Positions 1-64,000 of a DNA stretch of 64,000 nt are shown here, piece by piece. The first letter of the stretch is position 1. Each line of letters opens with the position of its first letter. Both the position numbers and the translations under genes were made by a program. Under the pieces are notes generated by a model, which searched no databases, had not been told where the DNA came from, and saw only the letters and a list, made by a program, of their open reading frames with translations. Origin of the DNA: Gluconobacter cerevisiae (GTDB lineage Bacteria; Pseudomonadota; Alphaproteobacteria; Acetobacterales; Acetobacteraceae); assembly GCF_015244675.1 (NCBI RefSeq), contig NZ_JABCQO010000001.1, positions 310,001 through 374,000 of the forward strand, written 5' to 3'.

Positions 1-947
1 TGGTCAGCGGAACACTGGACCTGCACCGGCAGGTCGAGACGAAAATGGCGGCCTTCAAAGGCTGTGAGGACGCGATCCTGTTCGCCTCGGGCTGGCAGGC
101 CAATGCGTCCATCATGCCCGCTTTGTGTGCACTCTCCGTCGCCCGAACAGGCGCGCCGATGCTGGTGTTTTCGGACCGCCTGAACCATGCCAGCCTGCAT
201 CACGGCTGCGCGGCGGCTGGCGTGCGGCAGATCCGGTTCCGGCATAACGACCTGTTCCATCTGGAAAGCCTGCTGAATCACGAGGCCGAAAAACCCGGCC
301 TGCGGATGATCGTGACGGAGAGCGTGTTCTCCATGGACGGAGACCGGGCGGACATTCCGGCCCTGCGAGCACTGGCGGACCGGGCGGGCGCGTTCCTTTA
401 TATAGACGAGGCCCATGCAACCGGCGTTCTGGGGCCGAAAGGACGCGGACTGTCCTGCGGAATGGCCGATCTGACGATGGGCACATGCAGCAAGGCGTTG
501 GGCGGGATGGGCGCCTATGTCGCGGGCTCGAAACCGCTCTGCGACTATCTGGCGAACCATGCGTCGGGCTTCATCTACAGCACGGCCCTGCCGCCTGCGG
601 TTCTGGGGGCGATCGATGCGGCGCTGGACGTCGTGCCGAGTCTGGATGAGGAACGCACCCAGCTGCTCGGACAGGCGGAACGGCTTCGGACCATGCTGCA
701 CAACGCAGGGCTGTCCACGGCGGACTCCACGACACAGATCGTGCCCGTGCTGATCGGGGAATCCGAACGCGCCATGACGGTGGCCGCCCGACTTGAGGAC
801 GCCGGGTTCCTGACCGTGGCCATTCGCCCGCCAACGGTCCCTGCGGGAACCGCGCGGCTGCGACTGGCGCTCCATGCCGGGCTGAAGGATGCAGCAATCG
901 ACCGCCTCGGACAGGCCGTCATCGCTCTGACAAGAGACATTGCATGA
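1..947 (+). CDS. bioF: 8-amino-7-oxononanoate synthase, 5'-partial
   Basis: A PLP-dependent alpha-oxoamine synthase that condenses pimeloyl-ACP with L-alanine in the first ring-building step of biotin synthesis, in the cytoplasm. The reading frame is open from the window edge (first whole codon at 3) and begins inside the conserved SGT...H block, so the true start lies upstream. The family's DEAHATG segment and the PLP lysine in GTCSKALGG are present, and the C-terminus looks complete. The stop overlaps the next start as ATGA, so it is the first visible gene of a tightly packed bio operon. The family assignment is clear; only the N-terminus is missing. Confidence 0.95.
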   Translation, partial: VSGTLDLHRQVETKMAAFKGCEDAILFASGWQANASIMPALCALSVARTGAPMLVFSDRLNHASLHHGCAAAGVRQIRFRHNDLFHLESLLNHEAEKPGLRMIVTESVFSMDGDRADIPALRALADRAGAFLYIDEAHATGVLGPKGRGLSCGMADLTMGTCSKALGGMGAYVAGSKPLCDYLANHASGFIYSTALPPAVLGAIDAALDVVPSLDEERTQLLGQAERLRTMLHNAGLSTADSTTQIVPVLIGESERAMTVAARLEDAGFLTVAIRPPTVPAGTARLRLALHAGLKDAAIDRLGQAVIALTRDIA

Positions 948-1570
948 CACGAGCGCTCTATCTTGTGCATGGCTGGGGCTTCGATGCGTCTTTCTGGGCA
1001 CCACTACTGGCTCATCTGCCGGATGTGAGCGCGCAGGTCGTGAATTGCGGATATTTCGGCTCCGAACATCGCCCTTCCCTGCCCGACACACCTTATCTGG
1101 TGATCGGACATTCCGCCGGATCGCTGGCGCTGCTGGGGCAGGATCTGCCGGGATGTGACGGGCTGGTGTTTTTCAACGGTTTCTCACGTTTTACTGCCGC
1201 ATCGGACTTCCCGAATGGTACGCCGGAGCGGGTTCTGACGCGGATGCGCGCACGCCTGAAGCGCGATCCGGTTGCCATGCTACACGATTTTCGCGCCCTT
1301 TGCGAAACGGATGCGCCCCTGCCCGGCACGCCGGATGCTGAAACACTAGACCGGGGGCTGGAGGCGCTTCAGCAGCAGGACCATCGGGCGCAGGCAGCCG
1401 ACTGGGGAAACAGGCTGCACTGGATGACGGGCACGGACGATCCGTTCGGGGCCGCGCAGGCTGGGTTTACATCGCCGGGAGAACGGGTTGCGGGCGGCCA
1501 TCTCCTGCCCCTCACCCATACCGAACTCTGTGCGGAGTTCGTGCGAGGGAGACTTGATGACGCGTCCTGA
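944..1570 (+). CDS. bioH: Alpha/beta hydrolase, probable pimeloyl-ACP methyl ester esterase (BioH/BioG type)
   Basis: A 208-residue alpha/beta hydrolase. It has an oxyanion-hole HGWG near the N-terminus, a nucleophile elbow GHSAGS with Ser57, a likely acid in TGTDDP (about 165) and a His in GGHLLPLTH (about 186-192). In biotin synthesis such enzymes remove the methyl group from pimeloyl-ACP methyl ester, ending the chain elongation that BioC starts. The assignment rests mainly on position between bioF and bioC, with ATGA coupling upstream and a 14-base overlap downstream. It is shorter than E. coli BioH (about 256 residues), so it may be a BioG-like or unnamed isofunctional type. Exact subfamily uncertain. 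Confidence 0.75.
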   Translation: MTRALYLVHGWGFDASFWAPLLAHLPDVSAQVVNCGYFGSEHRPSLPDTPYLVIGHSAGSLALLGQDLPGCDGLVFFNGFSRFTAASDFPNGTPERVLTRMRARLKRDPVAMLHDFRALCETDAPLPGTPDAETLDRGLEALQQQDHRAQAADWGNRLHWMTGTDDPFGAAQAGFTSPGERVAGGHLLPLTHTELCAEFVRGRLDDAS

Positions 1571-2351
1571 CGCCCCCCTGCGCCGCGACAGCATCGCCGC
1601 GCGGTTCGATGCAGCGGAGGCCTATGACGCCGCCGCCCATATCCAGCGTCGCTGCGTCACAGCGCTGATGGACCGCATCCGGGAAGAAATGGCGGAACAC
1701 GCGCCTGTCTCCATTCTGGAATTCGGGTGTGGAACGGGTTTTTTAACGGCTCAGCTTGCTGGACATTTCCCGCAGGCCAACCTGCTGGCGAGCGATCTGG
1801 CTCCCGGTATGATCGCACGGACACGCCAGAATCTATCAGGCGCGAACATCCATTTTCACGTCATGGACGCCGAACATCCGGACGTGTCGGGGCCGTTCGA
1901 CCTGATCGCCTCCAGCCTGTGTCTGCAATGGTTTTCAAACCGGGCCGAGGGGTTGCACAGACTCTGCAATCTCCTCGCGCCAAGAGGGCGGCTCATGGTT
2001 ACGACGCTGCTGCAAGACAGTCTGGACGAGTGGAAACAGGCCTGTCTGGCGGAGGGCGCGCCTTGCGGCGTGCCTGATTATCCGTCCGTATCGACCATGC
2101 AAGCCGAATGGCCCAGTAGTGGTATCGGATCGTGGGACGTGCTGACCTTGCGCGATCCTGTTGGCAGCGCGCGCGAGTTCCTGCGCGGTCTGCGGCAGAT
2201 CGGGGCGTCTCTGCCCCGTCAGGACAGTACTCCCGCCAGCATCGCCGCCCTGCGTCGCGTCATGCAATATTTTGACCGCACGAGCTCCGACGTGACCTAT
2301 CAGATCGGCATCGGGACGTTTGTGAAATCTGGAGAAGGAGTACGGCCATGA
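1557..2351 (+). CDS. bioC: Malonyl-ACP O-methyltransferase
   Basis: A SAM-dependent methyltransferase of 264 residues that methylates the free carboxyl of malonyl-ACP so that the fatty acid machinery can build a pimeloyl chain. The class I SAM-binding motif ILEFGCGTGFLT is clear, followed by an acidic loop (ASDLAPGM) and a FDLIASSLCLQW motif IV region typical of BioC. I chose the ATG at 1557 rather than an upstream in-frame start at 1488. It gives the usual N-terminus (RRDSIAARFDAAEAYDAAA) and a short overlap with the preceding gene, while the extra 23 residues look random. Its end overlaps bioD. Confidence 0.92.
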   Translation: MTRPDAPLRRDSIAARFDAAEAYDAAAHIQRRCVTALMDRIREEMAEHAPVSILEFGCGTGFLTAQLAGHFPQANLLASDLAPGMIARTRQNLSGANIHFHVMDAEHPDVSGPFDLIASSLCLQWFSNRAEGLHRLCNLLAPRGRLMVTTLLQDSLDEWKQACLAEGAPCGVPDYPSVSTMQAEWPSSGIGSWDVLTLRDPVGSAREFLRGLRQIGASLPRQDSTPASIAALRRVMQYFDRTSSDVTYQIGIGTFVKSGEGVRP

Positions 2352-2998
2352 GTTCTCAACGCGGTGTCTTCGTCACGGGAACGGACACCGGAATTGGCAA
2401 GACACTTGTCAGCGCCATTCTGTGCCGCGCCTGGAACGCCACCTACTGGAAACCGCTTCAGACCGGTCTTGCAGATGAGGATGGCGACACACCGACCGTG
2501 AGGGATCTGGCCGGTCTGGAGCCGTCCCGCATCGTCCCCCCCGCCTACGCGTTTCAAGCGCCCCTCGCTCCGCTGGCAGCAGGCGATCTGGAAAACGTGA
2601 CGGTCAATCCGGGGCGGCTCGTCCTGCCTCAGGTGTCGGAACCGCTTGTCGTGGAAGGCGCGGGCGGACTGATGGTCCCGGTGCGGGAAGACATGATGAT
2701 CGCGGACCTGATCGGACGTCTGGCCCTGCCCGTTGTTCTGGTTACGCGCAGCGGGCTGGGAACGATCAATCATACCCTTCTGAGCCTTGAGGCCCTGCGT
2801 CGGCGGGCCATTCCGGTTCTGGGCGTGGTTCCGGTCGGGCCGCCCAATCCCGGCAATGAACGCGATGTTGCGCGCTTCGGCAAAACGCCTATCCTGTTCA
2901 GGATTCCGCAGCTTGATGCGATAACGGAAACGGTCGTCTCTGAATTATCGGGGCACGTTCCGTCACTTGATGTCTTGCAGCAACAGATTTCACAATAA
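2348..2998 (+). CDS. bioD: ATP-dependent dethiobiotin synthetase
   Basis: Closes the ureido ring of dethiobiotin from 7,8-diaminononanoate, CO2 and ATP. The N-terminus carries the diagnostic P-loop VTGTDTGIGKT. Further on are the WKPLQTG lysine segment and VEGAGGLMVPV, all typical of BioD; 216 residues is normal length. Start and upstream stop overlap as ATGA, making it the last gene of the bioF-H-C-D run. No terminator was evident in the 160 bases before the next gene, which starts a different pathway. Neither bioA nor bioB is seen in the window. Confidence 0.95.
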   Translation: MSSQRGVFVTGTDTGIGKTLVSAILCRAWNATYWKPLQTGLADEDGDTPTVRDLAGLEPSRIVPPAYAFQAPLAPLAAGDLENVTVNPGRLVLPQVSEPLVVEGAGGLMVPVREDMMIADLIGRLALPVVLVTRSGLGTINHTLLSLEALRRRAIPVLGVVPVGPPNPGNERDVARFGKTPILFRIPQLDAITETVVSELSGHVPSLDVLQQQISQ

Positions 2999-3161
2999 TG
3001 TGTCATCTGGGACGTGTGCCATAAAAAGGCCGCGTCAACCTTTGTGAAATAGCATCCTCACCATAGAAGGACTCTTCGCAACGAAAGGCTTCCGGCGTAT
3101 CGCTGGATAAAGTGGGCTTCGTTCCGAAGACGCCGACAGAAACTGGGATATTGGGAAAAGT

Positions 3162-4745
3162 ATGAGTATCCTGCGCCGTGATCTGGTCAAGCTTGGGGCC
3201 GGACTGACCCTTTTGGGAACAGCCACCCGTATGGCACATGCCCAGTCCACAGCTTCCTCCCCCGCTCCGTCGGGTGCAGCCCCAAAAGGTGCTGTCCCCC
3301 CGCCTGCACCGCAGCCGACGCCTTTTGACGACGGTACGGTCCGGCTTCTGGCGCAGCGCCTGTCGAAGAAAGCCTATTCCCCGCCGTCCCAGACGCTGCC
3401 CAGTGCCATTGCGAACATGGATTTCGACCAGTTCCGCAGCATTGCCTTCAATCCGGACAAGGCCCTGTGGCACGGCCAGAATCTGGCGTTCGACGTGGAG
3501 TTCTTCCCGCGCGGCTTCCTCTACAAGCCGCGGATCGGCATGAACGAAGTCACGGGCGGACAGTCCACCCCCATTCCCTACGACCCCGACGCCTTCACCT
3601 ATGCCAACCCCGTTCTGCGCGTCACAGACGATCTCGGCTACGCCGGCCTGCGTCTGCGCTATGCCATCAACACGGCAGGCATGATGGAAGAATGCGCGGT
3701 CTTCCTTGGCGCATCCTATTTCCGGGCCGTGGCCAAAGGCCAGAATTACGGTCTGTCAGCCCGCGCTTTCGCAAACGGCACCGGCAATCCCAAGGGCGAG
3801 GAATTTGCACTCTTCCGGGAGTTCTGGATCGAAAAGCCGGAACCGGGCGTGGAATCCATCGTCATTCATGCCCTGCTCGACAGCCCGTCGCTGGTCGGGG
3901 CGTTCCGCTTCACCATTCGTCCGGGCGATACGACTGTCTTTGACGTCCAATCCTCTCTTTTCCCGCGTCAGGATATTACGGAATCCGGCATCGCCCCCCT
4001 GACGGGCATGTTCTATTTCGACGCAAACGCCCGCAATCACGTCGATGACTGGCGGCCGGCCGCGCATGACAGTGAGGCCCTCCAGATCTGGACGGGCGCC
4101 GGACAGCAGCTCTATCGCCCCCTCACCAACCCGACCGACCTCCAGTTCTCGGCCTTCGCAGACAGCAGTCCGCATGGTTTCGGTCTAATGCAGCGCAAGC
4201 GCTCGTTCCATGATTACGAGGATCTGGCACTCAACTACCAGAAACGCCCGTCTCTCTGGATTGAACCCATCGGCAACTGGGGCGACGGCGCCGTCGATCT
4301 TGTGGAAATCCCGACCCCCAACGAGGTGAACGACAACATCGTCTCGTTCTGGCGCCCTAAACAGCCCATGAAGGGTGGTCAGGAATACAGCTATATCTAC
4401 AGAATGTACTGGGGCTGGGACACGCCCTGGCCGACCCAGATGGCGCGTATTGCGGCCACAAGAATCGGGAGTGTAACCGACCACCCCGAAGCACGATTCT
4501 TCGCGATCGATTTCACGGGCGCCCCCTTCCAGAACGTGCCGCAGGGCATGAATTTCCATCTGATCACGCAGGCTAGCCCCGGCACGATCCGCAATGTCGT
4601 CGTCGAGCCAAACCCGGAAATCCAGGGCTGGCGCGCCACTTTCGAGTTCGTACCAGGCGATGCCAAGACGTGCGAACTTCAGGCCCAGCTCGCCAATGAT
4701 CAGGGCCCGGTTTCAGAAAAATGGATGTATCGTTGGACGCCGTGA
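3162..4745 (+). CDS. opgG: Periplasmic glucan biosynthesis protein, OpgG/OpgD family
   Basis: A 527-residue exported protein needed to make osmoregulated periplasmic glucans; the family probably acts on the beta-glucan backbone after it crosses the inner membrane. After the signal sequence it has a proline/alanine-rich linker (about 30-50), then the OpgG beta-sandwich region with the family's FFPRGFLYKPRIGMNEV and YRMYWGWDTPWP stretches. The N-terminus MSILRRDLVKLGAGLT has twin arginines like a Tat signal, which is the OpgD habit rather than the OpgG one, so OpgD is an alternative name. It overlaps opgH by 25 bases, fitting a two-gene operon. Confidence 0.9.
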   Translation: MSILRRDLVKLGAGLTLLGTATRMAHAQSTASSPAPSGAAPKGAVPPPAPQPTPFDDGTVRLLAQRLSKKAYSPPSQTLPSAIANMDFDQFRSIAFNPDKALWHGQNLAFDVEFFPRGFLYKPRIGMNEVTGGQSTPIPYDPDAFTYANPVLRVTDDLGYAGLRLRYAINTAGMMEECAVFLGASYFRAVAKGQNYGLSARAFANGTGNPKGEEFALFREFWIEKPEPGVESIVIHALLDSPSLVGAFRFTIRPGDTTVFDVQSSLFPRQDITESGIAPLTGMFYFDANARNHVDDWRPAAHDSEALQIWTGAGQQLYRPLTNPTDLQFSAFADSSPHGFGLMQRKRSFHDYEDLALNYQKRPSLWIEPIGNWGDGAVDLVEIPTPNEVNDNIVSFWRPKQPMKGGQEYSYIYRMYWGWDTPWPTQMARIAATRIGSVTDHPEARFFAIDFTGAPFQNVPQGMNFHLITQASPGTIRNVVVEPNPEIQGWRATFEFVPGDAKTCELQAQLANDQGPVSEKWMYRWTP

Positions 4746-6907
4746 CCGAATTTTCTTCTAACGCCACCCCGGAAGCTGCTCCGTTCCTGCCGCCTGAAGC
4801 ACCGCTGGCTATGAAGCCGCAAAACCTTCATCAGCAGCCGGACCGTCATGGGCGGCCCTTCGATCCCCTACCGACGACGCCGTCTTTCCTGTGGGCGCGC
4901 CGTCTGTTCGTCTTTGGTGGCGCGATGCTGCTGACGGGCTATGGAATTTACAGGATCAATCAGGTTTTCAACTCGCTGGGCGTCTCGGCGCTTGGTGTTA
5001 TTATCCTGATCCTGTTCGCCATTCTCGCCTTCTGGATCGCGCTGTCCTTCATGTCCTGCCTCGGCGGTTTCTTCTCGCTGATGCTGCGGGGCGGTCTGGG
5101 GCTCGGCATCCATCGGACCGGGCCGCTGCCGGAACTGAAAAACCGCACCGCCGTCCTGATGCCGACCTACAACGAGGACCCGATGCGCGTTCTCGCGGGT
5201 CTGCGCGCCATTCATGACAGCATTCTGGCGACGGGACAGATCGACGCCTTCGATTTCTTCATCCTGTCCGACACGACCAATCCGGACGTCTGGGTGCAGG
5301 AAGAGCGCGCCTTTCTGGAGTTCCGCAAAGCCACGAATGGCGAAAAGCGGGTCTTCTATCGCCGCCGTCACAAGAATACGGACCGCAAGGCCGGCAATCT
5401 GGGTGACTGGGTGACGCGGTTCGGTTCGTCCTACCAGCAGATGCTCACGCTCGATGCTGACAGCGTGATGGATGGTAGCCTGATCGTCCGGATCACGGCA
5501 GCCATGGAACAACATAATGGCGTGGGGCTGATCCAAACACTCCCGGTCATTGTGGGTGGTCGCACGCTTTTTGCCCGGATGCAGCAGTTTGCCGGCCGCG
5601 TTTATGGACCGCTGATCGCGCATGGCATTGCCTGGTGGCATGGCTCGGAAGGCAATTACTGGGGCCATAACGCCATCATCCGCACACAGGCCTTCGCTGA
5701 ACAGGCCGGACTACCGCATCTGAAGGGCCGGCCGCCCTTCGGAGGGCACATTCTGAGCCATGACTTCGTGGAAGCTGCCCTCATGCGCCGTGGCGGCTGG
5801 GCCATCCACATGGTGCCGGGACTGTTCGGCTCCTATGAAGAAAGCCCGCCATCGCTGACAGACGTCGCCATCCGTGACCGCCGCTGGTGTCAGGGAAACC
5901 TGCAACACAGCAAGATCCTCGGCACGAAAGGCATGCACTGGGTCAGCCGTGTCCATATGCTGACGGGCATCGGGTCCTACATCATGTCCCCGCTCTGGCT
6001 GCTGTTCCTGCTGTTCGGCATCCTGATTTCGCTCCAGTCGCATTTCTATCACCCCGAATATTTCGGCTCGACCCCGACGCTCTATCCGCATTGGCCGCGT
6101 GTTGATCCGGTGCAGGCCAAGCTTGTCTTCATTGGGACGATGGGCATTCTGCTCGCACCGAAGGCTCTGGCGTTCATTGCCATGCTGTTCGATCGCGCGG
6201 CCCTGAAGGGTTCTGGCGGCGTTTTCCGCCTTGCGGTCTCTATCGTGCTCGAAACCCTGATCGGCGGCCTGATCGCGCCGATTGCCATGCTGATCCAGAC
6301 GTCCGGCGTCATTTCGATCCTGCTGGGCCGGGATTCGGGATGGAATGCGCAGAACCGTGACGATGGCAGGGTTTCGCTGAAGGAAGTGGCCCACGGCTAC
6401 TGGATTTACACCGTGTTCGGCCTGCTTCTGGCCATTGCGGCATGGTCAGTCTCACAGGCGCTGTTCCTGTGGATGACGCCGGTGCTGCTGGGGCTGGTTC
6501 TGGCCATTCCTCTGGCCGCACTGACGGCGAGCCGGGACGTTGGTCTGGGCCTGCGCCGCGCAGGGCTTCTGCTGATCGAGGAGGAAACCGCCCCTCCGCC
6601 GATCCTTCAGCTTGCTGCCGCAAACGATACCGCACGTGAACGCGCCGCCCATGCTCCCGATGCTCCGCCGGAAGAAGCCTTCGCCGCACTGCGCGAGAAC
6701 GCTACCCTCCTCGGCGCCCATGAAGGCGCGCTTCCCCCGGCCCGCAGCCCGGGCAGCCCGATCGACGCGCATCTTCTGGTGGGCCTGCTCAAGCTGCGGG
6801 AGGCCCCGTCCCTTCAGGTCGCGCTGGAACGTCTCTCCCGTCAGGAGAAGGCGGCGGTTCTGGGAAGTGCCGAAGGTCTGGCACTCATGGAAAAACTCGC
6901 AGCCTGA
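4721..6907 (+). CDS. opgH: Glucan biosynthesis glucosyltransferase H
   Basis: A 728-residue inner-membrane GT2 glycosyltransferase that polymerises glucose from UDP-glucose into the linear backbone of osmoregulated periplasmic glucans. Visible features are two N-terminal membrane segments (about 60-115), the catalytic run VLMPTYNED, FILSDTT, LTLDADS (about 243-249), ILSHDFVEA and RDRRWCQGN, then several C-terminal membrane helices. The C-terminus after about residue 615 is Ala/Pro-rich and probably cytoplasmic. The first ATG overlaps opgG; a later ATG at 4811 would remove a poorly ordered leader and cannot be excluded. A strong hairpin terminator follows. Confidence 0.93.
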   Translation: MDVSLDAVTEFSSNATPEAAPFLPPEAPLAMKPQNLHQQPDRHGRPFDPLPTTPSFLWARRLFVFGGAMLLTGYGIYRINQVFNSLGVSALGVIILILFAILAFWIALSFMSCLGGFFSLMLRGGLGLGIHRTGPLPELKNRTAVLMPTYNEDPMRVLAGLRAIHDSILATGQIDAFDFFILSDTTNPDVWVQEERAFLEFRKATNGEKRVFYRRRHKNTDRKAGNLGDWVTRFGSSYQQMLTLDADSVMDGSLIVRITAAMEQHNGVGLIQTLPVIVGGRTLFARMQQFAGRVYGPLIAHGIAWWHGSEGNYWGHNAIIRTQAFAEQAGLPHLKGRPPFGGHILSHDFVEAALMRRGGWAIHMVPGLFGSYEESPPSLTDVAIRDRRWCQGNLQHSKILGTKGMHWVSRVHMLTGIGSYIMSPLWLLFLLFGILISLQSHFYHPEYFGSTPTLYPHWPRVDPVQAKLVFIGTMGILLAPKALAFIAMLFDRAALKGSGGVFRLAVSIVLETLIGGLIAPIAMLIQTSGVISILLGRDSGWNAQNRDDGRVSLKEVAHGYWIYTVFGLLLAIAAWSVSQALFLWMTPVLLGLVLAIPLAALTASRDVGLGLRRAGLLLIEEETAPPPILQLAAANDTARERAAHAPDAPPEEAFAALRENATLLGAHEGALPPARSPGSPIDAHLLVGLLKLREAPSLQVALERLSRQEKAAVLGSAEGLALMEKLAA

Positions 6908-6930
6908 AGAGCCACAGGACATCACGACAC

Positions 6931-6967
6931 AAAAAACGCCTCGGCCATTACAGCCGGGGCGTTTTTT
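6931..6967. terminator. Bidirectional rho-independent terminator
   Basis: A 15-base-pair stem (one G-U pair) with loop CATTACA, flanked by six A on the left and six T on the right. It lies between convergent opgH and the minus-strand DUF2501-like gene and can end transcription from both sides. Confidence 0.9.
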
Positions 6968-6992
6968 ATTGCAGACCCGTAGGCCGTATCAG

Positions 6993-7484
6993 TTACTTGA
7001 AAGACTGGGCTTTCTTAACAAGGTCGTTGCACGTCGTAACGCGCTTGTCCTTGGAGAGCGTGCCGATATCAAAGACGTTACCGTCCGTCATCTGAAGCAG
7101 ACCCTTGCCGCCCAGCGAGTAGAACTCGTCGCTGTGCACATCCGGACGCTTGGCGATCTTGCGAGCCGCGACGATCGGCGATGTTCCGAGCACCAGCTTG
7201 TGTTGCGTACAGTAGTAGGTCAGACCGGCGATATTGCCTGCCTGTGCGCCCTCAATGGAGGGAAGACCATCGGCACCCAACACACCCGGCGACGCAGCGC
7301 TCAGGACATTTTTACCGCCTGCAACGGCCTGAACATGAGCGCCGGGCAGTCGCGCCTGCGTTCCGGCGGGAATGGTCGTCACAGGGCTGCTCTGCGGGAT
7401 CGGCGGAACGGTCTGGGCCACGGCAGCGCCGGAAATGCTCAGGCCAGCGGCGGCAAGAACAGCAAAATACTTGCTTGAAATCAT
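6993..7484 (-). CDS. Small secreted protein, DUF2501 (YjjA)-like
   Basis: A 163-residue protein with a clear Sec signal peptide (cleavage likely after AAVAQ, about residue 24), so periplasmic or secreted. The second half has the pattern NIAGLTYYCTQHKLV followed by a GLLQMTDGN and CNDLVKKA ending. This resembles E. coli YjjA and the DUF2501 family by my recollection of that family. Two cysteines bracket the domain. Function is unknown. It is a single gene facing opgH, sharing a terminator. A second member of the same kind is at 35022. Confidence 0.75.
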   Translation of the reverse strand: MISSKYFAVLAAAGLSISGAAVAQTVPPIPQSSPVTTIPAGTQARLPGAHVQAVAGGKNVLSAASPGVLGADGLPSIEGAQAGNIAGLTYYCTQHKLVLGTSPIVAARKIAKRPDVHSDEFYSLGGKGLLQMTDGNVFDIGTLSKDKRVTTCNDLVKKAQSFK

Positions 7485-7681
7485 GATACTCTTCTTTCCA
7501 CATCACAGGATGTCCTGCCTGCATCCCAAAAGGAGAAACAGAATTCATCCGGTCTGGAACATCCTAAAGAATGCTCCGTTGCCCTGAATAACACTTGAGA
7601 CCAGTCGTAGTTTCTTGAGAGGGCTTCTTTTCCAGTCAAAGGCCGATTGAATGCCGGGCGTTTCTGCGTCACAGTTTGGTC

Positions 7682-9793
7682 ATGTCACAGCGCCCCGATG
7701 CTCCCTCCGCCACACCCGTTCCTCCCATCGCCCGTCGTGAGGCGCTGAGCACAACGCAGCTTGGCCGCACGCGGACGGATTTCTATGCCTGGATGAAGGA
7801 TGAGAACTGGCAGCAGGTCCTGCGGGACCCGTCCGTTCTGCGCGAAGACATCGCCACGCATCTGAAGGCGGAGAACGCCTATGCGGAAGCCGTTCTGGCC
7901 GGGATGGAGCCACTGCGCGAGACGCTGCTTCAGGAAATAATCGGCCGTATTCCGCCCGCGGAATCTTCGGTCCCGGTTCCCGACGGTCCGTGGGAATATT
8001 CCGTGCGCTTCGAAGACGGTGCCCAGCATCCGCTCCGTGTCCGTTGCCCGCGCGGTGGCGGGGCGGAACAGGTTCTGCTCGATGCCGATGCCCTATCCAA
8101 ACAGCATGACTATTACGCGCTCTCGCAGACGGACCACTCGCCCGATCATCGCTATTTTGTCTATGCGGAAGACATTCAGGGCTCAGAGGTCTATCGCATT
8201 CAGGTCGCGGACCTCGAAACCAGCACGCTCTGCGCCGACCCCGTCCCCAGCACGACGGGCAGCTTCGCCATTTCCCCCGACAGCCAGTGGCTGTTCTGGA
8301 TTTACCGCGACGATAATGGCCGACCCTCGAAGATCTATCGCCGTCCGCTGACGGGGGGTGAGGATGTTCTGGTGTTCGACGAAACCGATCCGGGGTTCTT
8401 CCTGAGCATCGGCGTCAGCGCGTCGCGCAAATGGATCGTCATCGAGCGCGGCGACCATGATACGAACGAAACGCTGCTCATCCCGGCCTCCGCTCCCACG
8501 GCCCTGCCCGTCGTGGCAGCACCGCTGGTGCGGGGCGAGCGCTACTCTCTGACGCACTGGAATGACCGCTTCATCATCCTGACCAATGCCGGTGGCGCCG
8601 TGGACTTCCAGTTCATGCAAACGCCGGACACGGCCACGGGACGCGAGAACTGGACGCCCTTCGTGCCCTACCGCGAGGGCCACTATCTGCTGGGCGCAAG
8701 TGCTTCGCGCGGGCATCTCGCCTGGGCCGAGCGGCGGGACGGCAACATCCATATTCTCGTGGTGCCCGAAGGCATGCAGGGCGATGTCCGGGCGCAGGCA
8801 AAAGCCATCGGCATGGACGAAGCGGCCTATGACCTGACGATGTTGGGCACGCTAGAATATGACGCCCCGGTACTGCGCTACATCTATCAGTCGCCCACCA
8901 ATCCCGCGCACTGGTACGATTACGATATGGCTACCGGCGAGCGCGTTCTGCGCAAGATCCGCGAGGTCCCGTCCGGCCATGATGCAAGCCGCTACGAAAC
9001 GCGCCGCCTGTTCGCAACGTCGCCAGACGGCGCACAGGTTCCGATTACGGTCCTGATGCGCAAAGGTCAGATTCTGGACGGCTCCGCGCCACTACTTCTG
9101 TATGGCTACGGCTCCTACGGCATCGCCATGGACGCCGATTTCTCAACGACCGTGTTCAGCTTAGTGGACCGGGGCTGGATTCACGCCATCGCCCATGTCC
9201 GTGGTGGCTCCGAAAAGGGCTGGAACTGGTTTCTGGACGGTCGCGGAACAAAGAAGCCCAACACCTTCATCGACTTCATCGCCTGCGCCCGACATCTCGT
9301 GTCCGCAGGTTACGGCTCAGCCGGACGCATCGTCGCGCAGGGCGGATCAGCCGGTGGACTGCTGATGGGCGCGATTACGAACATGGCGCCGGAGCTTTTC
9401 GCGGGCATTGCCGCGCAGGTGCCGTTCGTGGACATGCTTAACACCATGTCCGACGTCTCCCTGCCGCTCACACCGCCGGAATGGCCGGAATGGGGCAACC
9501 CGCTGGAAGACGCGGCCGCGTATGACCTGATCGCCAGCTACTCGCCCTATGATAACATCGTCGCCAAAACCTATCCGCCAGTTCTGGCAATGGGTGGCCT
9601 GTCAGATCCGCGCGTGACGTACTGGGAGCCCGCGAAATGGATTGCAAAACTGCGGGAAGTGACATCCGGCGGCCCGTTCCTCTGCCGCATCAACATGGAA
9701 GCCGGGCACGGCGGCTCGTCAGGTCGCTTCAAGCGTCTGGAAGAAGTCACCCTCGTCCAGGCCTTCGCCATCTGGGCCATAGAGCACGCTTAA
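7682..9793 (+). CDS. ptrB: S9A-family oligopeptidase (oligopeptidase B-like)
   Basis: A serine peptidase of the prolyl oligopeptidase clan, about 703 residues, acting on short peptides with a beta-propeller lid restricting access. The catalytic triad is visible: Ser in AQGGSAGGLLMG, Asp in GLSDPRVTYWEP and His in EAGHGGSSG, with the propeller in the N-terminal 420 residues. The VTYWEP wording after the Asp is typical of oligopeptidase B, which cuts after basic residues; this specificity is inferred. A TTG two codons upstream also opens the frame; I took the ATG at 7682. No signal peptide, so probably cytoplasmic. Single gene. Confidence 0.9.
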   Translation: MSQRPDAPSATPVPPIARREALSTTQLGRTRTDFYAWMKDENWQQVLRDPSVLREDIATHLKAENAYAEAVLAGMEPLRETLLQEIIGRIPPAESSVPVPDGPWEYSVRFEDGAQHPLRVRCPRGGGAEQVLLDADALSKQHDYYALSQTDHSPDHRYFVYAEDIQGSEVYRIQVADLETSTLCADPVPSTTGSFAISPDSQWLFWIYRDDNGRPSKIYRRPLTGGEDVLVFDETDPGFFLSIGVSASRKWIVIERGDHDTNETLLIPASAPTALPVVAAPLVRGERYSLTHWNDRFIILTNAGGAVDFQFMQTPDTATGRENWTPFVPYREGHYLLGASASRGHLAWAERRDGNIHILVVPEGMQGDVRAQAKAIGMDEAAYDLTMLGTLEYDAPVLRYIYQSPTNPAHWYDYDMATGERVLRKIREVPSGHDASRYETRRLFATSPDGAQVPITVLMRKGQILDGSAPLLLYGYGSYGIAMDADFSTTVFSLVDRGWIHAIAHVRGGSEKGWNWFLDGRGTKKPNTFIDFIACARHLVSAGYGSAGRIVAQGGSAGGLLMGAITNMAPELFAGIAAQVPFVDMLNTMSDVSLPLTPPEWPEWGNPLEDAAAYDLIASYSPYDNIVAKTYPPVLAMGGLSDPRVTYWEPAKWIAKLREVTSGGPFLCRINMEAGHGGSSGRFKRLEEVTLVQAFAIWAIEHA

Positions 9794-9805
9794 AAAGACC
9801 TCGTG

Positions 9806-9897
9806 AATAAAAGTTTTTGGTGAAGCTTTTTTCCAAAAAGCTTCGACGCTCTCCGCCTTTTTGAAAAAAGGTGGAACCCAAAAACTTCTATTCCAAA
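9806..9897. repeat. Nested inverted repeat able to fold into a three-way (Y-shaped) structure
   Basis: The outer arms (AGTTTTTGG near 9809 and CCAAAAACT near 9880) enclose two inner hairpins, GAAGCTTTTTT/CCAAAAAGCTTC and CCTTTTTGAAAAAAGG. It lies between the convergent ends of the oligopeptidase and the efflux adaptor gene. It could act as a bidirectional terminator, and looks like a dispersed REP-type element; copy number in the genome cannot be seen here. Confidence 0.65.
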
Positions 9898-9901
9898 GTC
9901 C

Positions 9902-10852
9902 TTATCTGTGGCCGAACAGATGCCGGATGTCGTCACCGAAATGCTGGAAAGCAGCGTGGGTGGAACGGTGGCGGCGGTTGCCCTCTTCTGACACGACAGT
10001 TACAGTCGCCGTCATGCCGGCGGCCAGCGTCAGATCATCGGGGATCTTGTCGATCTTCACACGCACCGGAATACGCTGGGCCAGACGCACCCAAGTATAA
10101 ACCGGATCGACTTCGGGCAGCCCTTGCTTGTTCACCTGCGCGTTGTTGCTGGCGATACCACGCGTGATGCTTTCGACATGCCCGAACAGCGGATCATGAT
10201 ACCCCATCAGATCCATACGAACGAGATCGCCCTCATCGAGATCATGGACCTTCGTTTCCTCGAAATAGCCGTCCACCCAGTAGGAGCTGGTGTCGATGAT
10301 GTGGATGTTGACCACGCCAGCGGTCGCGAAGTCACCGGGACGCATGATGAGGTTGGTCACGATGCCGTCGATGGAACTGCGGACTTCCGTTCGTTCAAGG
10401 TTGATTTCAGCCTGACGTTCGGCGGCTTCGGCTGCGGCATACTGGGCCTGCATCTGCTGCGAAAGCGCCTCGTACTGCCGCTTCTCCTCGACTGAAACGG
10501 CAGTTCCGGGGATGGCCTTGCGCCATTGGGACTGCACGATACGGAATTCCAGATCGGCCTTGCGCTCGGCCACATGGGCCTTTGCCGTATCAAGTGCCAC
10601 CTTGAAATCGAACGGATCGATGACGTACAGCACCTCGCCCTTGTGGACGAACTGGTTATCCTTCACCAGAACTTCGGTAATCTGTCCCGAAACGCGCGGC
10701 GCGATATTGGCGACCTGCGCACGCACCTGTCCGTTCCGCGTCCAAGGCGAGGCGGTGTAATAATCCCACAGGATGACGACCACGAGAGCAGCCACCACGA
10801 GAATGCAGAGCGTGATGGTCAGGCGGATCAGGCGATGGGCACTGGAAAGCAC
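9902..10852 (-). CDS. HlyD-family membrane fusion protein (AaeA/EmrA-like)
   Basis: The periplasmic adaptor of an efflux pump, 316 residues. One N-terminal membrane anchor (about 12-30) is followed by the lipoyl half-motif (VRAQVANIAPRVSGQITEVLVKDNQFVHKGEVLYVID), a coiled coil of about 90-160, the second lipoyl half (RSSIDGIVTN) and a beta-barrel domain. It starts at GTG. It is the last of three minus-strand genes with a DUF1656 protein and an FUSC exporter, the arrangement of AaeXAB, which exports p-hydroxybenzoate-type acids in E. coli. The real substrate here is inferred only. Confidence 0.88.
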   Translation of the reverse strand: MLSSAHRLIRLTITLCILVVAALVVVILWDYYTASPWTRNGQVRAQVANIAPRVSGQITEVLVKDNQFVHKGEVLYVIDPFDFKVALDTAKAHVAERKADLEFRIVQSQWRKAIPGTAVSVEEKRQYEALSQQMQAQYAAAEAAERQAEINLERTEVRSSIDGIVTNLIMRPGDFATAGVVNIHIIDTSSYWVDGYFEETKVHDLDEGDLVRMDLMGYHDPLFGHVESITRGIASNNAQVNKQGLPEVDPVYTWVRLAQRIPVRVKIDKIPDDLTLAAGMTATVTVVSEEGNRRHRSTHAAFQHFGDDIRHLFGHR

Positions 10853-10891
10853 GGGACGGTCACCTTGTATGCGGTTCGAAACAGGAAAAGG

Positions 10892-11092
10892 TCAGAGGAT
10901 CAGGGTGTAAAGGCCGATCAGGCAGATCAGGATACCGAACTGGGCCAAAGGCGGGTCCCAGACGAAACGCCACAGATCGAACCAGGCCAGAATCCAGCGC
11001 AGAACGGCCAGTGTCAGCAGGGCTAAGGCCAGATTGATGACGAAGGCCGACACCAGCACGCCATCAAGGTCAACGACCTGTGTCGTCACCAT
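10892..11092 (-). CDS. DUF1656 small membrane protein (AaeX-like)
   Basis: A 66-residue inner-membrane protein with two hydrophobic segments (about 12-32 and 46-65) and a charged WFDLWRFVWDPPL turn, the usual DUF1656 pattern. Such proteins are almost always coded between an FUSC exporter and an HlyD adaptor, as here. The start overlaps the end of the FUSC gene by 7 bases, so translation is probably coupled. Its biochemical role in the pump is not known. Confidence 0.85.
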   Translation of the reverse strand: MVTTQVVDLDGVLVSAFVINLALALLTLAVLRWILAWFDLWRFVWDPPLAQFGILICLIGLYTLIL

Positions 11093-13095
11093 CGCTTGCG
11101 TCCTATTCCATAATGATGCACGGCCGAGCGGTTCAGACGCACCATCGTCCGCACCGATTCCAGACCGCCGATACAGTTGATGATCATGGACTGCTCCTCG
11201 CGGATACCGTCTGAAAGCCGCTCGTAAAACATGGCCTGAAGCTCGGGAATTTCAGCTTCCAGAAGGCCCAGCCTGTCATGCGCCAGCAAACGCCGCACAT
11301 GGCGGACCATGGGTTTGAGACCGGGAAGATGCGCCGCCTGATCCAGATAATTCCGGACGCGCGCAATGGTGCTGGAAAAATCTTCCAACGCCACGAAGCG
11401 GTTGAAAACACGGCGGGAGCGCAGTCCCGGATCGTGCAGCCGGTCTGTCCACATCAGAAACTGGCTCAAACGCTCGTATTTTCGGCTCAGAAGCGGCGGC
11501 CCCATCCGCTCGCCGTGCCCAGCAAGCTGCAGTTCCAGATCATGGGCGATGGAGACCGCCAGCCGAAAGCGGTGCCGTCGTGCGGTCGGCGGCCAGAGCA
11601 GCACCAGCAGCACGAAGGATAGCACGGCGGCCATCGCATAAAACGTGTTGCGCGTGATGAAGGCCAGCGGGTCGTAGTTATGATGATTGCCGAGCGCGAT
11701 GAACACCAAAAAGAACACACCATAATTAAAGCCGATGGCGCTGGTTTTCGGATTCATCAGCAGCAGGCAGGAAATCACGGTCTGCGGCAACAGCACCAGC
11801 GCAAGGCTCAGCATGCTGCCCACATGCGGCAGGATCATGAAATCCAGCCATGCCGCCACGAGAATACCGGCAGGCATCCCGATAATGGCGCCCTTGCCAA
11901 ACTCTGCCGTGTCGATGGCAGTGGAGGCCAGTGTCAGAACCAGTGCCGTCTGGGACAGGGACGTTACGGAGGCCGGGATGCTGGAGCCTAGACACAGCGC
12001 CGCTGCAACGCTAAAGCCCAGCAAGACGCGCATGGCATTGATGAACGCCGTCACATAGTCCGGGTTACTCTCAAGCTGCGCCAGTTTGAGCGCATCGCCC
12101 GCGGGTGTAGCGCGCAGAAGCGTGTTCATGCCGGTGCGGATATGCAGACGGTTACTGAGAAGCGTCGAACAGCGTTCCAGAAACCACGCCTCCCGCGCCG
12201 AAGGCACGAAATCCGGATCTTCCGCACGGATTTCGTCCAGAATCGTGTCCATCGTTTCAAGACGGGTCGTGCCATCCTCGGACCGCTCGTGCCAGGCCCG
12301 GACGTGCCGGATCAGGAGCTCGGAAATACCACCGGTTTCCAGCAACCATGCAATCGCACGGCTCGTGGTCAGAACCGTGAGCATCCCAATAATGCCCAGC
12401 CGTGCGCCTGCCATCCGCAGACGTCCGCGCTCGACTTCTGTTCTTGCGTAAGAAATCTGGGTCATAAGCGCGAGAATTTCGCCGCTCAATCCGATCATTT
12501 CCTCAGGCGTGGCGATCGGATCGCCCATAATGGCGGACTTACCGGTCTGGCGGACACGATGCGACAGCGTCTCCATGGCCTTGGAAAGCCTGCGCCACGC
12601 TTCGGGCGAGCCGGACAGAATGTTGACGACCGCAATGGATGCAACGCCGATGGCGATGTCAGACGCACGTGCGATGCTGACGGGATAGATGTTCTGCGGA
12701 TCATCCATCGTCGGGAGCGCTACGAGTGCGACGGTATAGCCCGCCAGCAGAGCGCCATAAGAGCGAAAATCGCGCTCCAGCGACCCCACAAACGCACAGG
12801 CCGCAATCCACAGAGCCGCACCGCCCAGAAACAGCGCCCGCTCCTGATTGAACATCGCCACGAGAATGATGGAAACACTGACGCCGAGCACAGTCCCGGC
12901 CAGACGGTAGAACGCCTTGGACAGCGCCTGTCCCCGCAGGGGCTGCGCGAGGATCATGACCGTCACGCCAGCACTGGCAGGCGAATCAAGCTGGGACCAG
13001 AAGGCCGTTCCAAGCGCCAGAACAAGTGCAGACCATGTCCTGAGACTGAACTGAACCCATCCGGGGCGGAAGACTGACTGTAGTGCAGCGGTCAA
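11086..13095 (-). CDS. FUSC-family efflux transporter (AaeB-like)
   Basis: A 669-residue inner-membrane exporter of the aromatic acid exporter/fusaric acid resistance family. Two blocks of about five to six membrane helices each (about 20-165 and 355-500) are separated by a cytoplasmic region, the expected FUSC architecture. The helix wording SPASAGVTVMILAQPLRGQALSKAF near the N-terminus is typical. First gene of the three-gene efflux operon reading leftward. In an acetic acid bacterium it may handle weak aromatic acids, but the sequence alone does not fix the substrate. Confidence 0.88.
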   Translation of the reverse strand: MTAALQSVFRPGWVQFSLRTWSALVLALGTAFWSQLDSPASAGVTVMILAQPLRGQALSKAFYRLAGTVLGVSVSIILVAMFNQERALFLGGAALWIAACAFVGSLERDFRSYGALLAGYTVALVALPTMDDPQNIYPVSIARASDIAIGVASIAVVNILSGSPEAWRRLSKAMETLSHRVRQTGKSAIMGDPIATPEEMIGLSGEILALMTQISYARTEVERGRLRMAGARLGIIGMLTVLTTSRAIAWLLETGGISELLIRHVRAWHERSEDGTTRLETMDTILDEIRAEDPDFVPSAREAWFLERCSTLLSNRLHIRTGMNTLLRATPAGDALKLAQLESNPDYVTAFINAMRVLLGFSVAAALCLGSSIPASVTSLSQTALVLTLASTAIDTAEFGKGAIIGMPAGILVAAWLDFMILPHVGSMLSLALVLLPQTVISCLLLMNPKTSAIGFNYGVFFLVFIALGNHHNYDPLAFITRNTFYAMAAVLSFVLLVLLWPPTARRHRFRLAVSIAHDLELQLAGHGERMGPPLLSRKYERLSQFLMWTDRLHDPGLRSRRVFNRFVALEDFSSTIARVRNYLDQAAHLPGLKPMVRHVRRLLAHDRLGLLEAEIPELQAMFYERLSDGIREEQSMIINCIGGLESVRTMVRLNRSAVHHYGIGRKRW

Positions 13096-13263
13096 GAGCG
13101 ATGCCCCTCACCCGACACAGACTTCATCAGAAACAGTCCCACGGCCCTCGTTACCAGAATCAGACTTTAAACCTTAGGGGCGCTTTCGCGGAAAAGTTAG
13201 TCCTCGAATCTTCTGGACATGTTTTGACAGACGGCGTTTTGCCTTCTGCTTTGCCGGGAAAAG
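13096..13263. other. Intergenic spacer with a short duplicated segment
   Basis: No gene seen. A near-identical stretch of about 20 bases (GGAAAAGTTAGTC followed by C/T) occurs at about 13191 and again at about 13257, where it covers the 3' end of the neighbouring minus-strand gene. It looks like a small local duplication of that gene's tail. Confidence 0.4.
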
Positions 13264-13701
13264 TTAGTCTTCTTCGTTCGGCAGGGCGTTGCAGGCCGCT
13301 GTCAGCTTGGGGTCCGGATGCGCAGCGGCCTTGCGGCAGTAAGTCCGTGCATCTGCACCACACATATTCGTGACATCCTCCATTTCAGAGGACAGAACGT
13401 CGCGCGCAACGCCGATATCCTGGTTGTGTTCCGGGTCGATGCCCTCTTCCTTGCTCAGAGCCGTCTGGGCCTGATGCATTTCCTTGAGCGCATTGATGCA
13501 GGAGTCGCCTGCCGCATCCGGGTTGGTTTGAAGAACCCGAAGGATCTTGTTGATGGCGAAACCCTGCTGGTTGATCGTCGGATCATCGTCATTGGTCTTG
13601 GCATCCCCGTCTTCGGCTCTTGCGGCCACAGGCGCGGCAAGAGCAACGGCGAGAGGAAGAAGAGCCAGCAGCAGGGCGGGGCGGGAATGGCGCTTGATCA
13701 T
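13264..13701 (-). CDS. Secreted four-cysteine hypothetical protein
   Basis: A 145-residue protein of unknown function. I start it at the ATG at 13701, which gives a standard signal peptide (MIKRHSRPALLLALLPLAVA, cleavage after ARA); a longer in-frame opening to 13797 adds 32 residues before the signal and is unlikely. The mature part is acidic, largely helical in look, with four cysteines that could form two disulfides (DSCINAL, NMCGAD, TYCRKA, AACNAL). No family recognised. It is flanked by the FUSC efflux operon on the left and divergent rpmJ on the right. Confidence 0.65.
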   Translation of the reverse strand: MIKRHSRPALLLALLPLAVALAAPVAARAEDGDAKTNDDDPTINQQGFAINKILRVLQTNPDAAGDSCINALKEMHQAQTALSKEEGIDPEHNQDIGVARDVLSSEMEDVTNMCGADARTYCRKAAAHPDPKLTAACNALPNEED

Positions 13702-13917
13702 GAAAGTGACGTTAGGAGAAAATCCCGGCCGGACAAAGACCCTGAACGACGCTGTTGCAGGTTGTTGCAAATCGGCAGCATCACGGAATTCCGCCACAGA
13801 CTTGGCTTGTCAGCTTGACTCTACAGGGCGGGATGGGTAATCGGGGCCATTCTTTCGCGGGCGTTCCGGCCCGCTGTCCGGTCCGCAAGGGCCTTACCCG
13901 TCGAGAGCCTGATCACC

Positions 13918-14043
13918 ATGAAGATCCGCAACAGCCTGAAGTCCGCAAAGCTTCGTGACAAGGATTGCCGCGTTGTCCGCCGTCGCGGCCGCGTTTACAT
14001 CATCAACAAGAAGAACCCGCGCATGAAGGCTCGCCAGGGCTGA
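13918..14043 (+). CDS. rpmJ: 50S ribosomal protein L36
   Basis: A 41-residue basic ribosomal protein that binds the large subunit. The sequence [20 protein letters not shown], then [20 protein letters not shown], is the L36 pattern of the longer, zinc-free type: only one of the zinc-site cysteines remains (RDKDC). Zinc-independent L36 forms are standard in many alphaproteobacteria. It stands alone rather than in the spc operon, also common in this class. It is too short for many gene callers, but the match is unambiguous. Confidence 0.96.
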
Positions 14044-14060
14044 ACCCCTTGGTCTGCCGG

Positions 14061-14714
14061 ATGACGGACGGACGGCGCTGGCTGATGGCTGGTGCCGTTC
14101 TGCTTTGTACTCCGGCTCTGACTTTTCTGCCAGTTCAGGCTGCGCCCGCCGCAAATCCTGCCGCGTCCAGCTCCGCAGCCCTCCCGGCTGCCAAACCGCC
14201 CGCCTCCTCTCCCCGCCCCCCGCGCAAGACGCTCCATGACCGCCTCATGGAAGCAGAAAAGGCGCTCGCCATGGCCGGGAACGAAAAGCAGGCTGGTGAG
14301 ATCTCCGAACGTGCGGAAGGCCTCCGCAGCCGCGCCCTGACCGGCAGCGTGCAGATGCTCATCAGCGATTCGCATGATGCACTGGAAAAACATGATTTCC
14401 AGAAGGCGCAGGATGATCTGACCGCCGCCATCACCATCCAGCCTGACCAGCCCATTCTCTACCGCCAGCGCGCGGCAATCCGGCTGGCAGCGGGGGACAA
14501 TAACGGCGCGATCGCTGATCTGGGCGTCACCCTTCAGGCCGATCCCGGCGATCCTACGGCGTGGGGTATGCTTGCGGAAGCCGAACATGACCGCCACGAA
14601 CCCGAGGCCGCCCTACGGGCCTTCCATCAGATGCTGCTTCTGAATCCGAAATCGCCCGATTCTGACACCCAGCTCAAAACGCTGGAAAAAGCCCGCGACG
14701 GCCAGCAGGACTGA
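14061..14714 (+). CDS. Exported tetratricopeptide-repeat protein
   Basis: A 217-residue protein with an N-terminal signal or anchor (about 8-28), an Ala/Pro-rich linker (to about 55) and a C-terminal half with two to three TPR-like helix pairs (HDFQKAQDDLTAAITIQPDQP, GDNNGAIADLGVTLQADPGDP, HEPEAALRAFHQMLLLNPKSP). TPRs scaffold protein contacts, so an envelope assembly role is possible, but no specific partner is shown. I start it at 14061, 17 bases after the rpmJ stop. The frame extends upstream through rpmJ, and that part is a shadow. Confidence 0.7.
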   Translation: MTDGRRWLMAGAVLLCTPALTFLPVQAAPAANPAASSSAALPAAKPPASSPRPPRKTLHDRLMEAEKALAMAGNEKQAGEISERAEGLRSRALTGSVQMLISDSHDALEKHDFQKAQDDLTAAITIQPDQPILYRQRAAIRLAAGDNNGAIADLGVTLQADPGDPTAWGMLAEAEHDRHEPEAALRAFHQMLLLNPKSPDSDTQLKTLEKARDGQQD

Positions 14715-14805
14715 CGTCACTGCGCGGTGTCTTCCATGTGCTGCTCTGGCAACCCCTTGTAATGTTGTGTGTTGATCCCCTGATTCCATTTTTCAGGAGA
14801 TCCTC

Positions 14806-15048
14806 ATGACCAAGCCATCCCCCGCTACCGAAACCGCCATCGCAGATGCCAGCGCCAAGAAAAGCTGCTGCTCCAAGATGAAGACCTGCTGTCAGAAGGC
14901 CACGCGCGCCCGTGAAATTGGCCTCGCCGGCATGACGGCCATGGCGACGTTCGGACCCAAGCGTTTCCGCCCGTATTTCCAGCAGATTCTGGCTGTCATC
15001 GCGGTCGTCACCGCCTCGGTGGAGTTCTTCCGCAAGCGCAAGGGCTGA
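14806..15048 (+). CDS. Small conserved-looking protein with a cysteine cluster
   Basis: An 80-residue protein of unknown function. A cysteine/lysine-rich segment (KKSCCSKMKTCCQK, about 18-31) is followed by one weak hydrophobic segment (about 62-74) and a basic end (FFRKRKG). A clean GGAG ribosome site precedes the ATG. The paired CC motifs could bind metal or be modified, which is only a guess. It lies between the TPR gene and convergent priA and does not resemble a family I know. Confidence 0.55.
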   Translation: MTKPSPATETAIADASAKKSCCSKMKTCCQKATRAREIGLAGMTAMATFGPKRFRPYFQQILAVIAVVTASVEFFRKRKG

Positions 15049-15058
15049 TTTTCCAGCC

Positions 15059-17299
15059 TTAAAGGAAGGAAATGGGGTCGATATCGATATCGACCTTTGC
15101 TCCACCGGTGGGTTTGATATCCCCCAGCCACTGACGCAGGATCGGCTGCACGGCAATGCCCCGCATGGTCCGTAGCAGCAACCTGCGCCTGTGCCGTCCG
15201 CGCAGGACGGCAAGCGGAGCGGGAGCCGGTCCCAGAACCTGCACCCCTTCCCGCTCCGGCGCGGAAAGCGCAATTTCCCGCGCCAGCGCGTCCGCCGCAT
15301 CCGCACTCGGCGCGCTCACGATCAGCGCGGCCAGCCGTCCATAAGGCGGCCAGAACGAGGGCCGTCTCTGCTCGGCTTCCTGCTCCATGAAGGTCTGGAA
15401 ATCGTTGGAAACCAGCGCCGTCATGACCGGATGTTCGCCGACATAACTCTGAAGCAGCACGTGCCCGCGATGCTCCGCACGGCCTGCACGGCCCGCAACC
15501 TGATGCAGAAGCTGCACCGTCCGCTCGGCTGCCCGCAGATCCCCGCCCCCAAGCCCCAGATCCGCATCCACGACGCCCACGAGCGTCAGTTTTGGGAAAT
15601 GCCAGCCCTTGGCGACGATCTGCGTACCAATGATGAGATTGACCTCCCCATCCGTAATCTTCCGCACAGCCTCCGCCGTGGCAGCCGGGGAGCCGAGCGT
15701 ATCGGAGGACATCACCAACAGTTTCGCTTCCGGGAACCGCAGCTTGGCCTCTTCCGTAATGCGCTCGATTCCCGGCCCGATGGGGACGAGCGAATTCTCG
15801 GCGTGACACTCCGGACAGTCCTTGGGAATCCGTTCGTTATGCCCGCAGTGATGGCAGGTCAGGATACCCCGCGCCCGGTGCTCCACCAGCCAGGCCGAGC
15901 AGTTCGGACACTGCATCCGGTGTCCGCACGCCCGACACAGCGTCAACGGCGCATAGCCGCGCCGGTTGAGGAACAGCATGGCCTGCTCCCCTTTCTCCAG
16001 CGTCTCATCAATGGCGGTGCAGAGCTTGGGAGACAGAAACAGGCCGCGTTCCGGCGGATCGGCCCGCATATCCACGAGTGAGACATCCGGCAGGGTCGCT
16101 CCGCCATGGCGCGCCGTCAGGAGTTCGTGCCGGTAGCGTCCACTCTCCACATTCGCCAGCGTTTCGAGCGAGGGTGTGGCGGAAACGAGAATGGCCGACG
16201 CATCTGCCAGACGCGCGCGAACAACCGCCATGTCCCGCCCATGATACATGACGCCCTCTTCCTGTTTGAAGGCGCTTTCATGCTCCTCGTCCACCACAAC
16301 GAGACCCAGATCAGCAAACGGCAGGAACAGCGCAGACCGCGCCCCTACCACAACGCGGGCACTCCCTTCCGCCACGGCGCGCCATGTCTCGCGCCGCCGC
16401 TTGGCTCCAAGATCGGAATGCCAGACAGCAGGTTCGGCCCCGAAACGCCGGATAAAACGGTCCGTCCACTGGGCGGAGAGTGCGATTTCCGGCAGCAGGA
16501 CCAGAACCTGCTTTCCCTTGGCCAGACAGGCGGCCACGGCCTCGAAATAGACCTCCGTCTTGCCCGATCCGGTCACGCCTTCCAGCAGCGTGACCTGAAA
16601 CCGCCCGGCCTCGACGGGGCCGCATAATTCCTGCGCGACTTCAGCCTGTTCTTCGGAGAGCTTCGGCGCGCCATGCGCCGGGTCTGGCAAACCGAACGGA
16701 GCAGCCGGAGCAATGACGGCCTCCCGCAGCAGACCGGCCGTAGCGAGGCCGCGAATGACGGCCGCACTCGCCCCGCTGCGGTCTCCCAGTTCAGCGGTGC
16801 TCATGGGTGTGGAAGACGCAAAATTCAGCACGGACCGACGTGCGGGCGTGATCCGCAGATCGCCCTCCGGCGCTTCCGTCCGCACCCAGCCCAGAGTAGG
16901 TTTGGGGGCATCCTTCAGATGAATGCGCGTGGCCATCGCCAGAACAAGCCCCGGTGGGGTGAGCGTATAGGCCGCAACCCAGTCGATAAAACGACGCAGG
17001 CTCTGTGGAAGCGGGCGCACGTCCATTTTTCCAACGACGGGCCGCAGACGTTCGAGCGGGAGTTCACGCCCCACGGGCAGCGCGAAATCCTGTGGCAGTG
17101 TGCGATCGGTTTCCCACACGCAGCCCACGGTTTCCCGGCGGCCCAGCGGGACCGTCACGAGGTCTCCCGGCTCAAGCGACATCGGCGCGAGATAATCGAG
17201 CGGCCCCGGAAATGGCAGCGGCACAAGCACCGAAACGCGCGTTCCGGTGGAAGGTGGCTTTCGCCGGGGATCAGGCTTGGATAGGCTGTTGGATGCCAT
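15059..17299 (-). CDS. priA: Primosomal protein N' (replication restart helicase)
   Basis: A 3'-5' DExH helicase that recognises stalled or D-loop fork structures and reloads the replicative helicase. Its 746 residues carry an N-terminal DNA-binding domain, Walker A GVTGSGKTEVY, the DEEH box in VVDEEHESAFKQ, and the zinc-binding insert with paired CxxC motifs (CRACGHRMQCPNC, CHHCGH, CPECH). The start at 17299 is chosen because a GGAGGAGG ribosome site lies just upstream; the frame opens 57 codons further but into xerC. Divergent from xerC with only about 33 bases between the starts. Confidence 0.97.
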   Translation of the reverse strand: MASNSLSKPDPRRKPPSTGTRVSVLVPLPFPGPLDYLAPMSLEPGDLVTVPLGRRETVGCVWETDRTLPQDFALPVGRELPLERLRPVVGKMDVRPLPQSLRRFIDWVAAYTLTPPGLVLAMATRIHLKDAPKPTLGWVRTEAPEGDLRITPARRSVLNFASSTPMSTAELGDRSGASAAVIRGLATAGLLREAVIAPAAPFGLPDPAHGAPKLSEEQAEVAQELCGPVEAGRFQVTLLEGVTGSGKTEVYFEAVAACLAKGKQVLVLLPEIALSAQWTDRFIRRFGAEPAVWHSDLGAKRRRETWRAVAEGSARVVVGARSALFLPFADLGLVVVDEEHESAFKQEEGVMYHGRDMAVVRARLADASAILVSATPSLETLANVESGRYRHELLTARHGGATLPDVSLVDMRADPPERGLFLSPKLCTAIDETLEKGEQAMLFLNRRGYAPLTLCRACGHRMQCPNCSAWLVEHRARGILTCHHCGHNERIPKDCPECHAENSLVPIGPGIERITEEAKLRFPEAKLLVMSSDTLGSPAATAEAVRKITDGEVNLIIGTQIVAKGWHFPKLTLVGVVDADLGLGGGDLRAAERTVQLLHQVAGRAGRAEHRGHVLLQSYVGEHPVMTALVSNDFQTFMEQEAEQRRPSFWPPYGRLAALIVSAPSADAADALAREIALSAPEREGVQVLGPAPAPLAVLRGRHRRRLLLRTMRGIAVQPILRQWLGDIKPTGGAKVDIDIDPISFL

Positions 17300-17332
17300 G
17301 ACCGTGTCTAACCTCCTCCGCTCCGAAATGCC

Positions 17333-18298
17333 ATGACCGCATCCCTGATGGCGCTCGATGCCCTGCGCGACTGGACCGAATGGCTGACGCATGAAAAGCG
17401 CTTCAGTCCGCGCACGGTCGAAGCCTATCGCCACGACATCCTTCTGGCGCTGACGTTTTTCCAGCAGCATCTGGGCGGGGAAGTCACGCTGGCGGATCTG
17501 GGGAAACTCTCACTTGCGGATCTGCGCGCCTGGCTCGCCCATGAAACAGCCCGCAGCGAAAAGCCGACCCGCCGTGCCACCAGTGCCGACTCGCGAGCAC
17601 GCTCGCGAGCGCGGCATGTCTCGGCCCTGCGGTCTTTTTTCCGGTATCTGGCCCTGCGGCATGATCTCTCCAACCCCGCCCCGTCTTTGCTCGCCACGCC
17701 GCGCATGAAGAAGCGACTGCCCCGTCCGTTGGGGCAGGAAGCGGCGCTGGCGGCCCCGGAAGGCATTTCCGATGACGCCGAGACCAGTCAGGCCGCTCTG
17801 CGCGACCGGGCGCTGTTCACGCTGCTTTACGGCACGGGACTGCGGATCGGCGAGGCACTGTCGCTGGATATCCGGGACCTGACGAATGCGGGGCAGAACA
17901 TGCTGCGCGTGGTCGGCAAAGGCGGCAAGGAACGGCTCGTGCCTTTGCTTCCGGCAGTCATCGAAGCACTGGAAAGCTGGACAGCGGCCCACCCCACTCC
18001 CGCGCCCGATGCGCCCCTGTTCTGCGGCGTGCGAGGCGGCCGTCTCAATCCCGGTGTGGCCCAGCGCGCCATGCGGAACTGGCGCAAAGGCGAAGGCCTG
18101 CCCGATTCCGCAACACCCCACGCCCTGCGCCATTCTTTCGCAACACATCTGATGGAAGGCGGCGCGGACCTGCGCACCATTCAGGAACTCATGGGCCACG
18201 CCAGCCTGTCCACCACACAGGCCTATACGCTGGCGGACGAAAAACACCTGCTGGATGTCTGGCGCAAAGCGCATCCCCGTGCGGATCAGGGCTCATGA
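17333..18298 (+). CDS. xerC: Site-specific tyrosine recombinase XerC
   Basis: Resolves chromosome dimers at dif together with XerD. The 321 residues include a SAM-like core-binding domain (about 8-110) and a catalytic domain with the full set: R171 in TGLRIGEAL, K197, H263 and R266 in HALRHSFATHL, H289 and nucleophile Y298. Between the two helices near 80-95 the protein has an Arg/Ala/Ser run (SRARSRARH), coded by a repeated CTCGCGAG palindrome; this is unusual but does not disrupt the fold. XerC is preferred over XerD from length and priA neighbourhood, with moderate certainty. ATGA overlap with the next gene. Confidence 0.9.
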   Translation: MTASLMALDALRDWTEWLTHEKRFSPRTVEAYRHDILLALTFFQQHLGGEVTLADLGKLSLADLRAWLAHETARSEKPTRRATSADSRARSRARHVSALRSFFRYLALRHDLSNPAPSLLATPRMKKRLPRPLGQEAALAAPEGISDDAETSQAALRDRALFTLLYGTGLRIGEALSLDIRDLTNAGQNMLRVVGKGGKERLVPLLPAVIEALESWTAAHPTPAPDAPLFCGVRGGRLNPGVAQRAMRNWRKGEGLPDSATPHALRHSFATHLMEGGADLRTIQELMGHASLSTTQAYTLADEKHLLDVWRKAHPRADQGS

Positions 18299-19209
18299 AA
18301 CGCGTCGTGTCCGCTGCACTGGTTCTGGGCTGCTACATGGCGACAGCCCATGCTGCTCCCGTCTGCGAAATGGCGCGCGCCGTGGTGCTGCCACTGCGCG
18401 ATGATGGCGGTTATCTGAGCGTGCCAGTGACGGTGAACGGCCACAGTGCCTCGATGATCGTCGATACAGGCTCCGAAGGCAGCCTCATGACTCCGGGTGG
18501 CGTCGCAGCCTTCCGCCTGCCCCCCGATCCCCAGCACCGGACGATGATGCAGGGTCCGAACGGCGCGCCGCGCGTCGTGCCAAATATCCGGATTCAGGAC
18601 CTGAAACTCGGCACACCGCGTTCGGGAGAACTCGCGCTCGGGGCCGGAACGATGGCGGTTGGCGCTCTCCCCGGCTCTCCCATGATCACGCCGCCCGTTT
18701 TCGGACTACTGGGTGCGGATGTTCTGGCGGATTACGATCTGGAATTCGATGTCCCGCACCAGCACCTGACATTATGGCGCGTCCGTCTGGGCTCTCATGC
18801 CTGCCAGCCCCCACCCGCGTGGAGCGGCCGCTGGACAAGCGTGCCCGTCCGCCGGACCTCAGGCCGCCTGACGGTACCTTTCACATTGGATGGATTGAGC
18901 GGGACGGCCCTTCTGGACAGCGGCGCGCGCTCGCATATCGTCAGCACGGATTTCGCCCATCGTCTCGGCCTGACGGACGAGCAACTCGCCCTTGATCCGG
19001 GCGGCATGACGTCGGGCGTGGATCTACACGAACGCGCGTATCACTGGCACCATTTCAAACGCTTTGAACTGGGCGGCACCGTCTGGAGCCGCCCCGTCCT
19101 GACCGTCGCTCCGGTCCACGATCAGGCCGACATGCTGCTGGGCTCGGACTGGTTCGCCCATCATGACATCTGGCTGTCCTACGCTACGGGGCAGCTCTTT
19201 TTCCGGTAA
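18295..19209 (+). CDS. Retropepsin-like aspartic protease family protein
   Basis: A 304-residue exported protein (signal peptide to about residue 20, ending AHA) with two pepsin-type half-domains. Each carries an aspartate signature: SMIVDTGSEGSLM (about 52-65) and ALLDSGARSHIV (about 200-212), plus GLLGADVL and MLLGSDWF as the matching flap-side motifs. The second signature has DSG as in retropepsins. Thus a single-chain periplasmic aspartic protease is likely, though substrates are unknown. Coupled to xerC by ATGA, a likely accident of packing rather than a shared role. Confidence 0.75.
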   Translation: MKRVVSAALVLGCYMATAHAAPVCEMARAVVLPLRDDGGYLSVPVTVNGHSASMIVDTGSEGSLMTPGGVAAFRLPPDPQHRTMMQGPNGAPRVVPNIRIQDLKLGTPRSGELALGAGTMAVGALPGSPMITPPVFGLLGADVLADYDLEFDVPHQHLTLWRVRLGSHACQPPPAWSGRWTSVPVRRTSGRLTVPFTLDGLSGTALLDSGARSHIVSTDFAHRLGLTDEQLALDPGGMTSGVDLHERAYHWHHFKRFELGGTVWSRPVLTVAPVHDQADMLLGSDWFAHHDIWLSYATGQLFFR

Positions 19210-19224
19210 ATTCTACCGACGATA

Positions 19225-19812
19225 TTATGACCCATCACCGGCAGGCGCAGGCGATCGCGCTGGCGGGTCTGAACTCTCGGGAGGCAATGTCGATGTCAGA
19301 ATAACTTCTGCCATAGGACCGGAAATTCCATGCGCCGTGATGGAAAGCTGAAGATGGACAGCACCCTGTTCATAGGAAAAAATTTTCTGGGCCGCACCAC
19401 GCTGCGGGTCCTGCTGCTGCAGGAGAAGGTTGAGCGTGGCATGGCGGGCCAGAAGCTGATCCCGCAATTCCGTCTGGACGTTCGCGACGTTTCCCTGCCG
19501 CATCACGACCTGACAATGCCCTTTGTCGAGCGACACAAGGGCCATCTGTCCATAGACCGTACTGGCCACATAAACACGTCCCGGATTGCCGTGCAGAAAC
19601 CCTTCCCGCGTCGGGGGCGGCCCTTCAGGAAGGTGGTAGCGTGCAGCCCATTCCCGCAAACCGGAAGGGTTACCCGTGAAGGAAAGACAGCTCTGGCCAA
19701 ACAGACCGACAGCATTCGCAGCGCCCAAATCGCGGGCGGAGGCCGGCACACAGAACAGAAGGGCGACCAGAACGGAGGTCGGCCCGATTATTCCGCAAAA
19801 TCGTAATGTCAT
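19225..19812 (-). CDS. Secreted hypothetical protein
   Basis: A 195-residue protein with a Sec signal peptide (cleavage near ASA, about 26) and two cysteines (SCLSFTG, GHCQVVM). The middle region (about 40-110) looks like a compact alpha/beta fold with GRVYVASTVYGQMALVSLD. It ends in a Pro/Ser tail. A GAGGAA ribosome site precedes the ATG. I do not recognise a family with certainty. It faces the retropepsin gene and shares no clear operon. Confidence 0.6.
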   Translation of the reverse strand: MTLRFCGIIGPTSVLVALLFCVPASARDLGAANAVGLFGQSCLSFTGNPSGLREWAARYHLPEGPPPTREGFLHGNPGRVYVASTVYGQMALVSLDKGHCQVVMRQGNVANVQTELRDQLLARHATLNLLLQQQDPQRGAAQKIFSYEQGAVHLQLSITAHGISGPMAEVILTSTLPPESSDPPARSPAPAGDGS

Positions 19813-19937
19813 GGTTCCTCTTTCTTTCCTTCACCACTGACCGACACGTTACACTCCGAAACTGTTCACGAGAAACCCGGAAAACCTTGTGGAAATTCCA
19901 TAAATTGGCTGGGCATGCCTTGAACTGACCCTCAGAA

Positions 19938-19972
19938 ATAAAAAAAAGCTCCTCCCGCAAAGGAGGAGCTTT
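19938..19972 (-). terminator. Rho-independent terminator
   Basis: An 11-base-pair stem (AAAGCTCCTCC/GGAGGAGCTTT) with loop CGCAAA and a run of U's on the minus-strand transcript. It sits just after the stop of the minus-strand gene ending at 20004. Confidence 0.88.
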
Positions 19973-20003
19973 CGGGCCGATAAGGCTCGGGGGACGTGTC
20001 AGA

Positions 20004-20549
20004 TCATTCGCCCTTGAGGCGGGAATTGCACTGCGACCAGTAGCCGCCGCCTTTCTGGATCCATTTCAGGGATCCATTGCCGCCATTCGCCTTGTTGGCG
20101 TTGTACTGGGCGACGCAGGTTTTCTGGCGGGCGCGACCGGCGGAGAGTTTGCTGAACTCGGGGGAAATGGCAGTCGGAAACACGACATTGCCCGAGGACG
20201 CAACGGCAGCCTTCGGAGCGATCGGGGCTTTCGTACCGGCCGGAGACGAGTCCGCAGGCGCGGCGCTTGCAGGGGCGGCTGGGGCCGTCGTGGTTGGTGC
20301 CGTTGCCGGAGCAGCAGCCGCAGGCGTTGTGCTGGCTGCGGCAGCCGGGGCGGCGGCCTTGGCTGTATCGCCACAGGAAGCGGCCTTGAATGCCTTATAG
20401 GACTGGCCGTTCAGGGAGCCGTTCTGCTTGGCCGTCTTGAACGCGGCATGGCATTCCTTGGCGGTCAGGGCGTGAGCGGGTGCGACGCTCAGTCCTGCGG
20501 CCAGCAAGGCGGCGAGGGAGAGGCCGGAAAAGGCTTTTGTAAACGTCAT
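20004..20549 (-). CDS. Secreted protein with Ala/Pro/Thr-rich linker
   Basis: A 181-residue exported protein. A signal peptide (cleavage after AHA, about 28) leads to a short N-terminal domain (KECHAAFKTAKQNGSLNGQSYKAF as two separate short helices, with a Cys pair), then a low-complexity A/P/T/S linker (about 62-120) and a C-terminal domain with two cysteines ending CNSRLKGE. The C-terminal half resembles a second copy of the N-terminal motif (RQKTCVAQYNANKANGG against KECHAAFKTAKQNGS). Function unknown. Start at 20549 is chosen for the signal peptide and its RBS; the frame opens further upstream into amtB. Confidence 0.65.
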   Translation of the reverse strand: MTFTKAFSGLSLAALLAAGLSVAPAHALTAKECHAAFKTAKQNGSLNGQSYKAFKAASCGDTAKAAAPAAAASTTPAAAAPATAPTTTAPAAPASAAPADSSPAGTKAPIAPKAAVASSGNVVFPTAISPEFSKLSAGRARQKTCVAQYNANKANGGNGSLKWIQKGGGYWSQCNSRLKGE

Positions 20550-20622
20550 GCAGAAAGAACCTTCATTCTGAAATCGGCGGGAGATAAAAGCCCCCCGCAG
20601 CTTGAGCATCAGAGAAGCGCGA

Positions 20623-21896
20623 TCAGTTGATGCGCTCACCGTGCAGAACCATGTCGAGACCTTCACGCTCTTCGTCCGGCGACACCCGCAGGCCCATCAC
20701 CAGATCCAGAACCTTCAGGATCACGGTTGTCATGATAACACACCAGACAATCGTCACCCCTACGGCCTCGGTCTGCGCGATGACCTGATGAACACTGGCG
20801 ACCGTTCCTTCCGGGTTGGACGCCGTGGCCGAAAGCGGACCATAGGCAAACGCACCGGTCAGAATGGCGCCGATGATGCCACCTGTTCCATGAACGCCGA
20901 ACGCATCAAGACTGTCATCGTAGCCAAAACGATGCTTGAGCCATGTGGCGCTCCAGAAACATCCCGCTCCGGCGATCAGGCCGATGACGACCGCACTTCC
21001 CGGCAGTACGAAACCCGCCGCTGGCGTGATGGCGACCAGACCGGCCACCGCACCCGAAATAATGCCCAGAGCCGTCGGCTTCCCCGTCCGCGCCCATTCG
21101 ACAACCATCCAGGCCACGCCGCCCGCAGCCGCAGCGACCTGCGTCGTCAGCATGGCCATGCCCGCGCGGCCATTAGCGCCCAGAGCAGACCCGGCATTGA
21201 AGCCGAACCAGCCTACCCAGAGCAGGGACGCGCCGATAATGGCGTAGGTCAGATTAAAGGGCGAAAAGTCTTCATGGCCCAGCCCCTTACGGCGACCGAG
21301 AATGATGGCACAGACCAGACCGGCCACACCGGAATTGATGTGCACGACCGTCCCGCCCGCAAAGTCCACCGCACCAAGCCCAGCGACCCAACCAGTCGGG
21401 CTCCAGACCCAGTGCGCGACCGGGGCATAAACGAGCAGAAGCCACGCCACGCTAAACAGGCACATGGCGGAAAACTTCATACGATCCGCATAGCCGCCCG
21501 TGATCAGGGCGGGGGTGATGACGGCAAACGTCATCTGGAACATCATGAAGACGCTCTCAGGGATCGTCATCGTCACGGCAGCGGGCGTTCCAGCGCCCAG
21601 CGTGAAGGCGGAATCAACGCCTGCACGGAAATTGTCCGCCACGCCATGCAGCATGACGCGCGACAGATCCCCGATCCACGGCGAGCCGGTCGAGAACGCA
21701 AGGCTGTAACCCGCGACCATCCAGACGAGGCTGGCAATGCAGCAGATCATGAAAGACTGGATCAGCGTCGCCAGCACGTTCTTCTTGCGGACCATGCCGC
21801 CATAAAAAAGCGCCAGACCGGGAATGGTCATCATCAGCACGAAAGCCGTACTGACGAGCATCCAGGCCGTATCGCCCGTATCGATGGGCGCGCGCA

Positions 21897-21897
<1 letters not shown>
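20623..21897 (-). CDS. amtB: Ammonium transporter
   Basis: Inner-membrane ammonium/ammonia channel, 424 residues, with eleven predicted helices beginning directly at the N-terminus. The twin-histidine pore residues are visible in GGTVVHINSG and DAFGVHGTGG, with the family's ALFYGGMVRKKN near residue 30. Start overlaps the glnK stop as ATGA. This glnK-amtB pairing lets the PII protein plug the channel when nitrogen is plentiful. A sigma-54 or NtrC site was not looked for in detail and none stood out in the short upstream gap. Confidence 0.96.
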
Positions 21898-22271
<374 letters not shown>

Positions 22272-22371
22272 TCAGAGTATGCCTCAGATCATGCCAGTCT
22301 CATAATGATATTGGCAGTCCAGCCGTCTCGTTTCTGTTGAAATTCCCATGAAGAGTGGCCCAAACGCCCCC

Positions 22372-23595
22372 TCAGGCGCGACCGGGCATGGCGGTGGGTG
22401 GGGAGCCGGGCATATCCGGGCCGCGATAGGGACCATCCTGCGGCCGGTTGACCGGCGGCGCGACCAGAGCATCGGGCCATGCGTTCTGATCGGGAGCGCC
22501 AGAGACGATGGCCGTGCGGCCTCGCGGCAGACATTCCGGCATTTCCAGACGCAGGCGACGCAGCATCCGTTCGCGGATGTCGCACGCCAGATTCCACATC
22601 GCGTCCGCATCCGGCGCCCCTGCGATCAGACGGATGGACATGACCTGCGCATTGCTGTCCGCGATCTGGCAACCGATGGAGGTCTTGTCCTGATCCCAGT
22701 CCGGGCATTTGGCCAGTTCCTCGAAATACATCTCCCGCAGGCGGTCAACCGGCGTCTGGTAATCCAACCAGAGAAACAGGGAGGCGATCAAAGACGGCGA
22801 ACTGTGCGTCCAATTCTGGAACGGATTCTCAAGGAAATACGAGATCGGCACGATATAGCGGCGACGATCCCACGTCCGCAGAACAACATAGGTCGCGTTG
22901 ATTTCCTCCACCCACGCCCAGTCACCGTTCAGAATCAGCATATCTTCCATACGGATGGGCTGGGTGACGGCAATCTGGATGCCCGCGATCAGGTTCGTCA
23001 GGGCCGGACGCGCGGAAAGACCGACGATCAGGGACGCCGCACCAGCGGACGCAAACAGCGACACGCCGAATTTCTGCACCGAATGGAACACCATCAGCGA
23101 GGACGCGACCGTCAGCACACCGAACGAAATCTCGATCAGGCGTCGCAGAACACGGATCTGCGTCTGGTGCGAACGGACCGTGATATCGTCCATGTGCTCC
23201 TTGGCACTGATCCGCGTCAGATACTGATCCGTCAGCAGACGGAACGTCCGGATGATGCCGAAGCCAAGATTGAGAATGAACAGGCAGATGAAAATCTGTT
23301 CCAGAAACGACGTCGTTGCATCGGTGAACCCGATCGTCGCCTGAAGAGCCGCGCTGGCGGCGATAATCATCAGCCCATTGCGGATGGGCGCCCGCAGCCG
23401 GGCAATGATGGCATGAATGAACTGGATACGACGCAGACCCGGCAGCCGCGGAAGGGCATCCGTGATGATACGACTGGACAGCAGCGCAATACCCGCCGCG
23501 AACATCAGAACCAGAATCGAACCAAGCGGAGCCGGGAGCCAGTCCAGCATATGTCCGAGCCGGCTGATGGAATTGACGTAGGAATGTTCGATCAT
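22372..23595 (-). CDS. MscS-family mechanosensitive channel protein
   Basis: A 407-residue inner-membrane protein with four N-terminal hydrophobic segments (about 20-165) and then the MscS pore/beta domain: ASAGAASLIVGLSARPALTNLIAGIQIAVTQPIRMEDMLIL is the conserved TM3 and beta-barrel entry, here seen in pieces. It likely opens under membrane tension to release solutes on osmotic downshock. The C-terminus (from about 355) is Pro-rich and probably disordered. Single gene, convergent with nothing close; a 128-base gap separates it from glnK. Confidence 0.88.
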   Translation of the reverse strand: MIEHSYVNSISRLGHMLDWLPAPLGSILVLMFAAGIALLSSRIITDALPRLPGLRRIQFIHAIIARLRAPIRNGLMIIAASAALQATIGFTDATTSFLEQIFICLFILNLGFGIIRTFRLLTDQYLTRISAKEHMDDITVRSHQTQIRVLRRLIEISFGVLTVASSLMVFHSVQKFGVSLFASAGAASLIVGLSARPALTNLIAGIQIAVTQPIRMEDMLILNGDWAWVEEINATYVVLRTWDRRRYIVPISYFLENPFQNWTHSSPSLIASLFLWLDYQTPVDRLREMYFEELAKCPDWDQDKTSIGCQIADSNAQVMSIRLIAGAPDADAMWNLACDIRERMLRRLRLEMPECLPRGRTAIVSGAPDQNAWPDALVAPPVNRPQDGPYRGPDMPGSPPTAMPGRA

Positions 23596-23889
23596 GCGGT
23601 CTGCGGTTCCTTATCTTCTCGCTGCACCTGTTCTTGGCATCTGCTGATTGAGCGGTACGGGCACCCGCAAAACAACATCATCGACCCCGGTTCGTTCCCG
23701 AATCAGATGACCAGATCGAAATCATCATGAACCGTGTCGGTTGAAATCGTTTCCGTTAGAGCACAGAAGCGTCACAAAGATGAATCTTGGCGCTCAGTTT
23801 TTACCTGAGCGATACGGTTTGACTATGGATCGCAGATTCATTTTCATGCTGATTTTAACGTTATAGTTCAGCAGTTCAAGGACAGCCGC
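23596..23889. other. Intergenic region between divergent genes
   Basis: No gene seen. It is more AT-rich than its surroundings and should hold promoters for both the MscS gene and the gene at 23890. A small hairpin (CGCTCAG/CTGAGCG) lies near 23790-23812. Confidence 0.4.
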
Positions 23890-24567
23890 ATGGGGTACAA
23901 TCTCGAGATTACGCGCAACCCCATCTGGTCTGGCAGGCCCGGCAGCCCCCTGTCGCTCGAAGAGTGGTTCGACGTCATCACGAGCGATGACGAACTCCAG
24001 TTCGCCGTATCGAGCGAACCCAGGAAATATCCGACACAGGACGCGGAATGGCTCAATCATCCCGCCGCCTCCAAAAAGCCGGAAGACACGTTGTTCTACT
24101 GGGCCGGAAACGCCATCAGCTGCAAATATCCAGATGAACAGCAGATGGCCAAGATGGTCCGGATCAGCAGTCGCCTCAAAGCCGTTGTCGTTGGCGACAG
24201 TGGTGAGCGCTACGATCTGGACCCGAACGGCAAGGTCGTGGTCAATGATGAGGCAGCCCCGGAACTACCCCTGCCCCTGATTTACGGTGCGGGTGCGCGG
24301 TCCTGCGCGGATTTCACACAAGCCATCGGCGACACAGCATCTCCCAACAGCGTGATTTTCTACAACTGGTATCTCGGGTTTGTGACGGCCATCAACGCCG
24401 CCCGCCACCAGGACGGAAAAAGCGTGATGACACTGAATCTGACGCCCGAAGTGGTGCGCGAGGATCAGGCCTTTCTCATCCAGTACTGCCGGGAACACCC
24501 CGAGCGCAGCTTCCATCAGGCTGCCCTCACGCTGCTTCAGATGCGCCTCGCCCGCTGCCCCCCATAA
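23890..24567 (+). CDS. Hypothetical protein, two-part, C-terminal half Rap1a/Tai-like
   Basis: A 225-residue protein without a signal peptide. The first 125 residues (GYNLEITRNPIW, LSLEEWFDVI, LFYWAGNAISCKYPD) form one globular unit of a type met in small conserved bacterial proteins. The second part (from about 138) has the spacing CADF...FYNWYLGFVTAIN...YCREHPERSFHQAALTLL. This resembles the Rap1a/Tai immunity-like fold, which is normally periplasmic, and its presence here without export signal is odd. The likeness is by pattern only. No toxin gene is seen beside it. Confidence 0.6.
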   Translation: MGYNLEITRNPIWSGRPGSPLSLEEWFDVITSDDELQFAVSSEPRKYPTQDAEWLNHPAASKKPEDTLFYWAGNAISCKYPDEQQMAKMVRISSRLKAVVVGDSGERYDLDPNGKVVVNDEAAPELPLPLIYGAGARSCADFTQAIGDTASPNSVIFYNWYLGFVTAINAARHQDGKSVMTLNLTPEVVREDQAFLIQYCREHPERSFHQAALTLLQMRLARCPP

Positions 24568-24621
24568 GGAAAGCGCCCCCTTCCGCTCAAACCCTCGCAG
24601 GAGTAGGACAGGGGCAGGGAG

Positions 24622-25839
24622 ATGAGTACGATGAAAAAAACCCATTACGACCTCTGCATCAACGGCGCCGGACCTGTGGGCGCTACGCTGGCGTGTCGTC
24701 TGGCGGCAGAGGGCGTGCGCGTCCTGCTCATCGACCGCAATGCCCTGCCCGGCATGGAAGATCCCGCTCTGGACGGGAGGGCCTATGCCATTGCGGAAGG
24801 CTCCCGCCGGATGCTCGCGGACGCAGGCATCTGGGACAATCTGCCCAATGTGGCCCAGCCGATCCACGAAATCCGCGTGGCAGACGGACGCCCGCATGAG
24901 GCCCCCTCCCCGCTGACGCTGCATTTCGGCCCGGAAGACGCCCCCGAAGGACAAAGTTTCGGCTGGATGGTCGAAGCGCGGGAGCTGCGACTTGCGATCA
25001 ACCAGACGCTGAAGCAGTACGACACGCTTGATGTCCATGCGCCGGATCTGGGAACATTCACGTTCCGCCCGGATCATGTCTCCATCCGTCTGGCCTCAGG
25101 CAAAACCGTGACGGCGAAACTGGCCGTGGCAGCGGAAGGACGCCGTTCCCCCCTCCGCCGTCAGGCGCGGATTGGCCTGACCAAGATTCCGTATAACGAG
25201 TACGGTATCGTCGCCACGATCGCGCATGAAAAGCCGCATCATGGCGTGGCGCTCGAACATTTCCTGCCGGAAGGTCCGTTCGCACGCCTGCCCATGCCCG
25301 GCACCGCCGAACATCCGCACCGTTCCGCCATTGTCTGGGCCGAAGGCGAAGGCCGCGCCCAGCGTTTCCATGATCTGCCGGACGAGATTTTCGCACGCGA
25401 GATCAAGGCCCGCATGGCGGACGAGGATCTGGGCAAGATCACTCCGACCGGTCGTCGCTGGATTTACCCGCTCTCCGCGCAATACGCCCACAGCTATATC
25501 GGCCCGCGCCTCGCTCTAGCCGGTGACGCCGCGCACGGCATCCACCCCATCGCAGGTCAGGGACTAAACATCGGGTTCCGGGACGTGATTTCGCTCGCAG
25601 ACCTACTGATCGAGGCGCATCGCATGCGCAAAGACATGGGCAGCCGCGAGCTTCTCGTCCGCTATCAGCGCAACACCCGCCCCGGCAACATGGCAATGCT
25701 GGCCGCCACGGACGCGCTCGAACGCCTGTTCGGCAACGACAATCCGGTCCTGCGCCGCCTGCGCGATATGGGCATCGCGAGCGTCCAGCGCTTCCCCGCC
25801 CTGCGCCGGGCCTTCGTCCGAAAGGCCATGGGCATATGA
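24622..25839 (+). CDS. ubiH: UbiH/UbiF-family FAD-dependent hydroxylase
   Basis: A flavoprotein monooxygenase, 405 residues, of the type that hydroxylates the ubiquinone ring. Seen: the FAD dinucleotide fold ICINGAGPVGA-like start (CINGAGPVGATLACRLA), the family's DGRAYAI block, and the second FAD motif LAGDAAHGIHPIAGQGLNIGFRD in two adjoining parts. Which ring position it acts on cannot be told from sequence; UbiH, UbiF and UbiM are all possible. An alternative ATG at 24631 also has a suitable ribosome site. ATGA overlap with cysE. Confidence 0.87.
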   Translation: MSTMKKTHYDLCINGAGPVGATLACRLAAEGVRVLLIDRNALPGMEDPALDGRAYAIAEGSRRMLADAGIWDNLPNVAQPIHEIRVADGRPHEAPSPLTLHFGPEDAPEGQSFGWMVEARELRLAINQTLKQYDTLDVHAPDLGTFTFRPDHVSIRLASGKTVTAKLAVAAEGRRSPLRRQARIGLTKIPYNEYGIVATIAHEKPHHGVALEHFLPEGPFARLPMPGTAEHPHRSAIVWAEGEGRAQRFHDLPDEIFAREIKARMADEDLGKITPTGRRWIYPLSAQYAHSYIGPRLALAGDAAHGIHPIAGQGLNIGFRDVISLADLLIEAHRMRKDMGSRELLVRYQRNTRPGNMAMLAATDALERLFGNDNPVLRRLRDMGIASVQRFPALRRAFVRKAMGI

Positions 25840-26615
25840 CGGAAGCCATCATCGAAACGCCCCCTGAAAGAACAGCAGACCTCACCGCCTTCTGGCAGGA
25901 TATGCAGTCACAGGCCTGCAGTTGCCACGACCCGCTGATTCAGGACGTGTTTTCCACCAATATCGGGGACCATCCGGACTTTGCGTCTGCACTGGCCTCC
26001 CTTCTGGGCACGAAACTCGCGGACCGCTCCATCCCGGCCACGACCATCACCCGCCTCGTCGCCTCGATCCTGAGCACCGACCCCGACATCGCCGAAGCGG
26101 CAGCAGCCGACATTCTCGCGACCTATGACCGCGACCCGGCCTGTCCGGACCTCGTCACGCCCTTCCTGTTCTTCAAGGGATGGCAGGCGCTTCAGGCCTA
26201 CCGGATCTCGCATCATCTCTGGACGCGGGGCCGTCAGCATCTGGCCCATCATTTCCAGAGCCGCATCAACGAACTGTTCGCCATCGACATTCACCCCGCG
26301 GCCCGTCTGGGGCGGCGACTGAGCATCGACCACGGCACGGGGATCGTCATTGGCGAAACCAGCATCGTCGAAGATGACGTCTCGCTGTTTCAGGATGTCA
26401 CGCTGGGCGGTATGGGCAAGCTGAGCGGCAACCGTCACCCCATCGTGCGACGCGGGGCCATGATCGGCGCAGGCGCACGAATTCTCGGACGCCTCGTGAT
26501 CGGGGAATATGCGCGGATCGGCGCGGCTTCGGTCGTTCTGGAAGATATCCCGGCCTATTCCACCGCAGTCGGCAATCCGGCGCGGATCGTGGGCACCACA
26601 CCCCGCCCGGCATAA
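25836..26615 (+). CDS. cysE: Serine O-acetyltransferase
   Basis: Makes O-acetylserine from serine and acetyl-CoA, the committed step of cysteine synthesis. The 259 residues show the N-terminal helical domain (to about 145) and a left-handed beta-helix with hexapeptide repeats (IDIHPAARLGRRLSIDHGTG, VIGETSIVEDDVSL, LGRLVIGEYARIGAAS). Catalytic His and Asp are in the DHGTG segment. Full length compared with E. coli CysE. The ATGA coupling with the flavoprotein gene suggests co-transcription, without an obvious pathway link. Confidence 0.93.
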   Translation: MTEAIIETPPERTADLTAFWQDMQSQACSCHDPLIQDVFSTNIGDHPDFASALASLLGTKLADRSIPATTITRLVASILSTDPDIAEAAAADILATYDRDPACPDLVTPFLFFKGWQALQAYRISHHLWTRGRQHLAHHFQSRINELFAIDIHPAARLGRRLSIDHGTGIVIGETSIVEDDVSLFQDVTLGGMGKLSGNRHPIVRRGAMIGAGARILGRLVIGEYARIGAASVVLEDIPAYSTAVGNPARIVGTTPRPA

Positions 26616-26621
26616 AGCACT

Positions 26622-26651
26622 CAGGGTCCGGAGCCTGCGCCCCGGACCCTG
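26622..26651. terminator. Possible terminator hairpin between convergent genes
   Basis: A 10-base-pair perfect stem (CAGGGTCCGG/CCGGACCCTG) between the stops of cysE and the epimerase gene. There is no good T-run on either side, so intrinsic termination is uncertain. Confidence 0.5.
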
Positions 26652-26658
26652 CTGCCTG

Positions 26659-27819
26659 TTACTTGTTCGAGAACTTGAAAATCGTCGTGTAATCGAACGT
26701 CTGACCCGGCTTGAGTTCAGTCGTCGGGAAAGACGGATGGTTCGGGCTGTCGGGATAATGCTCGGCCTCGAACGCAATCGCATCGCCCTGACGATAGGCA
26801 TGACCGAACACCCCGGCATAACCACCATCCAGCGAGTTGGACGTATAGACCTGAAGCCCCGGCTGGTTCGTCAGGATTTCCATGCTACGGCCCGAACGCG
26901 GATCATAGACCTTGCCCGCCAGACGCGGTGCCTGACCGGACGGCCCGTTGACGACCCAGTTCATGTCATAACCACGCGCATACATCATCTGCTGGTCGTT
27001 GCTGCGCAGACGATCACCGATGACGGTCGGCTTGCTGAAATCAAGCGGCGTCCCGGCGACAGGCGCGATCTGGCCAGTCGGAATGGATGTTGCGTCGGTC
27101 GGCGTAAAGCCATCCGCGTTGATCTGAAGAATTTCCGGCTCGATGGAGCCCGAACCCTCGCCGTTCAGATTCCAGTAGCTGTGATTCGTCAGGTTCAGAA
27201 CCGTCGGCGCGTCAGTCGTGGCAACATAATGCAGCGACAGGGCGTTGTCCGTGCCCAGCGTATAGGTCACATGCGTCGTCAGCTTGCCGGGAAAGCCCTG
27301 ATCGCCGTCCGGGCTGACCAGCTTGAGCGTCACATACGCGCCATTGTCGTTGGTGCCGGTCTTCTCGATCGTCCAGACGTTCTTGTCGAAGCCCTTCTTG
27401 CCGCCATGCAGCGCATTCGGCGGGGCCGTCACGTCCGTATGATAGATCTTGCCGTCCACGGGAAAGCTGCCGCCGGCGAGACGGTTGGCGTAACGGCCGA
27501 TGATGGCGCCGAAGAACAGACCGCCTTTCGCGCTATCAACCGTATAGCCCTTCAGGTTGTCGAACCCGAGAACCACGTCCTGAACATGCCCTTCGCGGTC
27601 CGGCGTCTCGACGGACTGGATGATGCCGCCATAGGTGATGATACGGGCCGTCGTGCCGAGACCGTTCTTGAGGGTCACGATCCGCACGGGCTTGCCATCC
27701 GGCGTGCTGCCCCAGGGCTGATTGGCCACGGTAGGGTGCGCCTGCGCCACACCGGCACTCAGGGCCAGAGCCGCAACAGTGGCGAGAAACGTACCCTTCG
27801 AGCCGAAGAATCTGGACAT
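26659..27819 (-). CDS. galM: Secreted aldose 1-epimerase (galactose mutarotase)
   Basis: Interconverts alpha and beta anomers of aldoses. The 386 residues start with a signal peptide (MSRFFGSKGTFLATVAALA, cleavage after AQA), so this copy works in the periplasm, where acetic acid bacteria oxidise sugars. Conserved motifs are YGGIIQSVETPDREG, GRYANRLAGGSF, NALHGGKKGFDK with a catalytic His, NLTNHSYWNL, and a C-terminal glutamate in AFEAEHYPDSPN. Start at 27819 is fixed by GGGAGG just upstream. Periplasmic location is inferred from the signal. Confidence 0.92.
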   Translation of the reverse strand: MSRFFGSKGTFLATVAALALSAGVAQAHPTVANQPWGSTPDGKPVRIVTLKNGLGTTARIITYGGIIQSVETPDREGHVQDVVLGFDNLKGYTVDSAKGGLFFGAIIGRYANRLAGGSFPVDGKIYHTDVTAPPNALHGGKKGFDKNVWTIEKTGTNDNGAYVTLKLVSPDGDQGFPGKLTTHVTYTLGTDNALSLHYVATTDAPTVLNLTNHSYWNLNGEGSGSIEPEILQINADGFTPTDATSIPTGQIAPVAGTPLDFSKPTVIGDRLRSNDQQMMYARGYDMNWVVNGPSGQAPRLAGKVYDPRSGRSMEILTNQPGLQVYTSNSLDGGYAGVFGHAYRQGDAIAFEAEHYPDSPNHPSFPTTELKPGQTFDYTTIFKFSNK

Positions 27820-27984
27820 TGAAAACCTCCCGGGTGTTGAGTTGAGGCCACACTGATCCCAAAAATCCCGAAGGGTCAAAGCCCGGAAAGCAGCCGAAAA
27901 GCATCTGGATCGTTAAAGCATCTGGCCTCTTCAAACGCGCAGCATTTGCAGACATACAGGGATGCACGCTATCGGAGGATACGT

Positions 27985-28089
27985 TATGACTACGCCCCTC
28001 CGCAGTTTTCCGCGACGGATGGCGCGTGGCCGATCGGGGTTCATGGAGTCCTTCAGGGAACGGATTACGAAAATTTCCGTTTTCCGGTG
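27985..28089 (+). CDS. Possible small ORF upstream of mlaA
   Basis: A 34-codon frame starting MTTPLRSFPRRM, very basic, preceded by GGAGGA seven bases before its ATG, and ending 46 bases before the mlaA start. It could be a leader peptide or noise. The rest of the 310-base gap (27820-28130) shows no other feature. Confidence 0.25.
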
Positions 28090-28135
28090 ACTTCTTCGTG
28101 AGCACTGGGCCGGGAAGGGTATTTTGGGGATGGTT

Positions 28136-28954
28136 ATGGACTTTCGGCAGGACGACAACGCAATCCGGGAGACGCGCTCACGCCGTGTGTCACGTCGCAG
28201 CAGGACTCTCGCAGGTGCGCTCGCCCTGCTGGCACTGGGCGCCTGTGGCTCAATGCGTAACCCTCCCCCGACAGATCCGGACGATCTTGCGGACTACAAG
28301 GCCGCGAACGATCCCTACGAGCCCTTGAACCGCAAGATGTACAACGTCCAGATGTGGGCCTATCACAAGGTCCTGCGTCCGGTCGGCAAGGCGTGGATCT
28401 GGGCCATTCCCAAGCCCGTGCGTCACTCTATCGCGAACATCAACGAAACCTGGCGCGAGCCTGCAGTGTTCTTTTCCGACGTCGGCGCGGGCAAGCCGCG
28501 TCGTGCGGGCGACGCCTTCATGCGCTTTGCAATCAACATGAGCGCTGGCGTCGGTGGTTTCTTCGATGTCGCCGGTCTTGTGGGCTACAACCAGCATGAA
28601 ACCGATCCGGGCCTGACGATGGGCACCTGGGGCGTGGCAAGCGGGCCTTACCTGTTCATCCCGTTCGTCGGCCCGTCCAATTTCCGCGATGGCGCGGGTT
28701 ACGGCATTGGTCAAGGCCTGACGCCGATCAACTATGTGCCTCGCGGCTATGATCTGCTAACCTTCAACTGGGCTTACAACGTGGCCGGGACAATGGAAGG
28801 CTACGCCAGCTCCATCGACCAGATCGACCATGTCGAACAGGACAGTCTGGACCCGTACTCCTATATCCGGAGTGCATGGCAGCAGAACCGCCAGAGCCAG
28901 ATCGACACGATCAAGAACGACGACCGCGCAACCACCCCCGACTGGTACAACTGA
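28136..28954 (+). CDS. mlaA: Outer-membrane lipoprotein MlaA (VacJ)
   Basis: Outer-membrane part of the Mla system, which takes misplaced phospholipids out of the outer leaflet and hands them to MlaC. A lipobox LALLALGAC (Cys about residue 37) gives the lipid anchor; then DPYEPLNRKMYNVQ, the family's signature opening, and GPYLFIPFVGPSNFRDG follow. I start at 28136 (GGGGA five bases upstream), with in-frame ATG 28130 and TTG 28124 as alternatives. Followed after 10 bases by mlaC. The mlaFED transporter genes are not in the window. Confidence 0.93.
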   Translation: MDFRQDDNAIRETRSRRVSRRSRTLAGALALLALGACGSMRNPPPTDPDDLADYKAANDPYEPLNRKMYNVQMWAYHKVLRPVGKAWIWAIPKPVRHSIANINETWREPAVFFSDVGAGKPRRAGDAFMRFAINMSAGVGGFFDVAGLVGYNQHETDPGLTMGTWGVASGPYLFIPFVGPSNFRDGAGYGIGQGLTPINYVPRGYDLLTFNWAYNVAGTMEGYASSIDQIDHVEQDSLDPYSYIRSAWQQNRQSQIDTIKNDDRATTPDWYN

Positions 28955-28964
28955 GGACAACGAC

Positions 28965-29558
28965 ATGTTCAACGTATTTTCGCGCCGCACTGTTCTTGGG
29001 GCCGTTGTCTCCCTCGCTGTCGCAACGGGGGCCGCGCAGGCCAGCACGGCAACGGACTTCGTGAACTCCTTCGGAGGCCGTCTGGTACAGGTCGTCAACT
29101 CGCACGAGTCCCTGGACCAGAAGAAGAAAGAAGTCCTTCCCCTGCTTAAGGAGAATGTCGACATCACGGGGATCGGCCGCTACTGCCTTGGCAAGTACTG
29201 GCGTACGGCAACGCAGGCCCAGCGTGACAAGTACATTTCCCTGTTCGATCAGGTTCTGGTCAACACCATCACAGACCAGATCGGCAGCTATCAGGGTGTG
29301 AGCTTCCGTGTGACCTCAACGGCTGCAATCCCCGAGGGCGAGCGCGTCAACGCCCTGATTGACCGCCCGGGCCAGCCGGAAGTCAACATGCAGCTCATCA
29401 TCGGCGGCACCCCCCCCAAAGTGGTGGACATGTACGGCGAAGGTGCCAGCCTGCGCATGAACCAGCGCGGCGATTACAGCTCCTATCTCGCGCGCCATAA
29501 CGGTGACGTCGACGCACTGAACGCCGCTCTCGAACGTCAGCTCAGCCACCACCAGTAA
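28965..29558 (+). CDS. mlaC: Periplasmic phospholipid-binding protein MlaC
   Basis: A 197-residue periplasmic shuttle (Ttg2D/MlaC family) carrying phospholipids between MlaA and the inner-membrane MlaFEDB complex. The N-terminus (FSRRTVLGAVVSLAVATGAAQA) is a signal with twin arginines, so Tat export is possible. The body shows the family's VDITGIGRYCLGKYWR, YISLFDQVLVNTITDQI and VVDMYGEGASLRMNQRGDY parts. The ATG at 28965 is taken because the longer frame runs back inside mlaA. Likely co-transcribed with mlaA. Confidence 0.92.
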   Translation: MFNVFSRRTVLGAVVSLAVATGAAQASTATDFVNSFGGRLVQVVNSHESLDQKKKEVLPLLKENVDITGIGRYCLGKYWRTATQAQRDKYISLFDQVLVNTITDQIGSYQGVSFRVTSTAAIPEGERVNALIDRPGQPEVNMQLIIGGTPPKVVDMYGEGASLRMNQRGDYSSYLARHNGDVDALNAALERQLSHHQ

Positions 29559-29564
29559 GACATC

Positions 29565-29600
29565 AGGCAGGACCGCCCAGAGCAGACCGGTCCTGCCTTC
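29565..29600. terminator. Probable terminator after mlaC
   Basis: An 11-base-pair stem (AGGCAGGACCG/CGGTCCTGCCT) right after the mlaC stop. The following T-run is weak, so confidence is moderate. Confidence 0.55.
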
Positions 29601-29632
29601 CTGCTCAGTGCCCTGTATTCAGCGCACCATGT

Positions 29633-29974
29633 TCAGCGCACTGGGCGCTGCACCGTGACATGATACCGGTAGATCGTGTCCCGACCTGTAAACAGGACGT
29701 CTGTCCTGCCCTCCCGTCGTCCCATGATTTCCGCGACCTGATGGGACACGAGATTGATACTCAGAATATCCGGAAGTGGCGTCGCAGCTGACTGGACGTT
29801 TGGGGGAAGAGCCACAATCTCGCTCGCACCGGCCTGAAGCGTAATGGTCCGGTCCATGATATGCACGCCATTGACCACGCTTTCCACGGGCTTTGACATC
29901 TCGGCAGAGGCATGAGAAGCAAAAAACAGGACGACAAGTCCCAGACCTCGTGTGCAGACAGTCCCAAATCTCAC
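29633..29974 (-). CDS. Exported protein with pilus-assembly N-terminal (CpaC/RcpA N-like) domain
   Basis: A 113-residue exported protein. After a signal peptide (cleavage after ASA) comes a single domain with the pattern ITLQAGASEIVALP, DILSINLVSHQVAEIMG and GRTDVLFTGRDTIYRYHVTVQ. This is the beta-rich N-terminal domain found in type II/III secretin and CpaC pilus proteins. Here it stands alone with no secretin domain. I start at the GTG at 29974, which has GGGAG six bases upstream; TTG at 30001 is the alternative. No pilus genes lie nearby, so its role is unknown. Confidence 0.65.
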   Translation of the reverse strand: MRFGTVCTRGLGLVVLFFASHASAEMSKPVESVVNGVHIMDRTITLQAGASEIVALPPNVQSAATPLPDILSINLVSHQVAEIMGRREGRTDVLFTGRDTIYRYHVTVQRPVR

Positions 29975-30085
29975 AGACAACTCCCACCCCGGATGTAACA
30001 AACCTTTTCGGTTTAATATGGATAGGCAGGAGCATCTGAAAACACAACGGCTCCCCTTGCCATCCGGAAAATCCGTGAAGGTTTG

Positions 30086-30583
30086 TCAGCCCGCCGTGAT
30101 GTCGTAAAGAAACATCGTATCGCCATCGCGATCGAAAGTGGCCGTATGGCGCAGCCCCAGACTGCCCAGAACCGTGCGGGAGGCCAGATTGTCTTCCCGC
30201 GTGACGGCCACGATACGCTTTTCACCCGTATCCAGCACATAGCGCAGGGCCGCAGCAGCAGCTTCACGAGCAATGCCACGCCCGGCAGCCCATGGGAAAA
30301 TGGAAAACCTCAGACCCAGCCCACGCCCGTCAGGACGCTCGTGAACACCAGTAATCCCGACGAAGCGGCCATTTTCGCGGATCGAAAATATTCCTACGCC
30401 CCGCCGTGCCCAGAAGCTGACGTCTTCCGCCATTTCCTGCTCGGTCGTTGTACGGTTTCGGACGCCGCCCAACATCCGCGCAAACGCACCGGCATCACTT
30501 TTGAGCGCAACCATGTCTTCGAGGTCCGGCCAGTTGACCGGAGTCAGAACAAGCCGGGCGGTTCGGATTTCACGCCCCAGCAC
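30086..30583 (-). CDS. GNAT-family N-acetyltransferase
   Basis: A 165-residue acetyl-CoA dependent transferase of the RimJ/RimL-like subgroup (Acetyltransf_3). Pattern: RTARLVLTPVNWPDLEDM start, GRFVGITGVHE, the acetyl-CoA loop region FPWAAGRGIAREAAAAAL, and VTREDNLASRTVLGSLGLRH. It may modify ribosomal protein N-termini or small amines; the substrate is not predictable. It begins with GTG. It reads in the same direction as ettA upstream of it, 75 bases away. Confidence 0.85.
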   Translation of the reverse strand: MLGREIRTARLVLTPVNWPDLEDMVALKSDAGAFARMLGGVRNRTTTEQEMAEDVSFWARRGVGIFSIRENGRFVGITGVHERPDGRGLGLRFSIFPWAAGRGIAREAAAAALRYVLDTGEKRIVAVTREDNLASRTVLGSLGLRHTATFDRDGDTMFLYDITAG

Positions 30584-30658
30584 GCAGCTCTCCCCAGACC
30601 ATCAGCAGAAACCTTCAGCGGACAGGATCGCCCCGTCCGCTGAACGGAAAACGCCGGA

Positions 30659-32338
30659 TCAGCGGGCCAGCGGGCGGTACTTGATGCGGCCGGGTTCGGT
30701 AGCGTCCGGGCCCAGGCGACGACGCTTGTCAGCTTCGTAGTCCTGGAAGTTGCCTTCGAACCACTCGACATGGCTGTCACCCTCGAACGCGAGGATATGC
30801 GTGGCCAGACGGTCAAGGAACCAGCGATCATGGGTGATGATCACGGCGCAACCTGCGAATTCTGCCAGAGCGTCTTCGAGAGCACGCAGCGTATCGACGT
30901 CAAGATCATTGGTCGGCTCATCGAGCAGAATGACGTTGCTATCTTTCTTGAGCATCTTGGCCAGATGGACGCGGTTGCGCTCACCACCCGACAGGATGCC
31001 CACGCGCTTCTGCTGGTCGGAGCCCTTGAAGTTGAACGCGCCAACATAGGCCCGTGACGGAACCGTGCGCTTGCCAAGCTGGATGACGTCCGTACCGCCG
31101 GAAATTTCTTCCCAGACCGTCTTGTTGTCATCAAGCGTGTTGCGGGACTGATCGACGTAACCCAGCTTCACCGTCTCACCGATCTTGAGCGAGCCGCCAT
31201 CAGGCGTGTCGTCACCCGTGATCATCTTGAACAGCGTGGATTTACCCGCACCGTTCGGCCCGATGACACCCACGATGCCACCCGGCGGGAGCTTGAAGTT
31301 CAGATTGTCGATCAGCAGACGATCGCCATAGCCCTTGCTGAGATTCTCAGCCTCAATGACCGTGCCACCCAGACGCGGACCCGGCGTGATGACGATATCC
31401 GCCGTCCCGCCTGCGCGCTCGGCATTGGCGGCCAGCATTTCCTCATACTTCGTGATACGGGCCTTGCTCTTGGCCTGACGGGCCTTGGGCGAGCTGGAAA
31501 TCCACTCCTGCTCGGCCGCAAGGGCACGCTGACGGGAGCTTTCTTCCTTCTCTTCCTGGGCCAGACGCTTGCGCTTCTGTGTCAGCCAGGACGAATAGTT
31601 GCCTTCGAACGGATAGCCGCGGCCACGCTCGATTTCGAGAATCCAGTTGGTGACGTTGTCGAGGAAGTAACGGTCATGGGTGATGACCATGACGGTGCCC
31701 TGATAGTCACGCAGCGTCTTTTCGAGCCAGCTCACACTCTCGGCGTCGAGATGGTTGGTCGGCTCATCGAGCAGCAGGATTTCAGGCTTTTCAAGCAGCA
31801 GGCGGCACAGGGCCACGCGGCGCTTTTCACCACCTGAGAGGTTCGTCACCGGGCTGTCAGCGGACGGGCAGCGCAGGGCGTCGAGCGCGATCTCAAGCTT
31901 GCGGTCCAGCTCCCAGCCGTCGCCAGCATCGATCTTCTCCTGAAGATCGGCCTGCTCGGCCAGAAGAGCCGTCATTTCGTCGTCGGACATCGGCTCGGCG
32001 AACTTCATCGAGATCTCGTTGAAGCGGTCCACAGCTCTTTTCAGCTCACCGAAACCCAGAGCCACGTTCTCGCCGACCGTCAGGGTCTCGTCGAGCTTGG
32101 GTTCCTGTTCGAGATAGCCGATGCGTGCGCCTTCTGCGGCCCAGGCTTCACCGCCATATTCTTTCTCGATGCCGGCCATGATCTTGAGCAGCGTGGATTT
32201 GCCCGCACCGTTCACACCCAGCACACCGATCTTGACGCCCGGCAGGAAGGACAGCGTGATGCCCTTGAAGACTTCACGCCCACCCGGATAGGACTTCGTG
32301 AGGTCCTTCATGACATAGACGTACTGGTAGGCGGCCAT
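30659..32338 (-). CDS. ettA: Energy-dependent translational throttle protein EttA
   Basis: An ABC-F ATPase that binds the ribosomal E site and gates the first elongation step by ATP level. Its 559 residues have two ABC domains, with Walker A GVNGAGKSTLLK and GPNGAGKSTLFK, signature motifs LSGGEKRRVALCRLLLEKP and LSGGERNRVHLAKML, and the Arm and linker regions typical of EttA (YVYVMKDLTKSYPGG start). It has no membrane domain. Start at 32338 by match to family and GGAG upstream; five further codons could precede it. Confidence 0.95.
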   Translation of the reverse strand: MAAYQYVYVMKDLTKSYPGGREVFKGITLSFLPGVKIGVLGVNGAGKSTLLKIMAGIEKEYGGEAWAAEGARIGYLEQEPKLDETLTVGENVALGFGELKRAVDRFNEISMKFAEPMSDDEMTALLAEQADLQEKIDAGDGWELDRKLEIALDALRCPSADSPVTNLSGGEKRRVALCRLLLEKPEILLLDEPTNHLDAESVSWLEKTLRDYQGTVMVITHDRYFLDNVTNWILEIERGRGYPFEGNYSSWLTQKRKRLAQEEKEESSRQRALAAEQEWISSSPKARQAKSKARITKYEEMLAANAERAGGTADIVITPGPRLGGTVIEAENLSKGYGDRLLIDNLNFKLPPGGIVGVIGPNGAGKSTLFKMITGDDTPDGGSLKIGETVKLGYVDQSRNTLDDNKTVWEEISGGTDVIQLGKRTVPSRAYVGAFNFKGSDQQKRVGILSGGERNRVHLAKMLKKDSNVILLDEPTNDLDVDTLRALEDALAEFAGCAVIITHDRWFLDRLATHILAFEGDSHVEWFEGNFQDYEADKRRRLGPDATEPGRIKYRPLAR

Positions 32339-32414
32339 GGGAGGTCTCCTCAATCGGTGGATGGGCGGGGAAGACGCGGAACATCTGTCCCGCGAAAATC
32401 AGATCGGCACACCG

Positions 32415-32488
32415 TGCGCCCGGAGGGACTCGAACCCCCAACCAAGCCGTTATGAGCGGCCGGCTCTAACCAATTGAGCTACAGGCGC
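32415..32488 (-). tRNA. tRNA with CAT anticodon, probably tRNA-Ile2
   Basis: A 74-base cloverleaf: acceptor GCGCCTG/CGGGCGC, D arm with GTAGCTCAATTGGTTAGAGC, anticodon stem GGCCG/CGGCT with loop CTCATAA, and a normal T arm. CCA is not encoded. Anticodon CAT allows elongator Met or Ile2. The pairs C4-G69 and C5-G68 and a TTGGT variable region match the features TilS uses in E. coli tRNA-Ile2, so Ile2 is favoured. Confidence 0.85.
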
Positions 32489-32706
32489 GCGGGTGCAGTC
32501 CGCAATCGCCCAACTCGGGTCTTTTTGCAAGGGCTGACATGGTGGAATGTGTCTTTTTAAGTTAGTGTGTCACGCCTTCCCGTTCCCTAAAGGCCGTTCA
32601 GGCGACCTTTGCTGCCGTTGCGAGATGGCCTCACTGGTCCGTATTGCCCGAAGGGATGTCCGATGCCTGCAAATAGCGCGAAAATACCCAGCAGTACCTC
32701 CCAGAC

Positions 32707-34875
32707 ATGATACAGGCCGGGCCGGTCGCGCTTATCCGCAAACTGCGCTGGCTCTACGCTCCCGATCCGGTCATGGCCGGATATGCGCTCCGGACGACCT
32801 TCACGTCCCTGCTCGCGCTCGGAATCGCGCTGCGGATGGAGCTTGGCAGCCCGCAATGGGCGGCGCTGACCGTCTGGATGGTCGCACAGGGCACACGCGG
32901 ACGCAGCCTTGCGAAAGCCAAATGGCATCTGTTCGGCATGGTGGTCGGCGTCATCAGCGGCATTATTCTGGTTGCGTCCTTTCCGCAGTCGCCCCTGATG
33001 TTCATTCTCCTGCTGGCGGGCGGGATCGGCGCGTTCTGCATGATCGGCACCTTCATGCCCGGTCCGGCATCCATGACAAACTACCGCATCCACGGCATGC
33101 GGGCCTCGGGCTTCACCTACGCCATCGTCTCGCTCGACGGCATTGCGGACCCGCACCATATCTTCTCGATCGCCATGGCACGCGCCACCTACATTTTGTT
33201 GGGCATCGTGCTCGAAGCCTCGATTTCCGGACTGTTCCAGCTCGGTCTGACCAAACGCACGCGCCATCAGCTTGCCAGCACATTCGAAGACACGCTCAAA
33301 CCCGCCCTGACCGGCATCGCAGACATCCTAACCGGCAAGGAAGGAGCGATGCAGAACGTACAGGGTATCTTCACCCAGATCACGACGCTCGGCGATCAGG
33401 TGGAGTTCGCGGAAGTCGAACTGGGACGCCGCGACCATGCCGGAGACCACGCCCGCGCCGCGCTGGCGGATATCGCGGTCCTGCTCGCCCGCGCCCTCGA
33501 TCTCGCGACCCTCATGCGCCTGCCGCTCAGTCAGGACGACATGTTCCATCAGGAAGCAGAGGCCATCCGGGAGGTGTTTCTCAAACTTCCCGCCCGACTG
33601 GAAGGGCCGGAAAGCATGAGCGCCATTCTGGCCGATCTGCTGGCCCTGCGCCGCCAGTGCCGCCAGAAAGTGGTGATCGATTTCAACACTGTTCAGCCAG
33701 ACGATGCCGCACGCGAAGCCATTCTGCGCCACGGCATGCTTCAGCAGGCTCTCGTTGAACTGATCGACGCACTCCGCATGGCGTTAAGCCAGTTCGAGGC
33801 CAGCCGACACCCCGAAGCCCACGACCACTTCCATGCGCCAATCCGCTCCTACCGCGACTGGCAGCAGGCCGTTACCAACAGCCTGCGCTCTTCCGTCACA
33901 GTCTTCGGGGCGGGCCTCATCTGGATCTGCACCGCATGGCCCAACGGACTGACCTTCATCATGTTCGTCTGTATCGTGTGCAGCCTGTTCTCGACGCTGG
34001 AGCGTCCCGCATTGGCCACGCAGGCGTTCCTGCGCGGAGCCTGCTGTGCGGTCGTCGCAGCGGGCATCCTGAATCTGGCCCTGATGGGCAAATCCACGAC
34101 GTTCGAAATGCTGGGCATGTGGTCCGGACTGGCCATGATGATCGGCGGACTGGCGTTTGCCTATCCGCCCCTGACCCTTCCGGCTGTGTCGTACAACCTG
34201 TTCCTGCCCATTCTGATCGGCCCGTCCAATCAGGCCAAAACCGACGAAATTACCTATTTCAACACGGCCCTACCGCTCGTTCTGGGCCTGCTCTACGCCT
34301 CGTGGATGTATCGCGTCTTCCTGCCCTACGACCCGGCCCATCAGCGTTGGACCATGCGCGAAAACATCCTGCGCGACCTGCATCGCATCGCGGATGGCAG
34401 CGCCCGGGAGACGGTGGACAGTGTAGTCTCGCGCAATGTGGACCGTTTCGTCCGGCTTATGACCAATTCGGGTTCGACCCCCTCGCCCGTCATTCAGGCC
34501 TATCTGACGGGAATCCTGTCGGGCATGCGTGTCATGCTCAATCTTCTGCGCCTTCAGGCCGTCCGTCGCGATACACGACTGGGAGGAGATGCCGGAAAGG
34601 CGCTCGCCCTCGTCATGGGGCGCATGAGCCATTTCAGCGGACGCTATCACGGACATTACGGCCGTACCCTGCGCGCAACGAAGCTCGCAATCCTGCATCT
34701 GCGCACATGCGAGCGCAACGAATCCCGCCCCCGCGAGCGCTTCATCCTGATCGCCGCCCTGACCAGTCTGGACGTCATTGCCACGGAACTGGACACGAAC
34801 CGCGTTTTCTTCGACGCGAACAGCCCGTATCTCGATCCGTCCGTGCGATCCGAGGAACTGGAATCCACCGGTTGA
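32707..34875 (+). CDS. FUSC-family membrane protein, second copy
   Basis: A 722-residue inner-membrane protein with two blocks of about five helices (about 20-175 and 400-535) and long cytoplasmic regions, the FUSC/AaeB architecture. The N-terminal wording SPQWAALTVWMVAQGTRGRSLAKAKWHLFG matches the family entry helix, split here by charged loops. Unlike the copy at 11086 it has no DUF1656 or HlyD partner beside it. It probably exports aromatic or weak acids, but it may need adaptors coded elsewhere. Confidence 0.85.
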   Translation: MIQAGPVALIRKLRWLYAPDPVMAGYALRTTFTSLLALGIALRMELGSPQWAALTVWMVAQGTRGRSLAKAKWHLFGMVVGVISGIILVASFPQSPLMFILLLAGGIGAFCMIGTFMPGPASMTNYRIHGMRASGFTYAIVSLDGIADPHHIFSIAMARATYILLGIVLEASISGLFQLGLTKRTRHQLASTFEDTLKPALTGIADILTGKEGAMQNVQGIFTQITTLGDQVEFAEVELGRRDHAGDHARAALADIAVLLARALDLATLMRLPLSQDDMFHQEAEAIREVFLKLPARLEGPESMSAILADLLALRRQCRQKVVIDFNTVQPDDAAREAILRHGMLQQALVELIDALRMALSQFEASRHPEAHDHFHAPIRSYRDWQQAVTNSLRSSVTVFGAGLIWICTAWPNGLTFIMFVCIVCSLFSTLERPALATQAFLRGACCAVVAAGILNLALMGKSTTFEMLGMWSGLAMMIGGLAFAYPPLTLPAVSYNLFLPILIGPSNQAKTDEITYFNTALPLVLGLLYASWMYRVFLPYDPAHQRWTMRENILRDLHRIADGSARETVDSVVSRNVDRFVRLMTNSGSTPSPVIQAYLTGILSGMRVMLNLLRLQAVRRDTRLGGDAGKALALVMGRMSHFSGRYHGHYGRTLRATKLAILHLRTCERNESRPRERFILIAALTSLDVIATELDTNRVFFDANSPYLDPSVRSEELESTG

Positions 34876-35021
34876 CACAATCCTCACGAACTGATCACGA
34901 AGAAATGTTCTGAAACACACTTCCCTTTTCCGGGAAACGGAGGAATTGTTCGTTTTCAGCCGCGGGATACCGCGGACGACAGGTTTAAGACCTACTGGGT
35001 TTCAGAACTAAGGATACCGTG

Positions 35022-35423
35022 ATGTTTCGTCGTATCGTGCCCGCTCTCGGCCTCGCCCTCGGGCTCGGTCTGGCTTCCCAGGCCGCCATGGCACAGGAAC
35101 AGTCCCCCCCGCCCCCGCCGGCCGTTCAGGGCACGCCGAGCAAGGACTTTACGGGCGTTTCGCCCGCCAACCTCGCTGGCATCATGAACTACTGCGTCGA
35201 GCAGCAGTACGTGTCCTATGACGAAGGCAATCCGGTTCTTTACGGGCTGAGCGAGAAGTACAAGGCCACCGAACAGACGGTCGGCAATTTCGACTACGCG
35301 CTCGGCACCGCCGGTTACTTCGACAGCAACGGCAAGCGCTTCTACCTCGTGGCTTACACGAACGAAGACGACCGCCGCGCCGCCTGTCACGCCGCCGTCA
35401 AGGCCGCACAGCCGATGCTCTGA
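35022..35423 (+). CDS. Small secreted protein, DUF2501 (YjjA)-like
   Basis: A 133-residue protein with a signal peptide (cleavage after MAQ, about 24), a Pro-rich linker, then [20 protein letters not shown] and a C-terminal [13 protein letters not shown]. The Cys-to-Cys layout and the NLAGIMNYC start are the same as in the protein at 6993, so they are paralogues of the DUF2501 type. Function unknown. AAGGA lies just upstream; a GTG directly before the ATG also opens the frame. A strong terminator follows. Confidence 0.7.
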
Positions 35424-35452
35424 GCCCTGCCCGCAGGACCCGGATTTTCGCA

Positions 35453-35489
35453 AAAACTCCCCTGCCCCGCGGCACGGGGAGTTTTTTTA
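35453..35489 (+). terminator. Rho-independent terminator
   Basis: A stem of AAAAACTCCCC with its complement CGGGGAGTTTTT, an inner TGCC/GGCA pairing around loop CCGC and one bulged base, followed by seven T's. It ends the DUF2501-like gene. Confidence 0.9.
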
Positions 35490-35596
35490 TGCCTGCTTCC
35501 CATCCCCGGCCCGGACTTCTTCCTTTCCGCTCTGGGCAGGGGCCACGGGCGCCGGTACTATCATCGCCTCTCCAAACAGTTCAGGACATGAACATC

Positions 35597-36118
35597 ATGG
35601 ACATTTCCAAGATCTCGCCCGGCAAGGACCTGCCCAACGACATCAACGTCGTCATCGAAATCCCGCAGGGATCGCAGGTGAAGTACGAAGTGGACAAGGA
35701 CAGCGGCGCCCTCGTCGTGGACCGTTTCCTCTTCACGCCGATGGCCTATCCGGCTGCCTACGGCTTCATTCCGGGCACGCTGGCCGCCGATGGCGATCCG
35801 GCCGACGCCCTTGTCCTGACGCCGTCCGCCGTCGTGCCGGGTGCCGTGATCCGCGCGCGCCCGATCGGCATGCTGAAGATGGAAGACGAAAGCGGACAGG
35901 ACGAGAAAATCATCTGCGTCCCGCACGACAAGGTCCACCCGCAGTTCACGAACGTCCATTCCGTGGACGACCTGCCGGAAATCACGAAGAAGGCGATCAC
36001 GCATTTCTTCGAGCGTTACAAGGATCTGGAACCCAACAAATGGGTCAAAGTCACGGGCTGGGCTGACAAGGCCGCAGCAGGCGAAGTCATCATGGCTTCG
36101 GTCGCCGCCGCCAAGTAA
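35597..36118 (+). CDS. ppa: Inorganic pyrophosphatase
   Basis: Soluble family I enzyme that hydrolyses pyrophosphate and so drives biosynthetic reactions. The 173 residues carry the substrate/metal site blocks [34 protein letters not shown] (the DPxD metal motif) and [16 protein letters not shown] use the ATG at 35597, giving the usual [10 protein letters not shown] start and AGGA ten bases upstream; the ATG three codons earlier sits almost on that site. Monocistronic, with a strong terminator after it. Confidence 0.96.
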
Positions 36119-36176
36119 GCCTCGGCTCCAGTCGGAGGGACGCCCTGTGGCGCCCCCTCCTGACGGATATGCTTTC

Positions 36177-36216
36177 AAAACCCCCTGCTTCCTCCCGGAG
36201 GCAGGGGGTTTTGTTT
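36177..36216 (+). terminator. Rho-independent terminator after ppa
   Basis: A 16-base-pair stem with one G-U pair (AAAACCCCCTGC... with ...GCAGGGGGTTTT), four-base loop TCCC, then TTTTG.TTTG. Confidence 0.92.
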
Positions 36217-36331
36217 GATATCACATATATTTGTGAAAAATTATGATACAAGTAACATTATATTGTGTTCTTTACCGGTAAATATATGTTACCTCGGAAA
36301 GGCTAACCTGCTTTTCCAAGGAATCAGCGGA

Positions 36332-37918
36332 TTGTCTCGAGTCCATCTCCACGCAGCTTTCTGCCTGGCCACATTTCTTCCGTCCTGCGTCATGGCCCAG
36401 AGTGTTGGGACCCAGACCGCCACAGGGACCTCCTCAACACCCAGAACGGGATCCGCTTCCGACCGGACGCTCTCGACCTTTCAGGCCTATAGCCCGGACG
36501 CAAAAGTTACTCAGATCAAGGTTACAGCACCGCAGCAGGGAATTCCGCCGGTCATCTGGCCGTCCGAAAACTCGGAACTCCCCAGCGAACGCGTCAACAC
36601 GCCTCTGAACCAGATCTATTTCGGCAATGAATGGGTCCCTCCTCTTCCAAAGCCCGAAGCTCTTCTGACCGATCCGTTCGGCTGGAATACGTGGCTGCGA
36701 GACCGTGGCGTTGCGTTAACGATGGACACCACCAACGAGTTTTCCGGCGCCATCACAAGTCCGACGCCGGGCTATGGACTGAGACAGGGCAGCAGCAACG
36801 CCGGCCAGTACAGCCTTGAGAACGATATCGACTGGGAAAAACTCGCCAATGTCCGGGGCTTCTCAACCCATGCGCTCGTCGTGGGCCGGTACGGTATCCC
36901 TGGCAGCCGCATGTTCGGCGACAACCTCAACCCCAGCTCCGAAATCTACGGCGCAGGCGGCAACGTGGTCGTCCATCTCGTCTATGCTTACGCCGAAGAG
37001 ACAATCGCCAAAGGCCGTGTGGACCTTGCAGCCGGTCGTATCCCGTTCCTGAACGATTTCTCGTCCAACCCGCTGTACTGCACCTTCCAGAACAATGCGT
37101 TCTGCGGAAACCCGAAAGCTTCGTCAGACAACACAACCCATTCGTCCTACCCTGATGCAGGCTGGGCCTTCCGTGCCCGAACCCGCCCGACCATCAGCAC
37201 CTACATCCAGACGGGCGTGTATTTCGCACAGGCCGGAATTTACGGCAACACGCAGTACCGCACGGGCTTCAAGTTCAACGGCGGCGACATCCACGGCGAA
37301 GCAATCCCGGTCGAAGCCGGTTGGGAGCCACTGTTCGGCAAAGACAAGCTGCCCGGCCACTACAAGGTCGGCTACGCCATCGACAACGCACCCCACAAGG
37401 ACAACTACTATGACATGAACGGGCAGCCCTATGTCATCAGCGGTCTGCCCGCCCGCACCGTGAACTATTCATGGTCCGCCTGGGTTCTGGCCGACCAGAT
37501 GGTGCTGCGTCATCATGTTCAGGGGAATCCCGATGCGGGCCTGATCCTGCTGGGGGGCATGTACGCCAACAGCCCGCGCACCCAGCTCCGTGGCCAGCAG
37601 TATTTCGCAGGCCTGATCGATACCGGATTCTGGGCTTCACGCCCGCTGGATACGATCGGTATCAACTTCTCCTATGTCCGCGTTTCCAAAAACGCGACCG
37701 CGACGGAACGGCTTCAGGCCCTGTATGGCGTGCCGCTCATGGCAGGCTCCCTGACACCCCAGACATTCGGCGAAGTTCTGGAAGCCACATACCGCATCCA
37801 TGTGATGCGCGGCGTCACCTTCGCGCCTGACTTCCAGTATTACTTCCGTCCGGGCGCGCAGAAAGCCCTCAAAGACGCCGCAATGCTTGGCTTCAAGAGC
37901 CACATTCAGTTCTTCTGA
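36332..37918 (+). CDS. oprB: Carbohydrate-selective porin, OprB family
   Basis: An outer-membrane beta-barrel porin admitting sugars, about 528 residues. Signal peptide (HLHAAFCLATFLPSCVMAQ), a Ser/Thr/Pro-rich stretch to about 70, then the OprB domain with WLRDRGVALTMDTTNEFSG and a C-terminal Phe (SHIQFF), the outer-membrane insertion signal. Several OprB paralogues are normal in acetic acid bacteria. Start is uncertain: TTG at 36332 has AAGGA nine bases upstream; the frame extends to another TTG at 36215. It is the last core gene before the island. Confidence 0.9.
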   Translation: MSRVHLHAAFCLATFLPSCVMAQSVGTQTATGTSSTPRTGSASDRTLSTFQAYSPDAKVTQIKVTAPQQGIPPVIWPSENSELPSERVNTPLNQIYFGNEWVPPLPKPEALLTDPFGWNTWLRDRGVALTMDTTNEFSGAITSPTPGYGLRQGSSNAGQYSLENDIDWEKLANVRGFSTHALVVGRYGIPGSRMFGDNLNPSSEIYGAGGNVVVHLVYAYAEETIAKGRVDLAAGRIPFLNDFSSNPLYCTFQNNAFCGNPKASSDNTTHSSYPDAGWAFRARTRPTISTYIQTGVYFAQAGIYGNTQYRTGFKFNGGDIHGEAIPVEAGWEPLFGKDKLPGHYKVGYAIDNAPHKDNYYDMNGQPYVISGLPARTVNYSWSAWVLADQMVLRHHVQGNPDAGLILLGGMYANSPRTQLRGQQYFAGLIDTGFWASRPLDTIGINFSYVRVSKNATATERLQALYGVPLMAGSLTPQTFGEVLEATYRIHVMRGVTFAPDFQYYFRPGAQKALKDAAMLGFKSHIQFF

Positions 37919-37929
37919 ACTGAATTCTC

Positions 37930-37968
37930 TATCCGGGAAGTATGCCCTCACGGGTGCCTTCCCGGATA
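37930..37968. repeat. Long hairpin downstream of oprB
   Basis: A perfect 11-base-pair stem (TATCCGGGAAG/CTTCCCGGATA) with an inner CCC/GGG pairing, 12 bases after the porin stop. It lacks a T-run, so it may be a rho-dependent end or an mRNA stabiliser. Confidence 0.5.
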
Positions 37969-38110
37969 CACCGCTGGCCTGACCGGCGACTTTCCAGAAA
38001 AGCCAAATTTCGGACAGCACCCGTCGAACAGACTCACGTGCGTAGCGAAAATTTCCCGACCGCAATACGGAAGGGACTTGCCAATTATTTTCGGTATTTT
38101 TTGATTTTTC

Positions 38111-38155
38111 TGGAGCGGGCGATGGGATTCGAACCCACGACCCCAACCTTGGCAA
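38111..38155 (-). other. 3' half of tRNA-Gly(GCC): left attachment site (attL) of the island
   Basis: Read on the minus strand, this runs from the anticodon loop TTGCCAA through the T arm (GTGGGTTCGAATCCCAT) and acceptor CGCCCGC to an encoded CCA. The 5' half (acceptor, D arm) is absent and replaced by unrelated sequence. This is the displaced end left when an element integrates into a tRNA gene. The integrase starts about 190 bases away. The region 37969-38346 otherwise shows no gene. Confidence 0.85.
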
Positions 38156-38346
38156 AATTGGCAGAACCATACGCCGGGGTGCGCCTGACTCCCATAATTT
38201 ACTATAAAACAACATATTACATGAAATCTCCTACTCCGTAATGCGCTCGGATTTGCTCCGGTTTTCGACCATCTGCTTACAAAATGCTTACATTCTGTCG
38301 CTACCCCCGATAATGTAAGCAGGAAGCACGGTGACGGGGAAGCCCC

Positions 38347-39606
38347 ATGGCGAAATTGACGAAACGGGCTGTCGATGCCCTGAAGGCTCCAAAGCAAGGG
38401 CAAGCGTTCCTTTGGGACAGCGAGTTGCGAGGATTCGGTGCCAGAATCATTCCCTCTGGCTTGAAGACCTTTATCTTGCAATATCGCAATGCCGACGATC
38501 GCAGCCGTCGCATTGCGCTTGGTCGATTCGGAGCCATCACCGTCGAACAAGCCCGTGATCTTGCGAAGATCAAGCTGGGCCTGCTCGCTCACGGAAAAGA
38601 CCCGGCAGCAGAGGTCGAGGCGCATAAGGCAATCACGGTCGCCGCCCTTTGCGACTGGTATCTCCAAGAAGCTGCGGCCGGGCGGATCATCGGACGTCGG
38701 AACCGGCCGATCAAAGCCTCGACGCTCGCGATGGATAAGAGCCGAATCGAGACACACGTCAAACCGCTTCTCGGCAAGAGGCTCGTTCGCTCGCTGAAAG
38801 TGGTTGATATAGAGGGAATGCAGGCCGACATTGTGGCCGGCAAGACGGCCAAGCCCCGCAGCACCAAGCGAGGCGGCGCCACGACGGGCGGCCCAGGTGT
38901 TGCCTCGCGAGCGGTTTCGACTCTGCAAAGTATCCTCGGTCACGCTGCGCGCCTTGATAAGATTGCTACTCATCCCTGCCAAGGCGCGCGACGGCTTGCG
39001 GGAAAGAAAAAGCAGCGGAGGCTGAATATCCTCGAAATTGGGAAGCTCGGCGACGCCATGCGACATGCTGAGCGTAACGGTGAAAACCCGATCGCACTAG
39101 CAATCGTACGCTTCCTGCTACTGACCGGCTTCCGAATTTCCGAAGCGCAAGGGATGCGGCGCGCATGGGTTCGTCCCGAGGGCGGCTATATCGACTTCGC
39201 CGACACCAAGAGCGGCGCCCAGATTCGAGCCATCGGACCGGCCGCAATGCAGGTTCTTCAGAACCAGCCGATCCGTAAGGAGTCGCCATATGTCTTCCCG
39301 TCCGATATCAGTGAAGGACATTATACAGCGGCGAAAGCCTGCCTTGAGAGACTCTGCGCTTCGGTCGGCATCGAGGATGTCACGCCACATACTCTGCGGC
39401 ACACCTTCGGCAGCGTCGCAGGTGATCTCGGCTTCTCCGAATTAACGATCAGGGCGCTTCTCGGCCACGCCGCGCAAAGCGTGACCCAAGGCTACGTGCA
39501 TATCGACGAAGCCCTGAAGTTGGCCGTTAGCCGCACCTGCGACAAGATCGCTTTGCTGTTGGATGGAGAGAAGAAGGCGGGCCGGGCTGAGGGGCTGGCA
39601 GCGTGA
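38347..39606 (+). CDS. int: Tyrosine-type site-specific integrase
   Basis: A 419-residue phage/ICE integrase. The N-terminal arm-binding domain (DUF4102 type, LTKRAVDALKAPKQGQAFLWD as successive parts) is followed by a core-binding domain (about 95-210) and the catalytic domain with R263 (TGFRISEA), K288, H348 and R351 (HTLRHTFGS), H374 (LLGHAAQ) and Y383. All catalytic residues are kept, so it may be active. It reads away from the tRNA-Gly fragment and fits the P4-type integrases that target tRNA 3' ends. No excisionase gene was seen directly beside it. Confidence 0.95.
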   Translation: MAKLTKRAVDALKAPKQGQAFLWDSELRGFGARIIPSGLKTFILQYRNADDRSRRIALGRFGAITVEQARDLAKIKLGLLAHGKDPAAEVEAHKAITVAALCDWYLQEAAAGRIIGRRNRPIKASTLAMDKSRIETHVKPLLGKRLVRSLKVVDIEGMQADIVAGKTAKPRSTKRGGATTGGPGVASRAVSTLQSILGHAARLDKIATHPCQGARRLAGKKKQRRLNILEIGKLGDAMRHAERNGENPIALAIVRFLLLTGFRISEAQGMRRAWVRPEGGYIDFADTKSGAQIRAIGPAAMQVLQNQPIRKESPYVFPSDISEGHYTAAKACLERLCASVGIEDVTPHTLRHTFGSVAGDLGFSELTIRALLGHAAQSVTQGYVHIDEALKLAVSRTCDKIALLLDGEKKAGRAEGLAA

Positions 39607-39712
39607 CGGCATCGGGGGGACCAAAGACCACTTGCGGCCGGAATACCTCGCCGACCGGTTTCAGTTATTGCAGTTAAGGGCGCACGCGACTGGATGCGTA
39701 GGAGAACCCGTC

Positions 39713-40159
39713 GTGGCAAGCCACGTCGTCACGTTCGCCGGTCTGTCCGACCAGGACCGCAAGAAGGTCGCCCCTCTGCCGAAGCTGGTAGAAGGCGATC
39801 GTTTCGAGTTGCATGTCCGGCGCCGGAACGGGCAGGATCAGACCATGTCCTTGCCGCCGGCGGCAGCCAGTGCCGTCGAGGCATTGATCGACCACCTGCT
39901 CAACGGCGAGCGGGTGGCGGTCCTTTCGGAAGATCAGGAATTAAGCCCCACCGAGGCGTCCACCATCCTCGGTATCTCCCGACCGCTCGTCGTACTGCGG
40001 ATGGATCGCGGCGACCTTCCGTTCCGCTATATCGGCAAGCACCGCCGCGCGTCGCTCAAGGACGTGCTGGCGTTGAATACGGAACTCGATGTTCGGCAGA
40101 AGGCCATGGAGGATTTGGCCGCCGACTCCGAGAATCTCCATCTCCATTATGGCATTTAG
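39713..40159 (+). CDS. Helix-turn-helix antitoxin of a PIN-type module
   Basis: A 148-residue protein with a DNA-binding part LSPTEASTILGISRPLVVLRMDRGDLPFRYIGKHRR (about 80-115, in pieces) of the excisionase/MerR-like HTH type. The layout, an N-terminal domain of about 70 residues, HTH, then a helical tail, is that of antitoxins coded just before PIN-domain RNases. Its end overlaps the start of the PIN reading frame by 11 bases. I start at the GTG at 39713, preceded by GGAG; the upstream opening to 39563 overlaps the integrase gene. It appears intact although the toxin is broken. Confidence 0.72.
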   Translation: MASHVVTFAGLSDQDRKKVAPLPKLVEGDRFELHVRRRNGQDQTMSLPPAAASAVEALIDHLLNGERVAVLSEDQELSPTEASTILGISRPLVVLRMDRGDLPFRYIGKHRRASLKDVLALNTELDVRQKAMEDLAADSENLHLHYGI

Positions 40160-40387
40160 TCCCGTTGTCGCAATCTACGACGCCTGTATCCTCTACCCGT
40201 TTCACCTTAGGAACATCGTCGTCCAGGCGGCGGCGGACGGTCGATGCGCGGTGGACCGACGCGATTCATGACGAGTGGATACGAAACCTTCTGGCCAACA
40301 CGCCGGACCTTTCGGCCGAACGCTTGGCGACTACGAAGCAACTCATGAACGCCGCGCTGCCGAAGGCGACAGTAACCGGTTACGAAC
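40149..40387 (+). pseudogene. PIN-domain toxin, 5' part (frameshifted, then cut by IS66)
   Basis: Starts MAFSPVVAIYDACILYPFHLRN, with the first PIN aspartate in YDAC. Reading stays in frame to GRCA, then jumps to the next frame as RWTDAIHDEWIRNLL and on to VTGYE. The break is at about 40240 in GCGCGG. Adding one more CG pair restores GRCARWTDAIHDEW, so a two-base loss in a CG run is the simplest cause. The gene is then interrupted at 40387 by the IS66 element and resumes at 42924. Confidence 0.82.
40380..40387 (+). repeat. Target-site duplication, left copy (IS66)
   Basis: TTACGAAC directly before the IS66 left end; the identical 8 bases follow the right end. Eight bases is the usual length for this family. 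Confidence 0.93.
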
Positions 40388-40528
40388 GTAAGCATCCGGA
40401 GAGAGCCGCGGGCGTAATCAGGCTTTGATGGTATTATTGCTGTGGTGAAGGGTTTTCCAGTGCCATGGCAGGAGTTCATGGAGGCGTGGATTTGGCATAT
40501 CGTTGATACGGGCGAGGACATCTGCGAG

Positions 40529-42007
40529 TCATGCTTTGGGATCGACAAGGTTCAGACGGGCGGTGACGATCAGGGAATACATGGCGGCAGCGCGTTCTCC
40601 GCCCCGGTCTGACCCGGCGAATAACCAGGCTTTTCTGCCGAGGGCTATCCCACGGAGCGCACGCTCTGCGGCGTTATTTGTGAGACAGATGCGCCCATCA
40701 TGTAGAAACCGTGTGAACATATCAGGTCGTCTGAGAAAATAGCTCATGGCCTGTGCAATGGGATTTTTTGATGACATGCGTTGGCACGTGTCACGCATCC
40801 ACATGAACAGGTCCTCTACCATGGGAGCACTGCTTTCCTGACGGACCGCGAGCCGATGCTGGTCTGGGGTGCCGTTTATCACACGTTCAGCCTCGAAGAT
40901 GGCGTCGATGCGGCGCACTGCCTCTATCGCCAGCGGGGCCTTGTCCTTCTCCGCGATTTTGAACAGCCCCCTTCGTCCGTGCGCCCAGCATCCTGCAGAC
41001 ACGACAGGTGCAGGCTGACGGCCCGGTTTTGTCAGAGCGTTATATCCGGCATAGGCATCGGATTGCACGATCCCCGTCCAGCCCGAAAGATGATCGACAG
41101 GATGTTCGCCCTTGCGGTCCCGTGAATAACGGAACCACACGGCTGGCGGTGCTGTGCCTCCAAAGGGGTGATCGTCGCGCACATAATTCCACAATCGACC
41201 GGTGCGTGTTCGGCCCTTCGCCAGCACGGGCACGGTGGTGTCATCCGCATGCAGACGACCAGCTGCCAGCACATGGACCCGGATCAGCGCGTTCAGAGGG
41301 GCCAGGGTCGCTGTGCAGGCTCCCACCCAGTCGGCTAACGTTGACGTGTCGAGATCAATCCCTTCGCGTGCAAAGGCATCACTCTGCCTGTTCAGCGGCA
41401 GATGCTGGAGATACTTGTCGCACAGAATGCCCGCCAGCAGTTCTGGCCCTGCACGCCCCCGTGAGATCGGGTAGAAAGGCGCTGGTGGCTGGGTAATGCT
41501 CTCGCAATCCCGACAGGTGAACTTCTCCCGCACCGTCTGGATGACTTTGAACTGGCGTGGGATCACTTCCAGCGTCTCAGTGATACTTTCGCCCAGTTTG
41601 CTCAGGCGCATCCCGCCACAGCACGGACACTGTGTTGGCGCAGGAAGAACCATCCGTTCGCGTGGCAGGTCGGCGGGTAAGGGCTGCCGCCCCCGGTTAT
41701 TCCGCGGTGCTGTTGCACGGACAGCGAGGTCCGCCGCATTTTCGAACGTGTCTTCGGCTTGCGTTGTTTCCAGCTCCTCCAGCTCAAGTTCCAGCTGGTC
41801 CAGCAGGCGCCGTCCCCGTTCCGATGACGTCCCGAAGCGGTCCTGACGCATCCGTGCAATAAGATGTTTAAGATGGGTAATCTGCGCTTCAGCGCTGACT
41901 GCTCGGGCTTCAGCGTCTGTGGCCCGGGTTTCGGCAGCACGGGCACGCGTCTCGGCGGCGGCAAGTGCCGCACGTAAGGCCGTTATGTCATCCATGCTTC
42001 CCGTCAT
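40529..42007 (-). CDS. tnpC: IS66 transposase TnpC
   Basis: The DDE transposase of the element, 492 residues. It starts with a coiled coil (about 8-50, LRAALAAAETRARAAETRAT style), then a zinc-finger-like segment CPCCGGMRL and CRDC, and the catalytic core with LHADDTTVPVL, QSDAYAGYN and NNAAERALRGIALGRK containing the D, D and E residues. The C-terminal stretch LFAGSDRGGERAAAMYSL is typical. The third gene of the element, starting 66 bases after tnpB. It is in length range for the family and seems intact. Confidence 0.95.
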   Translation of the reverse strand: MTGSMDDITALRAALAAAETRARAAETRATDAEARAVSAEAQITHLKHLIARMRQDRFGTSSERGRRLLDQLELELEELETTQAEDTFENAADLAVRATAPRNNRGRQPLPADLPRERMVLPAPTQCPCCGGMRLSKLGESITETLEVIPRQFKVIQTVREKFTCRDCESITQPPAPFYPISRGRAGPELLAGILCDKYLQHLPLNRQSDAFAREGIDLDTSTLADWVGACTATLAPLNALIRVHVLAAGRLHADDTTVPVLAKGRTRTGRLWNYVRDDHPFGGTAPPAVWFRYSRDRKGEHPVDHLSGWTGIVQSDAYAGYNALTKPGRQPAPVVSAGCWAHGRRGLFKIAEKDKAPLAIEAVRRIDAIFEAERVINGTPDQHRLAVRQESSAPMVEDLFMWMRDTCQRMSSKNPIAQAMSYFLRRPDMFTRFLHDGRICLTNNAAERALRGIALGRKAWLFAGSDRGGERAAAMYSLIVTARLNLVDPKA

Positions 42008-42072
42008 GAAAAACAGTTCAGCACAAAACCGTTCAAAAGGGTACAGGACTATGGATCACGATCCCCTTTTTG

Positions 42073-42420
42073 TTACCCCGCCAGTTCAGGTCGCCATGTT
42101 TTCTGCGGATTACGCCAGTCGATCCCTTCGAGCAGACAACTTAATTGTGACGCACTCAGATGGATGGCCCCGTCCTTTGCCGAGGGCCAGATGAAATACC
42201 CACGTTCAATCCGTTTTGCATAGAGGGACACTCCAATCCCGTCATGCCAGATCAGTTTCACCAGATCGCCGCGTCGGCCACGAAAGACAAAAACATCACC
42301 AGCATAGGGGTCTCTCCCCAGAAACTGTTGAACCCTCAGCGCCAGACCGGGCATGCCAAGGCGCATGTCTGTCGCACCTGCCGCCAGCCATATCTTCAGA
42401 CCAGAGGGAAGAGGGATCAT
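42073..42420 (-). CDS. tnpB: IS66 accessory protein TnpB
   Basis: A 115-residue IS66 Orf2 protein. Motifs LKIWLAAGATDMRLGMPGLA, GDVFVFRGRRGDLVKLIWHDG (in parts) and GYFIWPSAKDGAIHLSASQL are diagnostic. Needed together with TnpA for efficient IS66 transposition, though its biochemical role is not settled. Its start overlaps the tnpA stop by 4 bases (ATGA). Confidence 0.94.
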   Translation of the reverse strand: MIPLPSGLKIWLAAGATDMRLGMPGLALRVQQFLGRDPYAGDVFVFRGRRGDLVKLIWHDGIGVSLYAKRIERGYFIWPSAKDGAIHLSASQLSCLLEGIDWRNPQKTWRPELAG

Positions 42421-42857
42421 GAGCGTAAAACCTGAAGGAGTTTCCTCAGATCTTCAATCGCGATCCGGCTGTCAACCATCAGCTTCTCACCACCAGGAAA
42501 AAGAATGCTGGCTTCATGTCCACTCCCGCAGGACTGGTCTCCTCCCAGCCCTTCAACAGGGGATGTCATATGAACCGGCACAAAAGAAAGCTGCTCTTTC
42601 GCAGACGGGTTTACGAAATCCAGTCTCTGACGCCATCGGTAAACGACGCTGACGTGGACACCAAACTGGCGCGCAACAGCACGGACTGACTGACCAGTTT
42701 CATAAGAAGCCAGCACAACCCGACGTCTGAACGCGTCATCATAGGCCCGGCGCCGTTCGCCAACAATTTCAATAACCGGATGAAGGGCTCGCGATGCTTG
42801 TGTCGCAGCGAATGTCGCTGCGACACAAGCATCATTCTGTTCTGATCGCTCTGTCAT
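42417..42857 (-). CDS. tnpA: IS66 accessory protein TnpA
   Basis: A 146-residue protein with a helix-turn-helix (YDDAFRRRVVLASYETGQSVRAVARQFG, about 38-66, as two helices) like IS3/IS66 Orf1 proteins. Near its 5' end the coding sequence contains a perfect 19-bp inverted repeat with a 3-base loop (42793-42833), coding for DACVAATFAATQAS. That is uncommon for an IS gene start and could shield the mRNA. ATGA overlap with tnpB. Confidence 0.9.
   Translation of the reverse strand: MTERSEQNDACVAATFAATQASRALHPVIEIVGERRRAYDDAFRRRVVLASYETGQSVRAVARQFGVHVSVVYRWRQRLDFVNPSAKEQLSFVPVHMTSPVEGLGGDQSCGSGHEASILFPGGEKLMVDSRIAIEDLRKLLQVLRS
42793..42833. repeat. 19-bp perfect inverted repeat in the start of tnpA
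   Basis: GATGCTTGTGTCGCAGCGA, loop ATG, then its exact reverse complement. On the tnpA transcript it begins about eight codons after the start and would form a very stable hairpin. Confidence 0.95.
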
Positions 42858-42915
42858 GAACAGAACACATCACCACACCATAAAATCCACAAGGCGTCTC
42901 ACACCGGAAGCTTAC

Positions 42916-42923
42916 TTACGAAC
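42916..42923 (+). repeat. Target-site duplication, right copy (IS66)
   Basis: TTACGAAC directly after the IS66 right end, matching 40380-40387. Confidence 0.93.
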
Positions 42924-43207
42924 AGCAATTCCGACCATATACGTTGCTCGATCCTGATGACCGTCCCGTCGCCGCGACCGCGATCGAGGCAGACGCGCCG
43001 ATAATCGTCACATGGAACCTAGACGACTTTCCTGTTGCCGAATTAAGAGAGCATAGCTTGGCGCAGCAGTCACCGGATGTCTTCCTGGTCGACCTCTGCA
43101 CGCGGGCCCCGGATAGGCATTGCCTTCTGAACGAAATAGGCAATCTGCTTTCACCGAAGTCTCAGGGCATTGAGCCGCAGTGCGTTTGTCACGACGGCCA
43201 GGGATGA
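42924..43207 (+). pseudogene. PIN-domain toxin, 3' part (beyond IS66)
   Basis: Continues exactly from VTGYE once the IS and one target copy are removed: QQFRPYTLLDPDDRPVAATA, then PIIVTWNLDDFPVAEL with the later PIN acidic residues, then SPDVFLVDLC. After about residue 140 of the rebuilt protein the sequence no longer looks like the family and runs antisense into the 3' end of the copper ATPase gene. So the true C-terminus is probably lost at a recombination point near 43110-43150. Confidence 0.78.
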
Positions 43208-45529
43208 CAGGGCCATCGCGCCTCCCGCGAACATGGGCGACAGCGTAAGGCCAAAGACGGGATACAGTACGCCTGCGGCAAGTGGGATGCCGATCCCATT
43301 GAACAGGAAAGAAAATGCCAGATTCTGCCGGATGTTGCGCATCGTCGCCTGTGCCAGGCGGCGGGCGCGTACCAGTCCGGCGAGGCTGCCTTGTGCCAGT
43401 GTCATCCCGGCGCTTTCGATGGCGACATCGGTGCCTGTGCCCATGGCGATTCCGATATCGGCGGTGGCCAGGGCCGGCGCGTCGTTGACGCCGTCGCCCG
43501 CCATGGCGACACGGGCTCCCTTCTGTTGCATGTCACGAATGATCGCGGCCTTATCCTCGGGTTTGAGGTCGGCATGTACCTCGTCGATTCCCGCCTGCCG
43601 GGCCACGACTTCCGCAGTCCGGGCATTGTCACCCGTCAGCATCACGATCCGCATGCCGGCTGCGTGCAGTGCCGCGATGGTCTCCTTCGCGTCGGTCTTC
43701 AGCGGATCGGCCACGACCAGCAACCCAGCGGCCTGTCCGTCGATGCCGACGAACATGACGCCCGCGCCCTCCGCCCGGTGGGTGTCCGCGACAGGGATCA
43801 ATGCCGACGCATCGATGCCCTGCTGCCGCATCTGGGCCTGGTTTCCGACGACGACGGCATGCCCGTCCACGGTGCCGGTCACGCCCAGGCCGGTCTGAGA
43901 CGCGAAATCCCCGACCGGCGCGGCCTGAAGGCCCTGCTCCGTCATCGCGGCGACCAGCGCCTGGGCCAGCGGATGCTCGGATTGTGTTTCCAGTGATGCC
44001 GCCAGTCGCAGGACGATGCTGGAATCCCATGCACCTGATGTTTCGGTCGCGATCAGCCGGGGCTTGCCTTCCGTTACGGTGCCGGTCTTGTCGATCACCA
44101 GCGTATCGACCGTATCCAGTGCCTGCAGGGCCTCGGCGTTGCGAACCAGCACGCCAGCTCGCGCCCCGCGTCCCATGCCGACCATGATCGACATCGGAGT
44201 GGCCAGGCCCAGCGCGCACGGACAGGCGATCACCAGGACCGCAATGGCGTTCAGCAGTGCGTGTCCGAAGCGCGGTTGCGGACCGACCAGAAGCCAGACA
44301 ACGAAGGTCAGCAGGGACACAAGCACGACCAGCGGCACGAACCAGCCGGAGACCCGGTCCGCCACCGCCTGGATCGGTGCGCGCGTACGCTGGGCGGCCG
44401 CTACCATGCTGACGATCCGGGCCAGCATTGTGTCCGAGCCGACGGCCTCGGCCGTCATCAGCAGGCTGCCGGTGCCGTTGATGGTTCCGCCCGTCACCTT
44501 GTCACCCGGGCCCTTGGCGACAGGTGCTGGCTCTCCTGTCAGCATGGCTTCGTCCACGCTGGAGCGCCCGTCCATGACGGTGCCGTCCACCGGGATGCTT
44601 TCCCCCGGCCGGATGCGGAGCCGATTGCCGGGCACGATCTGGGCCAGCGGTACGTCGTCCTCGCGATCCTGCGCGCCGACCCGGTGTGCGATTTTCGGTG
44701 CGAGATCCAGCAGGGCGCGAATGGCGCGACTGGTACGGGCGCGGGCGCGCAGTTCCAGGACCTGCCCGGCCAACACCAGGGCCACGATAACACCTGCGGC
44801 TTCGTAATAGACCGGGACCGACCCGTCATGCATGCGGAAGGCAGCAGGGAACAGGCCAGGAGCTACTGTCGCGGCGATGCTGTAGAGAAAGCCCGCGCCG
44901 ACGCCCAGCATGATCAACGTAAACATGTTCAGATGCCGGGTGCGGAGAGACATCCAGCCGCGTTCGAGGAACGGCCAGCCGGCCCACAGCACGATTGGTG
45001 CCGTAAGCGCCAACTGAATCCAGTTCGTCAGGCCGCCATCGAAAAATGCCAGCCCTCCCATATCCGCCGCCATGGCGATGACGACGAGCGGGACCGCCAA
45101 TATGCTCGCTCCCCACAGGCGCCGGCTGAAATCCACGAGTTCCGGGTTGGGCATGTCGGCGTCGGATGGCTCCTCCGGTTCCAGCGCCATGCCGCAGATG
45201 GGGCAGGAGCCGGGGTGATCCTGTCGGATCTGGGGGTGCATCGGGCAGGTCCAGATCATCCCGGCCCGCCTGGGCTGAGGCTTGATGGGCGTCGTGTCCG
45301 CCTTGTGCAGGTAATGACAGGGGGCGGCCTCGAACTTTGTCTGGCAGTGCGCGCTGCAAAAATACCAGGTCCGGCCATCATGGTCGGCATGATGCGTCGC
45401 CGTCGCGGGATCGACCGTCATGCCACACACAGGATCCTTGACCAGGTGCGCGTCAACTCCGGTCGCTGCCGGGGTGGGACCCTCTCCATGGAGATGGGAC
45501 GCGCAAGCTGCTGTATTGTCGTTCGTCAT
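43151..45529 (-). CDS. Copper-type heavy-metal P1B ATPase
   Basis: Inner-membrane pump that exports Cu(I)-type metals using ATP, 792 residues; often called CopA or ActP. Instead of the usual HMA domains the N-terminus has a YHS domain ([12 protein letters not shown], about 30-72) and a heavy-metal-binding segment WTCPMHPQ...[10 protein letters not shown] (about 93-115). Then eight membrane helices with [10 protein letters not shown] (about 436), the phosphorylated Asp in DKTGTVTEG (about 478), TGDN and [13 protein letters not shown] start at 45529 because AAGGGGG lies just upstream. Divergent from the CsoR-type gene with an operator between. Confidence 0.94.
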
Positions 45530-45594
45530 GAAGCCCCCTTGCTTGTGGCCGCCAGCCGCGGCGTCGAAGTATGCCATAATCGCTTGCACTTCAA

Positions 45595-45617
45595 GGTATG
45601 CCCCTGTAGGGTATAGT
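45595..45617. promoter_or_regulatory. Putative CsoR-type operator and divergent promoter
   Basis: TATGCCCCTGTAGGGTATA is a near-palindrome with a C-run/G-run core as bound by CsoR/RcnR/FrmR proteins. TATAGT at 45612-45617 is a good -10 for the repressor gene, only 3 bases before its ATG, and no ribosome site is seen, so a leaderless mRNA is possible. On the other strand TTGAAG and TACTTC with 17 bases between may drive the ATPase gene. Confidence 0.6.
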
Positions 45618-45620
45618 GCA

Positions 45621-45893
45621 ATGAGGCAGTCACGGGTAAAGATTTCGCAGGGCCTGAAACGGGTCGAAGGTCAGGTGCGTGGCATCCAGAAAATAGTGGA
45701 CGAAGACCGCTATTGCGTGGATGTTCTGCTTCAGCTTCGGGCCGCCAAGGCGGCGTTGCATCGGCTCGAGGGGCTTGTTCTGCGCGAACATATCGCGGGC
45801 TGCGTCGTGGAGGCGATCGAATCCGGCGATCCGGTGGAGCGTCAGGAAAAAATCGGGGAACTGATCGAAACGGTCAGCAAGATGACGGGGTAG
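45621..45893 (+). CDS. csoR: CsoR/RcnR-family metal-sensing repressor
   Basis: A 90-residue all-helical repressor (DUF156) that leaves DNA on binding metal. The ligand set Cys32 (DRYCVDVL), His57 and Cys61 (REHIAGCV) is the C-H-C pattern of copper-sensing CsoR; RcnR and FrmR differ in these positions. N-terminus [20 protein letters not shown] is the DNA-facing helix. The ATG at 45621 is taken as start; the frame upstream runs antisense to the ATPase. It lies divergently next to the copper ATPase and probably controls the whole copper block. Confidence 0.92.
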
Positions 45894-45895
45894 AC

Positions 45896-46303
45896 GTGCA
45901 AGAGATCGGCGCGATACGGTTGGGACGGTTGCTGGCCTGCCTGCTTCTGCAGGTGGGGCTGATGCTGGCATCCGTCATGCCGGGTCATGCCGCCACGTTG
46001 CCCTCTACAGTTGCTGTGGTTACCCAGCCGATGGCCGACATGCCAGGGATGCAGATGCCATCCCGTGCGGATACGACGACCGCACATTGCAATCATGAAC
46101 CGTGCCACGACCATCATCCATGTCATCATTGCGGCGATTGCTGCGCCCAGGGTGCCTGCGTCGCCAATTGGCTGATGCCGCCCTCCGTGACCAGGGCGTT
46201 TGATTACTCAGGTGTTACGGCACCTTTCGGCCTGTCTCGCTCGGATCGCATCGTCGGTCATGGGTTCGCGCCGGCCCTGCCACCGCCCAGAGAGATGGCC
46301 TGA
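45896..46303 (+). CDS. Exported Cys/His/Met-rich protein, probable copper-binding
   Basis: A 135-residue protein starting at GTG three bases after the csoR stop. It has a signal peptide (about 9-32, cleavage after HAA), a Met patch MADMPGMQMP (about 46-55) and a dense metal-ligand cluster of six Cys and six His around residues 64-88 (HCNHEPCHDHHPCHHCG then DCCAQGAC). This layout suggests periplasmic copper capture or sensing, similar to CopL/DUF2946-type proteins in other copper clusters, but the family was not confirmed. In operon with csoR. Confidence 0.68.
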   Translation: MQEIGAIRLGRLLACLLLQVGLMLASVMPGHAATLPSTVAVVTQPMADMPGMQMPSRADTTTAHCNHEPCHDHHPCHHCGDCCAQGACVANWLMPPSVTRAFDYSGVTAPFGLSRSDRIVGHGFAPALPPPREMA

Positions 46304-46379
46304 TTCTGTTCTGACAGTCTCAGGGCTGGTCATGGACCTATGACCGGCTCCGCCTTCTCTCTTTTGCGGACTATTATTC

Positions 46380-48212
46380 ATGTCAATACGATCCCTTGCG
46401 GGACGGAGCGCGATCACGCGCCGTCGTTTCGTCGTCGGGACGGGCCTGTGGGGAGCGGCACTGGCCCTCCCGCAGGGCAGCGCGAGCGCCTACGCTTCGG
46501 TCTATACACCGGCGTCGGGGCGGCCCGACCCGCTGCCTGGCACCCGTTTCGACCTTACGATCGGTTCTGTACCGATCAATATCACCGGTGCGCGCATGCA
46601 CGCGGTGGGTGTGAACGGCTCCACGCCCGCGCCGATCCTGCGCTGGCGTCAGGGCGACACAGTCGAACTGAATGTCACCAACCGGCTGGATGAGCCCAGT
46701 TCGATCCACTGGCACGGAATCCGGGTGCCGGCCGACATGGACGGCGTGCCCGGTCTGAGCTTTGGCGGGATCGCGCCGGGTGACACGTTCACCTATCGCT
46801 TCCCGCTGCATCAGAGCGGCACCTACTGGTATCACAGCCATTCCGGCTTCCAGGAGCAGACGGGCCTGTATGGGGCTCTGATCATCGACCCGAGAGACGG
46901 TTACGCGCAGCATTTCGACCGCGATTATGTGATGGTCCTGTCCGACTGGACCGACGTCGATCCTGAGGACATCGTCTCCAACCTCAAATTCCAGAGCGAT
47001 TACTACAATTTCCGCCAGCGTACGGTGGACACGTTCTTCCGTGACGCACATCGGCAGGGGCTGGGTGCGACGATCCGAGATCGCCTGCAATGGGGTGCCA
47101 TGAACATGGCGCCGACCGACATTCTGGATGTGTCGGGCATCATCTACACCTACCTGATCAACGGCCAGTCGCCTGCTGCAAACTGGACGGGCCTGTTCCG
47201 ACCGGGCGAGCGCATACGCCTGCGCTTCATCAATGCATCGGCGATGACGCTGTTCGACGTGCGGGTTCCCGGCCTGACGATGACCGTTGTTCAGGCCGAC
47301 GGTAATGACGTGGAGCCCATCCCGGTCGATGAATTCCGCATCGGGCCAGCGGAAACCTACGATGTAATTGTCAGCCCCACCGCCGATGGACCGTACACAG
47401 TCTTTGCCCAGGCCGAGGATCGTACCGGATACGCGCGCGGCACGCTCGCCACCCGTTCGGGCCTTGCCGGGCCGGTTCCCCCCATGGACCCGCGCCCTCT
47501 GCGCACCATGACCGACATGGGTATGGGGAATATGGACATGAAGGGCGGCATGGCGGGCATGGAGATGGGGAGTTCGCCGGGGAAGCCCGGTGATGCCCCT
47601 GCCGGCGGCGGCATGGACATGGATCACATGGACATGAAGGAGGCTAACAGACCCGGAGCCGCTGCGATGGATATGCCGGGCATGGCGGCTGCGTCGCGGC
47701 ATAAAACAGAGTTGAAACCCGGCGTCGCGGTGCAGAGTGTCGCCATGATGCCGATCAACCGGCTGGCGGAGCCGGGCGACGGGCTGGAGAATAATGGTCG
47801 CCGCGTTCTGACCTATGCCGATCTGCGGGCCACGATCCCGGGCGCGGACCCACGCCCGCCGTCGCGCGAGATCACCCTGCACCTGACCGGCAGCATGGAA
47901 CGCTTCATCTGGGGATTCGACGGCAAGAAGTTCTCGGAAGCGGAACCGATTCGTCTGACTTTGGGCGAGCGGGTGCGCTTCGTCCTGATCAACGACACGA
48001 TGATGGAGCATCCAATCCATCTGCATGGATTGTGGAGCGAACTGGAAAATGGGCAGGGTGACTGCCGACCCTACAAGCACACGATTACCGTCAAGCCGGG
48101 TGAGCGGCTGAGTTACTTGGTCACGGCGGACGAACCCGGGCTGTGGGCATATCACTGCCACCTGCTCTACCACATGGAGGTGGGCATGTTCCGCACGGTG
48201 GTGGTGTCGTGA
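46380..48212 (+). CDS. copA: Copper resistance multicopper oxidase CopA
   Basis: Periplasmic cuprous oxidase, 610 residues, converting Cu(I) to less toxic Cu(II) with O2. A Tat signal (SAITRRRFVVGTGLWGAALA) exports it folded. The copper-site motifs are all present: HWHG (110-113), YWYHSHSG (149-156), HPIHLHG (544-550) and YHCHLLYHMEVGM (591-603). Between about 380 and 435 there is a Met-rich insert (MGMGNMDMKGGMAGMEMGS) that can bind extra copper. GTGA overlap with copB. Named after Pseudomonas CopA/E. coli PcoA, not the ATPase. Confidence 0.96.
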   Translation: MSIRSLAGRSAITRRRFVVGTGLWGAALALPQGSASAYASVYTPASGRPDPLPGTRFDLTIGSVPINITGARMHAVGVNGSTPAPILRWRQGDTVELNVTNRLDEPSSIHWHGIRVPADMDGVPGLSFGGIAPGDTFTYRFPLHQSGTYWYHSHSGFQEQTGLYGALIIDPRDGYAQHFDRDYVMVLSDWTDVDPEDIVSNLKFQSDYYNFRQRTVDTFFRDAHRQGLGATIRDRLQWGAMNMAPTDILDVSGIIYTYLINGQSPAANWTGLFRPGERIRLRFINASAMTLFDVRVPGLTMTVVQADGNDVEPIPVDEFRIGPAETYDVIVSPTADGPYTVFAQAEDRTGYARGTLATRSGLAGPVPPMDPRPLRTMTDMGMGNMDMKGGMAGMEMGSSPGKPGDAPAGGGMDMDHMDMKEANRPGAAAMDMPGMAAASRHKTELKPGVAVQSVAMMPINRLAEPGDGLENNGRRVLTYADLRATIPGADPRPPSREITLHLTGSMERFIWGFDGKKFSEAEPIRLTLGERVRFVLINDTMMEHPIHLHGLWSELENGQGDCRPYKHTITVKPGERLSYLVTADEPGLWAYHCHLLYHMEVGMFRTVVVS

Positions 48213-49015
48213 TCCGGGGTCTGATAGGTGGCACGGTCCTTGCCGCTGGACTGGCTACCGCGGTACCTGGCACGGGACGCGCCCAGTCAGTCCCGGCACG
48301 CCAGAGCGAAGGAACCCAGGAAGCGCAGACCGCCTCGGCTCCCGCGCCCGTGGTCTATGTCAACGGCATCCAGCCGGTCATGGACCATAACATCTATATG
48401 CATGCGCTGCTCGACCAGTTCGAGGCGCGCTTTGGTGCCGATGGCGGGCAGTTCCGTTACGATGGGCAGGCTTGGTTCGGCACTGACTACGACAAGCTCT
48501 GGCTGAAATCCGAAGGCACGGTCGGCACAAACGGCAAGTTCGGTGATGGAGATCATGAGGCCCTCTATGATCGTGCCATCTCCCGGTATTTCGATGTCCA
48601 GACTGGCGTGCGTCTCGATATTGACAACGGCCCCACACGGGCCTGGGGCGCGATCGGGGTCGAGGGACTGGCTCTATATTTCTTCAATGTGGAGGCCACG
48701 GCCTATTTCAGCGACCGGGGTGCGGCGGGGCGTCTGCAGGGCTCATACGATATCCTGCTGACTAATCGCCTGATTCTCCAACCCCAGGTCGAGATGAACT
48801 TCTATTCCGCGTCCGATCGTGCGCGCGGCGTCGGAACCGGGCTGTCCGATATCGATACGGGATTGCGGCTTCGCTACGAATGGCATCGGAAATTCGCGCC
48901 TTATATCGGCGTGAGTTACTCCGGCACGTTCGGTCAGGCCGCCGACATGGCGCGTTCAAGGAATGAGCGTGTCCAAGACCTGAATTTCACCTTCGGGATC
49001 AGGACGTGGTTCTGA
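48209..49015 (+). CDS. copB: Copper resistance outer-membrane protein CopB
   Basis: A 268-residue outer-membrane beta-barrel of the CopB/PcoB family, thought to bind or limit copper at the outer membrane. Start at GTG 48209, overlapping the copA stop, gives a signal peptide (cleavage near GRAQS). The family blocks MDHNIYMHALLDQFEAR, FGTDYDKLWLKSEGTV and DIDTGLRLRYEWHRKFAPYIG follow, and it ends in Phe as barrel proteins do. It lacks the long Met/His-rich N-terminal extension seen in Pseudomonas CopB. Confidence 0.93.
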   Translation: MIRGLIGGTVLAAGLATAVPGTGRAQSVPARQSEGTQEAQTASAPAPVVYVNGIQPVMDHNIYMHALLDQFEARFGADGGQFRYDGQAWFGTDYDKLWLKSEGTVGTNGKFGDGDHEALYDRAISRYFDVQTGVRLDIDNGPTRAWGAIGVEGLALYFFNVEATAYFSDRGAAGRLQGSYDILLTNRLILQPQVEMNFYSASDRARGVGTGLSDIDTGLRLRYEWHRKFAPYIGVSYSGTFGQAADMARSRNERVQDLNFTFGIRTWF

Positions 49016-49095
49016 CCGCTCCTGCCCGATGTGAAGTCGTTGCGGGGCGCTCCGTGCGGCCCCGTTTCAGATAACAAAAGATAAGGAACTTACAA

Positions 49096-49488
49096 ATGCT
49101 GACTATCAATTTCAGGTTCTCGGCCGCTCTGGCCGCACTTCTGGCCACGGTCTCGGTTGCGCATGCCCAGACCCCCGCTCCGGCACCGGCCCAGCCGCAG
49201 GGTCAGGATATGTCCGGGATGCAGGGCATGTCCGGCATGTCGGGGATGGACCACGACAAGATGAAAATGGACGGCATGTCCGGTTCCGGCATGGAGGGCA
49301 TGGAGAAGGGCATGAAAATGAAGGGAAAGATGGGAGACTGTATGAAGATGAAGGGCATGAATATGTCGAACGGCCACGCCATGGCGCCGTCAGATCACAA
49401 GATGAAAATGGGCTGCGGTGACAAGGAAAGCGGCATGAAGATGCCGATGGGGCCGCAGGGCATGCCTGACGCGGTTCATCAGCGCTGA
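49096..49488 (+). CDS. Exported methionine-rich protein, probable copper buffer
   Basis: A 130-residue protein: signal peptide (cleavage after AHA, about 23), a Pro/Ala linker, then about 90 residues built from MSGM, MDHDKMKM and MKMKG units with 24 Met by my count, plus four His and two Cys. Low complexity and probably unfolded until metal is bound. Met-rich stretches bind Cu(I), so a periplasmic copper sponge is likely from context; no folded family is recognised. Set between copB and the cytochrome c gene, with AAGGA upstream. Confidence 0.72.
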   Translation: MLTINFRFSAALAALLATVSVAHAQTPAPAPAQPQGQDMSGMQGMSGMSGMDHDKMKMDGMSGSGMEGMEKGMKMKGKMGDCMKMKGMNMSNGHAMAPSDHKMKMGCGDKESGMKMPMGPQGMPDAVHQR

Positions 49489-49554
49489 TCGGGTCCTGAC
49501 CGGAGCGGGGCGGCGCCATCAGCGTCGCGCCTGGAAAGGCCAAGGGAGGCACGT

Positions 49555-50118
49555 ATGACAAGACTGATCTGGGGGTTCGCCGGTATCCTGCTGTTTGGGA
49601 TCGGCGCAGGAGCGACCGTCGTTTTCGGTGGCCTGTATGATGTGGGCGCCACCTCGCCGCACTGGCGGCTGACCTATCGTGTTCTGGAAACGGCACGCCT
49701 CCATTCAATCCGGCATCACGCCGAGGGCATTACCGCACCTGTCGATCTTGAAACGCAGGCACGGCTCGTCGGCGGCGCATCGCATTTTTCGACGCATTGC
49801 GCCTCCTGTCATTCCGCGCCGGGCGTCGAGGCCGAGGATATGGCGGTGGGGATGTATCCGAAGCCGCCGGTTCTGAAGGATGTGGCGCAACGCTATACAC
49901 CGGGCGAACTGTTCTGGATCCTCAAGCATGGCATCAAGATGTCGGGCATGCCGTCCTGGGCGGATCATGGTGATGATGATCTCTGGAACATCGTTGCGTT
50001 TCTCGGGAGCCTTCCGGGAATGAACAGTTCTGACTACCAGGCGCTGGTCGCCCAGGCAGGAGCAGCTGGCGGACATCATACGCATCACGACATGGATATG
50101 CCGATGCCCCGACCGTAG
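49555..50118 (+). CDS. Membrane-anchored monohaem cytochrome c
   Basis: A 187-residue c-type cytochrome held by an uncleaved N-terminal helix (about 5-26). Haem attaches at CASCH (82-86) and the likely axial Met is in IKMSGMPSW (about 128-135), the class I layout. The tail is His/Met-rich (GGHHTHHDMDMPMPRP), which suggests copper binding. It may pass electrons between the copper oxidase block and the respiratory chain or the redox module just downstream; this is inferred from position only. AGGGAGG precedes the ATG. Confidence 0.88.
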   Translation: MTRLIWGFAGILLFGIGAGATVVFGGLYDVGATSPHWRLTYRVLETARLHSIRHHAEGITAPVDLETQARLVGGASHFSTHCASCHSAPGVEAEDMAVGMYPKPPVLKDVAQRYTPGELFWILKHGIKMSGMPSWADHGDDDLWNIVAFLGSLPGMNSSDYQALVAQAGAAGGHHTHHDMDMPMPRP

Positions 50119-50133
50119 ATGCCGCTGCGATAA

Positions 50134-50147
50134 TTGATCGAGATCAA
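50134..50147. promoter_or_regulatory. FNR/FixK-type binding box
   Basis: TTGATCGAGATCAA is a perfect match to TTGAT-N4-ATCAA. A -10-like TATAGT follows at 50169-50174, placing the box centre about 41 bases before the expected transcription start, the activating class II position. Confidence 0.72.
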
Positions 50148-50152
50148 GGAAA

Positions 50153-50175
50153 ATATGCCATACCCCCGTATAGTA
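50153..50175. promoter_or_regulatory. CsoR-type operator overlapping the -10
   Basis: TATGCCATACCCCCGTATAG contains the palindrome-flanked C-run ATACCCCCGTAT, as bound by CsoR/FrmR-type repressors. It shares TATGCC, the C-run, GTA and TATAGT with the site before csoR at 45595. A bound repressor would cover the -10 of the redox-module promoter. Confidence 0.62.
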
Positions 50176-50251
50176 ATTTCTTATTCCTGACGACGTCCGG
50201 AAAATGGGTCGGTATGCGCTTTGCCGAGGATGATGACGTGTTGGAGAAACC

Positions 50252-52387
50252 ATGAGGCGCATCTTTTCGAGCGTGAGTGTCGTGATCATGACGCTGCTCG
50301 TCAGCATGTCAGAGGGACTCGCTCAGGCTCCGGGTGAGTCTCCCACTGTTCCGGCCATGTCCAGCGGCACTATGGCGGGGCCTACGGCAGGCAGTCCGCC
50401 ACCTTCTCTGGCGCTGCGGCGGGATCAGCCGGAGGACGATGGGCCTATGGCAGCGCCCCGGGATGCCGACCGGGGTGCCGAATCGTCCGGCGGAATGAAG
50501 ACGCCCCCCGCTCGACCCGACTCAGGCATGTCCGACATGGGCAGCATGATGTCGATGGGTGGTGACGAGCATGCGAGCCATCACCCTGGCATGGGCGCGG
50601 CGGTCCCCCCCGGTGCGCCATCATCCAGGCCGGCTGAGCAGGGCGATATGATGAGCCGCATGCTGCCTCAGGCTGGGCAGGCATTGAGTGCGGTTCCCGG
50701 AGCAGACAAGGCCGACGCGGGTTGTTGCGGAGCGCGCGGTCACACGCCGCTTTATACTTTCATGATGACGCATCCGAAGCTGACCGACGTCGAACGTCAG
50801 ATGCTGGCCGATATTGCGGCACAGAGGCTTCAAGACGGTCTTCGCGAAGTCGGCGCTGCATCGGTCGATGCCGCTCAGTCCCTGTCGTGGGAGACGATGC
50901 GTCGGTCCAGCCAACATCTCCATGACGGTGTTGCGTTGCTCGATAGCGGAATGGCCGCGCGCGCGGCCGCGACCGGCCTCGTTAATCCTCAAATGGTGGC
51001 TTTCAACTGGTTCACGGCACAGATGGGTCTGCCGACAATCGCGGCGAGCCAGCAAAACGGCCTATTTTTCGGACTGACGCCGACTCACCTGGTGTTCATG
51101 ACGATCCTGATCCTGGTATCGATCGCTCTGCTGATCTTGCAGGTCCTGCGGTTGCATCGTGTGCAGGAGATTCTCACGACCACCACGGCATTCGCACCGA
51201 AACCAACGGTTCCGCCCATGCCACCATCGTCGACCGGCGGCGGTCCAACACCTCCTGTTCCCCCGCCTCCCCCTGTACCGGGACCAGGCGGTGGAACGGC
51301 CACTCCGATCGTCGACGTACCGCGACACGGCCTCTGGCGTGGCAGCCTGAAAGTGGCCCGGATCATTCGGGAGACGCCGGCGATCGTGACGTTCTATCTG
51401 GTTCCGGCCGATGGGGGGCGGATTCCCTTTGACTTCAAACCCGGCCAGTTCGTGCAACTCACCATCGAGCCGACGTCTGGCAAGCCCGCGAGCCGGTCCT
51501 ATACGATCGCATCGTCGCCGGGGCAGGTCGAACATCTCGAACTAACGATCAAACGCGAGGAACACGGGCTGGTCTCGCGCTACCTGCATGACACGGTCAA
51601 GGAGGGTGATCTTTTAAAGATCGCGGGTCCATCGGGTATGTTTACCTTTACGGGTGAAGAGGCAGACTCGATCGTCCTGCTGTCCGGCGGCGTAGGCATC
51701 ACACCGATGATGGCGGTCCTGAGATACCTGACCGATATCGTCTGGCCGGGCGATATCTACTTCGTCTATTCCGCTCATGCCAGCATCGACTATGTGTTTC
51801 GCCAGGAAATCGAGTGGCTGGAACGTCGCAATGACAAACTGCACGTTATTGCCACCATGCGGCGGTCGCCGGGGACAGAGTGGTCGGGGCCGGAAGGGCG
51901 CATCACGAAGGAACTGCTTCAGCAATCGGTGCCAGATCTCACAAACCGACGTATCCATGTCTGCGGCCCACCCGGGATGATGGCAAGCATGAGAGCGTTA
52001 TTGACGGATCTCGGTGTGCCGGAAGCCAATGTTCATAGCGAGGCATTCGGACCAGCCGCGATGAAGGCCGAACCTGCGGTCGGGCCTGTGGCGGCCCCCT
52101 CATCTCCGGCCGTCACGCCTGCCGCAACGACCATTACGTTTTCCACTTCAGGGAAATCGGCTCCGTTGCAACTGGATGAAACGGTTCTCGACGCGGCTGA
52201 TGCGGCAGGCGTCAATATTCCATCCTCCTGTCGATCCGGTATCTGCGGCGTATGCACGACACATCTGCTGCAAGGCCAGGTGACGATGGCGGTCGAGGAT
52301 GGGCTCGATCCGGCTGACAAGGCCAAGGGTTTCATCCTGGCCTGTCAGGCGAAGACCACGGGTGGTCCGCTGGTCGTGGAGGCGTGA
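50252..52387 (+). CDS. Membrane-anchored fusion: Met-rich periplasmic domain, FAD/NAD(P)H reductase and 2Fe-2S ferredoxin
   Basis: A 711-residue multidomain protein. Order: signal peptide (1-25); periplasmic part with Met/Pro/His-rich region (about 35-140) and a helical unit (about 165-265); one membrane helix (about 278-299) followed by basic residues, so the rest is cytoplasmic; Pro-rich linker (315-350); FNR-type flavin domain with RSYTIASSP (415-423), NAD(P)H motifs GGVGITPM (479-486) and CGPPGMM (571-577); plant-type 2Fe-2S domain with Cys660, 665, 668 and 698. It can take electrons from NAD(P)H to a membrane partner, likely the next gene's product, coupled by TGATG. I know no named family with this whole layout. 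Confidence 0.85.
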   Translation: MRRIFSSVSVVIMTLLVSMSEGLAQAPGESPTVPAMSSGTMAGPTAGSPPPSLALRRDQPEDDGPMAAPRDADRGAESSGGMKTPPARPDSGMSDMGSMMSMGGDEHASHHPGMGAAVPPGAPSSRPAEQGDMMSRMLPQAGQALSAVPGADKADAGCCGARGHTPLYTFMMTHPKLTDVERQMLADIAAQRLQDGLREVGAASVDAAQSLSWETMRRSSQHLHDGVALLDSGMAARAAATGLVNPQMVAFNWFTAQMGLPTIAASQQNGLFFGLTPTHLVFMTILILVSIALLILQVLRLHRVQEILTTTTAFAPKPTVPPMPPSSTGGGPTPPVPPPPPVPGPGGGTATPIVDVPRHGLWRGSLKVARIIRETPAIVTFYLVPADGGRIPFDFKPGQFVQLTIEPTSGKPASRSYTIASSPGQVEHLELTIKREEHGLVSRYLHDTVKEGDLLKIAGPSGMFTFTGEEADSIVLLSGGVGITPMMAVLRYLTDIVWPGDIYFVYSAHASIDYVFRQEIEWLERRNDKLHVIATMRRSPGTEWSGPEGRITKELLQQSVPDLTNRRIHVCGPPGMMASMRALLTDLGVPEANVHSEAFGPAAMKAEPAVGPVAAPSSPAVTPAATTITFSTSGKSAPLQLDETVLDAADAAGVNIPSSCRSGICGVCTTHLLQGQVTMAVEDGLDPADKAKGFILACQAKTTGGPLVVEA

Positions 52388-53115
52388 TGCAGGAGCGCAG
52401 CGAAATCATTGTCGGCGCCCTGGTCGTCCTGCTGGTGCTGTTCCCGCTGGGCTTTCTGGTGCATGTCGCGCCGCGCTTTCCCGGAAGTCTGGCTGGCAGC
52501 CTGATTGGCATTTGCGCCGCTATCCTGATGCTGGTGCCGCTGATTTACGTAGCGGGCAAACGCATTCCCGTCGTGCATCGTTATTTCGCGCCGCGTGTCG
52601 AGAGCCGAACCCTTCTGTCGGTGCATATCTATGCTGGCGTCCTTGCACCCATTTTGGGCCTGATCCACGCCGCCCATAAATTCGATAGCCCGATGGGGAT
52701 CTCGCTGACCGGCATCATGCTCGTCCTCGCCATTAGTGGCTATGTCGGGCGCTACATGTTGATCCAGATCGGGCGCGGATTGCGCGGTCGCACCCAGGAA
52801 CTGGCCCAACTGCGCACGTCTCTGGCAGATGCCGGGGTGGCGCATCTGATGCCCGAGACGCCGGATGTGCCCCGTAATATCGTCCAGCGCCTTTTTCTGA
52901 CCTCGGCCTATCCCGGTACGCGGGGTACATCGGATCGCGAGGCCACGATTGCCTCCGCGCTGGCCGATGTTGAGTATGCGGTCAGGTCGGAGAGGGTGGC
53001 GAACGCACTGTTCGGGCGTTGGCGCAAGATTCACGTCATCCTTGTGGTCATCCTCTATTTTCTGCTGATTCTGCATATCTGGTCAGGCCTGTATTACGGG
53101 CTGAGGTGGCTATGA
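52387..53115 (+). CDS. Membrane protein with paired histidines, possible b-type cytochrome
   Basis: A 242-residue inner-membrane protein with about five helices (10-27, 34-56, 78-96, 105-125, 215-235). Histidines lie inside or at the ends of helices: H80 and H94/H97 in one, H216 and H230 in the last (KIHVILVVILYFLLILHIWSG region). This 14-residue spacing on two helices is what bis-His haem b proteins such as ferric reductases and cytochrome b561 show. Family not certain. It is wedged between the NAD(P)H reductase fusion (TGATG overlap) and the multihaem cytochrome (ATGA overlap), so it is the natural transmembrane electron carrier. Confidence 0.75.
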   Translation: MQERSEIIVGALVVLLVLFPLGFLVHVAPRFPGSLAGSLIGICAAILMLVPLIYVAGKRIPVVHRYFAPRVESRTLLSVHIYAGVLAPILGLIHAAHKFDSPMGISLTGIMLVLAISGYVGRYMLIQIGRGLRGRTQELAQLRTSLADAGVAHLMPETPDVPRNIVQRLFLTSAYPGTRGTSDREATIASALADVEYAVRSERVANALFGRWRKIHVILVVILYFLLILHIWSGLYYGLRWL

Positions 53116-53894
53116 AGCCCGCTGTCATACTCTATACGGTCTTTGCGCTTGCGGCTCTGATCGTCGGACTGGTTGTGCCCCTTGCCGTGCATCGTTCCGG
53201 CAGTAACGCAGTTCCAGGTTGGGAAGGGTTGGTGAATCCCGGACCGATCTCGAAAGCGCACCAGTTTATCGCGGGCCAGTGCGAGACATGTCACAGGCCT
53301 TTCACAGGTGTGGTGACCAATAACTGCGTGACATGTCATTCTCTGGCGTCGTTCGCCGACAAGCAATCCACCCGGTTTCATGTCGCGGCGACGCAATGTA
53401 CGTCCTGTCATGTGGAGCACGGTGAACGGCCACATATGACCGTGATGGATCATAGTGCATTGACGAGGGCGGATTTCTGGTCAGACACCGTTGCGCAACT
53501 TCGCTCAGCCGGGCTGGTTGGAGCGTCGCCGATTCCGGGAAGCGCTGCGGCTATTCCGACTGATCATCGACTTGACCGTGATGCCGTTCTCCATCTGAAT
53601 TGCGCAAGCTGTCACTCCAACGTGGATCCTCATCGCGCCCGCTTTGGTCCTGATTGCGCGAGTTGTCACTCCACCAATACATGGCTGATCGCCGCGTTCG
53701 AACATCCCGCCGATCAGATATCGACGGATTGCAACGCCTGTCACAAGGCGCCGCCCAGCCATTACATGATGCATTTCAAAATGATTTCGCAGCACGTCGC
53801 GCATCAGGATGCCCCGGTGGAGCATTGCTATGCCTGCCATACCACCGATGCATGGAACAATATTCGAGGGTATGGATGGTATAAGCACCATTAA
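53112..53894 (+). CDS. Seven-haem cytochrome c, cytochrome c3/c7-like
   Basis: A 260-residue periplasmic multihaem cytochrome held by an N-terminal helix (about 5-26). Seven CxxCH sites: 57-61, 72-76, 96-100, 164-168, 182-186, 207-211 and 239-243. Extra histidines are plentiful and could be the second ligands of bis-His haems, giving low potentials. Two clusters (three and four haems) are separated by a haem-free stretch of about 60 residues. Last gene of the coupled redox trio; it would receive electrons in the periplasm. Class III type is inferred from haem spacing. Confidence 0.9.
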   Translation: MKPAVILYTVFALAALIVGLVVPLAVHRSGSNAVPGWEGLVNPGPISKAHQFIAGQCETCHRPFTGVVTNNCVTCHSLASFADKQSTRFHVAATQCTSCHVEHGERPHMTVMDHSALTRADFWSDTVAQLRSAGLVGASPIPGSAAAIPTDHRLDRDAVLHLNCASCHSNVDPHRARFGPDCASCHSTNTWLIAAFEHPADQISTDCNACHKAPPSHYMMHFKMISQHVAHQDAPVEHCYACHTTDAWNNIRGYGWYKHH

Positions 53895-54147
53895 ATCTTA
53901 CGAAATTTGCGTCAGAATATCGCCATTTAACGCGTGTGTGATGATGAAATCACTGGAAGCGGCGGCATTGCCCAAAAAATATATTGTAAATCAGAAAATA
54001 TATCGAACGTTACGCATGATTATTTCGCATGTCGTAAACTTTTGAAGCAAGCAGTTGGCTTACTCTGGCCCGAATAGGGTTATTTCCAGGTTAGGGCTAG
54101 ATAGAAAAATTGACATTTCTTCAAAAAAAATCTATAATTATTAGGAA
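53895..54147. other. AT-rich spacer before the IS5-type element
   Basis: No gene seen. The sequence is clearly more AT-rich than either side (runs such as AAAAAATATATTGTAAAT), marking a join between the copper/redox block and the next segment. Confidence 0.5.
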
Positions 54148-54164
54148 ACTCCTACGGCGTGTCG

Positions 54165-54551
54165 TCAGTTAAGCAGGATGATGATTGAGGCGAACTGAAC
54201 CGCCGCGAGGAAGGTGGATTTCAGTTTGTCGTAGCGGGTTGCAATAGCGCGGAACTGCTTCAGTTTATTGAAGAACCGTTCGATAAGATTACGTTCCCTG
54301 TAAAGAGCGAAGTCGGTTTTCCGCGGCATCGCTCTATTGCGTTTTGACGGTATGACCGGGGTAATCCCGCGCTCTGTCAATCGGTCGATCAACCTGTCTG
54401 CGTCATACGCCCTATCAGCAAGGAAGGCATCCGGATCGATGTTTTCCAGCATCGGTTCCGTCCGGTTAATATCCGCATCCTTTCCCGGTGTGATATCGAT
54501 CTCCACCGGATTGCCCAGAGCATCGCAGATAGCATGGATCTTTGTGGTCAA
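54165..54551 (-). CDS. IS5-type transposase, C-terminal frame
   Basis: Carries the rest of the DDE core: TTKIHAICDALGNPVEIDIT, second Asp in LADRAYDADRLIDRL and the Glu in RERNLIERFFNKLKQFRAIATRYDK (in parts). It overlaps the first frame by 4 bases in the plain reading and is probably expressed as the C-terminal part of a frameshift fusion rather than by itself. Both catalytic halves look undamaged. Confidence 0.85.
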   Translation of the reverse strand: MTTKIHAICDALGNPVEIDITPGKDADINRTEPMLENIDPDAFLADRAYDADRLIDRLTERGITPVIPSKRNRAMPRKTDFALYRERNLIERFFNKLKQFRAIATRYDKLKSTFLAAVQFASIIILLN

Positions 54552-54919
54552 TCCGCCCCGGGATCGTCCGATGGCCTGATCCGCGCCCCCTTTTTGAGGG
54601 CTCCGGCACTGTGCTGATGCGCCCGGACAATGGTGCTGTCGATCATCATGTATTCATTGTCGTGATCTGCTGCCAAATGGCGAAAGATCCGCTCAATAAC
54701 ACCAGTTTCACACCAGCGACGCAGACGTCTGTGCACGTTTTTCCAGTCCCCGAAACGGCCCGGAAGATCACGCCAGGGAATGCCTGCACGGTAGCGATAC
54801 AGCACAGCTTCTACGAAAAGGCGGTTGTCTGCAGCAGTGCCTCCGACATGACCCTCACGACCCGGAAGAAAGTCTTTTATACGCTCCCACTGGTCGTCAC
54901 GTAAGCCATAGCGCCGCAT
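54548..54919 (-). CDS. IS5-type transposase, N-terminal frame
   Basis: The first 123 codons (MRRYGLRDDQWERIKDFLPG start, DUF4096/IS5 N-terminal domain) with WRDLPGRFGDWKNVHRRLRRW and the first catalytic Asp in MIDSTIVRAHQH. It ends shortly after ALKKG. The second frame takes over there in the -1 direction, at CTCAAAAAGGGGG (54586-54599), as in IS elements that make the full transposase by ribosomal frameshifting. Start at 54919 follows AACAACAG-type weak leader; upstream codons to 54976 look non-coding. Confidence 0.85.
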   Translation of the reverse strand: MRRYGLRDDQWERIKDFLPGREGHVGGTAADNRLFVEAVLYRYRAGIPWRDLPGRFGDWKNVHRRLRRWCETGVIERIFRHLAADHDNEYMMIDSTIVRAHQHSAGALKKGARIRPSDDPGAD

Positions 54920-55072
54920 CTGTTGTTCTCCTCCAAAGCCGGAAAAACAGTCAGCACAGAGCAACAGAACGTACAACCCTCACTTCAAGCTCTCAGGTCT
55001 TAACTGACGACACGCCGTAGGAGTGTTCAGGCTTTACTATATGCTTACCATTGATGATGGTGGAGGAACGTT

Positions 55073-55330
55073 ATGATCGCATACTTGAGGAATTCGTTTA
55101 AAATAACGACGTGTATCTCTTTGATCGCTTTGCTTTCTGCGTGTGGCACGACGACAGATCGTCGACTCAGTGAGGACAAACAAAGTTGCCGGAGCATGGG
55201 GCATACTCCGGGAACGGCTGAGTTCAAGAACTGTCTGGCGGATTTAAATGCCCGAAGGTGTGCCACTTCCCGGCAAAAGGGGTGGGGAGAACATCACGAC
55301 GTATCGCTGGACTGCACAAGGTTGCCCTAA
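55073..55330 (+). CDS. Small lipoprotein
   Basis: An 85-residue protein with a lipobox (LIALLSAC, Cys at about 24) after a basic start, so a small envelope lipoprotein. The mature part of about 60 residues has SCRSMGHTPGTAEFKNC and RRCATSRQKGW, with four further cysteines. The wording 'MGHTPGTAEFKNCLADL' recalls small lipoproteins often seen on mobile elements of this family of bacteria. Function unknown. A GGAGG-like site (GGAGGAACGTT) precedes the ATG. Confidence 0.7.
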   Translation: MIAYLRNSFKITTCISLIALLSACGTTTDRRLSEDKQSCRSMGHTPGTAEFKNCLADLNARRCATSRQKGWGEHHDVSLDCTRLP

Positions 55331-55756
55331 ATACGTCGTCCAGTAGGTTTTGAAACATCGTTTGTGTATATCATGATGTAATTAATAGGTGTCATGATGT
55401 CGCGATCCGGCTTCAGTCAGAAGCGCCGAATGGCGAGGCGTCGTTTTTGTTTGAGACATTCGGTAGCTTTTTCTGTGGATTACACGGGGCCTAGCATATT
55501 CTGTTGACGGTGCGGTTCATGTTGGTGTTTTGATTCAGATACAGATCTGAACATCACATCTTTTGCGATGTATACTGCGAGTACACATGTCCAGTTTCGA
55601 GGAGCAGATAACGCAGGCTGGACGACCGACAAGAGGATGGTTAAGGACTTAATCGGCCTCGGGTTTTTCATGAAAAGTCAGAGGGTGGGAGTGATTTCGT
55701 GACGGATAAAGAGGGGGGAGAGAGTCTTCCGCCGGTCCGTCACGGAGTGTCCCGCC
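55331..55756. other. Intergenic region upstream of the parB-like gene
   Basis: No convincing gene. It holds a possible hairpin with T-run (near 55420-55455, CGCC...GGCG then TTTTTG) that may end the lipoprotein transcript, and a TTGACG hexamer at about 55502 as a candidate -35. Confidence 0.4.
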
Positions 55757-57814
55757 ATGGCGAGCGCCATCCAGAAAATCGCCCTCAATGCGTCCCGTGA
55801 TATCCCTTTCAACAGGCTGGTGCTGTCGCAGTCCAACGTGCGGCGTGTGAAGGTCGGCCTGTCGATCGAGGAGCTGGCCCGCGATATCGAACGTCGTGGG
55901 CTGCTCCAGAGCCTGAACGTCCGGCCCGTTCTGAACGGCGAGGGGGCAGAAACCGGCACCTATGAAGTGCCAGCCGGCGGTCGTCGCTTCCGCGCGCTCG
56001 AACTGCTGGTAAAGCAGAAGAAACTGGCGAAAACGGCCCCGGTGCCCTGTGTCGTGCGCGAGGCCGGATCGGCCATTCTCGCCGAGGATGATTCCCTGGC
56101 CGAGAACGTGCAGCGCGTGGCGCTGCATCCGCTGGACCAGTTTCGTGCCTTTCGCGACATGCTGGAGAAGGGCATGTCCGAGGACGAGATCGCCGCCGCG
56201 TTCTTCGTCGTGCCCACCGTGGTCAAACAGCGCCTGCGCCTGATGACCGTGTCCGACAAACTGCTCGAGATTTACGAGCAGGACGGCATGAAGCTGGAAC
56301 AGCTCATGGCCTTCTCGATCAGCGACGATCCTGCGCGGCAGGAGCAGGTCTGGGAGATTATTGCCCAGAGCCATAACCGCGAGCCCTATCTGATCCGCCG
56401 CATGCTGACGGAAAAAACCGTGCGCGCATCGGATCGCCGCGTAAGCTTCGTCGGGCTGGACGCCTATCTTGCGGCTGGCGGTCCCGTCATGCGTGACCTG
56501 TTCGAAGCCGACGATGGCGGCTGGCTGGGCGATCCCACTCTTCTCGACCGGCTGGTGATGGAAAAACTGGCGGCAGCGGCCGAGGATATCCGAGCCGAAG
56601 GCTGGAAATGGGTCGAAACGGCTCTGTCCTTCCCCTGGGGACACACACGGCAGTTCGCGGAGATCGACGGGACGACCGTTGAACTTTCCGATGAAGAAGC
56701 GGGCCGTCTGACCGCTCTGCACAGCGAGCAGGAAACCATTGAGGCGGAATACGCGCAGGCCGATGAGTTCCCGGAGGACGTCGATACGCGGCTGGGTGAA
56801 ATCGAGCAGGCTATCGAGGCGCTGGAAGAACGCCCTGTTTCCTTCGATCCGGCGGACATGGTCCGGGCCGGTGTCTTCGTCAGCCTGGATACAGACGGCA
56901 CGCTGCTGGTCGCACGGGGTTTCGTCCGGCCGGAAGATATGCCGGTCGAACTCGAAGTCGATCAGGACGAATCAGACAGATATGACGACGCCATTGACCA
57001 CCGCGGCGATGGCGATGATGCCGAAGGGGATGGGAGGGAAGGCGCACCCGATACCGACCCCGAGGAGGAATACGGACTGAAACCGCTTTCCGATCGCCTG
57101 CTGACGGAACTGACGGCCTGGCGCACACTGGCCCTGCGGGATGCGTTTGCCAGCAATCCGCATGTCGCGCTGACCGAACTGCTTCACACGCTGGTACGCG
57201 ATCTGTACTGGCAGGTTTCGGGCGCAGATTGCCTGGAAGCCTATGTCCGGGAAATCCCGCTGCAGGTCCATTCCCCCGACATGCCCGGCAGCCTGCCGGC
57301 CCACGCGCTGCGCCAGCGCAACGAGGGCTGGAAGCACGATTTGCCGGAAGACGAGGCTGCACTCTGGCTGTGGCTCGACCGGCTGGACGACACCAGCCGT
57401 CTGGCCCTGCTAGCGCATTGCCTGTCTTTCGGGATCAACGCGCTGCATGAATCGCCTCATGGTCCGTCTCTGGCACGCAGCGTCAGGGAGCGGCTTGCGC
57501 GAGCAGGCCGTCTCACCACTGCGCTCGCGCTCGATCTGGCCGAAGCAGGCTGGCAGCCAACGGTGGAGAACTATCTCGGCCGCGTCACCAAGGCCCGCAT
57601 CCTCGAAGCCGTGCGCGAGGCGCGGGGAGCCGAGGCGGCAGAGCGTATCGCCCATATGAAGAAGGGTGACATGGCGCAAGCGGCTGAGCGGCTGCTGGAG
57701 GGCTCCGGATGGCTGCCCGAGGCATTGCGGACGAGGAACGTGGCGGAGCGAAGTGAAGGGGGAGCAGGGGTAGCTCATATGCCCGATAGCCCGGACGCGG
57801 TGGCGGCCGAGTGA
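55757..57814 (+). CDS. parB: Large ParB/RepB-type nuclease-domain protein
   Basis: A 685-residue protein of the ParB family carried by plasmids and integrative elements. N-terminal ParB/Srx fold (about 15-125): IPFNRLVLSQSNVRR, EELARDIERRGLLQSLNVRP, VPAGGRRFRALELL and the DDSLAENVQR motif. Then an HTH region (EDEIAAAFFVVPTVVKQRLRLM). The long C-terminal half (acidic stretch about 405-440, then helical) is unlike chromosomal ParB. No parA lies beside it, so its job may be gene control or DNA processing rather than segregation. Terminator follows. Confidence 0.85.
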   Translation: MASAIQKIALNASRDIPFNRLVLSQSNVRRVKVGLSIEELARDIERRGLLQSLNVRPVLNGEGAETGTYEVPAGGRRFRALELLVKQKKLAKTAPVPCVVREAGSAILAEDDSLAENVQRVALHPLDQFRAFRDMLEKGMSEDEIAAAFFVVPTVVKQRLRLMTVSDKLLEIYEQDGMKLEQLMAFSISDDPARQEQVWEIIAQSHNREPYLIRRMLTEKTVRASDRRVSFVGLDAYLAAGGPVMRDLFEADDGGWLGDPTLLDRLVMEKLAAAAEDIRAEGWKWVETALSFPWGHTRQFAEIDGTTVELSDEEAGRLTALHSEQETIEAEYAQADEFPEDVDTRLGEIEQAIEALEERPVSFDPADMVRAGVFVSLDTDGTLLVARGFVRPEDMPVELEVDQDESDRYDDAIDHRGDGDDAEGDGREGAPDTDPEEEYGLKPLSDRLLTELTAWRTLALRDAFASNPHVALTELLHTLVRDLYWQVSGADCLEAYVREIPLQVHSPDMPGSLPAHALRQRNEGWKHDLPEDEAALWLWLDRLDDTSRLALLAHCLSFGINALHESPHGPSLARSVRERLARAGRLTTALALDLAEAGWQPTVENYLGRVTKARILEAVREARGAEAAERIAHMKKGDMAQAAERLLEGSGWLPEALRTRNVAERSEGGAGVAHMPDSPDAVAAE

Positions 57815-57836
57815 TGTCAGCCCGCTGACTGGTATT

Positions 57837-57867
57837 GGCGCCTTTCGGTCTCCGGAAGGCGCCTTTT
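57837..57867 (+). terminator. Rho-independent terminator after the parB-like gene
   Basis: A 12-base-pair stem with one G-U pair (GGCGCCTTTCGG/CCGGAAGGCGCC), loop TCT, then TTTT. Confidence 0.88.
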
Positions 57868-57911
57868 ATATGGGAACGACGACATCACGCCGGAATGGCT
57901 GTCGACGGTGG

Positions 57912-58634
57912 TCAGTGACGGGTCACCGGCTGCAGGTGTCGATCCGTTTCAAGCCTGAGGGCCGCTGTCCATAAGGGTGTTTTGGTATAGAAATCCCGCC
58001 TGTTGAGGCCGGTACCGGTTCGGTGCTCGTTGAGCAGTCCTGCCCAGCACAGTGGACGCAGGACATGGACGTACAGACTGGCGGTCAGCTTGAAATCCCG
58101 GTGACGGATCTCCTCCTCTTCACCCCCGTAGAGAACCGAACATAGTCGCTCTTCGGTGACGGCAGCCTGGGCTTCGATATTGATGACGTTGAGAAAGATA
58201 TCCCAGTTGCCGAACAGCGGCTCATCGCTTCGGGTGTAAGGACTGTGGTCAACGACAAAGAGGAGATGGGTCGTTAACAGCATCCAGAGCCGGGCAGGCT
58301 CCGATCTGAGTTTTCTCGCCAGGTCGGTCAGCCGCAGGGTTCCCTTGAAATGCCGTGCGAGCTTCGCACTGAGCAGAACCTCATGCAGGATCACCAGCGG
58401 CGGGAAATCGTGTTCATTGAGGACTTTGTTAACGGCGTAGAGGTCTTCGACCGTATAGGCTGGCCAGTCAAATGCCTCGGCGGCCCACGCGACAAAATAG
58501 CGCTTGAGCGCCTTGGTGGGCGTGAGGCCGATCGGGCCGTTTTCCTCAATATAGCCGATCGTCAGCAGCGCGGCCTTCAGGATGAGGGCATGCGACAGGG
58601 GGAGGTCGGTGTCGGGCGAACGAAACGGATTCAT
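57912..58634 (-). CDS. Hypothetical protein of the mobile element
   Basis: A 240-residue soluble protein of unknown function, start MNPFRSPDTDLPLSHALILK. Mostly helical with several conserved-looking blocks (ALKRYFVAWAAEAFDWP, LNEHDFPPLVILHEVLLSAK in parts, LYGGEEEEIRHRDFKLTASLYVHVLRPLCWAGLL). The later region looks like a winged-helix or replication-initiator-like fold but I cannot name it. It is convergent with the parB-like gene and its ATG overlaps the stop of a small ORF upstream (TAATG). Confidence 0.65.
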   Translation of the reverse strand: MNPFRSPDTDLPLSHALILKAALLTIGYIEENGPIGLTPTKALKRYFVAWAAEAFDWPAYTVEDLYAVNKVLNEHDFPPLVILHEVLLSAKLARHFKGTLRLTDLARKLRSEPARLWMLLTTHLLFVVDHSPYTRSDEPLFGNWDIFLNVINIEAQAAVTEERLCSVLYGGEEEEIRHRDFKLTASLYVHVLRPLCWAGLLNEHRTGTGLNRRDFYTKTPLWTAALRLETDRHLQPVTRH

Positions 58635-58810
58635 TACATAAACAATGAACCAGGTCGGTGCGAGTTGCCAGTCTGGCTTTGCGACGTAGGGACGATCTCC
58701 GTCCCGCGTCCTTCATTGTAATGTCGGTTGTCGCCTACATGTCGGACATAAAAGTGGGTTGGCTCGCCTTTCGCATAACGGACATAGTCCGCGCAGTCCC
58801 CCGCTATCAC
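58634..58810 (-). CDS. Small ORF coupled to the 240-residue gene
   Basis: A 58-codon frame from GTG at 58810, MIAGDCADYVRYAKGEPTHF then YVRHVGDNRHYNEGRGTEIV, ending SLFM. Its TAA overlaps the next ATG as TAATG, a layout seen in translationally coupled genes. The composition looks like protein rather than noise. The DYVRYA motif also occurs in the ORF at 58713-59156. No function known. The start lacks a good ribosome site, hence the moderate confidence. Confidence 0.42.
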   Translation of the reverse strand: MIAGDCADYVRYAKGEPTHFYVRHVGDNRHYNEGRGTEIVPTSQSQTGNSHRPGSLFM

Positions 58811-59165
58811 TTGGAGCCGAGAGTGGGGTGATCGTTATGGGAAATAACCAGCAAGAATACAGGCGCTTAGGTTGGCCGTAGCAAGACACGCCCGAAGCCA
58901 CTGGGCAGGGAGTATAAATCATTTGGATCGGGCAACGATGCTTTCGGTTTTCGGCCTTGACACGATGATGTTCGGTGCGGGCGGCAATCCAGATTTTCTG
59001 GACAGCGTCAAGATTCATGAAGGCAATTCCGAACCCAACCAGAAGGTCGAGCCAGACCGAATGGTGGCCGAGCGTGATACGGAAGCAGTTTTCATTCTGG
59101 GTTCTATTGGCATATCGGACATAATCTTCAAGTAGTTCTGTGCAGCAGTGGCCCATACCTGTCAC
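58713..59165 (-). CDS. Doubtful ORF downstream of the RND pump
   Basis: A 150-codon frame whose GTG start overlaps the RND stop as GTGA (ATG alternative at 59156). The first part (LLEDYVRYANRTQNENCFRI, LGHHSVWLDLLVGFGIAFMN) reads like protein and shares DYVRYA with the small ORF at 58634-58810. The last 60 residues are Cys/Pro-rich and overlap that small ORF in another frame, so the true gene may be shorter or decayed. The remaining sequence in 58811-59161 shows nothing else. Confidence 0.3.
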   Translation of the reverse strand: MTGMGHCCTELLEDYVRYANRTQNENCFRITLGHHSVWLDLLVGFGIAFMNLDAVQKIWIAARTEHHRVKAENRKHRCPIQMIYTPCPVASGVSCYGQPKRLYSCWLFPITITPLSAPSDSGGLRGLCPLCERRANPLLCPTCRRQPTLQ

Positions 59166-62100
59166 TTGAACAAGGTTTCCGGAACTCCCGTTTCGTTTTC
59201 AGAAAAACTACCAAATTTGACAGCAAGAATAGGCAAAACAAACAGGTTAAGTATCATTGATGTCATGAGCCCTCCAAGAATGACAGCTGCCATAGGTCCT
59301 TCGATTTCCCGCCCAGGCGCATTCATATCAACAGCCAGAGGCGCCAGTCCAAGCGCCGTAACGAGCGATGTCATGAGTACGGGGACGACGCGGTCTCTGG
59401 CCCCCCGGAGCGCTGTTGTTACTCCCCATGTGAGATGTTCCCGCTCGACCAAAGTCTCAAAATGCGAAATCATCATCACCGAATTCCGAAGCGTAATCCC
59501 GAATAGAGTAACGAAGCCGACTGTTGCCCCAAGAGTTAGCGTTGTGCCGGAAACAATGATTGCCAGAATGCCGCCGACAAATGCGAAGGGAAGATTGACG
59601 AGTATCAGAGCGAGATTGCGCCATCCTTGTGTGATTATTGAGAGCAGAATCATGACCGCTATGGCAGCGAGCCCGGAATTTATAAACAGTTCCTTGCGTG
59701 ATTGTGATTCAGCTTCCGCTGCGGATGTAAACTGAACGTAGGTTCCAAGAGGCAGTTTGATATTTTTTGCTATAGCCGTGCGTGCGTCCTGAACGAAAGA
59801 TTGAGCTGATCGTCCTGTAACATTTGCGGTGACAGTCTGTGTTCTCTGTGCTCCCAGATGTGACACCTGATAGCGACCGTTCGTCTCATATATGTCTGCG
59901 ACAGCGCGGAGTGGTACGTAGTTTCCGTGAACAGTATGCAGTGGCAGGAAGCCGACAGACGCAACATCATTACGACTTGCGTCATCAAGACGAACCATAA
60001 CATTAAAAGCCGCAGAACGCTCGTATATCTGCCCCACGGTTTCACCCTGCCAGGCTGTATGGATGGATCGGAGTACATCCGCCGACCGAAGCCCCCAGCG
60101 CTCCAGATCAGCAGGGCGTAGCCGAATAGCAAGTTCCGGAACACCAGGGGGTGCTTCTATCCGGACATCTGTTGCGCCATGTATCTGATGCAACATGCGG
60201 ACAATATTATTTGCCTGGATATCCAATACATCCAGATCATCGCCAATAATATTGATTGCCACAGCCGAAGACGAACCAGAAAGGGTTTCGTTTACGCGCA
60301 TCGTCAAAAAACTACTGACAGAAAAACTGGCCCCAACGAACCCGTCAAGCGCTTTGCGAACGCGGGCATCAATCTGTCGGGAAGCCTTCCCATCCACCTG
60401 ATTCAAATCAACCTCAAACTCGCTGGTATGTGGTCCAGACGTGTCCTCATCCAGCGAGGCGCGTCCGACTCTCTGAGCAACCGAACGGATTTCGGGAAGC
60501 TGACGAAGTTTTTCTGTAACCTGTCTACCTAATTTCAGAGACTGTTCCAGGGAAGTCCCCGGAGCAGCCGTCATATGAATGATAAGGTGACCTTCCTTGA
60601 AATCAGGAATGAAATCGCTTTCAAGGAATGGAAGGGCCGCAAACCCTATCAAGGTGGTCAGGATCATCCCGCCTATAACAAATCGGGGATGGCGCATTAA
60701 TCTGGCCAGAAGACGTTCATAAGCTCTGGCGGTCCACCCTGCCAGGGGGGGCTCTCTCCGGGTTTCTCCAGGCGTCGCCAAGAGCCATGCGCAGAGTGCA
60801 GGTACAACGGTTACAGCAGCGGCAAGAGAAGCCATGACCGCAAGAACATAAGCTGTTGCCAGTGGAGCAAACAGTCGTCCCGAAAGTCCGGGAAGGGCGA
60901 TGACAGGCAAGAAAACGATAATGACAGCAAAGGTCGCGTAAACCACTGCACTGCGGACTTCAACGCATGCATCGAGTACGACGCGCGCTGTAGATGCGGG
61001 CTGGACCAGAAGCCGGTTTTCACGCAATCGGCGTGTAACATTTTCGACCCCGATCACGGCGTCATCCACGACCTCGCCGATGGCGATAGCAAGCCCCCCC
61101 AGGGTCATGGCATTCAAAGTAACCCCGAGTGTCTCCAGCAACGACAGGGCTATCAGAATAGCCAAAGGTATGGTGGCGCAACAGATTGCAGCGGTTCGCA
61201 GGTCAAAAAGGAAAAGAAAGATTACGGCAACCACCAGAAAACCGCCCAGAAGCAATGCTTGTGTGGCATTCCCCAATGCGGTCGTAATGAAATTGGCGGG
61301 TCGGAACAGGTCAGCATGCAATGTAATCCCCTGTCCCTGCAATTGCGGGCGGAAATCGGTAAGTGCCGCCTCGATTTCCCGGGTCACAGCCATCGTATTG
61401 GCACCGTACTGTTCCCATATATTAACCACAATGCCTGTCTTTCCCTCGATACTGGCCGCGCCGAAGGCGGGAATAGGGGCTTCAGTTACAGTGGCAATAC
61501 TGCCCAGTGTGACAGCACCATTATCAGAGCGGACAATCACAGTGCGGGCCAGACTTTCTGGCGTCAGGGCCTGACCGTCAGACTGAAGAACGACTCTTTG
61601 GTTCGGGGTATCAATAAAGCCGGCCCCCTGTATGCCAGTTGCTTCCTGGGCAGCCGCAAGGACGTCATCAAGTCCGATATGATGCAAGATGAGTTGGTCT
61701 GGATGTACCTGTATCTGGAGTGACCGACGCTCCCCGCCAAACACACTGACTCCAGCCACACCAGGCAACGCCAGCAGACGCGGCCTTAATGACCAGTCAG
61801 TAAGCGTGCGCAACTGCATGAGGGACTGTTGTTCCGACGTCAGACCAATCACCAGTACCAGACCGGCGGATGAGGTCAGTGGCGTCATAGTCGGAGCATG
61901 AACACCGGCTGGCAATTGCTGTGCAACAACATTCATTTGTTCCCCGACCAGTTGCCGGGCGCGATAAATATCGGTCGATGTCGCAAACAGGACGTTGACG
62001 ACTGACAGTCCCTGAATCGAAGTCGATTGCACGCGCTGAATACCCGGGAGGCCGCTCAGGGCAATTTCCATTGGGCGACTAACCAATGTTTCGACCTGTT

Positions 62101-62296
62101 CCGGCGTAAAACCAGCGGCTTCGGTCTGGATCGTGACCCGTGGCGGAATGAATTCCGGAAACACATCATAGCTGGCATGTCTCAAGCCATACAGGCCATA
62201 GAAGAACAACAGACATGCGGTTGCGATAACCACGCCCCGGAAGCGGATCGAAAACCCGATAATAGCTGCCTGAAGGCTGAAAGAACGTCCCGTCAT
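59162..62296 (-). CDS. RND efflux pump, heavy-metal (CusA/CzcA) type
   Basis: Inner-membrane proton-driven exporter of 1,044 residues with the RND plan of twelve helices and two large periplasmic loops (about 40-340 and 560-870). N-terminal YDVFPEFIPPRVTIQTEAAGF and SRPMEIALSGLPG are typical of the metal group. The proton-relay helix reads GEVVDDAVIGVENV (about 405-418), with two adjacent Asp, unlike the usual metal-pump wording, so the substrate (Cu/Ag, Co/Zn/Cd or another) is uncertain. The second gene of an adaptor-pump pair, whose start abuts the adaptor stop. Confidence 0.92.
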   Translation of the reverse strand: MTGRSFSLQAAIIGFSIRFRGVVIATACLLFFYGLYGLRHASYDVFPEFIPPRVTIQTEAAGFTPEQVETLVSRPMEIALSGLPGIQRVQSTSIQGLSVVNVLFATSTDIYRARQLVGEQMNVVAQQLPAGVHAPTMTPLTSSAGLVLVIGLTSEQQSLMQLRTLTDWSLRPRLLALPGVAGVSVFGGERRSLQIQVHPDQLILHHIGLDDVLAAAQEATGIQGAGFIDTPNQRVVLQSDGQALTPESLARTVIVRSDNGAVTLGSIATVTEAPIPAFGAASIEGKTGIVVNIWEQYGANTMAVTREIEAALTDFRPQLQGQGITLHADLFRPANFITTALGNATQALLLGGFLVVAVIFLFLFDLRTAAICCATIPLAILIALSLLETLGVTLNAMTLGGLAIAIGEVVDDAVIGVENVTRRLRENRLLVQPASTARVVLDACVEVRSAVVYATFAVIIVFLPVIALPGLSGRLFAPLATAYVLAVMASLAAAVTVVPALCAWLLATPGETRREPPLAGWTARAYERLLARLMRHPRFVIGGMILTTLIGFAALPFLESDFIPDFKEGHLIIHMTAAPGTSLEQSLKLGRQVTEKLRQLPEIRSVAQRVGRASLDEDTSGPHTSEFEVDLNQVDGKASRQIDARVRKALDGFVGASFSVSSFLTMRVNETLSGSSSAVAINIIGDDLDVLDIQANNIVRMLHQIHGATDVRIEAPPGVPELAIRLRPADLERWGLRSADVLRSIHTAWQGETVGQIYERSAAFNVMVRLDDASRNDVASVGFLPLHTVHGNYVPLRAVADIYETNGRYQVSHLGAQRTQTVTANVTGRSAQSFVQDARTAIAKNIKLPLGTYVQFTSAAEAESQSRKELFINSGLAAIAVMILLSIITQGWRNLALILVNLPFAFVGGILAIIVSGTTLTLGATVGFVTLFGITLRNSVMMISHFETLVEREHLTWGVTTALRGARDRVVPVLMTSLVTALGLAPLAVDMNAPGREIEGPMAAVILGGLMTSMILNLFVLPILAVKFGSFSENETGVPETLFK

Positions 62297-63330
62297 CAGT
62301 CGTCATCGCCTCCTGATTCAAGCTGAGCTCGGAATTCTTCAGACAGAAGTAATTGCGTACCCCCTACGACGATTTGCGTTTCGTGTGTGATTTGTCCTGG
62401 AGTATCTTGGATCAGGTAGCCACCTTCTCGGTCCGGCACGTCGGTCGTAAGGGGTAGGCGTGTAAATTTTCCGTGTCCGTTATCACGGTATATCCACGAC
62501 TTACCTTGCAGCCAGATAATAGCTGATGCAGGTATCCGGATACCGGGACGTTCCTCTTCGGTAGGCAGGAGAACGGAAACATTCATGCCCGCGACAAGCT
62601 GACTTTCAGCCGACGCAAAATAGAAAAAGCTACGCCCCTGAATAGCAGGATCGGTCATGGTTACAGGAGACAAATAGTGGAGCATTGTCCCGTGTCCACC
62701 CGTGTTTCCATAATCGGTCACATCCGCCTGACTTGGTGGGGTTGGTAGATCCGTATCTGGTGGAAGGGTCACCTTGACCAAGACCACTTGTTGTTGAAGT
62801 AACTGTGTAATGAAAATTGTATTTTTTTCGGTAGCGTCAGATATGACCGAACCAAATTGCTGTCTGATAATATTAAGTGCGTTATTCACCCGGACCTGTT
62901 CTGCTTTTACCATAGCTGAGTTGGACTGAAATCTGGCTGTTGTCTCCTGGAATTGTTCCTGAGAGATATTCTGCCGGTCGCGATACAGTCCTTTGTCACG
63001 ATCGAGTTTCGCACGGGCAAGCGTCTGCTGTGCCTGCATGCTCTCCAGCCGCGCTTTCATGTCAGCATAATCACTAACAAGAGTGATAAGTTGTGTTGCG
63101 TTCAGAACGTAACCATAGGCGGGAACCAACTTTCTCCAAGGCACGATGCTGGGTCGTGCAGAAGCGATGCCACTCTTCGTAACTGCTTCCGGGGAGACCG
63201 TCACGGTCGCCTCTGCGCCAAGAACCGAAACTGGTGGATCATCATCATCTGCAATAGCAATGTCCGCCACGTTTAGAACTAGGAAGACAGAAAGACCTAC
63301 AAGAGGCAGCCAGAAGGCCCTCGCTTTCAT
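62296..63330 (-). CDS. RND periplasmic adaptor protein (CusB/CzcB type)
   Basis: A 344-residue membrane-fusion protein linking the pump to an outer-membrane channel. Signal peptide (about 8-27), a beta-barrel/lipoyl part with GYVLNATQLITLVSDYADMKARL, a coiled coil (about 90-140) and C-terminal domains (GMNVSVLLPTEEERPGIRIPASAIIWLQGK in parts). The N-terminus has an acidic DDDDPP and the C-terminus ends GGDDD. It overlaps both the pump gene (1 base) and the channel gene (4 bases), so the three are one operon. Confidence 0.9.
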   Translation of the reverse strand: MKARAFWLPLVGLSVFLVLNVADIAIADDDDPPVSVLGAEATVTVSPEAVTKSGIASARPSIVPWRKLVPAYGYVLNATQLITLVSDYADMKARLESMQAQQTLARAKLDRDKGLYRDRQNISQEQFQETTARFQSNSAMVKAEQVRVNNALNIIRQQFGSVISDATEKNTIFITQLLQQQVVLVKVTLPPDTDLPTPPSQADVTDYGNTGGHGTMLHYLSPVTMTDPAIQGRSFFYFASAESQLVAGMNVSVLLPTEEERPGIRIPASAIIWLQGKSWIYRDNGHGKFTRLPLTTDVPDREGGYLIQDTPGQITHETQIVVGGTQLLLSEEFRAQLESGGDDD

Positions 63331-64000
63331 GGTGAGTTCCTTTGGTTATTTTCAAGCAGGCCGGAAACCTGCGCGGCACTGGTGTGATCAAAAATGGGCT
63401 GCTGCATGCCATCTTCGATCTGACCTATGGCTTGCCGTTGCTGAATTTCTGCTTCAAGAAGAGCGGTCTCTGCTTGAATCTGCTCTATATGAGTCATAAC
63501 CATCGTTGGTCGGTCGATTGCGCCTGACTGAAGGCGGTGCTGCATCTGGTTCAGCCTTACCCGTACGGTTTTGGCAAGTTCATCCGCCTGTAGCAGAATT
63601 GATGTCGTGCCGCGGTAATTGGCCGTAGCCTGCGAGATGGACTTAAACACCGTGTTCTCTGCACGCCGGAGACGAGCCGCCGCCTCATGCTCCTGCCCAA
63701 CAGCTTCAGCTATGGGGCCTTCGTTCTGATTGAAAATCGGAATTTGCAGAGAGGGATTTACCTCAAAGCGATTTGAAAAATCCCAGTTATAGGAGGGACT
63801 GATGGTGACATCGGGATAGCGTCGGGAAACTTCGACCCGTAGAGCCTGTCGGGCGGCGTCATAAGACGCAAGAAGTTCCCGCAGATCCGCGCGTTGCATT
63901 ACGGCTTGGTATCTCATGTCCTGTGAATCGCGGTATTCCATGAGGTCGGGACAGACATCAAATGCTTTTGTATCAAGAGCAATGGAATCAAGTGCTTCGG
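63327..64000 (-). CDS. TolC-family outer-membrane channel, N-terminus beyond the window
   Basis: The C-terminal half of an outer-membrane efflux protein (CusC/CzcC type). The frame stays open to the window edge (EALDSIALDTKAFDVCPDLM before the first ATG at 63941), so the start is missing. Visible are RADLRELLASYDAARQAL, YPDVTISPSYNWDFSNRFEVNPSLQIPIFNQNEG in parts, the conserved PxFNxN motif, and two long coiled helices. It is the first gene of the channel-adaptor-pump operon reading leftward. Confidence 0.88.
   Translation of the reverse strand, partial: EALDSIALDTKAFDVCPDLMEYRDSQDMRYQAVMQRADLRELLASYDAARQALRVEVSRRYPDVTISPSYNWDFSNRFEVNPSLQIPIFNQNEGPIAEAVGQEHEAAARLRRAENTVFKSISQATANYRGTTSILLQADELAKTVRVRLNQMQHRLQSGAIDRPTMVMTHIEQIQAETALLEAEIQQRQAIGQIEDGMQQPIFDHTSAAQVSGLLENNQRNSP

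Follow-up and report, generated by a model that had tools for sequence, protein, structure and literature searches.

What does a three-gene transmembrane redox module do among the copper resistance genes of Gluconobacter cerevisiae, and is copper its substrate? The genes, here A, B and C, lie in a stretch of 64,000 nucleotides (the window) and were singled out in a first-pass annotation, whose coordinates and strand for all three proved correct (Table 1). Its reading of TGATG as the overlap of the A stop with the B start, and of ATGA as that of the B stop with the C start, was confirmed in the sequence, as was the presence of copA-copB and a Met-rich protein 5' of the trio (CopA via NCBIfam, CopB via Pfam, the Met-rich protein by sequence). 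The region upstream of A encodes a P1B ATPase, a CsoR/RicR-like repressor, the CopA multicopper oxidase, CopB, the Met-rich protein and a cytochrome c.

Table 1 Features of the trio and its copper-related surroundings in the window.
Feature	Position	Strand	Description or basis
P1B-type copper-exporting ATPase (YHS, HMBD, E1-E2 domains)	43151..45589	-	Pfam + NCBIfam
Putative CsoR-type operator ATGCCCCTGTAGGGTA, divergent ATPase/CsoR promoter	45598..45613	+	sequence; candidate for CsoR binding
CsoR/RicR-like metal-sensing repressor	45621..45893	+	PF02583 4.7e-25; RicR model 70 bits, under cut-off
Small His/Cys-rich protein	45929..46303	+	ORF; extent borrowed from annotated L011 homologue
CopA multicopper oxidase	46380..48212	+	TIGR01480 854.8 bits, above cut-off
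CopB outer-membrane copper resistance protein	48209..49015	+	PF05275 4.5e-81; start from L011 homologue
Met-rich secreted-looking protein	49096..49488	+	sequence; without Pfam family
Cytochrome c (CBB3 subunit III type)	49555..50118	+	PF13442 4.4e-13
Degenerate CsoR-type site ATACCCCCGTATAGTA 5' of A	50160..50175	+	4 mismatches to 45598-45613
Gene A	50252..52387	+	signal peptide (by eye), Met-rich periplasmic part, one TM helix, FAD, NAD(P), 2Fe-2S
A: EHASHH motif	50567-50584	+	sequence
A: single TM helix	about 51080-51160	+	by eye
A: FAD domain	51431-51646	+	Pfam
A: NAD(P) domain	51677-51994	+	Pfam
A: 2Fe-2S domain	52151-52354	+	Pfam
Gene B	52387..53115	+	five-helix, probably dihaem b-type membrane protein (sequence, structure model)
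Gene C	53112..53894	+	seven-CxxCH cytochrome c (c7/class III-like), N-terminal hydrophobic stretch

Protein A (711 aa) exceeds the gathering scores of PF00970, PF00175 and PF00111, and sequence and Pfam together bear out the layout previously described for it, namely a His/Met-rich periplasmic part, one helix, an FAD/NAD(P) region and a 2Fe-2S domain. The motif [EDQ]HxxHH is present in A at 75 of 80 genome loci; among the remaining five, A is cut by a contig end in L038, L067 and L070, and is not cut in L056 and L086. Protein B (242 aa; ATG 52387 is the preferred start, with a GTG one codon earlier) reaches the threshold of no Pfam or NCBIfam family. Its HX13H pairs, at residues 80/94 and 216/230, are invariant across all 33 rows of alignment A4, H26 and H97 are also invariant, and open frames with at least two HX13H occur at all 80 genome loci. 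In the predicted structure, helices 73-95 and 183-241 carry these pairs, and the modelled fold appears to resemble that of b561, NOX, STEAP and Dcytb proteins (VIA-align comparison); conservation and model together back the view that the histidines are suited to placing haem. The gathering score of PF01794 (ferric reductase) lies beyond B, the window protein having no match and 7 of 33 B members matching with E-values no higher than 0.1, the best being 0.0016, and we count this against a NOX/ferric-reductase-like reading of Cu(II) reduction. Sequence searches of solved structures returned no close relative of B or C. Protein C (260 aa, starting at ATG 53112) is, as had been noted, a seven-CxxCH cytochrome, and seven CxxCH are found in C at 80 of 80 genome loci.

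Electron transfer through A-B-C is well supported by this anatomy. Electrons would pass from NAD(P)H to the FAD that A carries on its cytoplasmic side, from FAD to the C-terminal 2Fe-2S cluster, from there to a predicted inner haem of B (H80/H216) and an outer one (H94/H230), and finally to periplasmic C with its seven haems. The three proteins, which may form a complex, would amount to a NOX/ferric reductase divided into separate chains with a multihaem tail.

The genome sample comprised the 80 best of 186 B relatives in GTDB contigs. At all 80 of these loci B has A and C on either side (three A are cut by a contig end and one is broken), and the trio also stays together in all six strong matches of a separate draw of Pseudomonadota genomes. 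The idea of one system is supported because the trio stays together in this way. The reading also covered 15 of 52 plasmid records; A is split or broken in L011, L019, L020 and L025, the C frame of L019 has only three CxxCH, and alignment A5 leaves L086 and L097 out of 30 listed loci. A cop cluster in G003 (L112) was considered as one that had never held the trio and was rejected: the A promoter and first codons run straight into other, transposon-like sequence (by eye), so that the trio was more probably lost through an insertion. In other settings there are distant kin that lack the Met-rich part. The trio is found in many bacteria, mostly on copper-resistance islands.

Of 36 B clusters, 28 have core copper genes close by; among 34 control regions one does, with a CopA match. 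These controls were placed by hand, with no random generator, in 17 genomes of the window's class, while the trio loci span several phyla. The reference proteins of this count came out of trio neighbourhoods themselves, and with the clusters holding a reference locus removed, copper neighbours are found in 19 of 22; some loci are short contigs, and L025, with its broken B, is among the 36 clusters. On the B tree the copper label changes 8 times versus 9.9 for shuffles (38 of 500 were as low), and copper neighbours are therefore scattered over the tree and do not distinguish a single clade. The partners with the strongest enrichment carry annotations as copper proteins (CopA, CopB and a four-helix copper protein), and DUF411, the CopG family, is among them. 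In eight of the 36 clusters the sequence read contains no core copper gene, and the same is true of three of the six loci of the separate draw; both results count against the copper reading. The proposed link with copper is upheld as an enrichment, joined by the promoter site described below, but not as a universal association.

In five near-identical relatives (L026, L027, L029, L034 and L084) the A promoter holds a site one mismatch from that of the ATPase/CsoR promoter, an operator-like sequence that CsoR may bind. The window's own A promoter site is degenerate (four mismatches), which we count against the copper reading. CueR-type dyads were absent 5' of A in 36 representative loci with the patterns used, and a scan for the dyad TACCCC-N5-GGGTA did no better than chance. 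With CopAB/PcoAB the trio shares an island and, in those five relatives, an operator-like site; it is not known to be part of the cop or pco systems. The islands also hold MerR-type heavy-metal regulators, RND pumps and P1B ATPases, as might be expected if they were multi-metal islands and the relay reduced another metal ion (Fe(III), Ag(I), Au, Hg(II) or chromate), and a cytochrome c3 has been linked to Pt and Pd reduction (PMC6357080, excerpts). We consider reduction of another metal very unlikely, given the copper annotation of the most enriched partners and the match of the Acetobacteraceae promoter site to that of the copper ATPase.

A hydrogenase cluster lies beside the trio in Alteromonas (L017) and a hydrogenase-small-subunit-like frame near it in L136, both counted against the copper reading, and other islands carry adhP, aldehyde dehydrogenase, GAPDH and phosphorylase genes. 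Along with the settings of the distant kin, these would suit a general electron outlet or inlet that links the NAD(P)H pool with partners in the periplasm, such as hydrogenase, and serves redox balance on stress islands. This is distinctly unlikely, as a hydrogenase small subunit is near just 1 of the 36 clusters, far fewer than have core copper genes, and Alteromonas 'Orf1' and 'Cyt', which judged by order are probably B and C, were dispensable for hydrogenase activity in E. coli (PMC3102683, excerpts). A hydrogenase partnership as the main role was rejected on the same count, that one cluster plus L136.

Under copper stress the relay would most likely turn periplasmic Cu(II), the acceptor that we infer, into Cu(I), in the vicinity of A's His/Met-rich part and of Met-rich partner proteins, and the resulting Cu(I) would then be available for binding, storage or export. 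That A-B-C is one split, mobile NOX/ferric-reductase-like relay reducing periplasmic copper under copper stress is, in our judgement, an even call. CopA, which often lies near the trio, is a Cu(I) oxidase and works in the opposite direction, and this role counts against Cu(II) reduction, as does the absence of EHxxHH from L056, L086 and L183. A relay built in this way could in principle run in either direction, with H2 as a conceivable donor in Alteromonas (L017), so that oxidation of periplasmic Cu(I) might drive NAD(P)+ reduction; such inward flow is scarcely credible, because Cu(I)/Cu(II) potentials lie far above that of NAD(P)H and the reaction from copper would be uphill.

The copper neighbours would also suit a relay that supplies reductant for periplasmic damage control in copper stress (oxidised methionines or thiols, peroxide), in the manner of MsrPQ and with no action on copper itself. 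MsrPQ/Fre likewise joins a cytoplasmic flavin reductase (Fre), a haem b protein (MsrQ) and a periplasmic acceptor, and the Met-rich periplasmic part of A would itself be oxidised. The trio differs in its multihaem c, the nine neighbouring window products scanned include no MsrP-like product and no methionine sulfoxide reductase, peroxidase or thioredoxin-like family, and the conserved EHxxHH motif would be superfluous to such a role. Although PMC9302797 (excerpts) deals with Msr repair in the periplasm under copper stress, which counts in its favour, we consider damage control unlikely.

The relay proposed for copper reduction can also be set beside known redox systems. CcoG, the bacterial cupric reductase, is like the trio a membrane redox protein tied to copper, and is a 4Fe-4S polyferredoxin-type protein. 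The CcoG family is absent from the best 25 of 32 matches of A and from the B matches listed, and among Fe-S families A matches 2Fe-2S only and B none (Pfam), at odds with CcoG-type clusters. CcoG works with two Fe-S clusters, its gene accompanies those of cbb3 oxidase, and eukaryotic iron reductases can reduce Cu(II) too (PMC7558416, excerpts). NOX, FRE and STEAP share with the trio the order NAD(P)H-FAD-haem-haem and, with Dcytb, have a dihaem helix bundle such as is predicted for B; unlike all of these, the trio has its dehydrogenase and membrane parts on separate chains (FAD/NAD(P)H on A), an extra 2Fe-2S and a seven-haem tail.

A related design in print is that of the PCC3/PCC4 inner membrane protein, which is defined by five helices, two WX3HX13H and SGxxG, and of the 'Other multihaem cytochrome c' clusters (PMC5566968, excerpts). 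These share with the trio five helices, HX13H on helices 3 and 5, SGxxG on helix 4, an adjoining multihaem cytochrome and mostly another redox protein; B has SGYVG as its SGxxG and a W four residues before H on helix 5, not on helix 3. PCC3/PCC4 differ in having a porin, larger or more cytochromes and a proposed extracellular electron transfer with quinone (same source), whereas the trio combines a dehydrogenase for NAD(P)H, whose periplasmic part is rich in His and Met, with seven haems and a place on copper islands. Nine products scanned at 43-54 kb include no PCC-type porin or second multihaem cytochrome, CopB being the only barrel. An HX13H membrane protein with a multihaem cytochrome is already in print without a function, and the available portions of PMC5566968 give no copper role for the 'Other multihaem cytochrome c' clusters. 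The earlier statement that no named system has this set agrees with the matches listed among open PubMed Central papers, none of which describes the trio in a copper setting, but a less strictly defined kind that shares the design of the membrane protein has been published (PMC5566968, excerpts).

How bacteria make or control periplasmic Cu(I) is the question of the field on which the trio bears. Tentatively, and at somewhat less than an even chance, we propose a dedicated, mobile, NAD(P)H-driven bacterial transmembrane cupric reductase, a split NOX-like system whose parts are a dehydrogenase rich in His and Met, a dihaem b protein and a cytochrome with seven haems, which would be under CsoR control in acetic acid bacteria, reside on the copper islands of several phyla and set the periplasmic Cu(I)/Cu(II) balance against the multicopper oxidase. 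If this is true, a plasmid-spread three-gene cassette that connects periplasmic copper with the NAD(P)H pool would be a second, quite different kind, and simple to delete, and the orphan HX13H membrane proteins of PCC-type clusters would gain a simple, tractable relative.

The FAD/NAD(P)H/2Fe-2S protein (A), HX13H membrane protein (B) and seven-CxxCH cytochrome (C) reported in the first-pass annotation are present at the positions and with the domains described there, and their genes overlap as TGATG at A/B and ATGA at B/C. Gene A also encodes an EHASHH motif, a Met-rich stretch and a proline-rich linker, together with a signal peptide and one transmembrane helix, both recognised by eye. Family searches of B returned no family at threshold. 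On the forward strand, 5' of the trio, lie genes for a CsoR/RicR-like repressor, a small His/Cys-rich protein, the multicopper oxidase CopA, CopB, a Met-rich protein and a cytochrome c, and a P1B copper ATPase gene is divergent.

Features of the trio and its surroundings in the window
Feature	Position	Strand	Description
Putative CsoR-type site	45598-45613		ATGCCCCTGTAGGGTA; divergent ATPase/CsoR promoter
Small His/Cys-rich protein	45929-46303	+	between CsoR and CopA
Degenerate site before A	50160-50175		four mismatches
Gene A	50252-52387	+	711 aa; FAD- and NAD(P)-binding domains, C-terminal plant-type 2Fe-2S domain
Gene B	52387-53115	+	242 aa
Gene C	53112-53894	+	260 aa; seven CxxCH, hydrophobic stretch at N-terminus
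Transposase-like frames	54165-54976	-	within element 54155-55008, directly 3' of the trio

When GTDB genomes were scanned once with alignment A1, 186 relatives of B were confirmed from one peptide pattern. In all of the best 80 of these 186, A precedes B and C follows it on one strand, with seven CxxCH in every C (80/80); three A genes run past the contig end (L038, L067 and L070), and the A gene of L045 is broken. Named hosts of the trio fall in Pseudomonadota, Planctomycetota, Nitrospirota and Hydrogenedentota, several of them being metagenome bins, and, from plasmids, in Bacteroidota. A separate sample of 398 Pseudomonadota genomes, drawn evenly and including that of the window, contained six strong B matches (E below 1e-40) besides the window; the order A-B-C was found at 6/6, EHxxHH at five, and one C had six CxxCH in the frame read. 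Two more strong matches came from 289 genomes of the window's class (L136, with A-B-C, and L187, where A and B are followed by a C that the contig end truncates), and the L132 to L135 loci of the nearest relatives likewise show A-B-C. In tblastn searches, 52 plasmid records matched B, with hosts including Sphingobium, Acetobacter, Alteromonas, Methylophaga, Variovorax, Legionella, Pontibacter and Spirosoma. The co-occurrence of the three genes was upheld in both samples, and the trio is real, mobile and copper-associated, and strictly conserved in the loci examined.

Copper reference proteins were taken from annotated plasmid trio loci and the window, and the trio loci were grouped into clusters at 80% B identity. 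The core copper set, made up of CopA, CopB, other multicopper oxidase, DUF411 (taken to be CopG) and four-helix copper protein, was represented near 28/36 clusters compared with 1/34 control regions (Fisher p 2.6e-11), near 24/36 without the 'other multicopper oxidase' class, and near 19 of the 22 clusters holding no reference locus; a wider metal-stress marker set was found near 32/36. CopA alone was near 17/36 clusters and 1/34 controls, the TIGR01480 background being 46/100 related genomes, mostly once or twice per genome. Enrichment was also seen for DUF1622 (17/36 vs 0/34), Spy/CpxP-like sensors (14 vs 0) and MerR regulators (14 vs 1), and was not clear for RND permeases (8 vs 3) or adhP (6 vs 2). 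Of 35 representative trio loci, the set covered by this count, 22 have Met-rich open frames, several secreted-looking and not obviously homologous, up to 3.5 kb upstream of A. The proposed proximity to copper genes therefore stood for most clusters, but it is not universal: a core copper gene is absent in eight of 36 (L016, L017, L018, L020, L021, L088, L097, L105), some of which are short contigs, in 3/6 separate-draw trio loci, and at L136, where a hydrogenase-small-subunit-like frame is present. At Alteromonas L017 a NiFe hydrogenase cluster follows the trio, and the available text of PMC4781885 places copABCDG elsewhere on that plasmid. By their order, orf1 and cyt of the Alteromonas 'deep ecotype' are probably B and C; an excerpt of PMC3102683 reports that they are not required for hydrogenase activity in E. 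coli.

The sequence ATACCCCTGTAGGGTA occurs directly before A in 5/12 Acetobacteraceae loci (L026, L027, L029, L034, L084), which are mutual near-copies, and in these five 20-kb loci this site and that of the ATPase/CsoR promoter are the only forward-strand matches at up to three mismatches. Of the remaining Acetobacteraceae loci, L032 carries this site with three mismatches and five others with four, and L011 yielded none. The chance expectation of a four-mismatch match in 134 bases is 0.005. We infer that CsoR may bind the putative site before A; a literature search for a published operator with the ATPase/CsoR-promoter sequence gave no match.

Identity of the block at 43110-54154 is about 96% with the loci of Brytella, Acidomonas, Asaia, Acetobacter musti and Endobacter and reaches 99.8% with that of Acetobacter oeni, and B is 100% identical (at the tool's rounding) in L026, L027, L028, L029, L034, L084 and L085, which points to recent spread of the trio block between genera. 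L026 and several other relatives carry no transposase-like element at the site 3' of the trio. In L112 (G003:C23), of the same genus, the cop cluster, the A promoter and the first A codons are kept on the reverse strand near 5558, with transposon-like sequence (by eye) directly after them, which suggests that an insertion removed the trio. In L011, on Acetobacter aceti plasmid pAAJCM20276_2, gene A is interrupted by an additional segment of about 1.2 kb (about 6419-7586). Genes for carbon and nucleotide metabolism are frequent on trio islands; examples in the flanks of L012, L016, L023, L024 and L186 are those for adhP, aldehyde dehydrogenase, GAPDH, glycogen phosphorylase, thymidine phosphorylase and PRPP synthetase.

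Fifteen genomes contain B relatives of a weaker tier (E 1e-8 to 1e-15). In the loci of this tier examined (L152-L154, L188-L197), the B relative adjoins a cytochrome with 8 to 24 CxxCH, and in L189, L194, L196 and L197 also an A-like dehydrogenase that lacks the EHxxHH part. L152 and L154 have, in place of A, thioredoxin-reductase-like FAD proteins (by eye) near the B relative, which in L154 also adjoins ccm-like genes. In the B tree, the trio family forms a branch apart from four weaker-tier sequences (100/100, midpoint root). As far as the available text of PMC5566968 goes, these weaker-tier proteins are similar to inner membrane proteins encoded in PCC3/PCC4 and 'other multihaem cytochrome' clusters, for which two HX13H and a ferric-reductase likeness are already described, with no function assigned. 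The trio is a variant of a kind already in print without a function, and no paper linking it to copper was found among the matches listed in our literature searches.

Together, A, B and C very likely constitute an electron relay, the order of which is deduced from topology and from what is known of the chemistry of these domain families. Electrons would pass within A from NAD(P)H to FAD and 2Fe-2S, then to the inner and outer haems of B, and finally to the seven haems of C. The host, which encodes CcmF on contig 2, is probably able to mature c-type cytochromes, and ccm genes lie near the trio on a Methylophaga plasmid. Copper is the predicted acceptor, based on the neighbourhood, the promoter site and the conservation of the EHxxHH and Met-rich parts, and it is plausible that the trio is a cupric reductase.
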